Below, piece by piece: positions 1 to 64,000 of a stretch of 64,000 bases of DNA. Origin of the DNA: Hansfordia pulvinata (taxonomy: Eukaryota > Ascomycota > Sordariomycetes > Xylariales); the NCBI GenBank assembly GCA_006538405.1, contig BJKQ01000005.1, positions 496,001-560,000 of the forward strand, given 5' to 3'. The stretch's first letter is position 1. The number at the start of each line of letters is the position of its first letter. A program made the translations under genes and the position numbers. Under the pieces are notes generated by a model, which was not told the origin of the DNA, ran no database searches, and saw only the letters and a list, made by a program, of their open reading frames with translations.

Positions 1-346
1 CATAGGCCCCCGCACGCAATCTTCCACCTTGGGCCGGAGCACCGGCGGTCTTTTCCGGCACCACAAGCCGCGTGTGGCAAACGTGGATCGGGCAATAGTG
101 AAAGAAATGGCCACGGCAGGCCCACGGCCGAGTTGCATCTCGTGTATCGTAGGCCACGCCGATGCATCATGCCACCTCCCAGGTTACTCCCCACAGGCGG
201 GGAGCATCTGAGTTGCCGGCACGGCTGCAGCTGTGCCTTGGGGAAGGGAAATATCACCCACGGGCCTCCTCTAAGGCATGGGGGCGCCACACTCTGGAGT
301 CCAGACTAGACGGACATGGATATTTCCCAAGTCAACGACCCAGATG

Positions 347-353
347 TATAAGA
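347..353 (+). promoter_or_regulatory. TATA-like element upstream of small secreted peptide gene
   Basis: TATAAGA lies about 205 nt before the start codon of the cysteine-rich peptide gene. Position and sequence are compatible with a core promoter. No transcription start can be seen from the sequence, so this is tentative. Confidence 0.25.
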
Positions 354-557
354 AGACTCGACACCCGCTTGTCTAGAAGGGCTCTTTTTCATCACCATCA
401 CCATCATCAGCTTCAGACACACTCACATCACTTACACCACAATCCTATCCGTCCTCTCCGCTCCACTCTCGAAACCCCCGTGCTGGCCAACTACTCAGTT
501 GCCAAATTTGACTCTATATTACTACTATTACATATACACTACTCCCAGTCACCAAAA

Positions 558-837
558 ATGCAGGCCTCTCTGTTCGTCATCATCTTCGGTGCCGCCCAGG
601 CCATCCTCGCGGCTTCCGCCGCCGGAGCCATCGAGGCCGAGAACCCTGTGAGTTTGTCCCTGGCCCCCCCCTTAAGTGATGAAAACCAAGCGGACTGACC
701 CCCGTCGCATAAAGGCCTTGATGAAACGTGTCACTTGCACACAGGCGGCGGGTATTTGTGGTGAAGAATGCAGGGGGAAGCCCATCTTCGCTAACTATGA
801 GTGCTATAAAAATTGCATGAAGAGGTATAATTGCTAA
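558..837 (+). CDS. Small secreted cysteine-rich peptide, alpha-hairpinin-like Cys spacing
   Basis: Two exons, 558-647 and 745-837, are joined across a 97-nt intron (GTGAGT ... CACACAG, phase 0) to encode 60 residues. Residues 1 to about 24 form a signal peptide with a hydrophobic core (LFVIIFGAAQAILAASAA). The second exon encodes the Cys-rich domain almost exactly: AAGICGEEC at its start and ECYKNCMKRYNC at its end. The cysteine pattern is C-x3-C-x10-C-x3-C-x5-C. Two CxxxC motifs about ten residues apart are the signature of helical-hairpin (alpha-hairpinin) peptides. The fifth, terminal cysteine is extra and would be unpaired in a monomer. An uninterrupted reading of the first exon runs into the intron and loses the domain, so this gene is easily missed. 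Role unknown: effector or antimicrobial peptide are possibilities, both inference. Confidence 0.72.
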
Positions 838-1745
838 AGCATCGGCTCAGGGCCCAGGAAGGCCAAGGGAAGATTGCTACGTAAGCACCATGGTACCCTA
901 TAAGAGAGAGGGGAGAGAGGGGCCAAAGGAGATATCAGGGAAGAGAGAGGGAGAAAGAAGACAAAGAAGAAGAAAAAGACTCTACATAGTAGAATTTTGG
1001 GCATCACAGAGGCCTAACCACCATGTCATTCACTAGCTAGACTACAACACATCCATTCTATATTTTGTTACATTCCGGGCATCTCGCGCCTTGCGCGCAT
1101 CGAGAATGAAGGTGTTGGCTGTCTATAGTCTGGGTGGCACATGGTGATCGTGTGCAGAGTCTAGACTGTGCAGCGACGGTATGATGGAATCGCGCCACCG
1201 AACCAGTGACACCCACGTACTGCGCATTCTCCAAGTCGATTACCAACACAACCGACGTGGGTGAGGTGGGCCAGGAGATAAGCACTCGCAAGCAGGACCC
1301 AGATGACTCGAATCTCTAGACCACGAGTTTCCTTCCATCAGTCTTCTTCAACTTGTTGCTGTTGCTGTTCTGCTCATCATCTCATTTTAGTTTCTTCTTG
1401 ATGATATCCACAAAAGCTCGAGTCTCATTGCCGCAAGTCAAATCAAGTCGACCGTTTGGTTGCCGTGCTCCCGAGTCCTGACATCCATTCGTCAGGGGTG
1501 AATATCGAGCACACAGCTTGGGGTCGAGATACCCTTCCCGGAGCACCGACGCTGAGTTGGATGGGCTTACTCGTCGGGCTCGGCGGCTGGCGCCGAGGAA
1601 CACAAGGAACTGAATCCCAGCACAAGATCTCGGCTCGATCACGGTAGGTTCCGGTGCGACCCAAGCGATCAGCAGGGCTCGGTATGGACGATGTCTAATG
1701 AAACCAGGGGGTGTGGTCACTGTGTGGCAACTCGTTAGAGAATAG

Positions 1746-1788
1746 GAAGAAGAAGAAGAAGAAGAAGAAGAAGAAGAAGAAGAAGAAG
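1746..1788 (+). repeat. (GAA)n microsatellite
   Basis: About fourteen uninterrupted GAA units in intergenic DNA. On the other strand it reads as poly-Ser in a spurious frame. Confidence 0.9.
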
Positions 1789-2964
1789 GAGCCCATATGG
1801 TAACATGGTGGTCCTCAATTCCTCGTCCTCGAGCAAATCCACATCCACTCTTCGTGTCCCCCGAATTCTCACAAGTCAACCCTTTTGTCAGGACCCAAAA
1901 CTACAGTACCCAGCCGTGACTGAGAGAGCTTTTTGAGTTGAACAGATTGAGGGTATACTCGACCGAGCAATTGCTTGTAACTTGGTACGGCATTGCCCGA
2001 TGACATGAGGTCTTGGCGCGCCGCGCAAAAGTGCTGACAAGTGACGTTTGAGGGGATACGCCGCGTCTGGACACACTTTAGCTGTGGAGTGAAACCCACC
2101 TCACTGTTTGCTTTTGTGGCGTAGAAGCTCTGGACTGACTGGCCGAGTCTCTGCAAGTCAGAGATCAGTCCTGGACTGTCCTTTGGCATGCGTGTCCCTG
2201 TGCGTGATTAATTCGTTCCCACGCACACCCTGGACCGGTCGACTCTGGCACTGCTGCGACCTGCACGGCCGTCAACTCCTCTCGTGAGTTGTCGGGGGGT
2301 TCCGGTGGCCAAAGCCATGGGGCTTGCCGCCCATAGCCAGAGAGGGTTTGCCGCCGCCATCATCTCCGCCGACACTATCGGAGGACACACCACAGCCCGC
2401 AGTGGGCATGGGTAAGTACCTAAGCAGTTTCGCCTCCGTAGGGAAAGTATCCACGCCCGCGGTCGCCAAATCCACGCCAGTTCTCGCCCCAACCGCCGTC
2501 CCGCACAGCCGCGATAGCAGTGGTCTCCCAAGGCGAGCTCCCCGCGTCTCGACACCCGGTGCCACCGGCCGCCCACGTCTTGGGATCGAACCTCCTGCCT
2601 CGCCCCAACCTCCACCTCTTTCAGGGGCCCGGGTTCTCTCTGTTTACCCTCTGTTGCTCTGGTGGGAAGCTCACCCCGCACAATTCGAACCGGTCCGGGG
2701 GCGCAGCAGGCTTGCTCTCTCCGCACGAGCTCCGCCAGGTGGCCATATCGATACTTGCCCTTCAAGTCCCGAGGTACTTGGGCCAATATATCACGATTCA
2801 CGACTCGCAGTGGCGGAAAGACTCAACCTCGGTGGCCCGGTGATGCCGACGAGATATGACTCTCTCGCCACGGGCCTTTCGCGTGCGCAGCGCGGGAAGA
2901 GAAGCCGAGTCACAGCTTCGAAGCCCAAGGTCCCCAAAAGTTCAAAGACCGAACTTGGGAGACT

Positions 2965-3027
2965 ACCTACCCAGGCAACTCGCTCACCTACCCAGGCAAC
3001 TCGCTCACCTACCCAGGCGACTCGCTC
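2965..3027 (+). repeat. Three tandem copies of a 21-bp unit
   Basis: Units 2965-2985, 2986-3006 and 3007-3027 begin ACCTACCCAGGC. The third differs at one base (GCGACTC for GCAACTC). The unit length is a multiple of three, but no gene is recognised around it. Confidence 0.9.
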
Positions 3028-5670
3028 AGCGACCAGTCTCGACTCTCTTCCGACTTGCGGCTTTCCAGATCTACTACGGGAGCAACCTGCCGCGCCCCGG
3101 TACCACTGACCAACTCCAACAAACCAGATCGCCAGACCAATTCACACCTCCAACTTTGCTCCGAAACCCATCTCATCGCCTCATAGCTTTTTCAGTCCAC
3201 GCGACTCTCTTCTCTTTCTACCTTTGAACAAAGCCAACTCCTCCTTCGTCAAGGCTTTGATCTTCCTCAACGCCAATATGTCGAAACGCCAAGCCACAAC
3301 CCTTTTCAGGCAGGCGGACGCTGACGGGAACAGCGACGTCGACAACTGTGAGTTTTCTTCTTTGATTTTCTCTTTGGCAGACGGAGATCACCAATACACC
3401 AGAGAGAAGATCTGGTCGTTGACAGATGGTTACGCCGCTTGTCACATAGCCCGGGTCTGAGAACTGCAGGTAAGAGAGACCCAGTGTCGTAGACGTGCAA
3501 AGGTGCGTCCGTCGCAATGCGCGGCGGTCTGGTTCATGAGCCATACCCGAGCCTTGACTTGAGACATTGACGCAGACGCTAGAAAGCTGATCGAGCCCCT
3601 TACTCGTGGTGAATTGGCCGTGCTCACGCGCGTGCAATACGCTTGGCCAGCTTCGCAAAGAAACCCTACCTCTCTCTGTACATGATCCGAAGGAATCTGA
3701 CAGGTTTTCCAGCAACTGCTTAGTCAAAGACAGGCGGCTGGCCTGTACGCATACGCCCTGACAGGACCAGACACGGCCTCAAGTGTCGTAGCAAGCGGGT
3801 TTTCATGTCCAAGACACAAGACACAACGACAATGCCTCGAATCTGCGTGGGTCGTGCCAGGGGCTTCCAAGCACGAATCACGCAAGCCAAGTGCCTGACG
3901 ATCACCTGTGGTCTTCAAGAAAAGGCAATATAGCATGATGGTCTTTCGGGACATTGTCGTCAGCACACCGTGGGAGCACGGTCTGCTCTGTCTCCGTCAT
4001 CGGCAGTGGTCACTGCTACGAGTACTATCGGGTCGAAACTGTACGGCGTAAGGATTGGTTACAATGCCTAAAGCCGGATGTAGTTCTTCGTGCACGCGGC
4101 TCTGTGGCCTGGAGCGCACAGAGCAGTCAGACTATGGCGTTACCCGATGTGGTGTGTTGTTGGCGCCGTAAGGGATGATCAGCGGCTGGTTTCATCGGGT
4201 TCTTAACCAGCCGAAAGCATGGATCAAAGCAGGTTACGGCTGTGAAACAACGTGAGGAGGCCGTCCGCTTGCCAGTCAGATTCGTCGCATTCGTCGCATT
4301 TGACGCAGGGAGACTCGGCTGAATCCGGGTTTATCAGCGAGGAAAACCCCTCGAGTGCAATGTGGTAGCGCAGCAGCGCACCGCGCAGGGCTTGTGGAAC
4401 GGCACAAACGCCGGAGAGGCAAGGACAAATGGCCATGCGTGCACGAAGCTGGGCATGCAAGGGCTCGGCGTCGGTCCGTCAGGTTGCAAACATGCCCACA
4501 CCTGGAGTAAGTGGCCTGCAACTTGCCAATGTAGCATCCGTCAATTGAGAAGCGAGACGATGCGCTGGGAGAGAGCACAGCCGTGCCGCTGAGCCGGTGA
4601 TGGATGACATGCTCAAGCCTGTGCGGAAGCAGCTGGCCGTCATCAGATTTCCCCAGATCTTATGGCTCTCGCCCGAGTCAACAACGACGGGGTCGCCGAT
4701 CGGACGGCTGGCAGCTGAAGAGCGGGCCAAACGGTGAACGGCCGTGCGAAAGCTAATGAGGTAAATGCCACGCGGGGTTTGCCACGGACCAAGGAAGTCG
4801 TCTCCTGATCCGGTGATCGGGTCCTGGCACGTACTGAGATGAAGTCATTTAATGAAACAGCCAGGGCGTCTTTGCAGGTCGCAACACAAAAGTGCAGCCT
4901 CCCCGGCGATCCCCGGTGCCCGACGTGCCGACCTCGTGCCTGACAGGGTCGAAACTGGGGAAGTGCCGACTGTTGAGTGCCGCGGCTCTCGGCTCTCTTG
5001 ACGAAGCAACAGCAGCGGCAGGGCGGTCCTGTGAAAGCGGACCCCATGGTTTGAGACAGACAGCCGGGGCGTCGAGGTGGAGATGGGCAATCTTGGTTCG
5101 AGGCTAGCGCAGCGTGAGCCCCAGTAGCGTAGAAACGGCTGATGGGATTTGCAAGACCATTGATCGACTATCGGCATTCCTCAGGCCGCACGATCGCCTG
5201 GCAGCCGCGCACCTGCATGGGCACAGGCACTGCGGTGCGCCGTTCGACAAGGGCATCCGGTCAGAGGAGATGTGCGGCGGCGGTGATGTCAGAGGAGCCA
5301 CGGTCTGGGTGCGGTGAGGTGGTGTCGGCGGTGCGCTACCGTGGCTGGTTGTGTCATGGGCGTCACACGTCCATGGCAGCTCAGCAGGCAGATCCGGTTG
5401 AGACAAGGACCCGGATCTGTCGAGGGTCGGCAGTAGGTTACGCTAGAGCGGTGACGGATGAGACAAGAGTGATCATGCCGAGGGCAGTAGCTGCTGGAAT
5501 GGCTTTGTGTCCGTGTAGCCGCCCACATGCGAATTCCTGGGAGGCCACGATGCTAACGAGGATGGGTAAGTCGAGGGGCGCTACGGCTCCGGATCCTTGT
5601 TTTGTAGCGCCGCTCCGTTCCAGTAGTTGCCAATCCAGGCTGTTTGGTAAGGTAATACGGCACGATGTAA

Positions 5671-5710
5671 TGCGATGCGATGCGATGCGATGCGATGCGA
5701 TGTGATGCGA
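5671..5710 (+). repeat. (TGCGA)n pentanucleotide repeat
   Basis: Six perfect TGCGA units are followed by TGTGA and TGCGA. Intergenic. Confidence 0.9.
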
Positions 5711-6742
5711 AGACGCGGGCGATTGAGTTTGCCTGGGCGGCGGAAGCCGTCTGCCGGTGGCGAGACGCGGGGAAGCAAACGGATAGCGCTGGATTGACCG
5801 TGGCCGTCGCCAAGATGAACCTATCACATTGAGGCAGGGTTGGGCTGGTGGCTGGTGACGATGGCGAGCTTGGATGGTCATGTGAAAGCCGACGAGCTGG
5901 CAGGGCGGTTGGGCGTTGATTCTTGGCTCGCACGAGTATCGTAGGTGAGGCCGCAGATGGAGATTTGCGGGCGAGCATAGTTGTTGGCGTAGCATCATCT
6001 CGCTTCTCGCAAGCCTGGAATGACTGGGATTGCACAGGTACTGAGTACTTGGTGGACCTGGACGTACGCAGTGCAGACGGGCGTATCGGGCACTCGCACG
6101 ATTGGATGGTACGTACGGAAGGAACATGAAGGTATCAGATGTCGCCTGCGTTTGGTGCGACGGGCGGGTGTGGACGGGAAGGCGCGGTCCAGATGCCCGC
6201 CCCTTTTTTGGGTTCCAGATTACCAGCGAGTGAGGGCAAGGGTGCAAGAACTTGAGATAGGTACGAGAGGACTTGTTGGTACCAGACGCGCCTACTGCTC
6301 ATCAGCGATGCGGGCACGAGTTCATCCCCAGGTACCTAGGAAGGTAGGTACGACACGCGTACGCGTAGGTACCTCAACTCATCAGGTCGACTCCCATAAA
6401 GTGCTGCGTCATACACTGTCCAGGTGTGATCGGTCCATGGATGTCGTTGACAAGCACGGATCGCCCCTTGCCAGATGCGGCACGGTTCCAGACCCTGCTT
6501 GCCACGCCTGCTATCTGCCCGCTGCTGCAGGTTTCCTATCCATGCCCGGGCGCTGTGTGGTCCAAAGTCTGTATGGGGCTCGCCAGGGATTTCCCAGGCA
6601 CGGAGGACGCTGGCGAGATACGAGCTCAGCGTTGAAGTTTCTGAAGCAATCTCTTTGTTGCCGGGATTGGGTGCCTCCCGCCACCATTCTTTCCAGTGCC
6701 ACTCTGTCGCCGGCTATCTGTCCCAGCCACAGCAGCCTGCTT

Positions 6743-6850
6743 GCTCTTGCCTGCTGAATTCTGTGACCTCAAGTGCCTGTTAAGTACAGACTTGGTGCTC
6801 TTGCCTGCAGAATCCAGTGACCTCAAGTGCCTGTTAAGTACAGACTTCCA
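6743..6850 (+). repeat. Tandem duplication of a 54-bp unit
   Basis: Copies 6743-6796 and 6797-6850 share GCTCTTGCCTGC near the start and TGACCTCAAGTGCCTGTTAA within, with only a few substitutions. No gene is recognised around it. Confidence 0.85.
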
Positions 6851-7843
6851 ATGGTGCTCTGTGCCGGTACTTAGATATAAGGTAGGAACATACGGAAACG
6901 GCACAAGCGCCGAACCAAGGCAAGCTTGAATACCGTAGCCTTGCGTGGATGTTGATAAGCTCGGCCAGCACAAGCATACGAGTGTCGTCAGCTATGATTC
7001 TTCCGGTCGGATGCTGTCACGTACGAGTAAAGTAGTGGGTATCTGCTCGTCGCCAAAGGTACGCGTACGGCTCTCCGCCTCCCCGTCAGATCTGCTAGGC
7101 TCCAAACTGGTGGGCCGATCGGTTCATTGGCAGTCAATGGATCTTATGGCCCCGTCCCGTCTGGCGGCTACAGGTACTCGCACACCCGACGTAATCGCAC
7201 AGGTAGACACGCAGATGGCTGGGGAGGGGACGCGTACCCTGTCCTCACCAGACCTACAATGGAAGCTACCTACCTAGGTACGTACCTTGTGTAGTTGGAT
7301 GTACTCGTACTCCCGTACGGGTTAGGTAATATTGGACGTTATTATTATTTGTTGTTCGTCGTTGTTGCTGCTACTGCCACTCGTGAGGAGTAGGTCCCCA
7401 GTACGCCCAGGTCCCGCCGTCCACCCATCACAGATAGAGAGATACCTACCGGTACGAGTACTGGCACTCCACTGTCTATCCGTCTAGCGGCGTCGATCCG
7501 GCCTGGCCCCATTCTCCTGCTATTGCGGCCCAGCAACCTAAACTGCCTTGGTCGTTCCGGCATCCACGTCTGCCATCGCGACGTGAAACCGATTTAGAAA
7601 ACCTTTCCCCCGGGCCTGCTCCGGCCTCTCTACCTTCCTGCCCGTCTTGACCTGCCCAAGTCCCGTCCACCAAGGCCCCTTCACCTCGCCTTCACCATCG
7701 GACCGCGTCGAGCAGAGCGACCTGGCTTCCTCATCGCCCGCTTGCCCGCGATAACTGACGACGACCTCTGCACCCGCCTTCGCGTTGCCCCTCGACATCA
7801 CCACCGCCCCTCCGGCTTGCCACTGTCGGACACCACCACCACC

Positions 7844-10681
7844 ATGAGTGACCCTAACCAGGGGTCGGCCCTGGAACAGCCTGCCTCGGTTTCCAGTATG
7901 TTCGCCTCCTCTGCCGCCGCTCGCAAAAGCGGTTTTTTCGATGCTGGCTTGATATGCCCTTTTACTGACATTGCCTACCTCCAGGCCTGGTTGCCACCCT
8001 GGCGCCGGCTGCCGTGGCCGCTGGCATTTACCTGGTGATTTTCCTCATCCTCCGCAAGAGCCAGCGCCGATACTATGCGCCCAGAACCTACCTGGGAACC
8101 CTGCGTGACAAGTCAGTCTGGTTCTCTTCTCTGGCGCTCTGCCACGCGGCACCCTGCTGACATGGTCCAGTGAGCGTTCGCCTGCTCTGCCCAACTCGCT
8201 CTTCGGGTGGATTGGCAACTTTTTCAAAATCCCGGACAACCACGTGCTCCAGCACCAGTCTCTTGACGCCTATCTTTTCCTTCGCTTCTTGCGGATCATC
8301 GTCGTCATTGCTTTCGTCGGCTGCTGCATCACCTGGCCCGTCCTGTTCCCGGTCAACGCTACCGGAGGCCGTGGCTACCAACAGCTGGAGATTTTGACCT
8401 ACGGCAACGTCGACACGGCCACCTCCGCCGGCCAGGGTCGCCTCTACGCCCACACCTTCATCGCCTGGATCTTCTACAGCTTCGTCATGTTTATGATTGT
8501 GCGCGAGTCCATCTTTTACGTCAACCTGAGGCAGGCTTTCTTGCTTTCGCCTCTGTACGCCAACCGCATCTCCACCAGGACCGTTCTCTTCGCCTCAGTC
8601 CCCACCCCCTATCTTGACGAGGCCCGCCTGCGCAAGGTCTTTGGCGACAGCGTGAGGAACATCTGGATCACGCAAAACACGGATGATGTCGACAAGTTGG
8701 TCGAGGAGCGCGACAAGGTCGCCATGAGACTCGAGAAGGCCGAAGTCAAACTCATCAAGATGGCCAATGCGGCGCGCACCAAGGGTATCAAGAAGGGCGA
8801 CGTGTCGGATGACGCCGACCTGGCTGTCGCCGACGCGGAACAGGCCAGCATTGCCGCTCGCTGGGTTCCCGAGAAGAAGCGACCCTCGCACAAGACGGGC
8901 TTCTTGGGTCTCGTCGGAAAGAAGGTCGACACGATCAACTGGTGCCGTACCGAGCTCGAACGCCTCGTCCCCGCTACCGTGAAGGCCCAGGAAGCTTACC
9001 GATCTGGCTCCACCAAGAAGATCCCAGCCGTGTTCATCGAGTTCGCAACGCAGGCTGATGCCGAGAACGCCAGTCAGGTGCTCGCGCACCACCAAGCCCT
9101 GCAGATGTCTCCCAAGTATATTGGTGTGCGCCCCGACGAGGTCGTGTGGTCGGCGCTGAAGGTCTCATGGTGGCAAAGAGTCATTCGCCGTTTCGCCGTC
9201 ATTGGTTTCATCTCTGCATTGATCATCTACTGGGCGATTCCGGTTGCCGTTGTTGGTATCATCTCCAACGTCAACGCTCTTAAGGACTCCGTCTTCTTCC
9301 TGCACTGGTTGAACGCCGTCCCCCCGGTGATCATGGGTGTCATCACGGGCTTGCTTCCGTCGGTGTTGCTATCCGTCTTGATGTCTCTCGTCCCCGTCAT
9401 CATGCGCCGTAAGTACCATGGATGTCACGTCGTCAGAATAATCTTTACTAACGATTCGCTGCAGTTTGCGCTAAGCTCTCCGGAGAGCCGTCTCTGTCTC
9501 GTGTTGAGCTGTTCACCCAAAACGCCTACTTTGCCTTCCAAGTCATCCAGGTCTTCCTGATCACTACCTTGACGTCGTCTGCCTCGGCGACAGCGACCAC
9601 GATCGTCCAAGATCCCAGCCAGGTGACCAGTCTTCTGGCTGCCAGTATTCCCAAGTCGTCCAACTTCTACATTTCGTACTTTATCGTGCAGGGCTTGACG
9701 ATCGCGTCCGGCGTTCTCTCGCAAGTCGTTGGCTTCGCCATCTTCACTCTCCTGTACAAGTACCTCGCCGGCACGCCCCGTGCCATGTACCAGAAATGGG
9801 CCTCGCTTTCTGCCATCTCGTGGGGCAGTACCCTTCCGGTCTACACGAACATTGCAGTCATCAGTGAGTGCTGCGTAGAAATTCTTTGCCACTCCTGAAA
9901 ATCATGCTGACTATTGCCAGGTCTTGTCTTTGCGCCCATTGCGCCTCTGGTGCTGGGTTTTGCCACCGTCGGACTGTCTCTGTTCTACCTGGCATACCGA
10001 TACAACATTCTGTTCGTGTCGGACACGCAGGTTGACACCCGCGGACTGATCTACCCCAGGGCACTCAAGCAGCTTTTCGCGGGAATCTACATTGCCGAGC
10101 TGTGCATGATCGGCATGTTCGCGGTCTCGGCAGCCATCGGACCTGCCATCCTGATGGTGGTCTTCTTGATCTTTTCGATTCTGTTCCAAATCACCATCAA
10201 CAGCGCCATCGACCCGCTTCTGTACAACTTGCCCCTGACCTTGGAGGCCGAGGAGCAATTCCTCCAGCACCAACCTTCAGAGGGCAGCAATGGCGAGGAG
10301 AAGAAGAGTACTGACAAGGGAAGTCCGGTCGAGCCATCGGACCCCAAGAAGGCTCCTGGCATGTTTGTCAAGTTCTTCAAGCCGTGGCAACACTGCGACT
10401 ACCACACGCTGCGCAGTTTGATCCCCATGGATGCTGCCGACGTGGACAACTTGTACACGGAGCAGACGGAACGTGATGCCTATTACCCGCCGTCGGTCGG
10501 CAGCCAGGCGCCGCTGCTGTGGATCCCTGAAGACAAGATGGGTATCTCGAAGCAAGAGATCCGAGACACGAGCAAGGTGATCCCAATCACGGACGAGGGC
10601 TGCACTCTGAACGACCAGAACAAGCTCGAGTGGGACACTGAGGGCCGCCCACCGGTGTGGCAGGAGAAGATCTACTACTAA
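7844..10681 (+). CDS. CSC1/OSCA-type calcium-permeable stress-gated cation channel
   Basis: Five exons: 7844-7895, 7985-8111, 8171-9408, 9465-9863 and 9921-10681. The introns are 89, 59, 56 and 57 nt, and the product is 858 residues. The start MSDPNQG follows a (CAC)n stretch and ACCACC, a good fungal start context. After the first intron comes the N-terminal membrane segment (LVATLAPAAVAAGIYLVIF), then RSN1-type transmembrane helices including FRILRF-like and ITWPVLFPVNATGG segments. A large cytosolic domain follows, rich in Lys/Glu helices, and then the multi-helix pore region (from about WQRVIRRFAVIGFISALII). The tail after the last helices is hydrophilic with conserved IPEDKMGIS. The family (TMEM63/OSCA/CSC1, DUF221) forms osmotically or mechanically gated cation channels. 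In fungi, members sit in the plasma membrane or endomembranes. All splice junctions keep the frame, and nothing appears broken. Confidence 0.93.
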
Positions 10682-11940
10682 AAGCTCGAGCTACCGCTAC
10701 TACCAAATTCTGGAGTAGTGCCTGGCTTGGGACGTTCTTGGTTAGCATGCTACGGGGGACATCCGGATCTTTGGCTGGGGTGCAACGTCGCCGCGCCGAG
10801 AGCACTGGGGTCATTCCGGTGCTGCTCCGACCTGGAACTCACGAAGAGAAGGGAAGGAGGAAATGCTTTTCAGGGGAGGATGACGAGCGGTGGATCTTTG
10901 AGAAAACAAGTTTGTGGGGAGTGCAGTCTGGCGTTATTATACCCTTGGATGGCCAGTTGCGGGATGGGAGGATGGTCTATTTGCGCCGGTTTGTGACCTC
11001 TCATGAGGCATGAGGATACCTTACTTAATTAATATTTTCGACGAACACGATGCATACCTGTCAGCTTGCTGAGTTTTTGTTGTTGCTTGTGGACACGCGT
11101 GGCTCGCCTCGCCGTGAGACGCACCCGCCTCTCCAAGAGACAGCGTCTCTGCGTGCACCACGTTGTGTATCGTCGCCAGAGAGCTTTTTACGAGTATGGT
11201 GTCTGGTACGAGTGCTCGTCATCAGCTACTCACATGGCGTGTGCCGCCCACGGCGGTATCTACGACGACTCGACTGTTGACAGCGACATGTTGCTTCTAG
11301 ACCAGGAACGGTGGCGGGTGGGTGAGCGGTCGATAGCAACAGGCCAATCAGAGGGCGGGACTGCGTTCCCATGACGTCCATCCGCCCCGATCCTGCTCCG
11401 CCTTCACGGCAGGTGCGCCTGCACGTTGGCTGGGGATGCACCTGCTATTGGGCCTCCAGTTTCGACGCTGCGCCTTGCGTGCCCGTAGGGGTACTGCAGA
11501 GATACTTACTTGTACCGCGCTTGTATCGGCACACACAGCAGGTCGGGTATGTAGTGCCGCCGTACTCGTCCCGGCCCCTTCCAAGCCCCGCCCAGCCCCA
11601 GGGCCGCCCCAACCAGCCGCTCTGTGAGCCCGCCGTGCTTCCGCTGTCGTCCGTTCTCGCCGACCACTCCCGTCGTCTTGCCTCATCATCAATCATCGTC
11701 TCGCTGCCTGCTCGCCCTGCCCTCCCTGCGAACACCACCACCAGTCAGCCAACCCAGCCCTGCGTTAGCCTACCCGGACCGCCTGCGCAGCCTCCGCCGA
11801 CAAATCAGCTCTCGTCCCGCCAGCCTCTCGACCAAGCTCTGTCTCCCGACAACTCTGCCCTCGATTGCGCAGCTTGCAACTCTTCTCGACTCCCCCCCCC
11901 CATCACCCCGTCCCAGCTTCCAGGGCCTCCAACCGCCGCC
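10682..11940. other. Intergenic, upstream of NPC2-like gene
   Basis: No gene recognised. It contains one TACGAGTA octamer (11189). From about 11600 a C/CT-rich leader, typical of a fungal 5' UTR, runs into the start codon at 11941. Confidence 0.5.
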
Positions 11941-12643
11941 ATGAAGTTCAACGCCGTCTGCGCCGCTGCCCTGTCTGCTGCGGGCGCCGCCTCTGCCGGT
12001 CCCGCCGACTGGTTCGGCAGTGTCGGTGGCCAGGACGTCATCACCAACGGCGAGCACGTCCCGGGCCAGTCTCCGCTCGAGCTCTGCGATGGCGACCACT
12101 CCAAGGACATTGCCATCATCGAGCGTGTCGACCTCACGCCCAACCCTCCTCTGATGTACGTCTTCGAGTCTCCAGGTTTTCCCGAGAGCCTCCCCAGTGT
12201 TGGCGCGACCGTGTTGAGACCCCGATCCCGATCCGAATGCTGACGAACCCTCCCTCCCTTCCTCCAACAGTGGCACCCAGCTGATCATCAGCGCCGCCGG
12301 CAACCTCTCCGAGCCCATCCTCAAGGGCGCTTCCGTCGAGATTGAGGTCAAGTACGGCCCCATCCGCCTGCTGCGCCAGACGGCCGACTTCTGCGAGCAG
12401 ACGGGCCAGGTCGACCTGGAATGCCCGATTGAGAAGGGCCAGCTCACCCTATCCAAGACGGTCGACATCCCCAACGAAGTGCCTCCGGTATGTCACGTCC
12501 TGCCCGCCTCGCCGCCCGCCATGCTGACCCCGACGGAACAGGGCACCTACGAAGTCAAGGCCACCGTCATCAACAGCAACAAGAAGCCCGTGACCTGCCT
12601 GCATGCCCGCGTGAACATGGAGAGGCCCAACAACGAGCTGTAG
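11941..12643 (+). CDS. NPC2-like ML-domain phosphatidylglycerol/phosphatidylinositol transfer protein
   Basis: Three exons: 11941-12155, 12271-12487 and 12542-12643. The introns are 115 and 54 nt, and the product is 177 residues. Residues 1 to about 19 are a signal peptide (MKFNAVCAAALSAAGAASA). The mature part has the ML fold pattern of fungal PG/PI-TP and NPC2: a paired cysteine region (LELCDGDHSKDI), VDLTPNPP before the first splice, GTQLIISAAG just after it, VEIEVKYGPIRLL, DFCEQTGQVDLECPIEKG, and VTCLHARV near the end. The six cysteines after the signal peptide fit the three disulfides of the family. Family members bind and move sterols or phospholipids in the secretory pathway or vacuole lumen. 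The length is usual for the family. The C-terminal tail (ERPNNEL) is slightly longer than in some relatives. Confidence 0.92.
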
Positions 12644-13537
12644 GCGATGGACTCTGGGCTCGGGGCGACTTGCCATGTGCACCAATCTGATGGCGTGGGC
12701 ATGCGAGTTGGTTGCCCTTCCAGGCGACCGCGCCAGCCAAGTTCTGTGCAACTCATAGATGACACGGCCGGAAGGGGAAGAGCATAGTAGAGGGTACGAA
12801 GCGAATACGCATATTGATGACGGCTTTGGGTGTTTTTTCTTTCCTTGATTTCATCACCGCTGCCTTGCATCGCTTCGTCAACAGCCCGGTGTGCCATTGC
12901 ATTCTGTATTCTATGTGGGAACAAGACAAGCAGACGATGAGTATGAGAGGTGACGAGTGACAAGGCGGAGCGGTTGGCGCAGTGTTTGCTTGATATTCCA
13001 GATTGTCATGGGTTCGGGCCTTTTCTGTACGGAGTATCTTGCATTTTGTTGTATCTGCCTAATACATGGAGCGCATGTTTCTTACCCGCTCGCCGTGTTC
13101 CGTCGCTGGTTGACATGTGGTTCACGATCTGGAGTGTCCGCAACCGGATTCCCCAGTGTGGTGCACCCGGCCACTGCGCGTGTATCTCGCGCAGCTGCGT
13201 CTGACTTGCAGGCGCAGCATATCGGGATATCAGCAGGCCGCAGACATTGCCCATAGGTATAACTTGCACGCCGAGCCTCGCTCGCAGACCTTCAATGGGC
13301 ACGGCAGACGGAGCGGGGATGCTCTCTGGGCCATGTCAACGGCGCTTCAGAAGAGGGGGCCGGCCGGGCCGCGAAGACTCCCCCGAGCCTGCCCCGGAAA
13401 CCGGGAACTCACCCACCCGCTTTTACCGACCTGCGCAGCGCTCGTGAGATCGAGCGGGGGCCAGCTTTTGGGCGCGGCGCCGTTTCGCGTCCCAATGGAT
13501 CTCTTGAGGGCGAAGCTTTGATTCCCGCGCGGGAGAT

Positions 13538-13565
13538 TGCCTGCCTGCCTGCCTGCCTGCCTGCC
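13538..13565 (+). repeat. (TGCC)7 microsatellite
   Basis: Seven perfect TGCC units in intergenic DNA. Confidence 0.9.
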
Positions 13566-14710
13566 TTGGTTGAGACTGACTGACTACTCGTCACCTGATC
13601 TACGGATGCCCCGCTTAAGCGCAATACCTCTCGAATGAACCTTTCGCTTCTCGTCAGTGTCGCACAACCGCGGGTCGCAAGTTGGCTGCAGCCGCAGTCA
13701 AGTCGGCGCGTATCCGACGACCAGGGGGAGAGCGCGCGGGCCGCCGATCAACATTGTCGGGAAAAGCCTGTAACACCGTGAAGAGAGGGAGGATTACCGA
13801 GGCGGGAAAAGTCGCGAGCGAAACCACGACCGCAAGCGCAACCGCGGCAGCCGACGTCGTGGTCGTGGTCGTGGTCGTCGTCTCCTGTCCCGCCGGTCCG
13901 GTCGGGTCGGGCTTTTCGTGCCTCGGAAAACTTCTAGGTCAGGTCGCACCGCGCTTCAGCTGACTTTGTTTGGGAAGAACCGACCTGGCCTGCCGACGTC
14001 TCTCGCTTCCTTCCCCGGCACATGCGCCGTCGTGGGCTCCTCGTCATGTCGGAGACTGGCCGGTGTCGGGTTGAGTGGGTGGATAGATGGCCGAGGAAAC
14101 GTTGCCGTATTCCTTTTGTTTTTCTTTCTTTCTTCTCTCTGTCTTTTATCTCACTGCAAAGCAGTAGGGTGGACGAATCAATATCGCGCTCCCATTTCCT
14201 CAGCCACTTGGCACCCATCCACCATACGCGCGTCAAGTGTGGGCGGGATGTCATTAGAAGCCCCCCCCCTCTCTCTCAGCTCGAGGTCGGACAGAGGCTG
14301 AGCCAAAGTGGCGCGTCTCTGGGGGGAGGTGGGGGGCGGATGGTATCAGGACACCTTGCTGCTGACAGGATGGCCGGTGATCTGGGATCACTGCCGGACG
14401 CGCAACGCTGCTGCTCAAAACGCATCCGGGAGATGGAAAGGGACGGATGGATCAGGTTCAAGTCTGCCCGAGGCGGTGTGTCGTCGATCAACGATGATGA
14501 TGATGCGTGCAAGCAGTCGTAGCAAATGAGAAGATTAGTTACGAGTATAGAAAAAAAATAGAACCGATTGCCAGAGAGGGGGCGGGTTCGCTGAGAGGAT
14601 GCTTGGTGATCAAGTAGGACAAACAAGGTGGTGATTTCGGTGACACAGATGAGGGACAGGCGAGGCCGGCGGTGCTGGGCGGCGGCGTGCTCGTATACGA
14701 TACTCCGGAG

Positions 14711-14752
14711 TGCAGATTGCATACTGCATACTGCAGACTGCAGACTGCAGCC
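14711..14752 (+). repeat. Six tandem 7-bp units
   Basis: Units TGCAGAT, TGCATAC, TGCATAC, TGCAGAC, TGCAGAC and TGCAGCC follow one another without gaps. Intergenic. Confidence 0.85.
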
Positions 14753-15317
14753 TCGGTGTACGCCAGCCACGGCTGAAGAAAGGCCAAGCAAGATGTGTGT
14801 GTCTCTGTGGCTGTAGCCGGCGTGTGGGGGTCGTTCGCGGGGCCAGATCGACACCCATGCGCATTGCATGCATATCTCTGCTTCCTGCCTGCGGTGTGTG
14901 GTTGCACGATCGATGAGCCTCGGCTGGCTGAACCACCCACCCGCCCCCTCCGCCTTTATTTTGTGTGTGTGCTCGTCCCCCCTCGTTTTAGCTGGGCTTC
15001 TCCAACACGGTGGACTGTCGGCCCCCTCACAGCTTTGGCCGAGGTGCAAACAGCGGGCCGGCCGCTTTTAGTAGATTAGGTATGTACTATCCGTACGGGG
15101 TATCCGTGTGTACTCGTAGGTAGGTTCTTTCTCCAGCATTGGAAGAAATACCCGGAGCACGAGCACGAGTACGAGTACCCGGCGCCGTGCCGTGCGGGGG
15201 ACACCCCGGCTCGTGGGTTGTTCTTGTTGTTGTTGTTGTTTCCCGGGGTTGGTCTCCTCTGCTTGGGCCGGCCGGCCTCCTGGCTCTGCTCAAGCCAGTA
15301 TTCTCGTCGTACGTACG

Positions 15318-15335
15318 CGTACGAGTACTCGTACG
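15318..15335. promoter_or_regulatory. 18-bp perfect palindrome made of overlapping TACGAGTA/TACTCGTA
   Basis: CGTACGAGTACTCGTACG equals its own reverse complement. It contains the octamer TACGAGTA (15320) and its complement (15326) sharing two bases. Function is unknown. It lies about 930 nt upstream of the acyl-activating enzyme start. Confidence 0.4.
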
Positions 15336-16265
15336 CCCCTCCGGACGGACGCACGGGGCAGGCAGCACAGGGATTGACCGCGGAATTCCCCCGCGCCGTG
15401 TGCGTCTGTCTGCTTCTGCTGTTGCTGTTGCTGCTGCTGCTGCTGCAAGGCGGCTGCTTGGCTGTTGTTGGTTCCGTCTCGTACCGCTGGGTCATCGATG
15501 TGGAGAACGGAGACGCAGACGCAGACGCAGACGGCAGTGGTGAGAGATGAGTTTGTTGGTGATGGCAGGCGATCGATACACGAGGCTCGTGCTGAGAATT
15601 GTAACCGGGTAGATACTCGTAGTGAACCCCCCCCCCCAATCAGGCTGCCGAACCCTGATTCCGTGATCCATACTCGCCAGCTGGGGGATTGGGATGCGGC
15701 CTTGGAGAAGAGACAAGGGTGCCTGTTATAACAGCACCACCCTTTCCCCCCCCCGGTCCCCCGGTCCCGTGCGCAACCCCGGTCCGGTCCATCGTGTGCG
15801 AGCGAGGGTAGATGCGGGCACCTCATCTCATCATCGCTGCCTTGCCGGGGGGAGGGGGAGAAAAGGCGTTCTGGTTCTCGTAAGCAGACAACCTGGTGAC
15901 AGGAGAGATCCTCCCCCCTTTTACCCGTACGTACCTGGAGAGAGAAAAAAAAAACAGACCGACAAGGGAGCCTCAAAAACCAACCCGGGCCCCTCCCTCT
16001 TCCTGTCTCCAGGCGAAATATCCCGAGATCCACCCCCCTCTTTCCATTATCCCTCCCCCCTTTCACACGTGTGTGCCCGCCCGCCCGCGCGCATCGGTGT
16101 CCTAAAAGTTAGAGGCTGGTTTACCAAGCCGTCGGGAGACCTCACCCACTGATACGTCCACTACACTGCCACGCACAAACGCACGACACAACATCCGCAC
16201 CACACCACAGAAAGAATTACTCGGGAACACCCTTGGAAACCTCCCCTGACAACCCTGCCGGAATC

Positions 16266-16380
16266 ATGACCTCGATCGTCGAGCGGGCCCCCGACGGGAC
16301 CACCGTCTACAGGTCGCCCGACACGGTCAAGGTCCCCGAGGTTGACTTGTTGACGGCGCTATTTGGTGAGTCTAAGAAGA

Positions 16381-16429
<49 letters not shown>

Positions 16430-17524
16430 CGAGAGAGAGCGAGAGGCCCGCTTGAAGTAGTTGAAAAAATCAGAGCTTTTGCTCTGCCAGTTGGGGAAAG
16501 AGGGAAAAATAATCAAAACAAAGAAAAAAGAAAAAAAGACTTGCTGACTTTTCTGACCCTCTGCCCTTGCCGCGGAAAAAAAAAAGATATATCCAACGTG
16601 CCCGAGGACGACGTCCTGCACGCCGACGCCGCGGACCCCTCGCGCGCCTTCACCAAGGCCCAGCTGCGGCGGCAGGCCAAGCTGGTGGCCCAGGTTCTCC
16701 GAGACTCGTACGGCGTCGGCAGCAGCAGCAACAGCGCCGCTGGTGGTGGTGACGACGACGATGGGGACGTCGTCATGTCCATAGCGACGGGCCACTTCGC
16801 CCTGCCCGCCGTCTTCTACGGCGTCGTGGCCGCGGGGGCATCTTCTCGCCCTCGAGCCCGTCGTCGAGCGTCGTCGACGCCCGCCGAGTTCGCGTACCAG
16901 CTACGCCAGACCGGGGCCCGGCTCGTCCTGTGCACCGCCGACACGCGGGAGACGGCGCTGGCGGGCGCGGCCCGGGCGGGCGTGGCGCGGGAGAACGTGC
17001 TGGTCTTTGGGATGAGAAGAGGAGGAGGAGGAGGAGGAGGAGGACTGTGAAGAAGAGGACGGCGACGGGGACAACGACACAGGCAGGAGGAGGAGGAGAG
17101 GAAGAGGAAGAAGAAGAGGAAGAGACACAAGTGGCCCTCAGCTCGGCGGCGACGGGGGCGGCCGTGCCTCTGCCCACCGACGGGCCGGGGCTCGAGTGGC
17201 GGCGCGTGACGGACCTGGGCCGGCTCGAGAGGAGCACCCTCTGCCTGCCCTTCAGCAGCGGCACCACCGGCCTGCCCAAGGCCACCCGCCTGTCCCACCG
17301 CAACGTCGTCGCCGAGGCCTGCATCACCCTCGACCCCACAAAGGACTACATCGCCCGCAACAAGCCCCCCGGATACCGCACCGTTACCCTCGCCCACCTG
17401 CCCGCCGCCCACGTCGCCGGCATCCAGGGCTACATGATTAACAGCACCTATATGGGCTCTGCCACGGTCAGTCCCCCCCCCTTTTTCCTGCTCTTGTCGA
17501 CTAGAGTGTGTGTGTCTTTGTGTG

Positions 17525-17560
<36 letters not shown>

Positions 17561-18852
17561 GCGAAGAGAGAGAGAAAGAAAGAGAGAAGAGAAGAGAACC
17601 CAATGACTCACCCAGACGACAACCGAAACACAACAGTACTGGATGACGCGCTTCGAGTTCGACAAGTTCTGCACCTACGTCGAGCGGTACGGCGTGACGT
17701 CCATGTTCACCGTCCCGCCCATCTTCCTGCTCCTCGCCAAGGCGCCCCTGGCCTCCGTCCGCGACCGCTTCGCCACCTGCTGGGACGCCATCTCCGGCGC
17801 CGCCCCCATGGGCGCCGAGCTGCAGGCCGAGGCCGAGTCGCGCCTCGGAGGAGGAGGAGGAGGGGGCCCGGTCAAGCTCCGGCAGACCTGGGGCCTCAGC
17901 GAGACCACGGGGAGCATCACCATCGCCCCGATCGAGAGCGCCGCCGACGCGCCCCCCGGCTCCGTCGGCTGCCTCATCCCCAACTGCAGCGCGCGCATCG
18001 TCGACGACGACGGCCGCGACGTCCGCCCCGGGCAGCCCGGCGAGGTCTGGGTCAAGGGGCCCGTCGTCACCCGCGGGTACTTCCGCAACGACGAGGCCAA
18101 CGCCTCCTCCTTCAGCGACGGCGGCTGGTTCTGCACCGGCGACGTCGCCGTCTTCCGCGACGGCTGGTTCTTCATCGTCGACAGGAAGAAGGTGCGTCTC
18201 CCACTTCTTTCTTTCTTTCTTTGCCCCATCCCACCCCTTCGTGTCACCCCTCGTGTCTTTTGATATGAGGAACCAGTTGTGGTCGGAAGAGCTCTGCGAT
18301 CCAGGGGTCTGTCAAGACACACACCCTGCTTAGAACATCCAGAGGCCCACAGCCGTCGTCATGTTTTCTCGACTCGATTCGCCCGTGTCGTTGGAATGGC
18401 TCGAAATGCCCCAGGCTGACCCGCGACCCGCGACCCGCTCACAGGAGCTCATCAAGTACAAGGGCAACCAAGTGGCTCCCGCCGAGCTCGAGGCCGTCCT
18501 CCTGTCGAACCCCAAGATCCAGGACGCCGCCGTCATCGGCGTTCCGGGTGAGGGCACAGAGGTTCCACGGTCAGTCCCCCCACAACCCCCTTTTCTTCTT
18601 TTAGACGCAGCAACTGACACACACACACCAACCCCGCCCCCCTCCCACCAGAGCCTACATCGTGGCGGACCAGAAGCAGGTCAGCGCCGCCGACGTCCAG
18701 CGCTGGTTCGACGCGCAGGGGCTGTCCAAGAACAAGAAGCTGCGCGGCGGCGTCGTCTTCATCGATGCCATCCCAAGAACCCCTCCGGCAAGATCCTGCG
18801 CAAGGACCTGCGCGACCTCGCCAAGAAGGAGTTCCAGACGTCCAAGCTCTGA
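16266..18852 (+). CDS. 4-coumarate-CoA-ligase-like acyl-activating enzyme, frames broken, peroxisomal SKL end
   Basis: Exons: 16266-16365, 16587-17466, 17637-18191, 18445-18569 and 18652-18852. The introns are 221, 170, 253 and 82 nt. Motifs of the AMP-forming adenylate superfamily occur in order: SSGTTGLPK (phosphate loop, about 17252), [10 protein letters not shown] (about 17888), [15 protein letters not shown] (about 18130), DRKK then [16 protein letters not shown] across the third intron, and [12 protein letters not shown] with the catalytic Lys (about 18777). The last residues are SKL, a type 1 peroxisomal signal, so a peroxisomal CoA ligase is inferred. The frame is not continuous. A missing base in the G run 16834-16838 is compensated near 16880, leaving about 15 scrambled residues. 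Two shifts occur in the GAG-rich linker 17018-17130. A base is missing at 18772-18774, just before the catalytic Lys motif. An intact product would be about 620 residues. Substrate unknown. Confidence 0.82.
16385..16442 (+). repeat. (GA)n microsatellite inside intron 1 of the acyl-activating enzyme gene
   Basis: Long AG/GA run with a few C interruptions, wholly within the 221-nt intron. Confidence 0.9.
17526..17597 (+). repeat. (GA)n-rich tract inside intron 2 of the acyl-activating enzyme gene
   Basis: Imperfect GA/GAAA repeats fill much of the 170-nt intron. Confidence 0.85.
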
Positions 18853-19580
18853 GATGGATGGGTTTGGGTTCGAGATTCGGCAAGGAACCGACCACGGCGA
18901 CGCCGAATGTGCGCGTGCCGGATATTAGAAAGGGACTTAAGAGGGGGGGGGGGGGGGCTCGGAGGGCGACGATCCACACAGAAGAAACGCCTTGTTGGTT
19001 CATTGCCCCCCGCGCGCCCTTCCGGGGAGTTTGTAGTGAAGTGTAACGTAGAGTATATCAGCACACATAGCGAGTGATCCAGAAAATACGCACCGAGTCA
19101 TGGACCATGCTCCTTTGGCCCTGTTCAGTAACCAAGTCAGTGTTACGCGATCCAACGGAGGAAAGGAGGAAGGAGGAAGGGAGGGCTCATCAGAATATTG
19201 TTCAATCCCTTTATGCGCAGTGCTATCTAGACGTGTTGAGTTCAGACGACAAGGTCTCAGGCTGTGTCGCGATTCGATTTCAGATCTACCAAAGCCACCG
19301 GTTCATCTCGTTCCGAATTCCAAACCTGCCCAATCTCTTGCTCTCGCCGTCATTCATGCGTAAAGCAGGGTGTCGGCTCAGACTTGCCTTTACGACGTCA
19401 CAGTCGGCAGCACGTCGGTTCTGCCCCATTCGAAGGGTTACTGCACATGCAGAAACGCACGACAGAACGGGGCCGCGCGTGTGGGATCTATCCAACTCGG
19501 AAGTATCTGATTTTGTCATCATCGCCGCTCGCCGCCCTCCAAAGGCTCGATCAATCCTGGGCATCGCTTACGCCCCCCCT
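18853..19580. other. Intergenic between convergent genes
   Basis: Lies between the 3' ends of the acyl-activating enzyme and the ASNSD1-type gene. A run of 15 G at 18943-18957 stands out. No gene recognised. Confidence 0.5.
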
Positions 19581-21476
19581 TCAGTTCTCGGCAGTCTCCT
19601 GAACCCTTTGGAAAACCCGGGCGGTTCCCCGAACCCTGCCAGTCGCGCTCTCCAGCTTGGCAGTTCTCGATCCGAATTGTATCTCCAGAGATGTTAGATG
19701 GGCTTGGAAAGCCAAGGGCACAGGAGACTCACAGCTCGCTTCTTTTCTCTCCCCGAGAGCCTCAGCCCCAGGGAGTCGGCAACCAACCGAAGCGCGCGCT
19801 TGGCGGGCTCGATGACTGCAGGGTGGAAGGGGTTCCCGAAATCGCACTTCTCCCACACGGGAGTAGTGATGGCAAGACGGACAAAGCCTTCATCCAGGTA
19901 CGGGTGACGAACCTCCTTGCCCCAGTGGGTCATGACGCGGTCATCCCGGCCCAGGTTGCGCGACCCGATGCGACTGACGTCGAGTTTGAGCTGCTCGACA
20001 AGGCCCTGGTAGCCCGCTCGCTTGTAAGCAGCATCGTGCCGCCCGTACCCGCCAAATAACTCGTCGGCCCCGAGACCGGACAGAAGAACACGCGCTGGTG
20101 TGGTGGCGATGGGCGGCGAAGGCTCCAGCTCGCTCTGGTCGGTGTAGCAATCACCAAGACCACGAGCGCCAAAATACAGCGCCAGTGCAATGGAGAAGTC
20201 CATCTCTGTGTCGTGGGGGTGGATCAGCGAGACCACTTTTGCCTTGTGAGCCATGGCTTCCTCAAAGGGGACGTTCACCTAGTCCGTGTCAGTATTGGGC
20301 CTGGGAACAACCGAAGACGCCGCACACTTACAGCTATAAACCGCCAGAGGCGAGTGGGACAGACGGTCTTCAGCTCTGCAAACGCCTTCCTTCCCGTCCC
20401 GCGGTCTGGACATGACTCGTAGAATACACTGCTGGGTTGTTCAGTACGAAAGAGGGCGGCCTGGCGAGGGTTCTCGAATGCTACGTTGATCAGATCTATG
20501 CCCTGGGCTTCGGGCAGCACCTCGTGCGCGAGGCGAGCGAGGAGGGAACAGTCAAGCCCGCCCGAGAACAAGATGGCGACCCGGATGTCGTGGTCCTGCG
20601 GCGTGATCTGCGGAGGTTCAGGTACGTTCAACAGGCGCAGCTCGAGCGCCTGTCTCAGCCAGTGGTTAATCAGGCCGACAGACGGAGAGTCAAAGTCAAG
20701 CTTCTCGTCCCCGCTGGGCAGGATCTCATTGAAGGCCCCGATGCTTAACACCTTGCGAAGCAGTAAGCTTGTAGCATCACAGCGGAGGGCGTTTCGTGAC
20801 CAAGGCGCGATCATGAGCTTACCAGGTTTTCGTCCTCAGGTTCGATCCAAGGGTGTCTCGTCACGCCGCCGTGAGACGAGAAGATGAACTTGGAGACGTC
20901 CGTGTCACCCAGCTGGATCGAATAGATGCCGTCGGACGGGACCTCCTCCCATCCATCGGAAGGGACGTCTGGAATGCTGCACAGCGTGATGCCGGAGCCG
21001 TCCGAGCCCAGGTGCTGCAAGAGAGATCGCCGCCCCAAGCGATCGCGGCCAAAGTAGACCGTTTCGTCGATGGCGTCGAAGTACACGAAGGCGAAGGGGC
21101 CCTGGATGCAGCGCAAGAGCCCCAGCACATGCGTGCGGCGGTCGGGGGCCTCGAGCGGCGCGGCGGGGTGCAGGCGGGCCAGAAGCTCCTCGCCGTCGTT
21201 GCCGCGGACAGGCTCATCGGCGATCTTCCAGGCCTCGCCGTTCCAGCAGAGGACCGAGTCGGAGCCGTCGTGGACCAGGGGCTGGCGGGCGAGGTGGTCG
21301 CCTCGGAGGGCCAGGACGGTCGAGGTGAAGAGGGCGGTGATGGCGGGCCCGGAGGGTTCGATGCGGCGCAGCACCTGGCCGTAGTGGTCGGGGCCGCGGT
21401 TTCTCAGGGCCTGTTCAAGACCCGGAGAGATGGCCGGGGGATGCTCCAGGCCGATGAATGCGTGGATGCCGCACAT
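19581..21476 (-). CDS. Asparagine synthetase domain-containing protein (ASNSD1 type)
   Basis: Minus strand, four exons: 21476-20823, 20751-20332, 20278-19733 and 19682-19581. The introns are 71, 53 and 50 nt, and the product is 573 residues. The start is chosen at MCGIHAFIGLEH because Cys2 is the N-terminal nucleophile of class II glutamine amidotransferases. The preceding in-frame extension would bury it. The N-terminal half carries NRGPDH and GRDRLGRRSL motifs. The second half has the ATP-pyrophosphatase loop SGGLDCS (from about residue 281) and LLSGLGADELFGGYGRH. The family is related to asparagine synthetase but is a separate clade found across fungi and animals, and its exact reaction is not settled. 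The last exon (IQFGSRTAK) is found only by splicing at GTGAGT and matches the usual family end. The gene lies on the same strand as the tRNA gene about 490 bp upstream. Confidence 0.92.
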
Positions 21477-21947
21477 GATGCTCGGTGCGTGAAAGGCCCG
21501 GCTGCGTGGCCGCGAGGTGTAGAGGCACAAGAATTCCCGGTTCGATGCGCGCCTCGGCGCGTGTGCCCCATGCGGGCTATTACGAGTATGTTGTACCTCC
21601 GGTACCCAGCAGTCGCGCTTGCCCAATGTCGACTAAAACAAGTAGGCCGGCAGCAAATCTTGGCGATAAGATACTGAGAGGTACAAGGCTTGGCAGTAGG
21701 TAGCGGGGTGCTCCTGATATCCACGGATACGAGCCTTGCCCCTCCTTCACAGGCAGCAGCCTCTTGTCCGCAGGCACCAAGGCTGGAGCGAGGCTGCAAC
21801 CCGCTGACTGTTGCAGTTAGACACAGAGATAGCGAGGTGAAAGTCTTAATGGTCGACGAGAAGACAAGAGCAAAAAAAAAAAAAAAGGGAAGTTAGAGGA
21901 GACAATGTGTGGGAGTTGACCCGCGCAACCTGGGATGAGATAACGGC
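21477..21947. other. Intergenic between tRNA gene and ASNSD1-type gene
   Basis: Promoter region of the minus-strand ASNSD1-type gene. It has a TACGAGTA octamer at 21581, about 105 bp before the start, and a run of 14 A near 21872-21885. No gene recognised. Confidence 0.5.
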
Positions 21948-21954
21948 AAAAAAA
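21948..21954 (-). terminator. RNA polymerase III terminator of the tRNA gene
   Basis: On the minus strand a run of seven T begins 10 nt past the last base of the mature tRNA, as expected for a Pol III terminator. Confidence 0.85.
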
Positions 21955-21963
21955 TGAGTGCAT

Positions 21964-22087
21964 TAGCATCTCTTGGTTTCGATCCAAGGACCTCCGGGTT
22001 ATGAGCCCGGCTATTTCATGTTAGTGATGATTCAGAAGACTCGTAGAGCGAGTTAGACATACCGCGCTTCCGCTGCGCCAAGATGCT
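21964..22087 (-). tRNA. Initiator tRNA-Met(CAU) with a 52-nt insert between positions 26 and 27
   Basis: Read on the minus strand from 22087. Acceptor AGCATCT (22087-22081) pairs with AGATGCT (21971-21965). The D stem GCGC/GCGC encloses loop AGCGGAA. The anticodon stem CCGGG/CCCGG carries loop CTCATAA. The T stem CTTGG/CCAAG carries loop ATCGAAA. Together these give 72 mature nt, all helices perfectly paired. Hallmarks of eukaryotic initiators are present: an A1:U72 pair, three G:C pairs next to the anticodon loop, and an ATCGAAA T loop with A54 and A60. A box TGGCGCAGCGG and B box GGATCGAAACC are intact, and a T7 terminator follows. The 52-nt insert (22062-22011) begins GTATGT, has CACTAAC with the branch A 10 nt before the end, and ends TAG. 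That is an mRNA-type intron layout, not an anticodon-loop intron. See findings. Confidence 0.9.
22011..22062 (-). other. 52-nt GT-AG insert within initiator tRNA gene
   Basis: Boundaries are fixed by the GT and AG and by the flanking stems: GCGCG before and CCGGG after. It contains a 5-bp hairpin ACTCG-CTCTA-CGAGT. Shifting the edges by one base is possible on the left/right G but loses the GT-AG borders. Removal restores a complete cloverleaf. Confidence 0.85.
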
Positions 22088-22121
22088 TTCTTAGCACGTT
22101 GAAAATCATTTCTTTATCATG

Positions 22122-22128
22122 TATTATA
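22122..22128 (-). promoter_or_regulatory. TATA-like element upstream of tRNA gene
   Basis: TATAATA on the minus strand ends 35 nt before the mature 5' end of the tRNA. A-T rich upstream boxes at this distance are known to help TFIIIB placement in some fungi. Function here is inference. Confidence 0.4.
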
Positions 22129-22900
22129 CCTCCATCGTTGTGCTCCCGCACCGGCTTCCCGAATGCAAAATACAACAAAACCTGAGCATCCACCCTTGCA
22201 TTCACACGATGACATCGAGTGGTGGGTATGCAAATCACCTGAGATTTTGCCCTTCTAAGATGAATCGATCCTACCTATTCGTCCAAATTTTATTGCATTG
22301 TTGTGGCTGTTGCAAAGCAGATCCCATGCGGGTGTGGGGTCGAACGGCGCCTCCATCGTCGTCATAGACTAAAGAAACCTGTGTCCAGCCTTCGCGCAGT
22401 GTCACCGTAGAAGAAAAGCGACTGCGGACATTGTCACTCCCGCGGTCCTCGCTCTGTCACGGCTGCAGCCTTCTCGGGGTCGTCGGCGCAGAACGGAGAT
22501 GCTGAGATTCTAGTATGCTCAAGTAGATAGTGTATGACTGCCTCTAGACGCTGCTCGCCAGCCGGACAATGTCACGGCTCTGATGGGACTCCTCCCGCTT
22601 CTCGCTCGCAGGCCCGCCAAGGAAAGAAACTGTGGCTATACGCAAGGCGCGCTGGTGTCTTCAATGACGCAAATGGTATCTAATCCGCTATCGTTTCTGC
22701 ATCGTAACCGCAAAATCATAACCCCACCTCGATACTTTCTCCTCCGTGCCAGCCCAACAGTCAGTCGGCCTGACCGTCGACGGGCGGGGGCGAATCCGAA
22801 CTTCAGTTGGGGGAGGGTGGGGAATGTGTCGCTTCCATGCAAGACTGGACTAGGACTGGCAATCGATCGCTGGCTGCTACTCTCGCGCGGCAGACGGGGA
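22129..22900. other. Intergenic, no gene recognised
   Basis: Between the tRNA gene and the 3' end of the DUF1275 gene. Nothing recognisable. Confidence 0.5.
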
Positions 22901-23820
22901 CTACTCGAACTCGTCGGCGGGCCAAACGAGCCACGCGACGACAACCAGGCCCTTCAGGAAGGCGGCCAGGAAAAGGGTGCCCGGGGTGCCGAGGCCGGTG
23001 TGGCCCAGCAGGCCGCCCGCGAAGACGCCGAGCAGGACGCACAGTGGGGCGGCGGCGCGCTGGTTGCGCTCGACGTTGCGCGGGGCCAGCAGCTCGGCGT
23101 CGGAGAACAGGTCGCAGTAGACGCTGGTGAGGACGACGCTGGTCAGGCCGTTGAACTTGAGGGCGCGGCTGGACACGGCCTGCCCGCAGGCCTGGAAGGC
23201 GACCATGGCGATGGGCAGCAGCACGGGCCAGTGCAGCGACTCCTTTGGGTCGGCGGACCGGGGCCCGAAGGCGACGATGGCGCCGGCGCCCGCGATCAGC
23301 AGCGTCTGCAGGATGAAGGAGGCGCACAGAACCCAACGCCGCCGCGGCGAGAAGCGCCGGTGGAAGGCGCTGAAGCACACGGAGCCGAGGCAGAAGAAGC
23401 CCAGCGACACGCCCGACTTGATCCAGCGGGTCGACTCGTGGGGGGCGGCGATGCCCAGGCCGATGTAGACCGTGTTGCCTGTGCGGCGCGCCGTCAGTAC
23501 CAGCTGGGCGCAGCAAGGGTAGGTAGCGGCGCTCGGGAGCCACACTCACCGGTCTGCATGGAGACAAAGGAGCCCCAGGTCGAGATGGAGGCGCTGTCGC
23601 ACAGGCCGGTGATGACGTAGCAGGCCAGAAGCACCAGGTCTGCCCAGTCGCGGCGGACGTTGCGCATCATGCGACTCCTCCACGACACCGTCTTGAACGG
23701 GCCCAGCCCATGTCCGTTGCCATTGCCATTGCCGTTGCCGTGGCCGTTTCCGTTGCCGAGAAGGGGCTGCTGCTCGGCCGCAGATGCCGAGAGGGCGCCA
23801 TGCCCGTTAGGCGGCGACAT
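22901..23820 (-). CDS. DUF1275 (YoaK family) multi-spanning membrane protein
   Basis: Minus strand, two exons: 23820-23550 and 23478-22901. The intron is 71 nt (GTGAGT ... CACAG, phase 1), and the product is 282 residues. The N-terminus is hydrophilic and contains a low-complexity stretch of alternating Asn/Gly/His (about residues 22-38), encoded by a GC-rich hexamer-like repeat. The body has about six hydrophobic segments. The family-typical MQTGNTVYIGLGIA spans the splice site. Others are GFFCLGSVCF, FILQTLLIAGAGAIVAF, FQACGQAVSSRALKFNGL, LGVFAGGLLGHTGLG and FLKGLVVVAWLVW. The family is widespread in bacteria and fungi and its transported substrate is unknown. The length fits the family. 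Confidence 0.88.
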
Positions 23821-26510
23821 GGTGTTGGTGCCCTGCTGCGCGGGCCGTGTCAGGAGGAGCAGCGTGTCGCAGTCGACCGACGACCTGTTTGTCTACCAGA
23901 GAGGGTCGGAGGGCTGTTCTGGTTGGAGGTCGGAGGTCGGGGGTCGAGGACAGGACGAACGGGCGAGACGGGGCGGCAGGGCCTCCTCAGAAACCAGGCG
24001 CGACGAGGTGGGCGAGGGTGAGGACGAGGGCGAGGCGAGGACGAGGGCGAGGACGAGGGCGGGTGTCAGGACGAGAGTTGAGGTGAGAGGGGGCGCGGCG
24101 GGGTGTTGATCAATGTTTATCTTCGGAGGTAGCAATGGCAATATGAGAGAGACAAGACAGGCAAATCTGAGGGATGGGAGATAATGGACCGGTGAAATGG
24201 GTGGGTTCGTTTGATGGAGCCGGGTGCGTGGGTGGTGGGCTCGCGGGAATTGTGGCGAACCTGGACCACAGTGCTGCTGCTGCTGCGGCGGCGACAGGTC
24301 GGCATCTCGCACGCCCGCGCCAAGCGCCAATGGAGCAGCGTCGTTCCTCTTCCACTCTTGCAATCCGTCTTCTTGGCCCGGCCGACTCTGCACCGGCCTC
24401 CGTACGAACTCGAACGGCAATGGTAGAAGAGCTGCCCTCCGCACACCAAGCTGCTCCTGCTGGCACCGTCCGTGGGGAGGGCAATGCATGTTGAAGTCGA
24501 CTGCTCCCCGCCTCAGCTCCGGCTGCGTCTTCATCGTAAGCCCGTGAGCCCGTACACGGAGTAATGGACAAAGCTTCGAGGCGCCCGCGCGGCCCACTTG
24601 GCCTCCCAAGCCGGGCCTTCTTGTTCCCCGTCGCGCCCGCCCGTACGAGTATCAGAAGATCACGCAATGCATGCTTTGTCAATACTATACCCCTCTCCGT
24701 TGCCCGTGCAGCGATAGATGCTTCCAGTCCCCAACACGCCCTTGCGCAATCTACGCGTACGCGCACACGAGGAAGAGCGCTAGGTACCTACGAGTACGCC
24801 CCGAGTGGTACTTGCGCGGGCCAGCATCCTCGCTCCGTCTCGGCCCGGCTCCCGAGCCCTCACGTTTGCGAGTCATCGTTTGGCGGCTTCCCTGAGGGTG
24901 AGCCTGGATCTGCTCTCCTGCCGGGGGGTGTTGGAGGAACGGTCAGGGCACCATGTCGACACTCTGGAAGGCCCTCGCTTGGAGGTCCGAGCATTGCCGA
25001 TATGCGGACGGCGACGGCTGTGATGGTGATGACGGGCGCCGACCTCTGGCCCTGCCCAGCTGGGCCGGCCGGCAGAGCGCCTGCACAAGCCGCACGGGAC
25101 AAGACCAGAGCCGAGGAGTACTCGTACGGCACGAAACATCGAAACAATGGTGCCAAGAATCACCCTACGCTGCGAACAAGTCCGGCTACGCGACTCGGGG
25201 CCTCGCCCGTCGTCTGCCGCTAGCGCCCCCCAGCGTCACGTTGTGCGGTGTTGCGTTGCCTTGCGTCGGCATGGTTGCGCTGCCTTGCGTTGCCTTGCGC
25301 TGCCTTGCGTGGCTTCGTGCCGATGGCCGCTCCTGTAACAACCCCCCTCAGCAGTGCTGCACCGTCGCATCCCCCACGACAGGGGCGGCCACTCGGCCAA
25401 CCAACCAGAGGCTGCGCGGTTGTCACTTCTGGTATCGCCGGGTTGTGCCACACCACCTCACGCACCTATAACCTCGGACATGACTGCACTCGAACTCGTA
25501 AGAGCCTGCGACTGGAGACCCGTGAGACCCTAGCAGGACCCTTCTTTCACTACCCCTCCTATCTCCAGCTCTACGCGTAGATGTCTGGTTGGCTAGCAGC
25601 CAGACGGCCAGGGGCCGATTTGCGCCCCGGCACCCGAATTGCATCACGCCATCGGCGAAGCGGAGTATGTTCGGACATTGTTCGGCGTCGCGCGTCCTGA
25701 GCGGCGGGTCTTGGCGCTCTGGAGAACAGCGCTTGGCCGGATGCGGCCGAGCCGGTGGGTAGGTAATGGACGAGTGCGCCCAGCTGGACCGATCGGACTG
25801 CACTGCTGGAGCTGGACGTTGGGAAGCTCCAGCCCGCCAGAGGTCGTTCTTTCCCAGCGCGCCGGATGGGGACAGGCATTCCCTGACCAACGAACGTCTC
25901 GTCTCGCTCGTCCGTTCGACACACGGAAGTCGCGCTGGACCAGCTGGGCGATCGCCCCCCCGGCCGTGATCAATGATCCTTCCACAGCATTGGGAATGTG
26001 CGACATCAGCAGACATTGATGTACACAGAACGGGCATGGTACCTGCGCATCTCTGCGCATCTCCAGCGGTGCTGCTGCTGCTGGTCGTAGCTCGGTACGC
26101 AGGACTGTCTCTCCTGTTCTGCGGCGGGGGCGGAAGCGACGACGAAGATGGATGAAGCACCTGCCAGCGCTCCCAGCGGGACCGGTGTGTGGATCTCGCC
26201 CGCAATGGAAAACGGACGAGTTTCGCCCAAGGTTTTGTTAGGTCGCGATGTCGCCCGCCCAGGCTGGAATCAATTACGTGCTTGTGCCAATTCCACACTA
26301 TCCCCGCCGCTACTTTATTACCCGTCCTGATCCCACTCTGCGCCGCCGGCCAAACTCCCTCTCCTTGCTCTCTCTCTCTGTCTTTCTCTTCGTCTTTACT
26401 GCTTCGCCGCTGCTCCGACTGCTCCGCCCGCTCTCCCGCGGTGTCTCCTCCATCTCTGCCTGCATCAACGCCGTCAAGCTTCTCCCCTGCGCCCGCGCCT
26501 CTCCTCCAAC
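23821..26510. other. 2.7 kb intergenic region, no gene recognised
   Basis: Upstream of both the DUF1275 gene (minus) and the oxalate decarboxylase (plus). Three TACGAGTA/TACTCGTA octamers (24644, 24789, 25119). Three tandem copies of a 10-mer TGCCTTGCGY lie at 25281-25310, with a further copy at 25257. Long open frames here have no recognisable domain. Confidence 0.5.
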
Positions 26511-28083
26511 ATGCAGCTCCCCGGTGGCAGCGCCGTTTCCGCGGCCCAGCTCCTGGTCTCCGGCCTGCTGCTGAGCCAACCGGCCTCGGCCGTCCCGGTC
26601 GACGACAGCCCTCGCCAGTACCTGCTCGCCGGTCTTCCTCTGCCCGAAAAGTGGTCCAAGCCCCCCGTCTCTCGGCCGCCCTACGTCCCTGGCTTCAAGG
26701 ACCCTCTCGACCGCGCCGTCGACACCATTGGCGAGAAGATTGACCCTCTGCCCTACCGCAACGGCCTGGGCGCCTCCGTTCTCGGCCCCCACAACTTCGA
26801 GAGAGCGCGGCAATCCCCCGACCTCATTCGCCCTCCCAGCACCGACCATGGCAACATGAAGAACCTGCGCTGGAGCTTTGCTGATTCCCACACCCGCATC
26901 GAGGTAAGCTCTCGCCTGTCTCGTCGTCGTGAAAGCAGGACCCAGCTAGCCCCCGGAGCTGATTGCTAAACCTGAATCTGAATCTGCAGGAGGGAGGCTG
27001 GACGCGCCAGACAACGGTGCGCGAGCTCCCCACCAGCGTCGAGCTGGCGGCCGTCAACATGCGCCTTGACAAGGGCGTTGTCCGCGAGCTGCACTGGCAC
27101 AAAGAGGCCGAGTGGGCCTACATCCTCGCTGGCGAGGTCAGAGTGACCGCGATTGACTACGAAGGCGGCAGCTTCATCGACGACCTCAAGGCGGGCGACC
27201 TCTGGTACTTCCCCAGCGGCGTGCCCCACTCGCTACAGGGACTGGGCGACGAGGGCACCGAATTCCTCCTCATCTTTGACGACGGTAACTTCTCTGAGGA
27301 GTCGACCTTCATTCTATCCGACTGGCTTGGTAAGTCTTCTGCCGCAGGCTCGCTCCGCCCTGCCCCGCGCAACGCCCGTTCTGACCGTCCCTCATAGCCC
27401 ACACGCCCAAGTCCGTCATCTCCAAGAACTTCAACCTGCCCCCGGAGATCTTCGCGCACATCCCCGACGGCGAGAAGTACATCTTCCAAGCTTCGAACCC
27501 CGGCTCCATTGACGAGGAAACTCCCACCGGGAAGCACTACAAGAAGTCCAAGTACAACTTCACGCACCGCATGCTGGACCAGGAGCCCAAGCTCACCAGC
27601 GGCGGCGAGGTTCGCATCACTGACTCGACCAACTTCCCCATCTCCAAGACGGTGGCCGCAGCCCACGTCAAGATCGCGCCCGGCGCCATCCGCGAGATGC
27701 ACTGGCACCCCAATGCGGACGAGTGGTCTTTCTTCATCAGCGGACGCGCCCGCGTCACCGTCTTTGCCGCTGAGGGGTCGGCGCGCACCTTCAACTACGT
27801 CCCTGGCGATGTCGGCATCGTGCCGCGCAACATGGGCCACTTTGTGGAGAACATTGGCGACGAGCCCATTGAGATGCTCGAGGTGTTCAAGGCGGACGAG
27901 TTCCGCGACTTCTCCCTGTTCCAGTGGATGGGTGAGACCCCCAAGAAGCTGGTCATCGACCACCTTTTCCAGGATGACAAGGAGAGCGGCGAGGTTTTCT
28001 GGAACAAAGTCAAGAGTGCCGACAAGGACGAGGTTACGCAGCCGTCGGCCGACCTCTTCGAGCCCGCTCCCAGCGACCTGTAA
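26511..28083 (+). CDS. Secreted bicupin oxalate decarboxylase
   Basis: Three exons: 26511-26903, 26990-27329 and 27398-28083. The introns are 86 and 68 nt, and the product is 472 residues. It converts oxalate to formate and CO2 with Mn. An N-terminal signal peptide (about residues 1-27) is followed by a pro-like stretch. Cupin 1 has His166, His168, Glu172 and His211. Cupin 2 has His346, His348, Glu353 and His392. The spacing HxHx3E-x38-H and HxHx4E-x38-H matches the two metal sites of bacterial OxdC. Between cupins, the loop that forms the active-site lid in OxdC (SENST) reads SEEST here (about 233-237), followed by DWLAHTP. The Glu needed for decarboxylation is kept. It is secreted, so it probably acts on environmental or self-made oxalate. 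It is convergent with the methyltransferase gene, 278 bp apart. Confidence 0.94.
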
Positions 28084-28361
28084 ATGTGATTATTCTGGTT
28101 CTTGGCGAAATACGGGTTGGGATAGCTCAGGAAAGCACAGCAACGTGGCGACGGATTCTCTGTACATACATACATACGCTTAGTTCAGGGGTTTCCCCTT
28201 TTCTTCTCGACTTGTACAAACGTGAGCTTTCTCAAGTGACCGTCCAGGCCCTCAATCATATCTGCCATTATGACCCCCGTCTCCTTCTTGCGATTAAGAG
28301 TACGTACGTGCCGTCTACTCGTACGCACGTCCATAGAGATAGCATCCGTGTACGACTGAGC

Positions 28362-29665
28362 CTACGACCCGCTGCTCTCCCGCCCTCTGTTGCCCCTCCC
28401 ACGCACAAACGGCGCCCGAGCCAACGCTTCCGCCTGCACCCTCCACACCGGCCGTCCCATCTCCACCAGCTCCGCGCCGAAGTCACGCGTCAGTTCTTCG
28501 GCCCGCTCATGCGCCCTGTTCTCGCCCATCAGCTCCGCGTACTCGTCTCCCGTGCCGAACGTTGCCACTTTCCACTGCCGGCGAGCCTCCCCAATCAGCC
28601 GCCGCGCTTCCGCCTGCTCGCTGTCCAGTCCGCTGGCCACCATGTAGAACGACGATCGCATCCGATGGCTGCGCGTCGGCTTGTACAGCTGCACCTGGCC
28701 CGCGCCGCCCCCGGCCGCCGCCGCCAGCCGCCGGAACCCCCGCACCAGCCTCGCCGTATCCGGCGCCTCCAGCTTGTGCAGCAGCATGACCACCGTGCCT
28801 CCGGGCCGCAGGTGGGCCAGCCCCATCGCCAGCTGCGCTGCCGTCAGCCGCGATGCCTCCGTCTTCCGCCGGTGTGCCGCCTGCCCCTCAGCGTGGGCCC
28901 GCAGCACCTGCCCGTCGCACAGCACGAGGTCGAAGAGCTCGTCCTCCGGCAGTTGCCGAGGCAGTAAACGCTCGGCTTCCGGGTGCGACGGGTCGATCTC
29001 GCCCGTGCCATCGCCTCCCATAATGTCGGCCGCGCACATGGTGATGTCCAGAAACCTCTTCTCCACATTCGGCCCGGCCGACAGCAGGAACTCGTGCCCG
29101 CCGCTGCTGACGGGGAGCGTGAACGCCAAGGCCTGGCTGTTGGGCAGGGAGGCGAGCGCGACCGACAGGAACCCGCCTGGCGCCGAGCACAGGTCCAGGA
29201 CCGTCGCCGGGACCAGAGCCGCGGCACGGCCCCGGGGCGCTCGGGCATCGCGAAGGCCGCCGTGTGGCTCCTTATCTCGCGCCCGATGTCCTGCATCATC
29301 TTGTAAAAGACGCGTGCTAAGTTCTCGTCGGCGTTGTCTGCTGCCGCGCGCTGCTTCTCAAAGTAACGGTCGCCTGCCTCGTTATTCCACCCCTATTTCG
29401 GGGTTGTCCCCATCCCCACCGGTGTCAGCATGTCTTGCTCCAAGTATGTCTGGTGCTTTGCTGGGGGCAGATAGATAGTCGACAAGACTTGACGTACAAT
29501 CGCCCTTAGCCGGGTCAGCTCTCGGAACTCGGGGCAGTTCTCGCATAGGTAGGTTTTGATGATGTGCCACGCGGTTGCCGACTTTGCAGGCTCTCCGTCG
29601 GCTGGCGGCTCGGCCTCGTCGACATTCTCTTGCTGCGGGCTCCGCGAGGCCATGCCCGGATCCAT
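28362..29665 (-). CDS. FtsJ-like SAM-dependent methyltransferase domain protein, one frame break
   Basis: Minus strand, two exons: 29665-29498 and 29392-28362. The intron is 105 nt (GTACGT ... ATAG, phase 0), and an intact product would be about 400 residues. Exon 1 encodes an acidic N-terminus, then WHIIKTYLCENCPEFREL. Exon 2 opens GWNNEAGDRYFEKQR, then FYKMMQDIGREI. The SAM-binding motif LDLCSAPGGF, the acidic motif FDLVLCDGQ, the strand LRPGGTVVMLLHKLE and YKPTRSHRMRSSFYMVA are typical of the fungal FtsJ/RrmJ-like family. The residues up to about MPERPGAVPR and those from LVPATVLDL lie in different frames. One base appears missing between about 29215 and 29260, in a C/G-rich stretch just before motif I. 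The target RNA or protein is unknown. Confidence 0.78.
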
Positions 29666-32600
29666 GGCGAGATGGGTGTGTGGGGTTTCTTTTCCTTCTC
29701 CTGATGTGAGGTGATAATGATGAGCGTGAATCTGTGTTGAGGGTATCAACGAGTCAACGCGTGTATGCTTCAGGCGGCTGATCGAGTCTGGTGACGAAGA
29801 AGTGGTGACCAAGAGACGAAACATATGTGGTACTCAGTCTCTTGACCACTGCTATATGTATCAAGAACACAAAGCCCTCGAGCCTCAAGAATGAGCCTGC
29901 AAACAGCCAGTTTGCCCTGCAAACATTGCCAGCAAAGTATGATGACGACACTCTGCGGCTTACCGTCGTGTTGGTGGGCGGGCGCGTCGCAAGGCCAGGC
30001 AATGAATGGCCGAGGGACCACACGGCACCGGGAGACGAACAAGATTGAATGGCCGCCAGCAGTGCCAACGCAGGCTGGCGGGCTGTCGCATAAGAGACCC
30101 CTGCCTCTGCAGCCGCCATGTGTGTACAGGACCGACCACCCGACCAACCGCCGGGAGTGAGGCCCATTTACAGCAGAGCCTCGCCTTTGCCTGAGATGCT
30201 TACCTGCGAGTGTTGATTGGGCTTGTAAGTAAGCCCCCGAGCACATCACTGCGGGTTGTCAGTGAAGGCCGATTGGGTATGCCAGGCGACATTTACAAAG
30301 CATTCGTACGTCGACAGGCTCGCAGCCATCGAGAACGGATTGAGAAAGTGCCTATTAGTCCAAGTCTCACACATGTGTCTCATCGGCAACTTGGATTAGG
30401 TATGCGACGAAGAGTTGGCTTCACTTATTCCCCTATACGTTTTGTTCAGTTAAAGACGTCGCCTGTTCAGACCTTCGAAAAGGTTTCTTTTCGTCATTCT
30501 CAGCATGTCGCAGTCCCCTCTATCTCCGTACTGTCACGAGCGCGTCTCTCAGGCTTCATGAGGAGGAGGACATTGTGGCGGGCTTGGATAGGTATGCTTG
30601 GCTCCGTGACCGGTCGGTTGCAACAATCCACCTCAAGACCCGGTACTCATCTGGCATTTATTACGAGCGCGAGCCCGTAGGTGAAAAGGACCCCCCCCTC
30701 CCCCCCCCCCCACACACACACACACCCCACATATCAAGTCTACCTACATACCTCTCTGGGGAAAAGCAGCACTGCGGGAGGGTGGGACCTTCAACAGGGC
30801 GGGATGATGAGGGCCCCGCTGCGGGCCGGTGGGAACGGGATTCATCAGGGTTTTATTAGCCTGCTTGCGCGGTATGGCTCGCCTTAGCTCGCGTGCTTCG
30901 TCGCCCGCCGCCCGGGGCAGCCTTGTTCCTGGCGGGGCCCGAGATGGGGATCTCAGCTGCTTCGTTGCGGCTGTGCAAGGTGAGGAAAGTCGGCGAGTGG
31001 TTGAGAGGGTGTCGCCGCGCGTAGGGAAACACGATCCAAAGTAACGACAGGGCAATCGCATCTCTTCCGGCCGTCCGTTCCTCCCCGTTTCCCACCAGTC
31101 GGGCTCCTCCTCTCTCGGCAACATCGAGCCACCCTCCGTTTCGCCGTCTTGGCCGTATCAAGCTCTCCCATCTCCAGCGAGATACCAGGCTTCGGTGAAT
31201 TGAGATGGGTGCACTAGGTAGGTATGCGACGTGTGCCCGCTTCAACCCACCGCGGACGAGGCGCTGATTCGCTCGCTGCCCGGCACGGACGGCGCAAGTG
31301 AGATCTGAGAGCGGCAACCACATGTGCCGTTACTCCGCGACTTTCGCAACCGCCCCCCTCCCCTAACCCCCTCCTTGTGTGCGTTCCTGGTTGGAGTGGT
31401 TATGGCGTTCAGGGCAGAACACGTACACACATCTGATCATCATGCAGGTGTTGCGCGTCCCTGCTCGCGACGTCTCCGTTGTTTGCTACATTGTAATCAG
31501 TCCGTCGCACCCCTCTCCCTACCTGCCGCTTTCGGTGCCGCTTTCGGGCGAATGTGGGCTCTTTTGGTTCAAAGAAGCTGCGAAGCCTGAGAGGTGGTAG
31601 CCGCTTCGAAGTGACGCGATGCGGACCGACCCCGACGGCGATAAGCAGAGGGGAGGGAGGGGGGGAATGTCTCTGGACGATGGCATTGGCTGGCTCTTAA
31701 TAAACAGGAAGGAGAACATAATAACGGCACGAGGAAGTCGTGATCACACTGCATTCTTCCTCGCGATCACACTGCATTTTCAACCTCGTCTCGTCTCTCG
31801 TCACTTGACGCCCGGGGTGGATGATCAGGGTGGCTCCCGGCCGCCCCCCCCTCGCCGTCTTGCCGCGAAGCTCTGCGATGTTGTGACATGAGGGTAAGGG
31901 CCGATCCTTGACCTATCAGCGGGAGTGGCTGGCTGGCTGGCTGGCTGGCCGACTCCCGCGCCTCCCATTGCCTGGTTGAGAGCTGGTGGACGGACGAGGA
32001 GAGAAGACGAGTGCCGGATAGTCAAGAGTTGTAGAAAGTCCCGTCCTGTCAGCCTTTGCGGGGAACCCTGCTGCCGTCAGACCTTGGTCGGATCTCCTCC
32101 GGTATGGCTACTAGATGTGTAGTTCGATTTCGTGGTTGGTGAGATTTGCCCCGGTCTCCGGATGGTTGTGGCGGGTGTGTTGTTCGTCCCCTTATGCCTC
32201 TTTATGTTCTCGGCGCTGCCGATGCAACATCATCAAGGTCAGAAGGGGTCTGGAGTCACGGAACCCAAAACCAAAGCCTGACATGGTCGTGTACCTTAGG
32301 TAAGGAGGTACTCGACTCGCGGAGTGGAAGGGGACAGACAAAACAGGTTGGACCCATCGGCCAACGCGCGACGCGAGTCATGCGGGACCCGAGCGGAGTT
32401 CTCTGCCCTGCGGAAGGCGCGACCGTCAAAGACAGGTAGGTACGAGTATGCCGCATTCGAGTCAGTTGCATTGGAACTTTCTCGCCGCCGGGCTCTCATT
32501 GAACGGTGCTGACCCGGGGAAGCTCTCCCTTCTACGACTGGAGTACCCGTACACCCTCGATCATCCATCCATCCATCCATCTTTTGCTACCGTCGCTACA

Positions 32601-34854
32601 GCACTCAAGCCTAAGCCATCCACCGTTATGCCCTCTTTCACTACCTACCTACCTATCCAACTACCGTACTCGTAGTCTCTGCCAAAAGCCAAAAAAAGAA
32701 ACACCAATCCTCAACCAGTGAGTGGCCCCGCTGCCAGCCCAACGCCATTCGATACCATACCCTCCTTGTAATTGGCCACGGCATCGCTGCACGGGTACAA
32801 CACGACACAACACGACGACGAGGACTCGTAGCAGGGCCAGTACCGGACCCCAGAACGAGGCGTGCTCTGCTAACGGCACTTTGCCTGCGATAGTGCCTCC
32901 CACTAACCCGAGCCCCTGGCGCCAGCACAGCCCCCACGCCGCCGGAGTGCGTGCGGGCCCTGGTCCTCATTACCCCATCCCTGCGAGTACTCGTATACTC
33001 CATTGCCGACTCCGTCCTAACTTAGGCCCGCGATCCTACCGTGACGGAACGTGCGCCCCTTCGCTTGCATACTCCGATCTCTCCCAGGCAGCGGGCCCTT
33101 GGTGGAGGGCTCTGGAGGAAATTCCGGCTGCGACCCAAGACCGCCCTGGCGCGCCGTTTCCCGCCATGCTTCTGCCCGTCAAGTCTTGTCAAAAGCTTGA
33201 CTTGTCGAGCCACCTGCACGCCCAGCCTGGGCAGCTGCTGGCCAAGAGGACATCTCTGCTATTCTGCGCTGGGCCGGTCCCGACAACGTGGCAAGCCCCG
33301 GTCTGTGCTGGCATGGCCCCTGCTGGAAGGATTCTCGAGTCTCTGTCTTCCGCAGTCTGTCGGCGAGGCAATAACCAGACGAAAGCACCGGGCAGACAAA
33401 CGCGTCTGCCTGATCCGATGGGGGGCGAGAGACGGAGAGCATACCAGTATTCGGGCAACGCATGAACCTGCAAGGCTCATGGTCAGTGTTGTGGAGGCGA
33501 TCCCAATCAGAATGCTCGCCGCGGCCCAGCTCTCAAGCTGCGTGGCAACCCTGCAGTTCCCCTCGACAAGTTCTCCCTCTGCCTGGGCACCTGGCTATTC
33601 CCCCACCACCATCCATCCACGGCTTATTCTTAGGTGATCAAAAGGAAGAGAGAGTCCGCGCCAGTGTCACCCTACACGGACCGCGGCGGTGCCCGCCTTT
33701 CGCCTCTGCCACAAAGCTGTTGAAGGGGGGGACACTACAGGGATTCGTCGACCTTAGCTCGCGGAAAAGGCTGCGCCTAACTAGCATGAGAAGAGGACTG
33801 GCCCACTTGCTTGAATAGCGTTGATCGACTGCGCTCTGGAGCGGCCAATGACGATGACTGGCACATGGAACGGCGCGCCGGGCCCCCAGCACCCCGGGGC
33901 CTAGCCACGCCTTGTTCTGGCTCGACCCTGACGACTCTGACCGAGGTCAGTCAGCCAGCGCTGGGTGCGTTGCCACGAAGCATCTGCAACTCTACTCTCC
34001 TCTTTCCTCCCCCATGAACAAGGATCCATTGGCCCGGCCTGAACTCTGGAGACAATGACAATGCAGCCTGGGAGCCAGTCACGCCAGTAGAGACGCCCGC
34101 AGGGTGATCCCTGGCGCCTCGTTTTCGCACGCTCGCAGACACGGCCTCGCAGACGCGCCAGCGCGAGCCAGATCGTCAACCTGCCTCCCTCCACCCACCA
34201 CCGCACCGCTGCCCGTCGTTTCGTCGTCGGCATTTGTCCGGGCCCTGTCAGGTGCCTCGCCACAATCGACAGCGCGGCCGTCACCACTTCTTTCCACCGT
34301 CAGTCGCTGCGCCCTCGGAGAAATCTCGCAACTCGGAGGGGTGAGTTGCTCCTCCAGGGTGTGTTGGAGCACACACACCGACGCAACCTCTCTCTCTGTA
34401 TCGCAGCCGGCGATGTAATAGAGTTTCCCAACCATCGTTCACCTGCGAGCACGTCAGCCAGCCAGACAGCCATTTGCAGCCGAATACAGTACCGCAGTCT
34501 GTGTACCAGGTTAGGTGCTACCGCACCTGTGCAGGACGATCTGCCTTATGCAGCTGATACCTCACTGTCAAGCGGGACAATATCGTTGGTTGGCTACATC
34601 ACCAGGTGCCTTTACCCGTATCCATCCATATCGCACTCGCGCCCTGGATGCTGGTTGGGAGGAAACAGAAGAGAAGCCCCGCGCGGCGGCAATGATTCTA
34701 CCAGGCAACCGGCCACACACACAGACAACTCTTGAGATATTAAACGGTCCCATGTCCTCTAGCTGGTCGGCTTCCCATCGAGAGGCCCCCTTATACACGA
34801 TACTCACAGATCCCCCAGACTCTTCTCAACAGCAGAAAGGATATACTCATTATT
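29666..34854. other. 5.2 kb intergenic region, no gene recognised
   Basis: Largest span without a strong candidate apart from 0.8-7.8 kb. It holds a C-rich/CA stretch (30690-30725), a (GGCT)n run (31927-31950), a 14-bp direct repeat GATCACACTGCATT at 31742 and 31765, a (CATC)n run near 32560-32582, and three TACGAGTA/TACTCGTA octamers (32441, 32667, 32988). Open frames of up to about 250 codons here have Arg/Pro/Ser-biased translations and no domain. Confidence 0.5.
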
Positions 34855-37421
34855 ATGGCTTATTTTCGGAAGAAGTATGACGTGGTCAAGGAAGAGTTGC
34901 GGACAGACTCGACCTTGAACACCGCGGGTGCCTACGTCCAGGACGCTCCGCGCTCGCTTCTCCCTGCGGCCCGGCAGTATGTCCTCGACAAGGCGCCGAT
35001 AATATCGTGGCTTCCACGCTACTCGCCATCGTGGCTGCTGCCCGACGCCATTGCCGGCCTCACCATCGGGGTGCTACTGATTCCCCAAGGCCTCGCCTAC
35101 GCAAAGATAGCTACGATCCCTATTGAGGTTGGGCTATACTCGTGCTGGCTCCCAGCGGCCATTGGTGTCTTCATGTCTACCTCCAAGGGTGAGTTGCAGT
35201 GCTATAGACCTTGAAGACTCCCCATGAACTCCCCCTCCAATCCATCGCCACATCAACTGACACTTTTGAACTCCTTTCGTAACAATAGACCTGTCAGTCG
35301 GTCCCACATCCATGTTGGGCTTACTTACGGCTGAAATTGTTCGCGACCTCCAAAACGACTTCTCGCCAACCCAGATCGCCAGCGCGGTCAGCCTGATGGT
35401 GGGCATCTACTCATTGGCACTGGGTCTGCTGGGCCTGGGGTTCCTGCTCGACTATGTGTCGGTCCCTGTTCTGACGGGCTTCATCTCGGCGACGGCGCTG
35501 ACCATTGGCTTCGGCCAGGTCGGCTCCCTCGTCGGGCTTGACGGCACACCCGACATGGTCTTCGATGTCATCGGCGACGTGCTCCGCCGCCTGCCTCGCT
35601 GGAACGGCCCGACATGCGCTCTGGGCATCACCTCTATCCTGCTTCTCATCGCCCTGCAGCGCTTCGGTACTTCGCCCTGGGCCCGTCGCCACTTCGCCCT
35701 CAAGTACCTGTCGAGCAGCCGCGCAGTTCTCGTCATGATTCTCTACACCCTCATCTCGTATCTGGTCAACCGCTCTCGCTCCTCGCCAGATGACTTCGCC
35801 TGGGCCGTGACCAAAGTGTCGACGCGGGGCGTCCCGCATCCACAACGGCACGATGGCGCGTTGCTGGCCCGCGTAGCAGTGCGCGCCGTTGCACCCCTCG
35901 TGGCCTGCACGCTCGAGCACCTGGCCGTCGGCAAGTCGTTCGGGCGGCGCAACGGCTACGCCATCGACCAGAGCCAGGAGCTCAACTGGCTAGGGGTCGC
36001 CAATATTGTCAACAGCTTCTTCTCCTCCATGCCCTGCGGTGGCGCCATGTCCCGCACCGCCGTCAACTCCGAGTGCCGCGTCCGCAGCCCTTTGAGCGGG
36101 GCCGTCACCACCGGCTTCATCATCCTCGTTCTCTACGTCGCGAGCCCTGCGCTGTACTGGCTGCCCAAGACGACGTTGTCTGCTATCATTGTGCGTTTTC
36201 TTAAGAGATTTCACCCTTGTTGTGTATCCCCTTCTTGTTTTGTCTGACTGACCCCCTTTTTTTGACTTCCAGATCATGGCCGTCATCCACCTCTTCGGCC
36301 CTCTTTCCGTCGTCTGGCGCTATTGGCGGGTTTCGCTGGCCGACTTTATCGCCTGCCAGGTCTCCTTCTGGGTGACCATTTTCGTCACGGCCGAGATTGC
36401 CATCGGCGCCGCTGTGGCTTGGAGCATCGTCTGGGCCCTGGTACGCCAGGCCCTGATGACCCGGCCCGGGGTAATTACAAGTACCACCACAGCGGCAGGC
36501 AACTCCCTCGACAGTAACAGCAACCACTCTGCAAACCACCGCCGCCGCCGCCGCACCAACTCATCCGTCGACCAGCCCAACCTGGTCTACCTATCCAAGA
36601 TGTCGCGCCCGCCCACGCATGACGATGAGTACGAAGACAACAATGAGGGCGGAAAGGCAGCCAGAAACAACACCAACAATAACGATATCGATCTCGAGAG
36701 CGGTAGGGTCAGCGCCAGTGCCATATCTAACGCCAACAACGGCACCCTACTTCTGGCTCCGGACACGGCGCTGATCCAGTTCGCGGACTCCATCTTCTTC
36801 CCCAACGCGAATCGCGTCAAGGTCTCTGCAGTTGAGGCCGTCAGCATCATTTTCCCCTCAGTGTCGCCCTCTCCGTCCTCCTCATCGACCACGGCCACCT
36901 CCACAGAGCGCTCCTGGTCCGTAGCGGGCCAGCGGCGCCTCGAACGCCTGCGGGAGGAGCGCGGCCTGCTCACGGGCAACCGCGCACCGCCGCCACCGCT
37001 CGCCGTTGTGGTGTGGGACATGTCGCGCGTGCCGTGGATGGACGTGACGGGCGTGCTGGCGCTGGGCGAGCTCAAGGACGATATCCGCAGGCAGCTCGGC
37101 GGAGAGGTAGTGGTGCGCATCGTGGGCCTGAACCGCGGGGTCAGGGACAAGCTGGAGCGGGCCAAGTGGCCGCTGGCTGATTATGGGGACGATAGCAACA
37201 TCAGCAGCAGCATCAGTGGCAGTGGTGACGAAGACAGAGGTCCAGGGAGGGAAAGGTGCAGAGATGAAGTCAAGGTGGACTACGTCTTTGACGACCTCAA
37301 CCACGCCATCTGGCACCGCGAGAGGCCCCGCACCTGTACTGGCCGGGCACCGGCGTCGGCGGCGGGTGCGGCGGCGGGGACCGCGGTGCTGCAGGGTGTC
37401 TCGTCTGAGAAGGCTGAGTGA
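34855..37421 (+). CDS. SulP/SLC26-type sulfate permease with STAS domain
   Basis: Three exons: 34855-35188, 35289-36190 and 36273-37421. The introns are 100 and 82 nt, and the product is 794 residues. The N-terminal part has the SulP signature GLTIGVLLIPQGLAYAKIA, followed by LYSCWLPAAIG and, after the first intron, DLSVGPTSMLGLLTAEIV. Many transmembrane helices follow up to about residue 475. RRNGYAIDQSQELNWLGVAN and MPCGGAMSRTAVN match conserved loops of fungal sulfate permeases. The C-terminal half has a long Ser/Asn-rich cytosolic insert and then a STAS-like segment (VVWDMSRVPWMDVTGVLAL). The role is proton-coupled sulfate uptake at the plasma membrane. The segment around VSTRGVPHPQRHD is less conserved than expected. 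It is convergent with the MFS gene. Confidence 0.92.
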
Positions 37422-37868
37422 CCAAATCTTCACCACGGAGAGGGGACAGCTCCTGGGTCAGTATGGGGGGCATGGCCGACGAGGCCTTTGATTTACGCCT
37501 TGATGAGATTACGATGGGGTGTCGGAAAGCGTGTGTGTTGAATTCGGAGTTTTTTCTTTTCTTCTTTTACCTTTTCTGCAATATCTGCCTACGGGCCGTT
37601 GCTGTTTGCGGAGATGTGATGCTTTGGATCAGTGACTCGAATCCTCGTGCACTGACGCCTTTTGTGTATATACTACTCGAAGCATATAGTAATGGTCCTG
37701 TATGATCCAAAAGATTCAAACCAAGTGTCTGCGACGAGAAAACAACAATGGTCTCGTTGCGCGCCGGACCGGACGAGCCACACCTCAGGTCTCCATTCGC
37801 TGGCTCACCCACTCACTCACCCTACTTCCCGCCTCGCTCCCCCAGGCGCCTGCTGCTGATCTCCCCTA
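37422..37868. other. Intergenic between convergent transporter genes
   Basis: Shared 3' region of the sulfate permease (plus) and the MFS transporter (minus). No other feature seen. Confidence 0.5.
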
Positions 37869-40064
37869 TCAGCCGCCACTGCCGCCAGTGCCGCCACCGC
37901 CCGGGGGCCGCTCGATCTTGCCGACGACCCCCGTGCCCCGGAAGCTGGCGGCGACGAGCAGGGCGCAGACGGCGGCGAGGGCGAAGTTGAACCAGGTGGC
38001 GGCCCTGAGCCCGGCGAGCGACGCGGCGTCCCAGGGGAGCACGGGCCCCGCCCTCTCGACGGGCAGGCCCCGCTGGCCCGCCATGACGGCCGTCTGCACG
38101 GCCGTCGAGACGGCGAGGCCGATCGCCCGGCCGAACTGGCCCATTGCGTTGACGAGGGCGCCGCCTATTGCCTGTGGATGGGGAGAGGTGGGGGAGAGGT
38201 GCTGGTCAGTTGCGTGGCTGCTAGGCGTCGAGGAGAGGGGACAGGGGGGAAACAACGGCTCGGGACTATCTCGGGATGTTTCTGGGCGCTGCGTGGTGGG
38301 AGGGTGGGTGCAACGTGGGTTGTGCTCGAGATATCTTCTACTCCAAAAGAGACGGTGAAACTCTGACAGCAAGGAGGGGTAGCACCCTGCGTGAAGCGAG
38401 GAGACGAGGGGGCCCGTCATGGCCAATGCAAGCGCGCGCACGCGGAATGTGGGAAGGGGATTCGTGTGGAGATGCAACTCACCTGATCGTTCTTGGACAG
38501 GCTCTTTGAGGTGAAGAGGGTCAGACAGGGCCACGCAATGTCGGCCCCGACGACGCTGAGGATCATGGCGGGGAGCCCGTAAGCGAAGTACGACGTGTCG
38601 GTCGGGATGGGCGCCGCGAACAGGATGCAGGACACAGACACCGAGAGATTGCCGAAGACGAGCAGGTGACAGGTCGGCAGGCGGGATATCAGCCGGCTCA
38701 TGACGAACGCGATGATGACGCCGCCCACGCCCGTGGGTATGAAGCGCAGCGTCGTCTGCAGGGGGCTCAGATCCTGGTAGTCCTGCCAGAAGTACGTGGC
38801 GTACACCAGGAAGTCGTTGAACGAGGCGAAGAACATGGCCATGATGACCATGGCGGCGCTGAATTGGCGGTTGCGGAAGATGGAGACCTTCATCAGCGGG
38901 GCTCGTGACGTGTGCCGCTCTTGATACCATTGCCACGCTAGGAAGATGCCGATGAGGAGAAAGGAGATCACCAGGAGCAGCCAGATCCAGACCGTGCCCC
39001 AGCCCACGACGTTGCCTTCGGTCAGGGAGAACATGAAGGCGAGCAGCCCCGCAGTGATGAGGACAGCACCGATCCAATCAACCGAGTTGGCCAGCGACGG
39101 CGCGTCCCCCTTTTCGGTCCCACTGACGGACGAGACGGCGGCAGGAGGCGGGGGTATAAACAGGATACCCGCTATCGTCACCAGGACAGCAAGTCCCCCG
39201 GTGACGCCAAAGACCCATCTCCAGTTTGCATACGAGGCGATGAAGCCAGAGACCAAGTTTCCGAACACGGAGCCCAAGGGGGAGCCAGCCGCTGATGATG
39301 ATGAGGATGGCGCGTGGTGGTTAGCCAGGGCTCGAGCCGGCTTGAGCTGCGGGATTGTCGGCTTACCGTAGGCGCTGAACGCATAGTTCTTGGCCTTGCC
39401 CGGAGGGAACGTCGTGCCCAGAATGCCAATGGCTGTCGGTACGTTGGCTGCAGCTCCCTTCCGGATGCCTCGTCAGCTCAGACTTGCGTGAAAGTCAAGA
39501 CAACTCACCAGGCCCTGTAGCCCGCGGAACAGGTCGAAAGCAATCTCGTTGGGCACGAAAGGGTTCGCAATCAGAGTGGCGGCGCAGAACGCACTACCAC
39601 AGATGAATATGCGGCGCTTGCCCACGACGTCCGCGATCCGGCCCCAGACCATGAGGAAGCAGCCAAAGGTCAGCGAGTAAGCAGATATCACCCATTGCTG
39701 TCTGCTTTCTGGAATGCCCAAATCCGCGCCAATGCTGGGCAGAATAATGACGACGGATTGCGCTGACAGGATCTGCGGCGGTCGGCTATGTTAGTCATCC
39801 AGAGATGTCTCTCGAGGATAGCGGGTATAGGGGCTGTACGTTGAGGAAGCTGGCTCCGGTCACGGTGGCGACCAGCGCTATGCATCGCGCCTTGGAGAAA
39901 GGGAGCTTTGGCTTCACATCGACGTCTTCCTCGCCAACACCAGGTGCTTGCTCCACTGCTGAAGTCTGGTTGTGCCCAATGTCTCGTTGGCGAAGGGGGG
40001 ATCCACGCGAATTGTCATGCGAAGTCATGTTTGACTCGGCGCGGTCCACCTGGGATTGGCCCAT
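37869..40064 (-). CDS. MFS transporter, DHA2-like drug:proton antiporter family
   Basis: Minus strand, five exons: 40064-39840, 39772-39509, 39457-39367, 39291-38483 and 38171-37869. The introns are 67, 51, 75 and 311 nt, and the product is 563 residues. The N-terminus is hydrophilic. An alternative in-frame start 36 bases downstream (MTSHDNSRG) is possible. Features include SVVIILPSIGADLGIP, QQWVISAYSLTFGCFLMVWG and the loop GRIADVVGKRR (MFS motif A), then LFRGLQGLGAAANVP and SVFGNLVSGFIASYANWRWVF (motif C region). Further helices and the FIPTGVGGVIIAF segment follow, with AIGGALVNAMGQFGRAIGLA in the last exon. This is the DHA2-like arrangement seen in aminotriazole-resistance/AMF1-like fungal transporters. 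The substrate cannot be told. The last intron is long for this genome. Confidence 0.88.
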
Positions 40065-41772
40065 TTTCAGGGACCAACCTCAGAATGCAAGGCCGAGGCG
40101 AGCAACAACAGGCTGCGAGCTCTGCAAGAGTGCAGGGGCCTTTCGGGACGATGCTGTGGGATTCTGAGCGGACAAAGTGCTCGTTCCGGTACAACGGATT
40201 GTTGTTTGGCGACGGAGAACATGAATCAATCACTTAATCACGAACACGGGAGGCAGACGACTTCATGGTGCCGACAGACGCCGGTGGGGCGGCGGCGACG
40301 AGAGCAGCGCAGAACGGGGCCCGGTGCTCGTGCCGAGCGGCGGCAAAATCGGCGACGGATGCCGCGAGGGCAGATGGTCGGGGTGTCACATCGCGAGGGG
40401 CGGGCGGCGGAGTCTGCAGGGCCAGCATGAAGACTTAGCCGGTACCGGCACGACAGGGGAAATGATTTGCCGGTGCTGCTGGAAGCGTGCGGACCGAACC
40501 TCCTATTCGGGGGCCGCTGCTCTAGGCCACTCGGCAAGCCGAGGGCGGACGAGCAAGCGGGGCGGAGACCGGACACGCACGGACGAGGCCGGAGGGTCCT
40601 CAAGGTTGATTGGTCGTCATTATATAATGAGAATAGAGGCTGGCAGAGGGCCCTTTGATTCCCTTCTCTTCCTTGCTGCGCTTCAGCCGGGCAGTGTTTT
40701 TTCTATTTTTTTCTTTCTTTTTGACGTCGCCTTTCCAGAATTGAATCAGATGACATGATTTCATCAGCCGCGGTGTTTCCTGAGAATGTCTCGGTGGGCT
40801 GTGGACGGTGCAGCATTGACCCAAGACGAGACATTGGCTGGCAGTGCTTTGCTTGTGGACGGCGAGGCGCGTGCGGGTGCGACTAGGAGCGGGGAACGAC
40901 GGCGTCAAAGCAGCGCGGATGGCCAGGAGATGTCATGAGGTTGTTGAGTTTGGCTCTCTCTCCGCCTGGAAAGCCACCGTTGAGCAAGAGTCGGAAGCTC
41001 ACGACCATGCGAAGATGGCGATCGACGGGAGGCGGGGGCGGGGAGAAGGCGGGATAAGACAATGACACCAACAAGCCAAGCCAAGCAAAGCAGGGCCAAG
41101 ACAACCAAGAGCGAACTCGAAGATTGGGAGGCCGGGAGTGGAAGTAAGTGAGGAGAGTACGGAGTACCTAGAACGACGGGAGTAGGGACATGGAGGACGG
41201 ATTGGCGAGCGGGCAGGTGATGTCCACTACCGCATTCAGCCTGGCCTTGGCCGCTCTTATCAGGCAGGCGCGGCTGAGGAGCATTGGATCACGCGTGCCT
41301 GCCGTGCCGTGGTCAGATCAGGCGGCAGTGCGCGTGCATCCATTGCTCGCACCGGGAGATGGTGATTGAGGTCCCCGCAAGCATGGGAGTACCTTAGGTA
41401 CGGATACCTTATCTTGCGCTCCGATGCCTGCCCCTGTCCTGTCCAGTGTGTCGTGTCGGGCTGCCTGTGCTCGGGGTGCTTGTGCTCGACTCTTCCTTCC
41501 ACTGTCTCGAAACGTGACCTCCACCGGTGGATTCCGGCCGGGCCCGAGTCTCGAAGCGGAGGCGCCGAGTCACACAGCTGGAGCTCGAGTCTCGGACGGT
41601 GGGAATAGCTGGAGCTGCCGCCATTACGAGTAACCCGTGCTTCTCCCCCTCAACGTCATCCCCCTTGGAGCTTCTCCCTCTCTCTTCCATTTCTCTATCT
41701 CTCTCTCCTTCCCATCTCCCCATCTCCCAGGTCCCTCACCACCGGCCCCTCACCACGACACCACTGCCCAAC
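40065..41772. other. 1.7 kb shared upstream region of divergent genes
   Basis: Lies between the starts of the MFS transporter (minus) and the aminopeptidase (plus). The last 200 bases are CT-rich, like a fungal 5' leader. One TACGAGTA octamer lies at 41625, 148 bp before the aminopeptidase start. No gene recognised. Confidence 0.5.
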
Positions 41773-43364
41773 ATGAGGGCCACCAGCACTGCTGCCGTCC
41801 TCGGCGCCTCCCTCGCCTGGGCCGCCGCCGACCAGAAGCCCCTGTCGTCCCCCCACCGCGCCGCCTCCAAGCCCAAGCTGCCCCTTGTCACGTCCGACCA
41901 CCTCCAGGCCGCCATCGACACCGACGCCTTGCTCGCCCGCGCCGACCAGCTCTACGCCATTGCCCGCCACGGCGAAGACGAGTACAACCACCCCACCCGC
42001 GTCATCGGCAGCGAGGGCCACCTCAAGACCCTCGAGTACATCACCTCCGAGATCGCCAAGCTCGGCGACTACTACAACGTCTCGACCCAGGACTTTCCCG
42101 CCGTCACCGGCCGCGTCGTCGAGTCCCGCCTCGTCATCGGCTCCTCTGTGCCCAAGTCGGCCGAGCCCTTCCAATTGACCCCGCCCACCCTCCACAAGGA
42201 GCCCGTCGACGGCGACCTCGTCCTCGTCGCCAACCAGGGCTGCGACGCCGCCGACTACCCTTCCGCCCTGCGCGGCAACATCGCCTTCGTCTCCCGCGGC
42301 ACCTGCCCCTTCGGCACAAAGTCCGACTTTGCCGGCAAGGCCGGTGCCATTGCCGCCATCGTCTTCAACAACGAGAAGGGCGAGCTGCACGGCACCCTCG
42401 GCACCCCCACCCCCGACCACGTCGCCACCCTCGGCATTTCCAAGGAGGACGCCGAGCCCGTGCTCGAGAAGCTCAAGGCTGGGAAGACGGTGGACGCGAC
42501 CGTCTATGTCGACGCCGAGGTGAGGACCACCATCACCACCAACGTGATCGCCCAGACGACCCAAGGCGACCAGGACAACTGCGTCATGCTGGGTGGACAC
42601 AGCGACAGCGTCGCCGAGGGCCCCGGGATCAACGACGACGGCTCCGGAAGTCTGTCGCTCATCGAGGTCGCCACCCAGCTGGCCAACTTTTCCGTCAACA
42701 ACTGCGTCCGCTTTGCCTGGTGGTCTGGCGAGGAGGAGGGCCTGCTGGGGTCCGACTACTACGTGTCGCAGCTGTCCGAGGAGGAGAACCTCAAGATCCG
42801 CCTGTTCATGGATTACGACATGATGGCCAGCCCCAACTTTGCCTACCAGGTGTACAACGCCACCAACGCGCTGAACCCCGTGGGCTCCCAGGAGCTGCGC
42901 GATCTCTACACCAGCTGGTACCGGGCGCACGGTCTCCACTACATGTACATCCCCTTCGATGGCCGCAGCGACTACGACGGCTTCATCCGCAACGGCATTC
43001 CGGGCGGTGGCATCGCCACTGGCGCCGAGGGCGTCAAGACCGAGCTGGAGGCCAAGATGTTTGGAGGCAAGGCGGGCGACTGGTACGACCCGTGCTACCA
43101 CCAGCTGTGCGACGATCTCAGCAACGTCAACTCGACCGCCTGGCTGCTGAACACCCAGGTAAGTGCAACTTGCGCGGCGACCGCCCGCTCCGGCTTGTGA
43201 AATGATGGACGCTAATGGGTCTGAACTTGCAGCTTATTGCCCACAGTGTGGCCACCTACGCCCTCTCGTTTGGAGGGTTCCCCGAGCGTACGTCCAGTGC
43301 CTTTGCGGCTTCGAGCGCCTACACGCAGGCCACCAAGTACCACGGCGATCATCTCTTCATCTAG
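41773..43364 (+). CDS. Secreted M28 zinc aminopeptidase with PA domain (Lap2/aminopeptidase Y type)
   Basis: Two exons: 41773-43158 and 43233-43364. The intron is 74 nt, and the product is 505 residues. The start MRATSTAAVLG gives a clean signal peptide (about 20 residues), whereas the longer upstream open frame would hide it. The PA (protease-associated) domain spans about residues 130-240 (GDLVLVANQGCDAADYP, FVSRGTCPFGTKSDFA). The M28 catalytic domain shows all zinc ligands and the general base: His276 in GGHSDSV, Asp288 in NDDGSG, Glu320/Glu321 in SGEEEGLLGS, the Asp in MDYDMMASPN, and the His in CYHQLCDD. It removes N-terminal residues from peptides outside the cell or in the vacuole. NVSTQ, NFSVN, NATNA and NSTAW are likely N-glycosylation sites. 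The last exon (AHSVATYALSF) completes the usual C-terminus. Confidence 0.95.
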
Positions 43365-43605
43365 ACTCTGTGATTGTCGGGCTGGGTTTCAGGGCGCATA
43401 ATCATGTACGAGTAGGCGCACGCATGCACGATATGAATCGTGCGGTTGCAGCGATTGTGGCCACCATCTTGGATACATAATATTGCAGAATACTTAGAAC
43501 GCGGTAGAGTCTGAAGTAAAGAATTTTCCAGAAGAATCGGGACAATGTCATCTTGTTGTAGAACTGTCGCTATTCCAGTTGGTCGCATCGCTGCATACGA
43601 GTACA

Positions 43606-43639
<34 letters not shown>

Positions 43640-44263
43640 CGGCGCGCATCGACCTTGCCGAGGCACTCGGTAAGAGCACGCATATGTATGGCCTGTACGT
43701 GTGTGCAGAGCCTGCAGCGCCGTGAGGAGCCTGTTCCATGGGAGCAATATACGACCGACGGAGCAATCAGTCATTTGGGCGTGTCTGTGATTTTGGGCAT
43801 GGATACCTACTCTACAAACACGACGAGTAGAAGGCCCTTAATATGTCCGCGATCTGCTGTTGGCCTTGGGAGATATGACATCATCTCCACAAGCCATACC
43901 CGCCTAACGCCACCGGGAGAGAATAGCGGCCACCAACACCAAGCTGGAAGATGTACCCTGCTTTTGGGGGCCCTCCATGTCAGCCTCTGATTTGCGCCCT
44001 GCAACCCGCGACTTCACCCACCTCTCACCTCGTCACACATCGCCCCGACTCCGACCTCGCCCCCCCTCCCACTCCTCGCCTTCTCCTCTCATCCAACAGC
44101 CCCGCGGCCTTTGCATAGCAGTCACCTTAGTCACAGCACGCTGGCTAAGGTAGGTAGGCCAACAACCCCCGAGGTCTTTCGATACTGGCCGCGTGGGACC
44201 ATGGCATGACTGGACCGCCGGCTTCATCGCGAATCTGATTACCGACCGACACCGACAACAAGG
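43365..44263. other. Intergenic with (GT)n repeat
   Basis: Contains two TACGAGTA octamers (43407, 43596) and the (GT)n run entered separately. No gene recognised. Confidence 0.5.
43609..43637 (+). repeat. (GT)n microsatellite
   Basis: Fourteen GT units without interruption. Confidence 0.95.
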
Positions 44264-45755
44264 ATGGAGCCGAGCCCCCCGCGCGAGGCTGAGGCGCTTC
44301 TGCGCGACATGCTCGACGGCGGCGATGGAGACAACAACGCGGCCGGCGAGGCTGCGCGTGCCAGCACGCAGGGCAGCCCGCCGCCCACCGCCAACACGCA
44401 CCGCTGCTTCGTCTGCCTCACCGACGAGCCCGAGACCTCGCTGCCGCCGGGCTGGTGCACCCCCTGCAGCTGCTCGCTCGAGGGCCACCACGACTGCCTC
44501 CTCGACTGGATCGCCGACCTCGAGTCGCAGGGCAAGGCGCTGCGGTGCCCCGTGTGCAAGTCCCGGATCCACGTCATCGACCGGAGCGACCTGGTGCAGA
44601 GGCTGGGCGACGGCATGGACAGGCTGCTGTCCAAGTGGTCGCCCTCCGTCCTGCTGAGCATGCTGGTGTCGGGCACCGTCGTGGGCAGCGCCGCCTACGG
44701 GCTCGAGTCGATCGAGCTGTTCGCCGGCCCCGAGGCCACCGCCCAGATCCTGTTCGCCGACCGGCCCGAGAACCCGCTGCCTATCTTCCTCCAGCGCTTC
44801 CCCCTCTTCTCCATAGACTCCGGCTGGCTGGCGGTCAAGGACCTCTCCTCGGTCCGGCTTTCCAGCCTCCTCGCCCTGCCCCTGATCGGGCCGGCCTTGG
44901 TCATGAACCGCACCAACTTCCCCGGCTTCATCGCCATCCCCACATCCCTGCTGGTAAGTCGCGCCCCGGTCTCTCTCTCTCTCTCTCTCTCTCTTCTCTG
45001 TGTGTGTTTGTGTGTGAAGCAACGGCTGTCCGGCAGCGTGGTGTCTCTAACCCCGCAAGTAGTTGCTCGCCCGGTCCTCCGTCCAGGACCTCCACTCGCC
45101 GCCCTGGCGGTGGCCGCCCACCTTCGGCGAGGCCCTCTGCATGTACGCCGCGGCGAAGACGGTCTACTTCTCCTTGTACAACCGGGCGATCAAGCCGCTC
45201 GAGAAGCAGTGGGGCCGGACGGCGCGGCAGCAGCAGGCGTCGCCCGTCGCCGAGGCCCCGCAGACGACGGTGCTCAGGGCGACGACGACGACGGGGCCGA
45301 CGACGAGGGCGAGGGCAATGTCGACATGAACTTTGAGATAGAGCTCAACATCGGCGACGCGCAGCAGGACGGCGGCGACGAGGCGGACGGGGCTGCGGAG
45401 GCGGAGGCGGCGGGCGACGGGGCAGGAGGGGGAGGGGGGGGGAGGGGGCAGGAGGATCGATTTCGGCAACCGGTCGCCGTTCAACTTCCTGGCCGGCGCG
45501 CTCATGTACCCGGCCGTGTGCTACGGGGCGGGCGAGCTGATGCGGATGCTCCTGCCGCAAAGCCTCGTGGCGCGGCCGCTGGGCAGCAGGGCCGCGACGG
45601 GCATCCTCCAGGAGCGCTGGGGCCGCAGCCTGGTCGGCGGCTGCCTCTTCGTCGTCGTCAAGGACGCCTTCTTCCTGTACGTCAAGTACCGCCGCATGGT
45701 CAACCGGGGGTCGCGCCGGATCAAGAACTCGGACAAGCGCAACCTCAAGCCCTGA
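44264..45755 (+). CDS. RING-CH (MARCH-type) membrane protein, two frame breaks in exon 2
   Basis: Two exons: 44264-44953 and 45063-45755. The intron is 109 nt, phase 0. Residues 48 to about 100 form a C4HC3 RING-CH finger: CFVC, then CTPCSC, HHDC and CPVC. This places it with membrane-bound E3 ubiquitin ligases. Hydrophobic segments follow (VLLSMLVSGTVVGSAAYG, LLALPLIGPALVM). After the intron come LARSSVQDL and AAAKTVYFSLYNRAI. Exon 2 then needs two frame changes. One base appears missing near the C run 45257-45260. The acidic stretch that follows (DMNFEIELNIGDAQQ) is left again in the G-rich tract 45423-45450. The conserved end (RSPFNFLAGALMYPAVCYG ... NSDKRNLKP) is in the frame that stops at 45755. 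Target unknown. Confidence 0.8.
44970..44995 (+). repeat. (CT)n tract inside the RING-CH gene intron
   Basis: CT run just after the 5' splice site, within the 109-nt intron. Confidence 0.9.
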
Positions 45756-47114
45756 GGGGAGGGGAGAAGAAGGGGTTGCGGCCAGAGGATGAGTGAGGGG
45801 GAGAGGTGGGTTCTCGCAAGCGTTTTGCAACGGGCATGGGCTTTGGTGTTTTGGGGTAGGTGTTTTCTTTCCTTTCTTTTCCCCCAACTGCTTTCGGGCA
45901 AGCAAGCAGGACATCCCGAGGTCCTGGGCGGGACGTGATATGCCCTCTATGTACACAAACAATCAGAATATACGACCGTGTTGGGAGTCTCATAAAGTGC
46001 TGCGAGCTTTTCTCTACAGCAGCTCGGTTCGTCGCGTGTAGCCACGTCTCGGACTTTGACTCTTAAAGTTCCTTCGGTTTACCCGGCAAAATACTCGTGA
46101 CTGTTCTCCCTCTCTGCCTCAAGTGCGGACCCCGCCGCCGCCGCCATGGCCACGGATCCTCGAGTTCCTCTCGGACGAGTCCGGGGAATTCTGCAGGCCG
46201 TCTCCCAAGGCCGCAGTGACGAGGCCGGCAGCAGAGAGGGGCGGCGGTGGATAGGCAGAGGCCCTCCTCGCTGCCATATACGTCCCCTACGGTACCAGAT
46301 ATGTACATCTGATGTAGTGTATCCGATAACTCACAGGGCTTATTACTTGCGCAGGGGAAGCGGTGTCACTTCCGGCGCCACCCTCGCCGACCCGGCCAGG
46401 CCTCAGCCACACAGCCTGCGCAGGTTCAGGGGTCCGGCGCCGGCGGCCCCGGGGAATGGGAACCTTAGCCCTGAGGCTAGCGCTGGAGGGGTGCGCTAGC
46501 GCAGGACCCCGGGGGCGCTGGCACAGGCCTGGAACGCCTGAAGCGCCCCGCCAGACGCCTCGATTTCCAGGGGGATGGCAGCCCGAGCCCGAGCCCCAGC
46601 CGGAAGCCCCGCCGTCCAGGCCTCCGCGCTGCTCCGTCCCTACGAGTCCGTCCAGCCCGCTCCGGCCCCGTCGCGGTCTGGCCGCGCCGCCACCTCATTT
46701 CCGGTCTCCTTTCTTACTTTTCTCCTCCCCCGTGAACAACGACATGTCGTGCATCAAACAAGGCCAGACCAGTCCGCCAGGCGCTCAGCCGCACCCCTCG
46801 ACGCGAGTACGGAGTATATCGCACCACCAGGTCCGCCCCCCGCCCGCATGGTGGAAATGAGGAAACTTTCCCCCCTTATTCCGCCGTCGCCATGGCGCCG
46901 GTGACCACGCGAGGAGCAAGGGGTCTTCTCGGGCCTCCGCTCGACGGGCGGCGTCTCGTCGCGTCGGGTGCGGCCACGTGAGGAGGGGCATTGCGAATGC
47001 CCGACGTGATAAAAGGAACATGCTCGCGCCGGCCACCTCCTCAGAACCAGGCCGGCTCTTTTCGCTTCTCACCCCTTCTTGTCACTCGTTTTGTCACTCG
47101 TTTTAAGAGCCACC
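45756..47114. other. Intergenic, no gene recognised
   Basis: GC-rich sequence between the RING-CH gene and the Thr/Val-rich protein gene. Open frames have Pro/Arg/Ala-biased translations and no domain. Confidence 0.5.
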
Positions 47115-48509
47115 ATGCGCCTCGCCAACCTCGCCCTCGTCTCGTCGTCGCTGGCCGGCCTCGCCGCCGCCGCCGGCCTGCCGGCCCGGTACCTCCCCGC
47201 CGGGGCCGATTCCTCCGGTTCCGAGTCCGAGTCCGAGTCCTGCCAGACCTTCCTGGGCGACAGGCGCGTCCGGCACGTCCCGACCTCCACCCGGAGCCTG
47301 CGCCAGACCGTCACCGTTACCGCCACCGTCGTCCGGACCACGAGCAGCCCGCCCCGCCGCGCCACCGCCGTGTCCACAGCCACCACCACCATCACCGCCG
47401 TGTCCACAGCCACAGCCACCGTCACCGTCGCCGCCACCGTCACCGGCGCCGCGGCGGCCGCCCCCGGCACGGTCGAGGTCGGCTCGACCACCTTCGTCAC
47501 CGAGACCACCACCCTGCCCGCCCCGACCGTCTCCGAGACCCTGACCGCCACCGCCACCGCCACCGCGCCCCCGACCACCGTCACCGTCGTCGCCGCGACC
47601 GTCACCGTCCCCGCCCCCGCCGGCTTCGTCCCCGCCAAGAGCAGCCTGCCCGGCGGCACCTCCAGCGGCGACGCCGCCCCCGCCGCCGGTCCCGTCAAGC
47701 GGGTCTCCGTCCCCGTCCCCGCCGCCCCCGCTGTTGTCCGGGAGGAGCGCCGGACCCCGGCGGCGGCGAGGCGGCGAGGAGGCGGCTTAGCTCCGCCGCC
47801 CTCGCTGAGCTACAAGGACTGCCGCCGCCGGCCGCGCTTCCCCCAGAGCGTCCTCTGCACCGTCACCGCGCGCGCCACCTCGACCCGAACCGTCACGCGC
47901 ACCGAGTCGGCCCTGACCACCACCACCACCACCGCCCGCGACGCCGCCGCCGCCACGACCACGACCACGACGACCACGACGACCACCACCACCACCACCT
48001 CCACCCTGACCGCCACGACCACCCTCGCGCCCCCGGGCGTGACCGTCTCCGTCACCTCGGTGACCACCTCCACCGTATCCGAGACCGCGACCCCGCGCCC
48101 CGTCACCGTCACCAGCACGACCACGACCACGACCACGACCGCGGCGACCACCACCCTCGAGGTCCCCGGCCCCACCGTCCGGGCCGCGTGCGCCAGCGAC
48201 AACCTCGTCGACGGCCGCTCGGGCGGCATCATCATTGACAGGGTCGCCCGGTTCGACAACAACGGCCTCGTCGCCGCGGTGGGCACCCCCTCCGCCGCCG
48301 AGTGCTGCGCCCTCTGCGCCGACGACGCCGCCTGCGTCGGCGCCTACTGGATCTTCGGCACCTGCGCCAGGTTCCTCTCGACGGGCGGCTCCAGGGCCTG
48401 CACCCCCGACGCCCCGTGCCTGGCCCGCGCGGGCGCCTCCGGGGGCCCTGGCGCGGGCCAGGGCTTCACCGTCATCAACGGGAACGGTGGGCAGTTTGTC
48501 TGGTTTTGA
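47115..48509 (+). CDS. Secreted Thr/Val-rich protein with Cys-rich (PAN/apple-like) C-terminus
   Basis: Single exon, 464 residues. The start at 47115 (GCCACCATG) gives a signal peptide MRLANLALVSSSLAGLAAAA. The longer upstream in-frame Met would not. Residues about 70-330 are made of Thr/Val/Ala runs such as TVTVTATVV, long poly-Thr (about 275-295) and SVTSVTTSTVSETATP, resembling O-glycosylated wall-protein stalks. A short module with two Cys (SYKDCRRRPRFPQSVLCTV) sits in the middle. The last about 95 residues have eight cysteines (CASDN, AECCALC, AACVG, GTCARF, RACTP, APCLA) with the ECCALC...C spacing and YWIFGTC common in fungal PAN/apple-like domains, which can bind carbohydrate or protein. 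There is no C-terminal hydrophobic tail, so no GPI anchor is evident. Codons are extremely GC-rich. Function is inference only. Confidence 0.75.
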   Translation: MRLANLALVSSSLAGLAAAAGLPARYLPAGADSSGSESESESCQTFLGDRRVRHVPTSTRSLRQTVTVTATVVRTTSSPPRRATAVSTATTTITAVSTATATVTVAATVTGAAAAAPGTVEVGSTTFVTETTTLPAPTVSETLTATATATAPPTTVTVVAATVTVPAPAGFVPAKSSLPGGTSSGDAAPAAGPVKRVSVPVPAAPAVVREERRTPAAARRRGGGLAPPPSLSYKDCRRRPRFPQSVLCTVTARATSTRTVTRTESALTTTTTTARDAAAATTTTTTTTTTTTTTTSTLTATTTLAPPGVTVSVTSVTTSTVSETATPRPVTVTSTTTTTTTTAATTTLEVPGPTVRAACASDNLVDGRSGGIIIDRVARFDNNGLVAAVGTPSAAECCALCADDAACVGAYWIFGTCARFLSTGGSRACTPDAPCLARAGASGGPGAGQGFTVINGNGGQFVWF

Positions 48510-51500
48510 ACAAACCAGGTATGTAAGGTTTTAGGTGCGGCCCCAAGGCTCGGAGGAGCGGGAATTTGCATTCGATGGGCTGGCAACCCCGTTGTCGGGA
48601 ATACGTACTGTTGTTCAGGGCTAATACCTTATGATTTGAATGACGCCGCCCGTCGGCGACTTGAACCCTGCACTCTGCTTTTTTCTGGGAGATCTGGCGC
48701 TTACTGACAAGAAGGGAAGGCTGGCATTCTCAATAAGCTTGGATATCCTCTCCCGCCTCTCTTCCTCTCTCTTCCTGCACTTGAGGTTCACTTGAGGTTG
48801 AGCTAGGTGCACATCATGACCCATTGTATTAGAAAGGAGGGACCCGTTCTCAGGTCAGGAGTCGTGCGCGCGGGAGTGGCGTTCAAGACGAACCGTGGCA
48901 AGGGCAACTTTGTAGTCGTGTCTCCTTCACGCGAAAGAAGCGAGAATAGAAGATGTGGAAATCAATCAAGATTTCAGAGGGGATGGGGGCGGAATCCTGT
49001 GGCTCGCAGACTGCGTTACGTCGCGAAACCCGCCCATTGGGTGTGTCCAACCTGAGAGCAGGCCTGGGCTACGTAGTAGAGTAGAACGGGTCTGCGTGCC
49101 GTGAGGAGACACCTTTAGCGCTCTGTGGGAGGAGTGTGGTATTTGAGAAGCCCAACGCCGGCGTGGTTTAGCCTTGGGAGGGTGGCGAAGAAGATATACA
49201 AGTACGGAATCTGTCACGGAGCAGCGGTGGGCTCAAAGGCGAGGCGAGGCGAATCGACAGGCCGACGGCCGTCTGCCCTCATGCTCTGCTCTGCAGAGCG
49301 GGTCTGCTCGGCCGACAAGACGCGAGCTCCGATGAGTCCTGTGCAGCGCGAAGGAGCTCTTCACGCGGCCGCACGAATGCGGGAAGAGGGATTTCAGTAG
49401 CTAATAACCACCCAAGGCTCAACTGGGCGACAGAACTTGTTCACATCCTGTAGGGAACCCGTGCTATGGAAGGGGATCGACGTGAAAGCAAGAAGGGAAT
49501 TCTGCCGTCTTTCTAGGCTGCCGCAAGTCCCGGCTAGCGCAAAGTGGCTGACAGCGTCGTTGAGGAACGCCGTCTCTCGGGTGGTGGCGCCTCCTGCTGG
49601 TTGTCCTCATCGCCGTCGCTGTCGCTGTCGCTGCTGTCATGAGTCATCCGAGGAGCGGGAAAGCGAACGAAGAAGTCAGCTTTCCCAAGATGCAAGACTG
49701 GGACAGACGCCGCCGCCAAGCTCTGCGTGATATATTTATGACCGCGTCCAAGCCAAGATGCAGAGTTCGACGGCCTGGCCACTCAGGGAGCAACGCCCGC
49801 ATGGGAGGCGAAACCCCATTTGCCCCCGGAAGAACTGAAGGGGGGGGATCTCGGACGCTCAGCGTGCTGTTCTGCGCGCAGAACGTGCCGGTTGCCGGCG
49901 GCCAAGAAGGGGTGGGAAGTCGATCCCAGGCGCTGCAAGTCCGGTCGGGGTCAGCCCTTGACTGCCCAAAGGCAGGTTTGGGAGCCGACAAGCCCGAGCT
50001 GCGTGTCAGTGAAGGTGCCCGACGTCCAACTACCTTGCGCGTACTCGTATCTACGTGACAACATGGATGAGGGCGATGGGCGGTTTGAAACGGCCCAGAA
50101 TAACGTCGGCAGGGGTCTTTGCTCGGTTATCTCCCGGGTCCGCGGCCCGTGTGGGTGTGCCCTGGCCTGGCTGCTCACAAATGGCGTCCATTTTTCGCAG
50201 TGGGAGCCGCCTGGGGTGAGGATCGAAGTGAGAATGGGAATGGTGGGCTGTCTGTCGACCGGCTTTGGCCGTCCGTGGGCAGGGGTTGGTTGCGCGGCGG
50301 GCCAGGGCGGCCGTACTCGTATGACTGACTGGTCGTCGTGCGGGGGCTGCGCCAGGCTGCGAGAAGAACAGTCGAATCCCGCTTGTATGGGCACGGGTGC
50401 TGGTCCCTCGACCGACCGGACGCTGCCGTGCCGTGCCGTGCTCTGGCTGCTGGTGGTGGAGGACGAACCGGAAACGTTGTCGAATCGAATCGAGAGCTGC
50501 GAGAAGGCCTGCGGGAGGAGCGCAGAAGGGCAGGTGAAGGGGGCCTGGGAGGAAGGCAAAATTCCCAAACGGGGCGCCGCGCTTCGCAGTCCAACAAAGC
50601 TGACCTCATCTCGAGGTACTATATGCACCTCTTACGGAAGAGGAGGGGCCAACATGAAGCCTTCATGTTGAGTGCGTCCAGGGTTGGTTTGTAGTAAGTG
50701 ACTGTGAACATGTTGCTGTACATGGATGACTTGATTGGCCAGCCTTCTCCATTGGATTATTATCTACATGTATGTAAGGTAGGTACCTAGGTAGGTACCT
50801 GTCAAGACTCAAAGGTCATCTTGAGAAGGTTCGATTCAAGGAAGATTGGCTGTACTGGAAGGTGGCCCTGGGTGCCTGGTGCTTTCTTTTACACCCGGTC
50901 CACCTACCTTAGGTACCTAGGTACATAAGGTATGCAAGGCACATAGCGGTTGGTCAGTGATCACAATGGGAAGTAAGTACCCCTCACTCGTAGACAGGCA
51001 CCAACTATGTGGAAGGTGCGACCATGACTGAGTGCCATGTGTTGTGGTCAGGATAGGTAGATCAATAGATCTCCAGACCTTGGACGACCAGCAAACTTTC
51101 CCGGCTACACCACTGCCGTCCACCCGCCTTTCAATTGTTCGCCCACTACCTTACCCACCAGGGTCGATCTTCTGCCCGCCACCTTGGAGATGGTACGACT
51201 ACTAAACTTCCGCCATGGATCCATTAATAGAAGCCAGACCGGGGCCTCCGAGACGGACGACGGAGGCGCCTGTTCTGGTAATTGGGCAGTGGCAAACTGC
51301 TCCTCCCACGCCCACCGCCAGCCCTCACCAAGCCTACCCTGGATAAACCGACAGACCCCTGGTTCAACTGTCGCTTTGAACCCTCTGCGCGCCCTGGGCT
51401 GAACCGCGCCTTACTACATGCAGTACCACTCTGCCCAAGTAGGAGTCGTGAGAGAGAACTGGCGTCAAAACAGCTACGTCGTCGCTATTGCTAATATTCG

Positions 51501-52478
51501 CTCTGTCTGCCAGACCGTCCGCGATTCGCCACTCGCTTGCCCCGGTGTTGGTTTGGTCTTTCAAAGCTGGCTTTGGCCCTGGCTTAGGCGCCGCGCCGGC
51601 ACGCCCGAGCGCTACTCCGCCCTGGAGAGCACACGACGCACTGCAGATTGCCAAAGGGGCTTGTGCTCGCTCACACGGTCCCTCGTCGGACTCATCACAC
51701 TCGAATCGAAACCCCTCTCGGGCTGACGTCCAGCGTCCCGGGAAATGACCGAAGTTTGTGGTATGGGCAATCTGGTTTGCTCGGACCGAGGCTGATGAGA
51801 TAGATTAAGCATTGGCTGGACTGCTGTCCCGGTGCAGTTCGGGATCTGCCAGGTCAGGGCAGAGGCTCAGGGCGCTGCTCCTTCGAGCCCGGCATCTCGT
51901 CCCGTCTGCGCTGTTGGCCACCCAATCCATCCCCGCTCCTCCTGGAAGAGCCCTCTCAATTTGGGACTACCCACGAAAAGTGAATGCCATAGGTAGTCAG
52001 CACTTTCTGGGATGCTGCTCCACGCCAACAGACTCCGCGGTGGCTGGCCCGTTTCAAGAGCCACCCGCAGTGGCAAAACCCCATTCTTATCGACGGCAAA
52101 GGCGACTGACTCTCTGTTTATTTAACCGGCCGTTGGCGCTTCCCCGGACCCTTGTGCAATTTGTCTCTTGCCTTGGCTTCTGAAGAAAAGCACGCCATCC
52201 TTTCCTTTCTGTCTCTCTACTGGATACATTATAGATGAGATTTTTGTGTGCAGGGCGTTTATAGATATACCCACACATCTTTCTTTCACGAGCCCACGTC
52301 CCTTGCTGTCTTTCTTACGGGCCATTGAGCATTCACGGCACTGGCATATTTGGTTTCACCCCACATCAACCGGCTATTGCTTAGGCCAGGAAAGCACACT
52401 AACGGATTCCTGCGCCAATAACAACAACAACACCACCACCACCACATCTACCACATCCACCCACTTGCACACACCAAA
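48510..52478. other. 4 kb intergenic region, no gene recognised
   Basis: Two TACTCGTA octamers (50042, 50324) and two KpnI-site-centred AGGTACCT clusters (50777-50800, 50904-50928). The last 100 bases before 52479 are a CAA/CCA-rich leader typical of fungal 5' UTRs. Open frames show no domain. Confidence 0.5.
50777..50800. repeat. Tandem pair of AGGTAGGTACCT
   Basis: Two perfect 12-bp copies, each containing the palindrome AGGTACCT. A related cluster with ACCTAGGT follows at 50915. Confidence 0.85.
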
Positions 52479-54470
52479 ATGCACTCATTACCAGTCTTTG
52501 CGGCGCTGCTTTCGTCGGCGCTGGGGGGCAGCATCCCCTATGAAGGTCCCAACGGCCTGCTCGCCCGCGCGGGCCCAGACAACCCGAGCGGCAACTACGC
52601 ACCGGCTTCGGTAGATTGCCCTTCCCCGGCCCCACGAGTCCGGCCGGCCACCGGTCTTTCGGACCCCGAGAAGAAGTGGCTGCAGACGCGGCGGCCCAAG
52701 ACGGTCGAGCCGATGAAGAAGTGGCTCCAGGACGGCAAAATCCCCGGGTTAGATGCGGCCGGATTCATGGACAAGGTGGCCAACGACATGGACAACCTAC
52801 CCAACATTGGCCTAGCTGTGTCGGGAGGCGGGTACCGGGCCATGATGAACGGGGCCGGGTTCATGTCGGCCATAGATAGCCGCAACCCGGGCGCCGTCGA
52901 GGGCGGCATGGGCGGGCTGTTCCAGTCGGCGACCTACGTGGCCGGGCTTTCGGGCGGTGGTTGGCTGCTGGGGTCCATTTACGGCAACAACGTGACGACC
53001 ATCCCGGACCTGCAGAGCTCCGACGTGACGTGGCGGCTGGACCGGAGCATCTTCGAGGGGCCCGACACGGGAAAGCCGAAGGTGCTCGACATGGTCAACT
53101 ACTACACCGAGATCTACCACGCGATGAAGGACAAGCACGACGCGGGGGATTACGACGTGACCATGACAGACATCTGGGGCCGCGCGCTATCGTACCAGTT
53201 CCTTGACGCCAACGAGGGCGGGCCCAGCTACACCTGGTCGTCGATCCAGGACGACCCGCACTTTGTCAACGGCGAGTTCCCCATGCCCATGATCATGGCC
53301 CTCGGCCGCAAGTACGACAACCCCAAACGCATCGACCTGCTCAACACGGTCTACGAGATGGGCCCGCTCGAGACGGGCAGCTGGGACCCCACTGTCAAGT
53401 CCATGGTGCCCACGCGCTGGATCGGCTCCGAGTTCCAGAACGGCACCTCCGGCGGTGGCGGCAAATGTGTGCGCGGCTACGACGCTTTCGGCTTCTACAT
53501 CGGCACCAGCAGCTCCATCTTCGCGTCGCTGGTCGAGCGCAACCTTTCGTCCAACGGCGTGCCTACTCTGGCCCAGCCCGCCGTTCACTCGCTGCTAGGT
53601 CAGCTGACGGGCGACGAGGATAACCGCGACGCCGCCATCATCAAGCCCAACCCCTTCAAAGGCGTCAACCCGTCCTCCAACGAGAACGCCCAGCAGGATA
53701 AGCTTATCATGATCGACGGTGGCCTGGCCGAGGAGAACCTGCCCTTCCAGCTTCTCATTCAGCCTCCGCGCAAGGTCGACGTCATCTTCGCCGCCGACTC
53801 AACTTCCAACGGCGAGTGGAACTGGCCCAACGGCTCTTCCATTCGTGCCACGTGGGAGCGCTCCCAGACCGAGATGGGTCATGGCGTGCCCTTCCCACGT
53901 ATCCCCGACGCCTATACCTTCTTCAACCTGGGCCTCAGCAAGCGCCCGACTTTCTTCGGATGCAACAAAACCGAGTTCAACGGCGGCCAGGGCCCTTTCC
54001 CCCCTTTGATTGTCTACATTCCCAACGCCCCTTACTCCGGCTGGGGCAACGTTTCGACCTTCACCATGTCGTACGAGGATAGCGAGCGAGACGAGGTCAT
54101 TTCCAACGGCTGGAACGTCGCCACGATGGGCAACGGCACCGTGGATAAGGAGTGGCCCATCTGTGTCCGCTGCGCTGCTCTGAGCCGCAGCCTGGACCGC
54201 ACCCACACGCCGATCCCGCCCGCATGCACGAAATGCTTCCAACGCTACTGCTACAACGGCACCACCGACAACAAGCAGAGCGACTACCAGCCCACGAAGA
54301 TTCTCAACGACGACGGCACCCTGGCCACCGCCGGGAGTGCGAGCAACGGCACATACACGGGAACCAGTAGCAGCAGCAGCACAGCTTCCAGTACCGCATC
54401 CAGCGCCAGCGCCACGGCCACTGACGACGGCGACGGCGACGGCAGCGACGGCGACGACGACTCCTCGTAG
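52479..54470 (+). CDS. Secreted lysophospholipase / phospholipase B
   Basis: Single exon, 663 residues. It hydrolyses acyl chains from (lyso)phospholipids. Residues 1 to about 17 form a signal peptide (MHSLPVFAALLSSALGG). The cPLA2-type catalytic domain begins NIGLAVSGGGYRAMMNG (oxyanion region). The nucleophile is Ser158 in GLSGGGW and the catalytic Asp is Asp413 in IMIDGGLAEEN. Many Asn-X-Ser/Thr sites fit a glycosylated secreted enzyme. A cluster of cysteines near CVRCAALSRSL and CTKCFQRYCYNG matches the conserved end of fungal PLBs. The tail is Ser/Thr-rich, then acidic (DDGDGDGSDGDDDSS), and ends without a hydrophobic segment, so no GPI anchor is apparent. This differs from GPI-anchored yeast PLBs. 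Intact and without introns. Confidence 0.95.
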   Translation: MHSLPVFAALLSSALGGSIPYEGPNGLLARAGPDNPSGNYAPASVDCPSPAPRVRPATGLSDPEKKWLQTRRPKTVEPMKKWLQDGKIPGLDAAGFMDKVANDMDNLPNIGLAVSGGGYRAMMNGAGFMSAIDSRNPGAVEGGMGGLFQSATYVAGLSGGGWLLGSIYGNNVTTIPDLQSSDVTWRLDRSIFEGPDTGKPKVLDMVNYYTEIYHAMKDKHDAGDYDVTMTDIWGRALSYQFLDANEGGPSYTWSSIQDDPHFVNGEFPMPMIMALGRKYDNPKRIDLLNTVYEMGPLETGSWDPTVKSMVPTRWIGSEFQNGTSGGGGKCVRGYDAFGFYIGTSSSIFASLVERNLSSNGVPTLAQPAVHSLLGQLTGDEDNRDAAIIKPNPFKGVNPSSNENAQQDKLIMIDGGLAEENLPFQLLIQPPRKVDVIFAADSTSNGEWNWPNGSSIRATWERSQTEMGHGVPFPRIPDAYTFFNLGLSKRPTFFGCNKTEFNGGQGPFPPLIVYIPNAPYSGWGNVSTFTMSYEDSERDEVISNGWNVATMGNGTVDKEWPICVRCAALSRSLDRTHTPIPPACTKCFQRYCYNGTTDNKQSDYQPTKILNDDGTLATAGSASNGTYTGTSSSSSTASSTASSASATATDDGDGDGSDGDDDSS

Positions 54471-57400
54471 AACACTCTCCTTTGCGCAAAACGAACCCCA
54501 CACTACTTAACTATCTGACCAGTAAGCGAACAAAGAATTCGGAGGCGATACATGCGTACACAGTTGTACACCCCTCCACATACAAGCACACTAGACCTGG
54601 CCCCCGTTTGGATTTCTTATACATTTTCCACGTCCAACCTCTTCCGCATCATTACCATTATTTATATCTTCATTATTAGCATCGGCATCAGCATCGGCAT
54701 CGGCATTATATACACCTTTAGAACCACCGGCTTTGATTGGTTACGTGGCAAGGGCAAAGAGGGCGTTAGACACTCAAGAGATAGGGGGAAATTTTCATCG
54801 TCAACTCTGCCACGCTGAACCACCTAGAAGGCGCTGCAAGAAAACTACATACACCGACCAAACCTGGATTTTTTTCTTTTCTCTCTGGACACTTGAAGAG
54901 AACATTGGGGGTTTTACTGGGCGGAAGACCGAACATATACAGGCGCATTACGGATGGATACATTTTTTTTTACTTTTCCCCTTTCACGACTGCGAACTAG
55001 AGATGGACTGTGCTTTCCACGCCGTGTCGGCTTTCATGGCTTTCATTACTCTCCCCTGCGTACATAGCAATGTGGACGTCATTCTTGTTACATGAGCTTG
55101 TCCCCCAGCAAGACCCAGAGGTGATCGTGTCGTATTCACATCAACACCCCGCGTATTATTGCGGGCGAGCAACGGCTTCGGGGGCGAGAGGCTGCGTCCG
55201 AGCTGACCGGTCAGAGGTAGACATGCACGGCTACGACTGGATGCCAGCTCAGAAGGTGGAACACGAGAAAACGCGGTTGATCCCCTTCGAAGAAAAGGGG
55301 AGGGGGCATAGCTGATCTTATCCACAGTGGATGGAGGGGGGGGGGGTGGGCGTCGTCGTGGCGTCTGTCACATGGCTCCCTGCTCAGAGCCACTTGCCTG
55401 GCTACATGCGTCAAATGAGTTGTTCACTGTTACATGACGAAGAATGACAACGACAGCAACAACAGACGTCTGGCAACCAGACAAACACGAGGCTTGACGT
55501 TTCAGGCCGCGAGGCGGTGCAGAGACGAGATTGTCGAAAGCCAATGGGCAGACGGGAGAAAGCCCGCATACGCGCACCGACCGCCCCTCTCGAATGAGAG
55601 TGCCCGATGAGCCAGCCCGTCACTGCCCCAGGGATGGGCGCATGAGCCCGAGGCCCGGTTCGTCAAGTCGCCGTGCCCTTTCCCTTGCCGCCCTCTGCCA
55701 ATCACGGCCGGCCGCGCGAAAGAACCTTGCCGTCCGACTGAGGCACGGGGTAACGGGGCATCGTCGTGAGCAGGCAGACCCATATTTTTCCTTTCCCACC
55801 TACCTTGTCCTCCCGACTTGGGGAATTGGGAGGGAAGGCTTACTGTATCAAACGGGCCAACAGCAATGTACGACCTCGTCTTTGCGGAGCTAACTAGACT
55901 ATAGACGGCAGGTAGGCGAAGGAGAAAGGAGAAAAGAGAGAGAGAGAGAGAGAGAGACACACACACAGAGACAGAGACAGAGACAGAGAGACGGGGTACG
56001 TTGAAAAGTATCGTTTGACCGATCGCAATTCCCCCTTTCGCCAGGTGCAGTGTCGATTGGTTTCCGGAACCCATCCCATCGAGCGGGGTTCTTGCCTTGG
56101 TTGGCAGTATGCCAGCCGGTCTGTGAGCCAACACGAGACACGAGCCGGCATCGTGATGGCGTGTGCTGTGCGTTTCCCATCTGGGCGAGAAAGCCTCGCC
56201 TCCACACATGGTCCCAGAATCCTCCGAGCCGGGCAGTGGCTCTTGTTTTTTTCCATGCTTAATGAGGTCCCAGTTTTAGTCTCTTTCGTCGTCCGCAGGA
56301 CTGATCTGACTTGGCCCTTGCCTGCAACTGGGGAGCGAAATGGCCCAAGAACACTGGCTGCTATGTTTATGAAGGCCTGGGGGAGAGTGGTATTTTTAGA
56401 ATCGAGGGGTTACGAGTACAACTCACCGAGCACGACAAGGCGGTCCTCGTGCGCACACACGAGAGTACTCGTATTCCCCCATCCATTCCATTCCGTAGTT
56501 GGCGCCTCAAAGTCAAGGCGAACAGCAGAGACCCGAGTTAGCCGGCAGCCGGCTCCCAACGCCATGGTCCGAAACAGCTAAAGCGGGCTGTAGCGGTTCG
56601 TTTTTGCAGCGCGGACGAGGCGCAGCCGTCGCGGGTAGCGGCTGACGGACGCCTTTGTTGCAGTTATTAGCCCGGAGCGGACACGAGGGCGCGGGCGAGG
56701 AAAAGCCGCCGCCTGCAGTCCAATGGGGCTTTGCGCTGGGCGGGCTGGGGAGGGGCCCCATCCCGAGGGATCGGCACCCGCCCGCGACGTTGCATCGCGG
56801 CTGTCGTCCAGGGTTGTGTTGTTGGGCTGAGAGCGCGGATGTTGCGGGTGGCTTGCTTTTCTGATGCGACCAACCGGCAGTGCCGCCTGTCAACGTCAAG
56901 TCACCGCCGGCTCTGCTTTTGGGCTTGGGCATGAGGCGCTGGTACCCGCCCTTCCCCCCCCCCCCCCGGTCCTGGCTATTCCCCAGCCCCAGCCCCAAGA
57001 GCCTCACGGCCCCCTTGCCTGGATGAGGGCTTAGCCGTCGCGCCGTCTGTCACTGCGGGCCCGGTAGCCGCGCCCGATGACGACGGGAGGCTTCGTATTC
57101 GAAGAGCCGGTGACATCGGGGATTATTGCTCGTGCCGAAGGTGGAGACGGCGTTGCGTCGCGGGGGTGTGGGAGCGAAGGTCGGAGCCGCGATATGCTGA
57201 CGAAAGGAGGAGGGAGGGACGGACGGACGGGAGGGTTAGTTAGTGGGTTGACCGTGCTTTGTAAGAAGTGTATAAGTAAGATGGCCGGCGCCCGCCTTCC
57301 CGAAGAGTTGAGCTTCATTGTAGCATCCGCATCATCAGCCTCTCTCACTTGCAACTTGCACCTTCCTCATAACCACACACGAACCGGCACCTGCCTCGTC

Positions 57401-57525
57401 CAAGTCAGCTTTCTTTGGTTCTACCTTCCCAAAGTCACTTTGCTTACTACAACTCGCACCACCCCCCCTTCTCATCTCTCTCTCACTCTCACACCCTCTC
57501 TTTCTCTCTCTTTCTCTCGCCCACC
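54471..57525. other. 3 kb intergenic region, no gene recognised
   Basis: AT-richer just after the phospholipase gene (its probable 3' region). Further on it has a GA/CA/GACA repeat (55934-55990), a run of 14 C (56954-56967) and two octamers TACGAGTA (56411) and TACTCGTA (56466). A strongly CT-rich leader (57455-57520) precedes the next start. Confidence 0.5.
55934..55990 (+). repeat. Compound (GA)n-(CA)n-(GACA)n microsatellite
   Basis: Successive GA, CA and GACAGA units, intergenic. Confidence 0.85.
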
Positions 57526-58145
57526 ATGTTCGCCAACGCCCTCCTCAGCACCGCGGTCCTGGCCACCGCCTCGTCCGCCGCCGTCCTGTCCCCCCGCGGC
57601 GGCGGCGTCGCCAGCCCCGCCAAGGCCTTCCGCCTGGTCGCCACCGTCACCGACTTCGACTGGTCGCCCTCGCTGACGGGGACCGAGGTCTCGTTCAACG
57701 GCACCGGCGAGGGCTGCGCGGCCAACCTGATCCTCACGCGCGACGGCAGCAAGGAGGGGCGCACGGGCGGCATCTTCTACGAGGCCGACACGGGCCTGCG
57801 CGCCTACAACTGGCCCTCGGCCGGAGACGCCACCTCGGGCGTCGTCGTCCACCCGGGCGGCACCGCCACCGTCCCCAGCGCCAACACCGTCCAGCTGTCC
57901 TGCGACGCGGCCACGCACGGCGTCACCGTCGACCCCGCCGCGGGGTCGTCTACGACCAGGGCACCTGGATGGCCTGCCCCAGCTCCCTGCTCAACCTCGG
58001 CGGGCCCGACCTGACCGTCCTCAGCTACAAGCAGGCCGGCCAGCGCACCCTCGCCGGCTGCGCCAACGTCCAGCTCAAGCCCGTCTGCGCCGGGGCCGCC
58101 AAGCCCGCCGACGGCGCCAAGCCCGTCGCCTGCAAGGCGAACTAG
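57526..58145 (+). CDS. Small secreted protein, one frame break
   Basis: The start at 57526 follows a CT-rich leader and CCCACC. Residues 1-19 form a signal peptide (MFANALLSTAVLATASSAA). The next segment reads AFRLVATVTDFDWSPS, GCAANLILTRDGS, IFYEADTGLRAYNWPS and TVQLSCDAATHG, then the frame fails at a run of four G (57942-57945). With one more base the frame continues as GVVYDQGTWMACPSSLLNL and LAGCANVQLKPVCAG, and ends KPVACKAN at 58145, for about 206 residues. Cysteines are spread through the mature part, which suits an extracellular beta-rich protein. I do not recognise the family with confidence. A similarity to fungal DUF7907/IgE-binding-like secreted proteins is possible. Confidence 0.7.
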
Positions 58146-58849
58146 GTCGGCTAGGAGTCTCTGGACGCCATGGTAGAGGAAAAAGAGACACACAAGCCGG
58201 TGATGAGCGAATGGGGGCTTGGTAATGATCTTCGACGACTGCTTCTACGCTGCACTTGAGGAGCGGCATGGAATGACGGGACGTTTCTAATTTCTTCTTC
58301 TTTAATCTTTGAGTAACAACTATAGCCGCAGCCATATCATAACAGGCGGCCAGCGCGCATCTTGTTTAATGTATATAAGAAATCACATCACTGCCTAGCA
58401 TTGTTGATGGTCCTGTGACCAGGAAAGACAACCGGTTCTTCCCCTGAATATCTGCCTTGTTCCTCTTCTCCTAGACGCAAGTGAATGCTAAAAAGAAAAA
58501 AATTCGTGAAAGGTCCCAATCGAGAACACAAAGTTGTAAACTCGATGGCCGACAAACTCGAAGTTCTGATTCCAAACCATAAGAATATTGATGCTCTCAA
58601 CAGTAAGCAGAAGAAAGGCTGGGGTATCAGTCACGAATTTTGTCTCATTAGGGACATAGAATTTGTCTCAGGCGATTTGGGTAGTGGCGGCCAGCGTTGC
58701 TGATCGTCCGCTCACTGGATCTTTTCCCCAATCGAATCTATTGACGGAAAGTTGCAGTAGGCCCAGACTCTGCCGAGCCATAAATCAGCAACTCGGAAAC
58801 CCCCAAGAGCCCCCAGACAAGTTCCAGGACAATCTGTTGAGCAGTAGCA
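58146..58849. other. Intergenic between convergent genes
   Basis: Lies between the 3' ends of the small secreted protein gene and the F-box-like gene. No feature recognised. Confidence 0.5.
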
Positions 58850-61800
58850 TCATCCCGACCCAAACTCCACGTCCGCCACCGCCCCAAGCCCCTGAACAGC
58901 GACAAGAACCGAGTCATCACGCGTGACGCAGCGCCCGTTGCTGTCCGTATAGACTTTGATGCCGCACTGACGACGTCCACCCCCCATCGCTTCGCTGCCG
59001 TTGCCGTCGCTGTTCGCGGCAAAGACAATGGCCCCCGCGGGCTCCCCACTACAGAAACCCCACGCGGGGCTCTTGTCCCCAACCTCGTCGACGAGCTGGA
59101 GCCCTGCAAGAATCCGCTCCTTCTCCGCCAGCCACACAAGCATCTTGCCGAGCCGGCGCCCTTTCCCCCCACTGCCGCCGCCGCCGACCTCCCACGTCTC
59201 CTGGACAAAATGCGGCCTCCCCTCGAGTTCGTCGGGCCGCTTGGAGCCCAGCGCGCACCAGCACCACGGGTGCCCGTTTTTGCCCTCCGCGTCGGCGGGC
59301 TGCGTAACCTCGGTGGGGCCGAACGACTGCGTTCGGCCGCCGTTCTCGTCGTCATTATCGGCAAACGTGAAACAGAGGCCCGACAACGGGATCGCGTCCC
59401 GACGGGTCGCGTGACACGTGGTTGCCGTGACGGCTGCCAGGGGCCGCGAGCAATCAAGCCAAGACGCGACGCTGCTGGCCGAGGGCACACTCAAGATGCG
59501 CCGGTTGAAGCCCGGCTCGATTGTGGCCTCACCCCAAAGACGGGCTGCTCCGTTCTCGGTGAGCTGCGCTTCCGGGGGTGGAGCCGGCTCCCACAGTAGG
59601 CCGCGCGAGTCGACTTGACCGGTCGCCGTGGCTGGGAGATGGTCATTCATCGCGGACGGCGGGCCAGCGCTTTCGGGGTGAGCCAGAAAGCCAAGGGCGT
59701 CAAAATTGGCCTGGACCCCTTCGCGGCGCGACCACCACCCGAACAGGCCGGCGGGGACACGACTGGCGCCAGGGCCCCCGAGCGCCGGCAGCGAGTGGCC
59801 CTCGTGCCCGTTGTGCGGATGGCCCACGACGAGCTGGCGCCCGCGGTTGGTCACGAAGCGCACGCGGTCCGGAATGTGCGCCACGTTGAAGTGGATGGCG
59901 GCGACGCGCTCCCCGCCCGCCCCGTCGATGCTCAGGTGCTTCATGCCATGGTGGCGTGGGCCGATGGTCCGGGAGCAAGAGCGGCCGCTGGCGTTGGTAT
60001 AGTGCACCGCAAAGCCGCCGAAGTGGACGTCAGCCGACAAGCCCCGGACGTCGCGCAGCGAAATAGACTCGCCGCTCTCGTTCGCGCGGTCGTCCTCGCC
60101 AAACAGGAGCGCCTCCATTGGACTGACGTCGACCTTCATATCGTGCTTCCAGTACCCGTTCTGCACCGCCAACGGCTGCGGGCCGGGCGCCAGCAGCTCG
60201 CCACGCCACAAGTAGTCGCGAGCCCGCGGGTTGAGGGCGCCGCGGTTGGCGTCGATGATGCGCCGGGTGCCGTGCGGCGCGAGGTTGCGAGGCTGCTGGA
60301 GCAGGGTAATCTTGGACACGAGAGCGTCGCCGCCTTCTTCGCCGTCGTCGTCGTCTTCGTCGCTCCTGTCGATTTCGACGCGCAGCCCGACGATGAACTT
60401 GTCCTGAGCCACCGTCAGGAGGCGCTGATCGCCGGCAACGTCGCCCTGCTGAGCACTGGTCTTGGCCTTGGCGAACAGCACCGTGAGCCCCGTAATGGCC
60501 CTTGTCGGCTGCTGTCCCTTCTTCCCTTTTCCTTTCGCCTTCGCTTTCCCTTCTTCCGCGGGCTTGCCCTCCACATCGCGCGTTGTGACCACAAACCCGG
60601 TGATCCAATCGTCGCGCGGGACGACGACATCGCCGCCGGCCGCCGCCGCCATGCCGCCGTGGCAGCACCCGGCCTTGTAGGGCAGGTCGCCCGATCTGGA
60701 GCGATTCCTGACGCTGATGCCGGCCAGCAAGCCGGCCTCGGTCCAATGGGTGCGGAGGACCGGTTCGGCGGCGCCGTCGAGGTCGGGGAAGTCATGTAGG
60801 AGAGGCACTGAGACCTGCTCGGGGCTCAACGGGTCCGGGACCACGAGGCGGGGCGACTTGCCGGCCGTAGCTTTCTGGAGGGCCGGCGGGATCTCGCGGC
60901 GGCGGCTCTCGCGCTCCTCCTTGGCGACCCGGGCACGGTAGGGGTCCAAGATCTGCGGGAGGGTGCCCTCCCAGATCCTGCGGCGGTTGCACAGGCCCGG
61001 AATCTTGCCCGCCAGGGTCGCCGCTGTCGTCGTCGCCGGTTGGCTCGCGGCGTACAGGTGGCGGTAGGCCAGCTCCCAGTCGATGGGCTGCTTGTCGCCG
61101 TCTGTCTGCGGGGGAAAGTCGTAGAGCCAGGGCATGTCGGTGGCCAGACGGGCTTTCCAGAAGCCCTGGCCGAGGGAGACGCACTGGGCGGCCTTGGAGG
61201 CGGCCCGCAGGTGCAGCAGGGAGGTGACGTCGAGGCAGTCCATGATGGATAAGCACATCTCCGGGGCCAGGGTGGCGAAGACGTCGCGCGATGAAGAAGA
61301 CGGCGAGGCCGGATGCCCCGAGACCGGGGTTGCTCTTGCTTCCGCTGCGGCCGCCGTTCTCAGCAGGGGCAGCGAGGCGTAGTACTCGCGCAGCTGGGGG
61401 ATGTCGATGGGGTGGCTGACGACGTGCTCGGTGCCCCTCTTGGTGATCCAGTACTGGTCCTGGCACTCGGCCGCGGCGCCGTAGTCGATCTCGAGGCATC
61501 TGTCGCCTACGCCGGGGCACAGTTTCTTCATGGTCTGGTACAGGTGGTCCCTTTTCAGGGCCTGAGGCCCGCCGACCTTCTTGCAGAGGAGGTCCCAACA
61601 GGCCTTGTGCATTGGCACGGCGAAGGGAATGTCATCCTCCCACTCGTACCTTTTTTTTCGTGTGTCCAGCAGAGGTCAGTGGTGGGGACAGAAGTGGTTT
61701 GAATTTCTTGTCAACAGACAGAGGGGTGTGGGTTCGCAGTGTGAACATACCCGCGGAGGCTGTTCTGTTCCCCCTCGAAGAAATTCGGATCGTCGCTCTC

Positions 61801-62131
61801 CTCGAGGGAGAAGAAGCCAGCATCGTCGTATGAAGCACGGCCGGACAGGTAGGTTCTGTTGCCGGATCTGTCAGCTGGTGATATGTTCCTCCTCATTTCC
61901 CGCTTCATCCATCTCTTCACGACACGATGTTGGAGGTACATACTTGTCGTCGGCGTCGCAGTCCGGGTTCTCTCCCAATAGATGGACGTCGGCCATCCAC
62001 TCCGTTTCTTCGGGAGCAATGAGGTCCGGGTCATACTGGTAATCGGGCTCGCCGCCGTCGTCCTCGGGGTTCCAGTAGGGCTTGTGGGAGGGCCCGCCGC
62101 AGATGGCGCAGTGCAGGTCGTAGCCGCCCAT
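58850..62131 (-). CDS. Large F-box-like protein with N-terminal Cys motif
   Basis: Minus strand, three exons: 62131-61944, 61867-61751 and 61649-58850. The introns are 76 and 101 nt, and the product is 1034 residues. The start MGGYDLHCAICGGPS opens a Cys-containing N-terminal module typical of a fungal F-box family, continued by YDPDLIAPEETEWMADVHLL, SYDDAGFFSLEESDDPNFF and IPFAVPMHKACWDLL. The F-box-like segment LAPEMCLSIMDCLDVTSLLH is at about residues 230-260. The remainder is a long region of beta-rich character with repeated motifs around VHFGGFAVHYTNASG and FVTNRGRQLVVG. It is probably a substrate-recognition part of an SCF-type ubiquitin ligase (inference). The first two exons are recovered only by splicing. 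Taking exon 3 alone would start at a GTG and lose about 112 residues. A TACGAGTA octamer lies about 490 bp upstream. Confidence 0.85.
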
Positions 62132-64000
62132 GTTTAGGTAGGTATTTGTTAGTCCGGTCGGCGCGGCCTGCTTGCCAGGTACCCAAGTATTCCACCCTTT
62201 GGGGAGGACGGGGGCGATTAGAGAGGCGGGTGTGTGTAGATGTGATAGTGGCTGCTTTCCCTGACTTGCTGGCTGGTGTCGTTTCCCTCGTCTTTGTTGT
62301 TTGTGGTGTGGTGTCTCTGCGGGGTCGGATTGCGATGGTCCAAGGGAGCCGATGCCTTGGTCCGAGAGAGGGAGTGGTGGTGGTGGTCTTGCGTTTCCTC
62401 CTTTTGACTGCTCGTCTCCTTGAGTGGTTCCCGACGAGCCGGGACCACGCGCGCTGTCCAGGTTGTTATAATTCCTCCTCGTACCTTCTACGGGACGGGC
62501 GAACGAGCGAGCGAACGGACGATGCGCCGCGCCTGCCTGACCTGCGGCTTGGCGGCGGGGATGACATCACGGGCGGAGGCGTGAGCTGAATACCTCAGCT
62601 GGCAGGCATTGCACTCATCAGGTACGAGTACCTGAAAAGTTGACAAAACCCGGGCCATGATTCTGTTGGTCAGCCAGCCATCGATGGGTGGATGTCTGGC
62701 GCTGCTCAGATCCCTCCCCCGCTCTGAAGACGAGATGGATAAATGGGACGGCGTTGATGTCCTTTGTTCACCCCGCGACACAGACAGCGGGCAGGAACGC
62801 GTGAAGTCTGGACAGAAGCTGCCTGTTCGCCCCGTGCATTGAGCAGCGTGCGTACACCGGCAGAGTTCCCTCAGCTGGGGGCCGGGGGCCGCTGCTGCCT
62901 GGCCTTGCCTGGCCTCTGGGTCGTTTTGCAGGGGCGCGGGCGCGTGAATGTCTACATCCACCCACGGATGTACTGCAGTCGAGTGTAGGTAGGTACCTAC
63001 CTACTGTGCTGTGCTCCGTACCTGCACCGCCCTGGGCCCAATCAGCACTGCCGCCTTCCAATGCCTGTGCTAGCTGGAAACACCCCCGCGGACCCCTCGT
63101 TCAGCCACCTGAGTGCCGCCCGCACTCCAGCTGTTATTCCCGGGGTCCGCGGGCGCGATGCAGGCCAACATTCACCTCAGATAAGGCGGGCTACCTGGCT
63201 GGTGCACACACTCAGGTGGACGTGGACGTCGGTCTCCAGGAAGAAGATAGTTGAAGATGTGGCAGAAAGGTAGCGCCCCCCGCGCGCGTGACATCAGAGC
63301 AAGGGGGCGTTTTGGGAGACGACGAGCCGTCAGGTGGGAAGAGCGCGGCTTTGTAGTGGGCAACGTAACGCTCTATCAGTGGGAGCATGTGGGCACTCAC
63401 ACCGCACATATGTCTTTAGATGGATGTCTTGTGCTCTATCGCGGGCAGCGAGGCCATCGTCGTCTCCGTGTTCAGAGACAGTTGCGAAGTATAGAGCCAT
63501 GTGTGGCAGGCTGCGAACCGAACAGCATCTATCTCCCCAACCGAATGCAACACGTTTTGAACGAACGCATCATTGTGACAGCCAAGCGCGAGCCGTCGCT
63601 TCAGCATGGTTATGCCCCCCCCCCCGTGTCGCATCCCCAGGGTCCGGGCCCTGGCACGATGGGAGACCAAAAAAAAAAAGGGCACGTCGGGAACCCGATC
63701 GGGATCCTTTGGCGGGACTCCAGTTGAAGGTGGGGGGCTGCGAATGGAATCAACAAGAAAGCTTGCACCGCCTCGACGGGATTCATGCTCAAGCCTCGTG
63801 TTCGACGAGAATGTGTTGGGAAGAAACAGAAATCCCGTGTTGATAGATCAGGGGAAAATGCCGATTGCCACTCATCGGGATGGGGAAAGCAGGGAAAGAA
63901 ATGGAAGAAAGACTCTGTCAAGCCCGGACTTGTTGTGGATTGGGTATGCTCTGTGACGGCCGGTCAATCTATCGGTTTCGTCTGCGCCCCGGAATACTTG
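62132..64000. other. Right-end intergenic region, no gene recognised
   Basis: Upstream of the F-box-like gene. It contains TACGAGTA at 62623 and a palindromic GTAGGTAGGTACCTACCTAC stretch (62985-63004). No coding candidate was found up to the window end. Confidence 0.5.

What the first reader, a model, noticed from the sequence alone, without database searches (positions are those of the whole stretch)
21964..22087. Initiator tRNA-Met gene interrupted at position 26/27 by what looks like a spliceosomal intron
Seen: the 72 nt outside the insert form a perfect cloverleaf with initiator hallmarks (A1:U72, GGG:CCC next to the CAU loop, ATCGAAA T loop), intact A and B boxes and a T7 terminator. 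The 52-nt insert starts GTATGT, carries CACTAAC with the branch A 10 nt before its end, and ends TAG. Known: eukaryotic nuclear tRNA introns sit after position 37 in the anticodon loop and are cut by the tRNA endonuclease. An insert between the D and anticodon stems does not fit that route. The U6 snRNA genes of some fungi show that Pol III transcripts can carry mRNA-type introns. Inference: this initiator tRNA may be spliced by the spliceosome, or by an unknown route. If this is the main initiator gene, translation start would depend on it. Standard eukaryotic tRNA scanners would miss or mis-call it.
Basis: partly seen in the sequence, partly recalled or inferred. Interest (0 to 1): 0.92.

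Follow-up and report, generated by a model that had tools for sequence, protein, structure and literature searches.

The report
Initiator tRNA genes with mRNA-type introns
In this filamentous fungus every initiator tRNA gene found, four of four, is interrupted at the same unusual place by a short insert with the signals of a messenger-RNA intron, which suggests that making the tRNA that starts all proteins depends on the spliceosome.

Summary
On the minus strand, 22087-21964, two exons (25 + 47 nt) make an initiator tRNA-Met, split between positions 26 and 27 by 52 nt: GTATGT...CACTAAC...TAG. The decisive new evidence is genome-wide. In the host genome (46.8 Mb; best protein hits are Sordariomycetes) five searches find four initiator tRNA genes and no uninterrupted one. 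All four have an insert at the same junction (58, 54, 52, 54 nt). The 72 exon bases are identical in the four. The inserts have diverged except for GTATGT, CACTRACAT (branch A always 10 nt before the last G) and YAG. The one U6 gene found in this genome has a 55-nt mRNA-type intron of its own, and its U1 and U2 RNAs fit the signals. The ordinary tRNA introns seen here (11-32 nt) lie in the anticodon loop. No strict bulge-helix-bulge fits the initiator junctions. Most likely these are U2-type spliceosomal introns in Pol III tRNA transcripts, removed by the spliceosome. This is inferred from sequence: no RNA data and no other species could be examined. Ten searches of an open-licence library showed no report of such a tRNA intron.

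The parts
22063..22087 (-). Exon 1 of initiator tRNA-Met (positions 1-26; contains the A box)
   Evidence: Read, coordinates; 25 of 25 bases identical in the four genomic copies (exact match)
22011..22062 (-). 52-nt insert between positions 26 and 27, with the signals of a U2-type spliceosomal intron
   Evidence: GTATGT...CACTAAC...TAG
22057..22062 (-). 5' splice site GTATGT
   Evidence: Invariant in 4 of 4 copies; by reading, pairs with the U1 5' end ATACTTACC apart from position +4
22020..22026 (-). Branch site CACTAAC; branch A at 22021 is inferred
   Evidence: Coordinates; CACTRAC in 4 of 4 copies, A 10 nt before the last G in 4 of 4; U2 carries GTAGTA
22011..22013 (-). 3' splice site TAG (TAG in one and CAG in two of the other copies)
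21964..22010 (-). Exon 2 of initiator tRNA-Met (positions 27-73; anticodon CAT; contains the B box; no encoded CCA)
   Evidence: 47 of 47 bases identical in the four copies (exact match)
21948..21954 (-). Run of seven T, Pol III terminator-like

Best explanation
Each of the four initiator tRNA genes is a Pol III gene (internal A and B boxes; T-run terminator clear in three) interrupted between nucleotides 26 and 27 by a small U2-type spliceosomal intron. The primary transcript is recognised by U1 at GUAUGU and by U2 at CACURAC, and the spliceosome removes 52-58 nt as a lariat. The joined exons fold into the initiator tRNA, which is then trimmed and given CCA. Since no uninterrupted copy was found, supply of initiator tRNA, and so translation initiation, would depend on the spliceosome. 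Shown: the anatomy, the four-of-four recurrence, selective conservation of the splice signals, no intact copy found, an mRNA-type intron in U6, fitting U1 and U2. Inferred: transcription by Pol III, removal by the spliceosome, lariat formation, order of processing, dependence of translation on it.
For: Four of four initiator loci found have the insert at the same junction. All 72 exon bases are identical in the four, while the inserts align at 64-80% against shuffled means of 55-59%. BLASTN of the 3-kb loci shows no similarity beyond about 22 nt outside the genes at E 1e-3, so these are not recent segmental copies. Anchored at the 5' end, columns 1-6 are invariant and one of the next 14; anchored at the 3' end, the invariant columns spell CACTRACAT and A.AG. 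Branch A to last G is 10 nt in 4 of 4, against 12, 12 and 11 in the U6 intron and two actin introns of the same genome. The one U6 gene found is itself split by GTAAGT...GCTAAC...TTTAG. U1-like loci begin ATACTTACC and U2 loci carry GTAGTA. With the insert left out, ARAGORN reads 4 of 4 as tRNA-Met(cat); as they stand it misreads them as Gly, Stop, Tyr and Pyl. The joined-junction pattern with up to 3 mismatches has 0 hits; the D-arm and T-arm patterns give the same four plus 5 and 1 near-hits without initiator features.
Against: No RNA evidence of any kind. No second species could be examined: the initiator pattern gave 0 matches in genome contigs and viral contigs, and the genome has no relatives in the collection. 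The assembly may lack an intact copy, and a strongly divergent initiator gene would escape these searches. Two of the four inserts are close to each other (80%), so the four are not independent; one pair of inserts (64%) is no more alike than the best shuffles (69%). The conserved ACAT after the branch site could pair with ATGT of the 5' splice site in 4 of 4, which splicing does not need and which I cannot explain. The copy at C1:638 kb has no separate terminator: its four T run into a tRNA-Glu gene. The U1 loci score below the Rfam cut-off.
Confidence: 0.88

Rival explanations
1. The insert is an ectopic tRNA intron cut by the tRNA-splicing endonuclease and joined by the tRNA ligase, as in some archaea and red algae.
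For: Archaea have tRNA introns at non-canonical positions including the D-arm and anticodon arm (passages of PMC3978253). This genome has what look like ordinary anticodon-loop tRNA introns (tRNA-Leu 17 nt, tRNA-Lys 11 and 32 nt), so the endonuclease pathway is presumably active here.
Against: No strict bulge-helix-bulge: over 16 bulge offsets and two junction registers the best central helix has 3 of 4 pairs in each of the four copies. The endonuclease needs no GTATGT, branch site or YAG, yet these are what is conserved. Inserts are 52-58 nt against 11-32 nt for the ordinary tRNA introns seen (ARAGORN looks for introns in the anticodon loop only, so this is not a full survey). Relaxed motifs are not excluded.
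Confidence: 0.06
2. The four loci are dead copies or unspliced curiosities; the working initiator gene is missing from the assembly or too divergent to be found.
For: The assembly is in 63 contigs and may be incomplete; the RF00005 search scored only 63 of 1071 candidates.
Against: 72 of 72 exon bases are identical in four copies on three contigs whose inserts have diverged, which is hard to have without purifying selection. All four keep the A and B boxes, and three have separate runs of six or seven T. Five searches found no intact copy.
Confidence: 0.04
3. A small self-splicing intron.
For: A group I intron in a cyanobacterial initiator tRNA is known (title in the reference list of PMC3978253).
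Against: 52-58 nt is too short for a group I or II ribozyme (recalled), the inserts alone fold weakly, -3.6 to -5.9 kcal/mol, and Rfam finds no such intron at gathering score.
Confidence: 0.01

Closest known systems
mRNA-type introns in fungal U6 snRNA genes (Schizosaccharomyces in passages of PMC5832005; basidiomycetes recalled)
   Same: Small structured RNA, Pol III transcribed, split by a short GT-AG intron with a CTRAY branch site; this genome's own U6 gene has one
   Different: Here the host is a tRNA, the initiator tRNA, and every copy found is split
Spliceosomal introns in fungal U3 snoRNA genes (PMC5832005, passages)
   Same: Small structured RNA with canonical GTRWGT, RCTRAC and YAG signals
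   Different: U3 is a snoRNA; the passages call U3 and U6 the only small structured RNAs known to be often interrupted by an intron
Canonical eukaryotic nuclear tRNA introns (position 37/38, tRNA-splicing endonuclease)
   Same: An intervening sequence in a nuclear tRNA gene; seen in this genome in tRNA-Leu and tRNA-Lys
   Different: Position, length, conserved signals and the lack of a strict bulge-helix-bulge
Ectopic tRNA introns of archaea and of Cyanidioschyzon (PMC3978253, passages)
   Same: Non-canonical position in the tRNA
   Different: Those carry bulge-helix-bulge motifs; these carry GT, branch and AG signals

Membership tests
U2-type spliceosomal intron | 5' splice site GTRNGT | tested here: met
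   GTATGT in 4 of 4 inserts
U2-type spliceosomal intron | Branch site CTRAY at a suitable distance from the 3' end | tested here: met
   CACTRAC, A 10 nt before the last G in 4 of 4; U6 and actin introns 11-12 nt
U2-type spliceosomal intron | 3' splice site YAG | tested here: met
   CAG, CAG, TAG, TAG
U2-type spliceosomal intron | Cognate snRNAs present in the genome | tested here: met
   U2 at two loci and U6 at one, over the Rfam cut-off. U1 at two loci below the cut-off, E 5e-10 and 6e-9 (at E up to 10, 9 of 14 control genomes also ring, none over the cut-off), both beginning ATACTTACC
U2-type spliceosomal intron | Removed by the spliceosome as a lariat | not testable with these tools
   No RNA data held
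tRNA-endonuclease intron (canonical) | Position 37/38 in the anticodon loop | tested here: not met
   Junction is 26/27 in 4 of 4
tRNA-endonuclease intron (any position) | Strict bulge-helix-bulge at the junctions | tested here: not met
   At most 3 of 4 central pairs in any register tried; relaxed forms not excluded
Initiator tRNA-Met | A1:U72, GGG:CCC in the anticodon stem, A54 and A60 in the T loop, CAU anticodon | tested here: met
   Read; ARAGORN tRNA-Met(cat) for 4 of 4 once the exons are joined. Hallmarks recalled; A54-U55-C56 also in PMC3978253 passages
Initiator tRNA-Met | Expressed and used in initiation | not testable with these tools
   No RNA or protein data held
Group I or II intron | Ribozyme core, a few hundred nt | tested here: not met
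   52-58 nt; no Rfam match at gathering score

The most novel reading that the evidence does not exclude
A lineage of filamentous fungi has placed its whole initiator tRNA supply under the spliceosome: all initiator genes carry spliceosomal introns at 26/27, a tRNA intron class outside the endonuclease pathway. Translation initiation and U6 maturation would then both depend on spliceosome activity, which would make a feedback link between splicing capacity and protein synthesis possible.
Probability: 0.8. Interest if true: 0.95.

Novelty: new variant of a known kind. Interest (0 to 1): 0.92.

Why it matters
Textbook eukaryotic nuclear tRNA introns are cut by a dedicated endonuclease (recalled). 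A tRNA spliced like an mRNA would be a different class of tRNA intron, and in the initiator tRNA it would tie the first step of every protein to the spliceosome. It also shows how annotation can miss the gene: ARAGORN misnames all four when it may use introns and finds none in the window without them, and Rfam's tRNA model calls none of the four. It opens direct tests of how Pol III transcripts reach the spliceosome and how a folded RNA gives up an internal intron.

Tried and rejected
Other species: the initiator 3'-half pattern gave 0 matches in genome contigs and viral contigs. Metagenome scans were at cap 0 and not tried. An ab initio intron hunt in 125,551 bases gave 22 candidates, only 7 with a branch site, too noisy to use; I used two actin introns and the U6 intron instead (the actin exons joined there read on in frame). 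Elongator tRNA-Met: pattern CTCATAATCTNNAGGTC gave 0, so that gene was not located. U3: two loci below the Rfam cut-off (at E up to 10, 7 of 14 control genomes also ring), intron status not settled. The RF00005 list scored 63 of 1071 candidates, so whether other tRNA genes carry such introns is open. Minor (U12-type) splicing rejected: GTATGT is not the U12 donor (recalled). Free energy: the unconstrained RNAfold minimum of the joined 72-mer (-30.0) is not the cloverleaf. Upstream CAAC element: present within 60 nt before 4 of 4 initiator genes and before 5 of the 6 other tRNA genes printed (not before the tRNA-Gln gene of L026); four letters are too common to count as evidence. Literature: ten searches of an open-licence library only; the U6-intron paper PMC4829304 is not held.

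Full report
What is there. The gene lies on the minus strand of the window, 22087-21964. Exon 1 (25 nt) and exon 2 (47 nt) form an initiator tRNA-Met: A1:T72, fully paired acceptor, D, anticodon and T stems by reading, GGG:CCC beside CTCATAA, T loop ATCGAAA, no encoded CCA. The 52-nt insert begins GTATGT, carries CACTAAC with the A 10 nt before the last G, and ends TAG. Seven T follow at 21954-21948. ARAGORN finds nothing in the window, and Rfam's tRNA model scores the stretch 18.9 bits against a cut-off of 29.

Whole genome. The window is part of a held 46.8-Mb genome, G000, 63 contigs. Protein searches suggest a filamentous ascomycete, most likely of the Sordariomycetes: the best named hits of the M28 peptidase are Colletotrichum and Monosporascus at 70-72% identity (best 120 of 1629 listed; class). 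Lower-scoring hits include Dothideomycetes and Aspergillus species, one Aspergillus at 73%, so the class is a lean. A 941-aa reading frame finds only 11 distant relatives. The anticodon-arm pattern GGGCTCATAACCC occurs four times, on C1 (twice), C5 (this window) and C11. All four are initiator tRNA genes with an insert at the same junction, 58, 54, 52 and 54 nt long. The joined 72-nt sequence as a query finds the same four loci, always in two pieces.

No intact copy found. The joined junction pattern with up to three mismatches has no match. The D-arm pattern with one mismatch gives the four genes and five near-hits; the T-arm pattern with three mismatches gives the four and one near-hit. All six near-hits lack CTCATAA and GATCGAAA in the stretch looked at, and ARAGORN finds no tRNA in the five that were scanned. 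A gap in the assembly or a very divergent gene is not excluded.

Selection. The 72 exon bases are identical in 4 of 4 copies, and BLASTN finds no similarity between the 3-kb loci beyond about 22 nt outside the genes. The inserts align at 64-80% against shuffled means of 55-59%; five of six pairs exceed the best of 200 shuffles, one (64% against 69%) does not. The closest pair is the window copy and the C11 copy. What stays constant is GTATGT at the start (6 of 6 columns), CACTRACAT around the branch with its distance of 10 nt, and YAG at the end. Gene conversion would have evened out the inserts too, so the identity of the exons points to selection on the joined product of all four genes (inference). 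Shuffled inserts show the looser motif set GTRNGT-CTRAY-YAG in 0, 0, 4 and 1 of 400,000 trials. In the window alone the motif is less striking: 2 hits against 0.11 expected, 3 of 100 shuffles with at least 2.

The splicing machinery of this fungus. The one U6 gene found (47 of 1928 candidates scored) is itself interrupted after GGATGA by GTAAGT...GCTAAC...TTTAG, 55 nt, directly before CAC. So another small RNA of Pol III type with an mRNA-type intron exists in the same genome. Two U1-like loci begin ATACTTACC (below the Rfam cut-off), and two U2 loci carry GTAGTA. Two actin introns show GTAAGA/GTAAGT, CTAAC/CTGAC and CAG, with 12 and 11 nt from branch A to the last G; U6 has 12. The actin exons read on in frame across both junctions.

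Not the tRNA endonuclease route, as far as sequence shows. Introns of ordinary kind were seen by ARAGORN in tRNA-Leu(AAG), 17 nt, and tRNA-Lys(CTT), 11 and 32 nt; this is a sample, and ARAGORN looks for anticodon-loop introns only. For the initiator genes no strict bulge-helix-bulge fits: at best 3 of 4 central pairs over 16 offsets and two registers, in each of the four copies. Relaxed motifs are not excluded.

Folding. With the insert in place the minimum-energy fold keeps all cloverleaf stems in three of four copies; in the window copy the cloverleaf lies 0.9 kcal/mol above the minimum. The unconstrained minimum of the joined 72-mer is a shifted fold, so this is weak evidence. The conserved ACAT after the branch could pair with ATGT of the 5' splice site in 4 of 4 copies, but the predicted folds use that pairing in only two. 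I cannot explain the conservation.

Terminators. Three copies have six or seven T within 10 nt of the gene. The copy at C1:638 kb has only four T, the last of which is the first base of a tRNA-Glu gene, so the two may be one transcript.

Literature. Ten searches of an open-licence library showed no report of a spliceosomal intron in a nuclear tRNA. [quoted passage not shown] In Table 1 of PMC6108506 the two Aspergillus niger tRNA-Met genes listed are 72 nt without introns (section 5 read; whether either is the initiator is not said there). Subscription papers were not searched, so novelty is provisional.

Verdict. The best reading is U2-type spliceosomal introns in all initiator tRNA genes found in this fungus (0.88). 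RNA evidence and a survey of relatives are the missing steps.

Noticed in passing
L043 (G000:C6:1513530-1513630, minus strand): The U6 snRNA gene carries a 55-nt mRNA-type intron after GGATGA, with TATATA upstream and a T run downstream.
   Followed up: yes
window 22011-22062 and L001, L002, L004: ACAT just after the branch site could pair with ATGT of the 5' splice site in all four inserts; predicted folds use it in two; meaning unknown.
   Followed up: partly
L001, 1546-1634: A tRNA-Glu(CTC) gene starts about 15 nt after one initiator gene; the only T run there (TTTT) ends in the first base of that gene, so the two may be transcribed together.
   Followed up: partly
L046 (C14) and L047 (C4): Two U3 snoRNA-like loci below the Rfam cut-off with differing 5' parts; intron status unsettled.
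   Followed up: partly
G000 contigs C37, C51, C54, C62: Repeated clusters of tRNA genes of another type, probably mitochondrial DNA present in several pieces.
   Followed up: no
window 12488-12541, plus strand: A second GTATGT-CTGAC-CAG stretch, 54 nt, possibly an ordinary mRNA intron.
   Followed up: no
window 41518-43200, 52422-54470, 35270-37421, 8109-9560, plus strand: Ordinary fungal genes by Pfam: M28 peptidase, lysophospholipase, sulfate permease with STAS domain, RSN1/PHM7-type channel.
   Followed up: no
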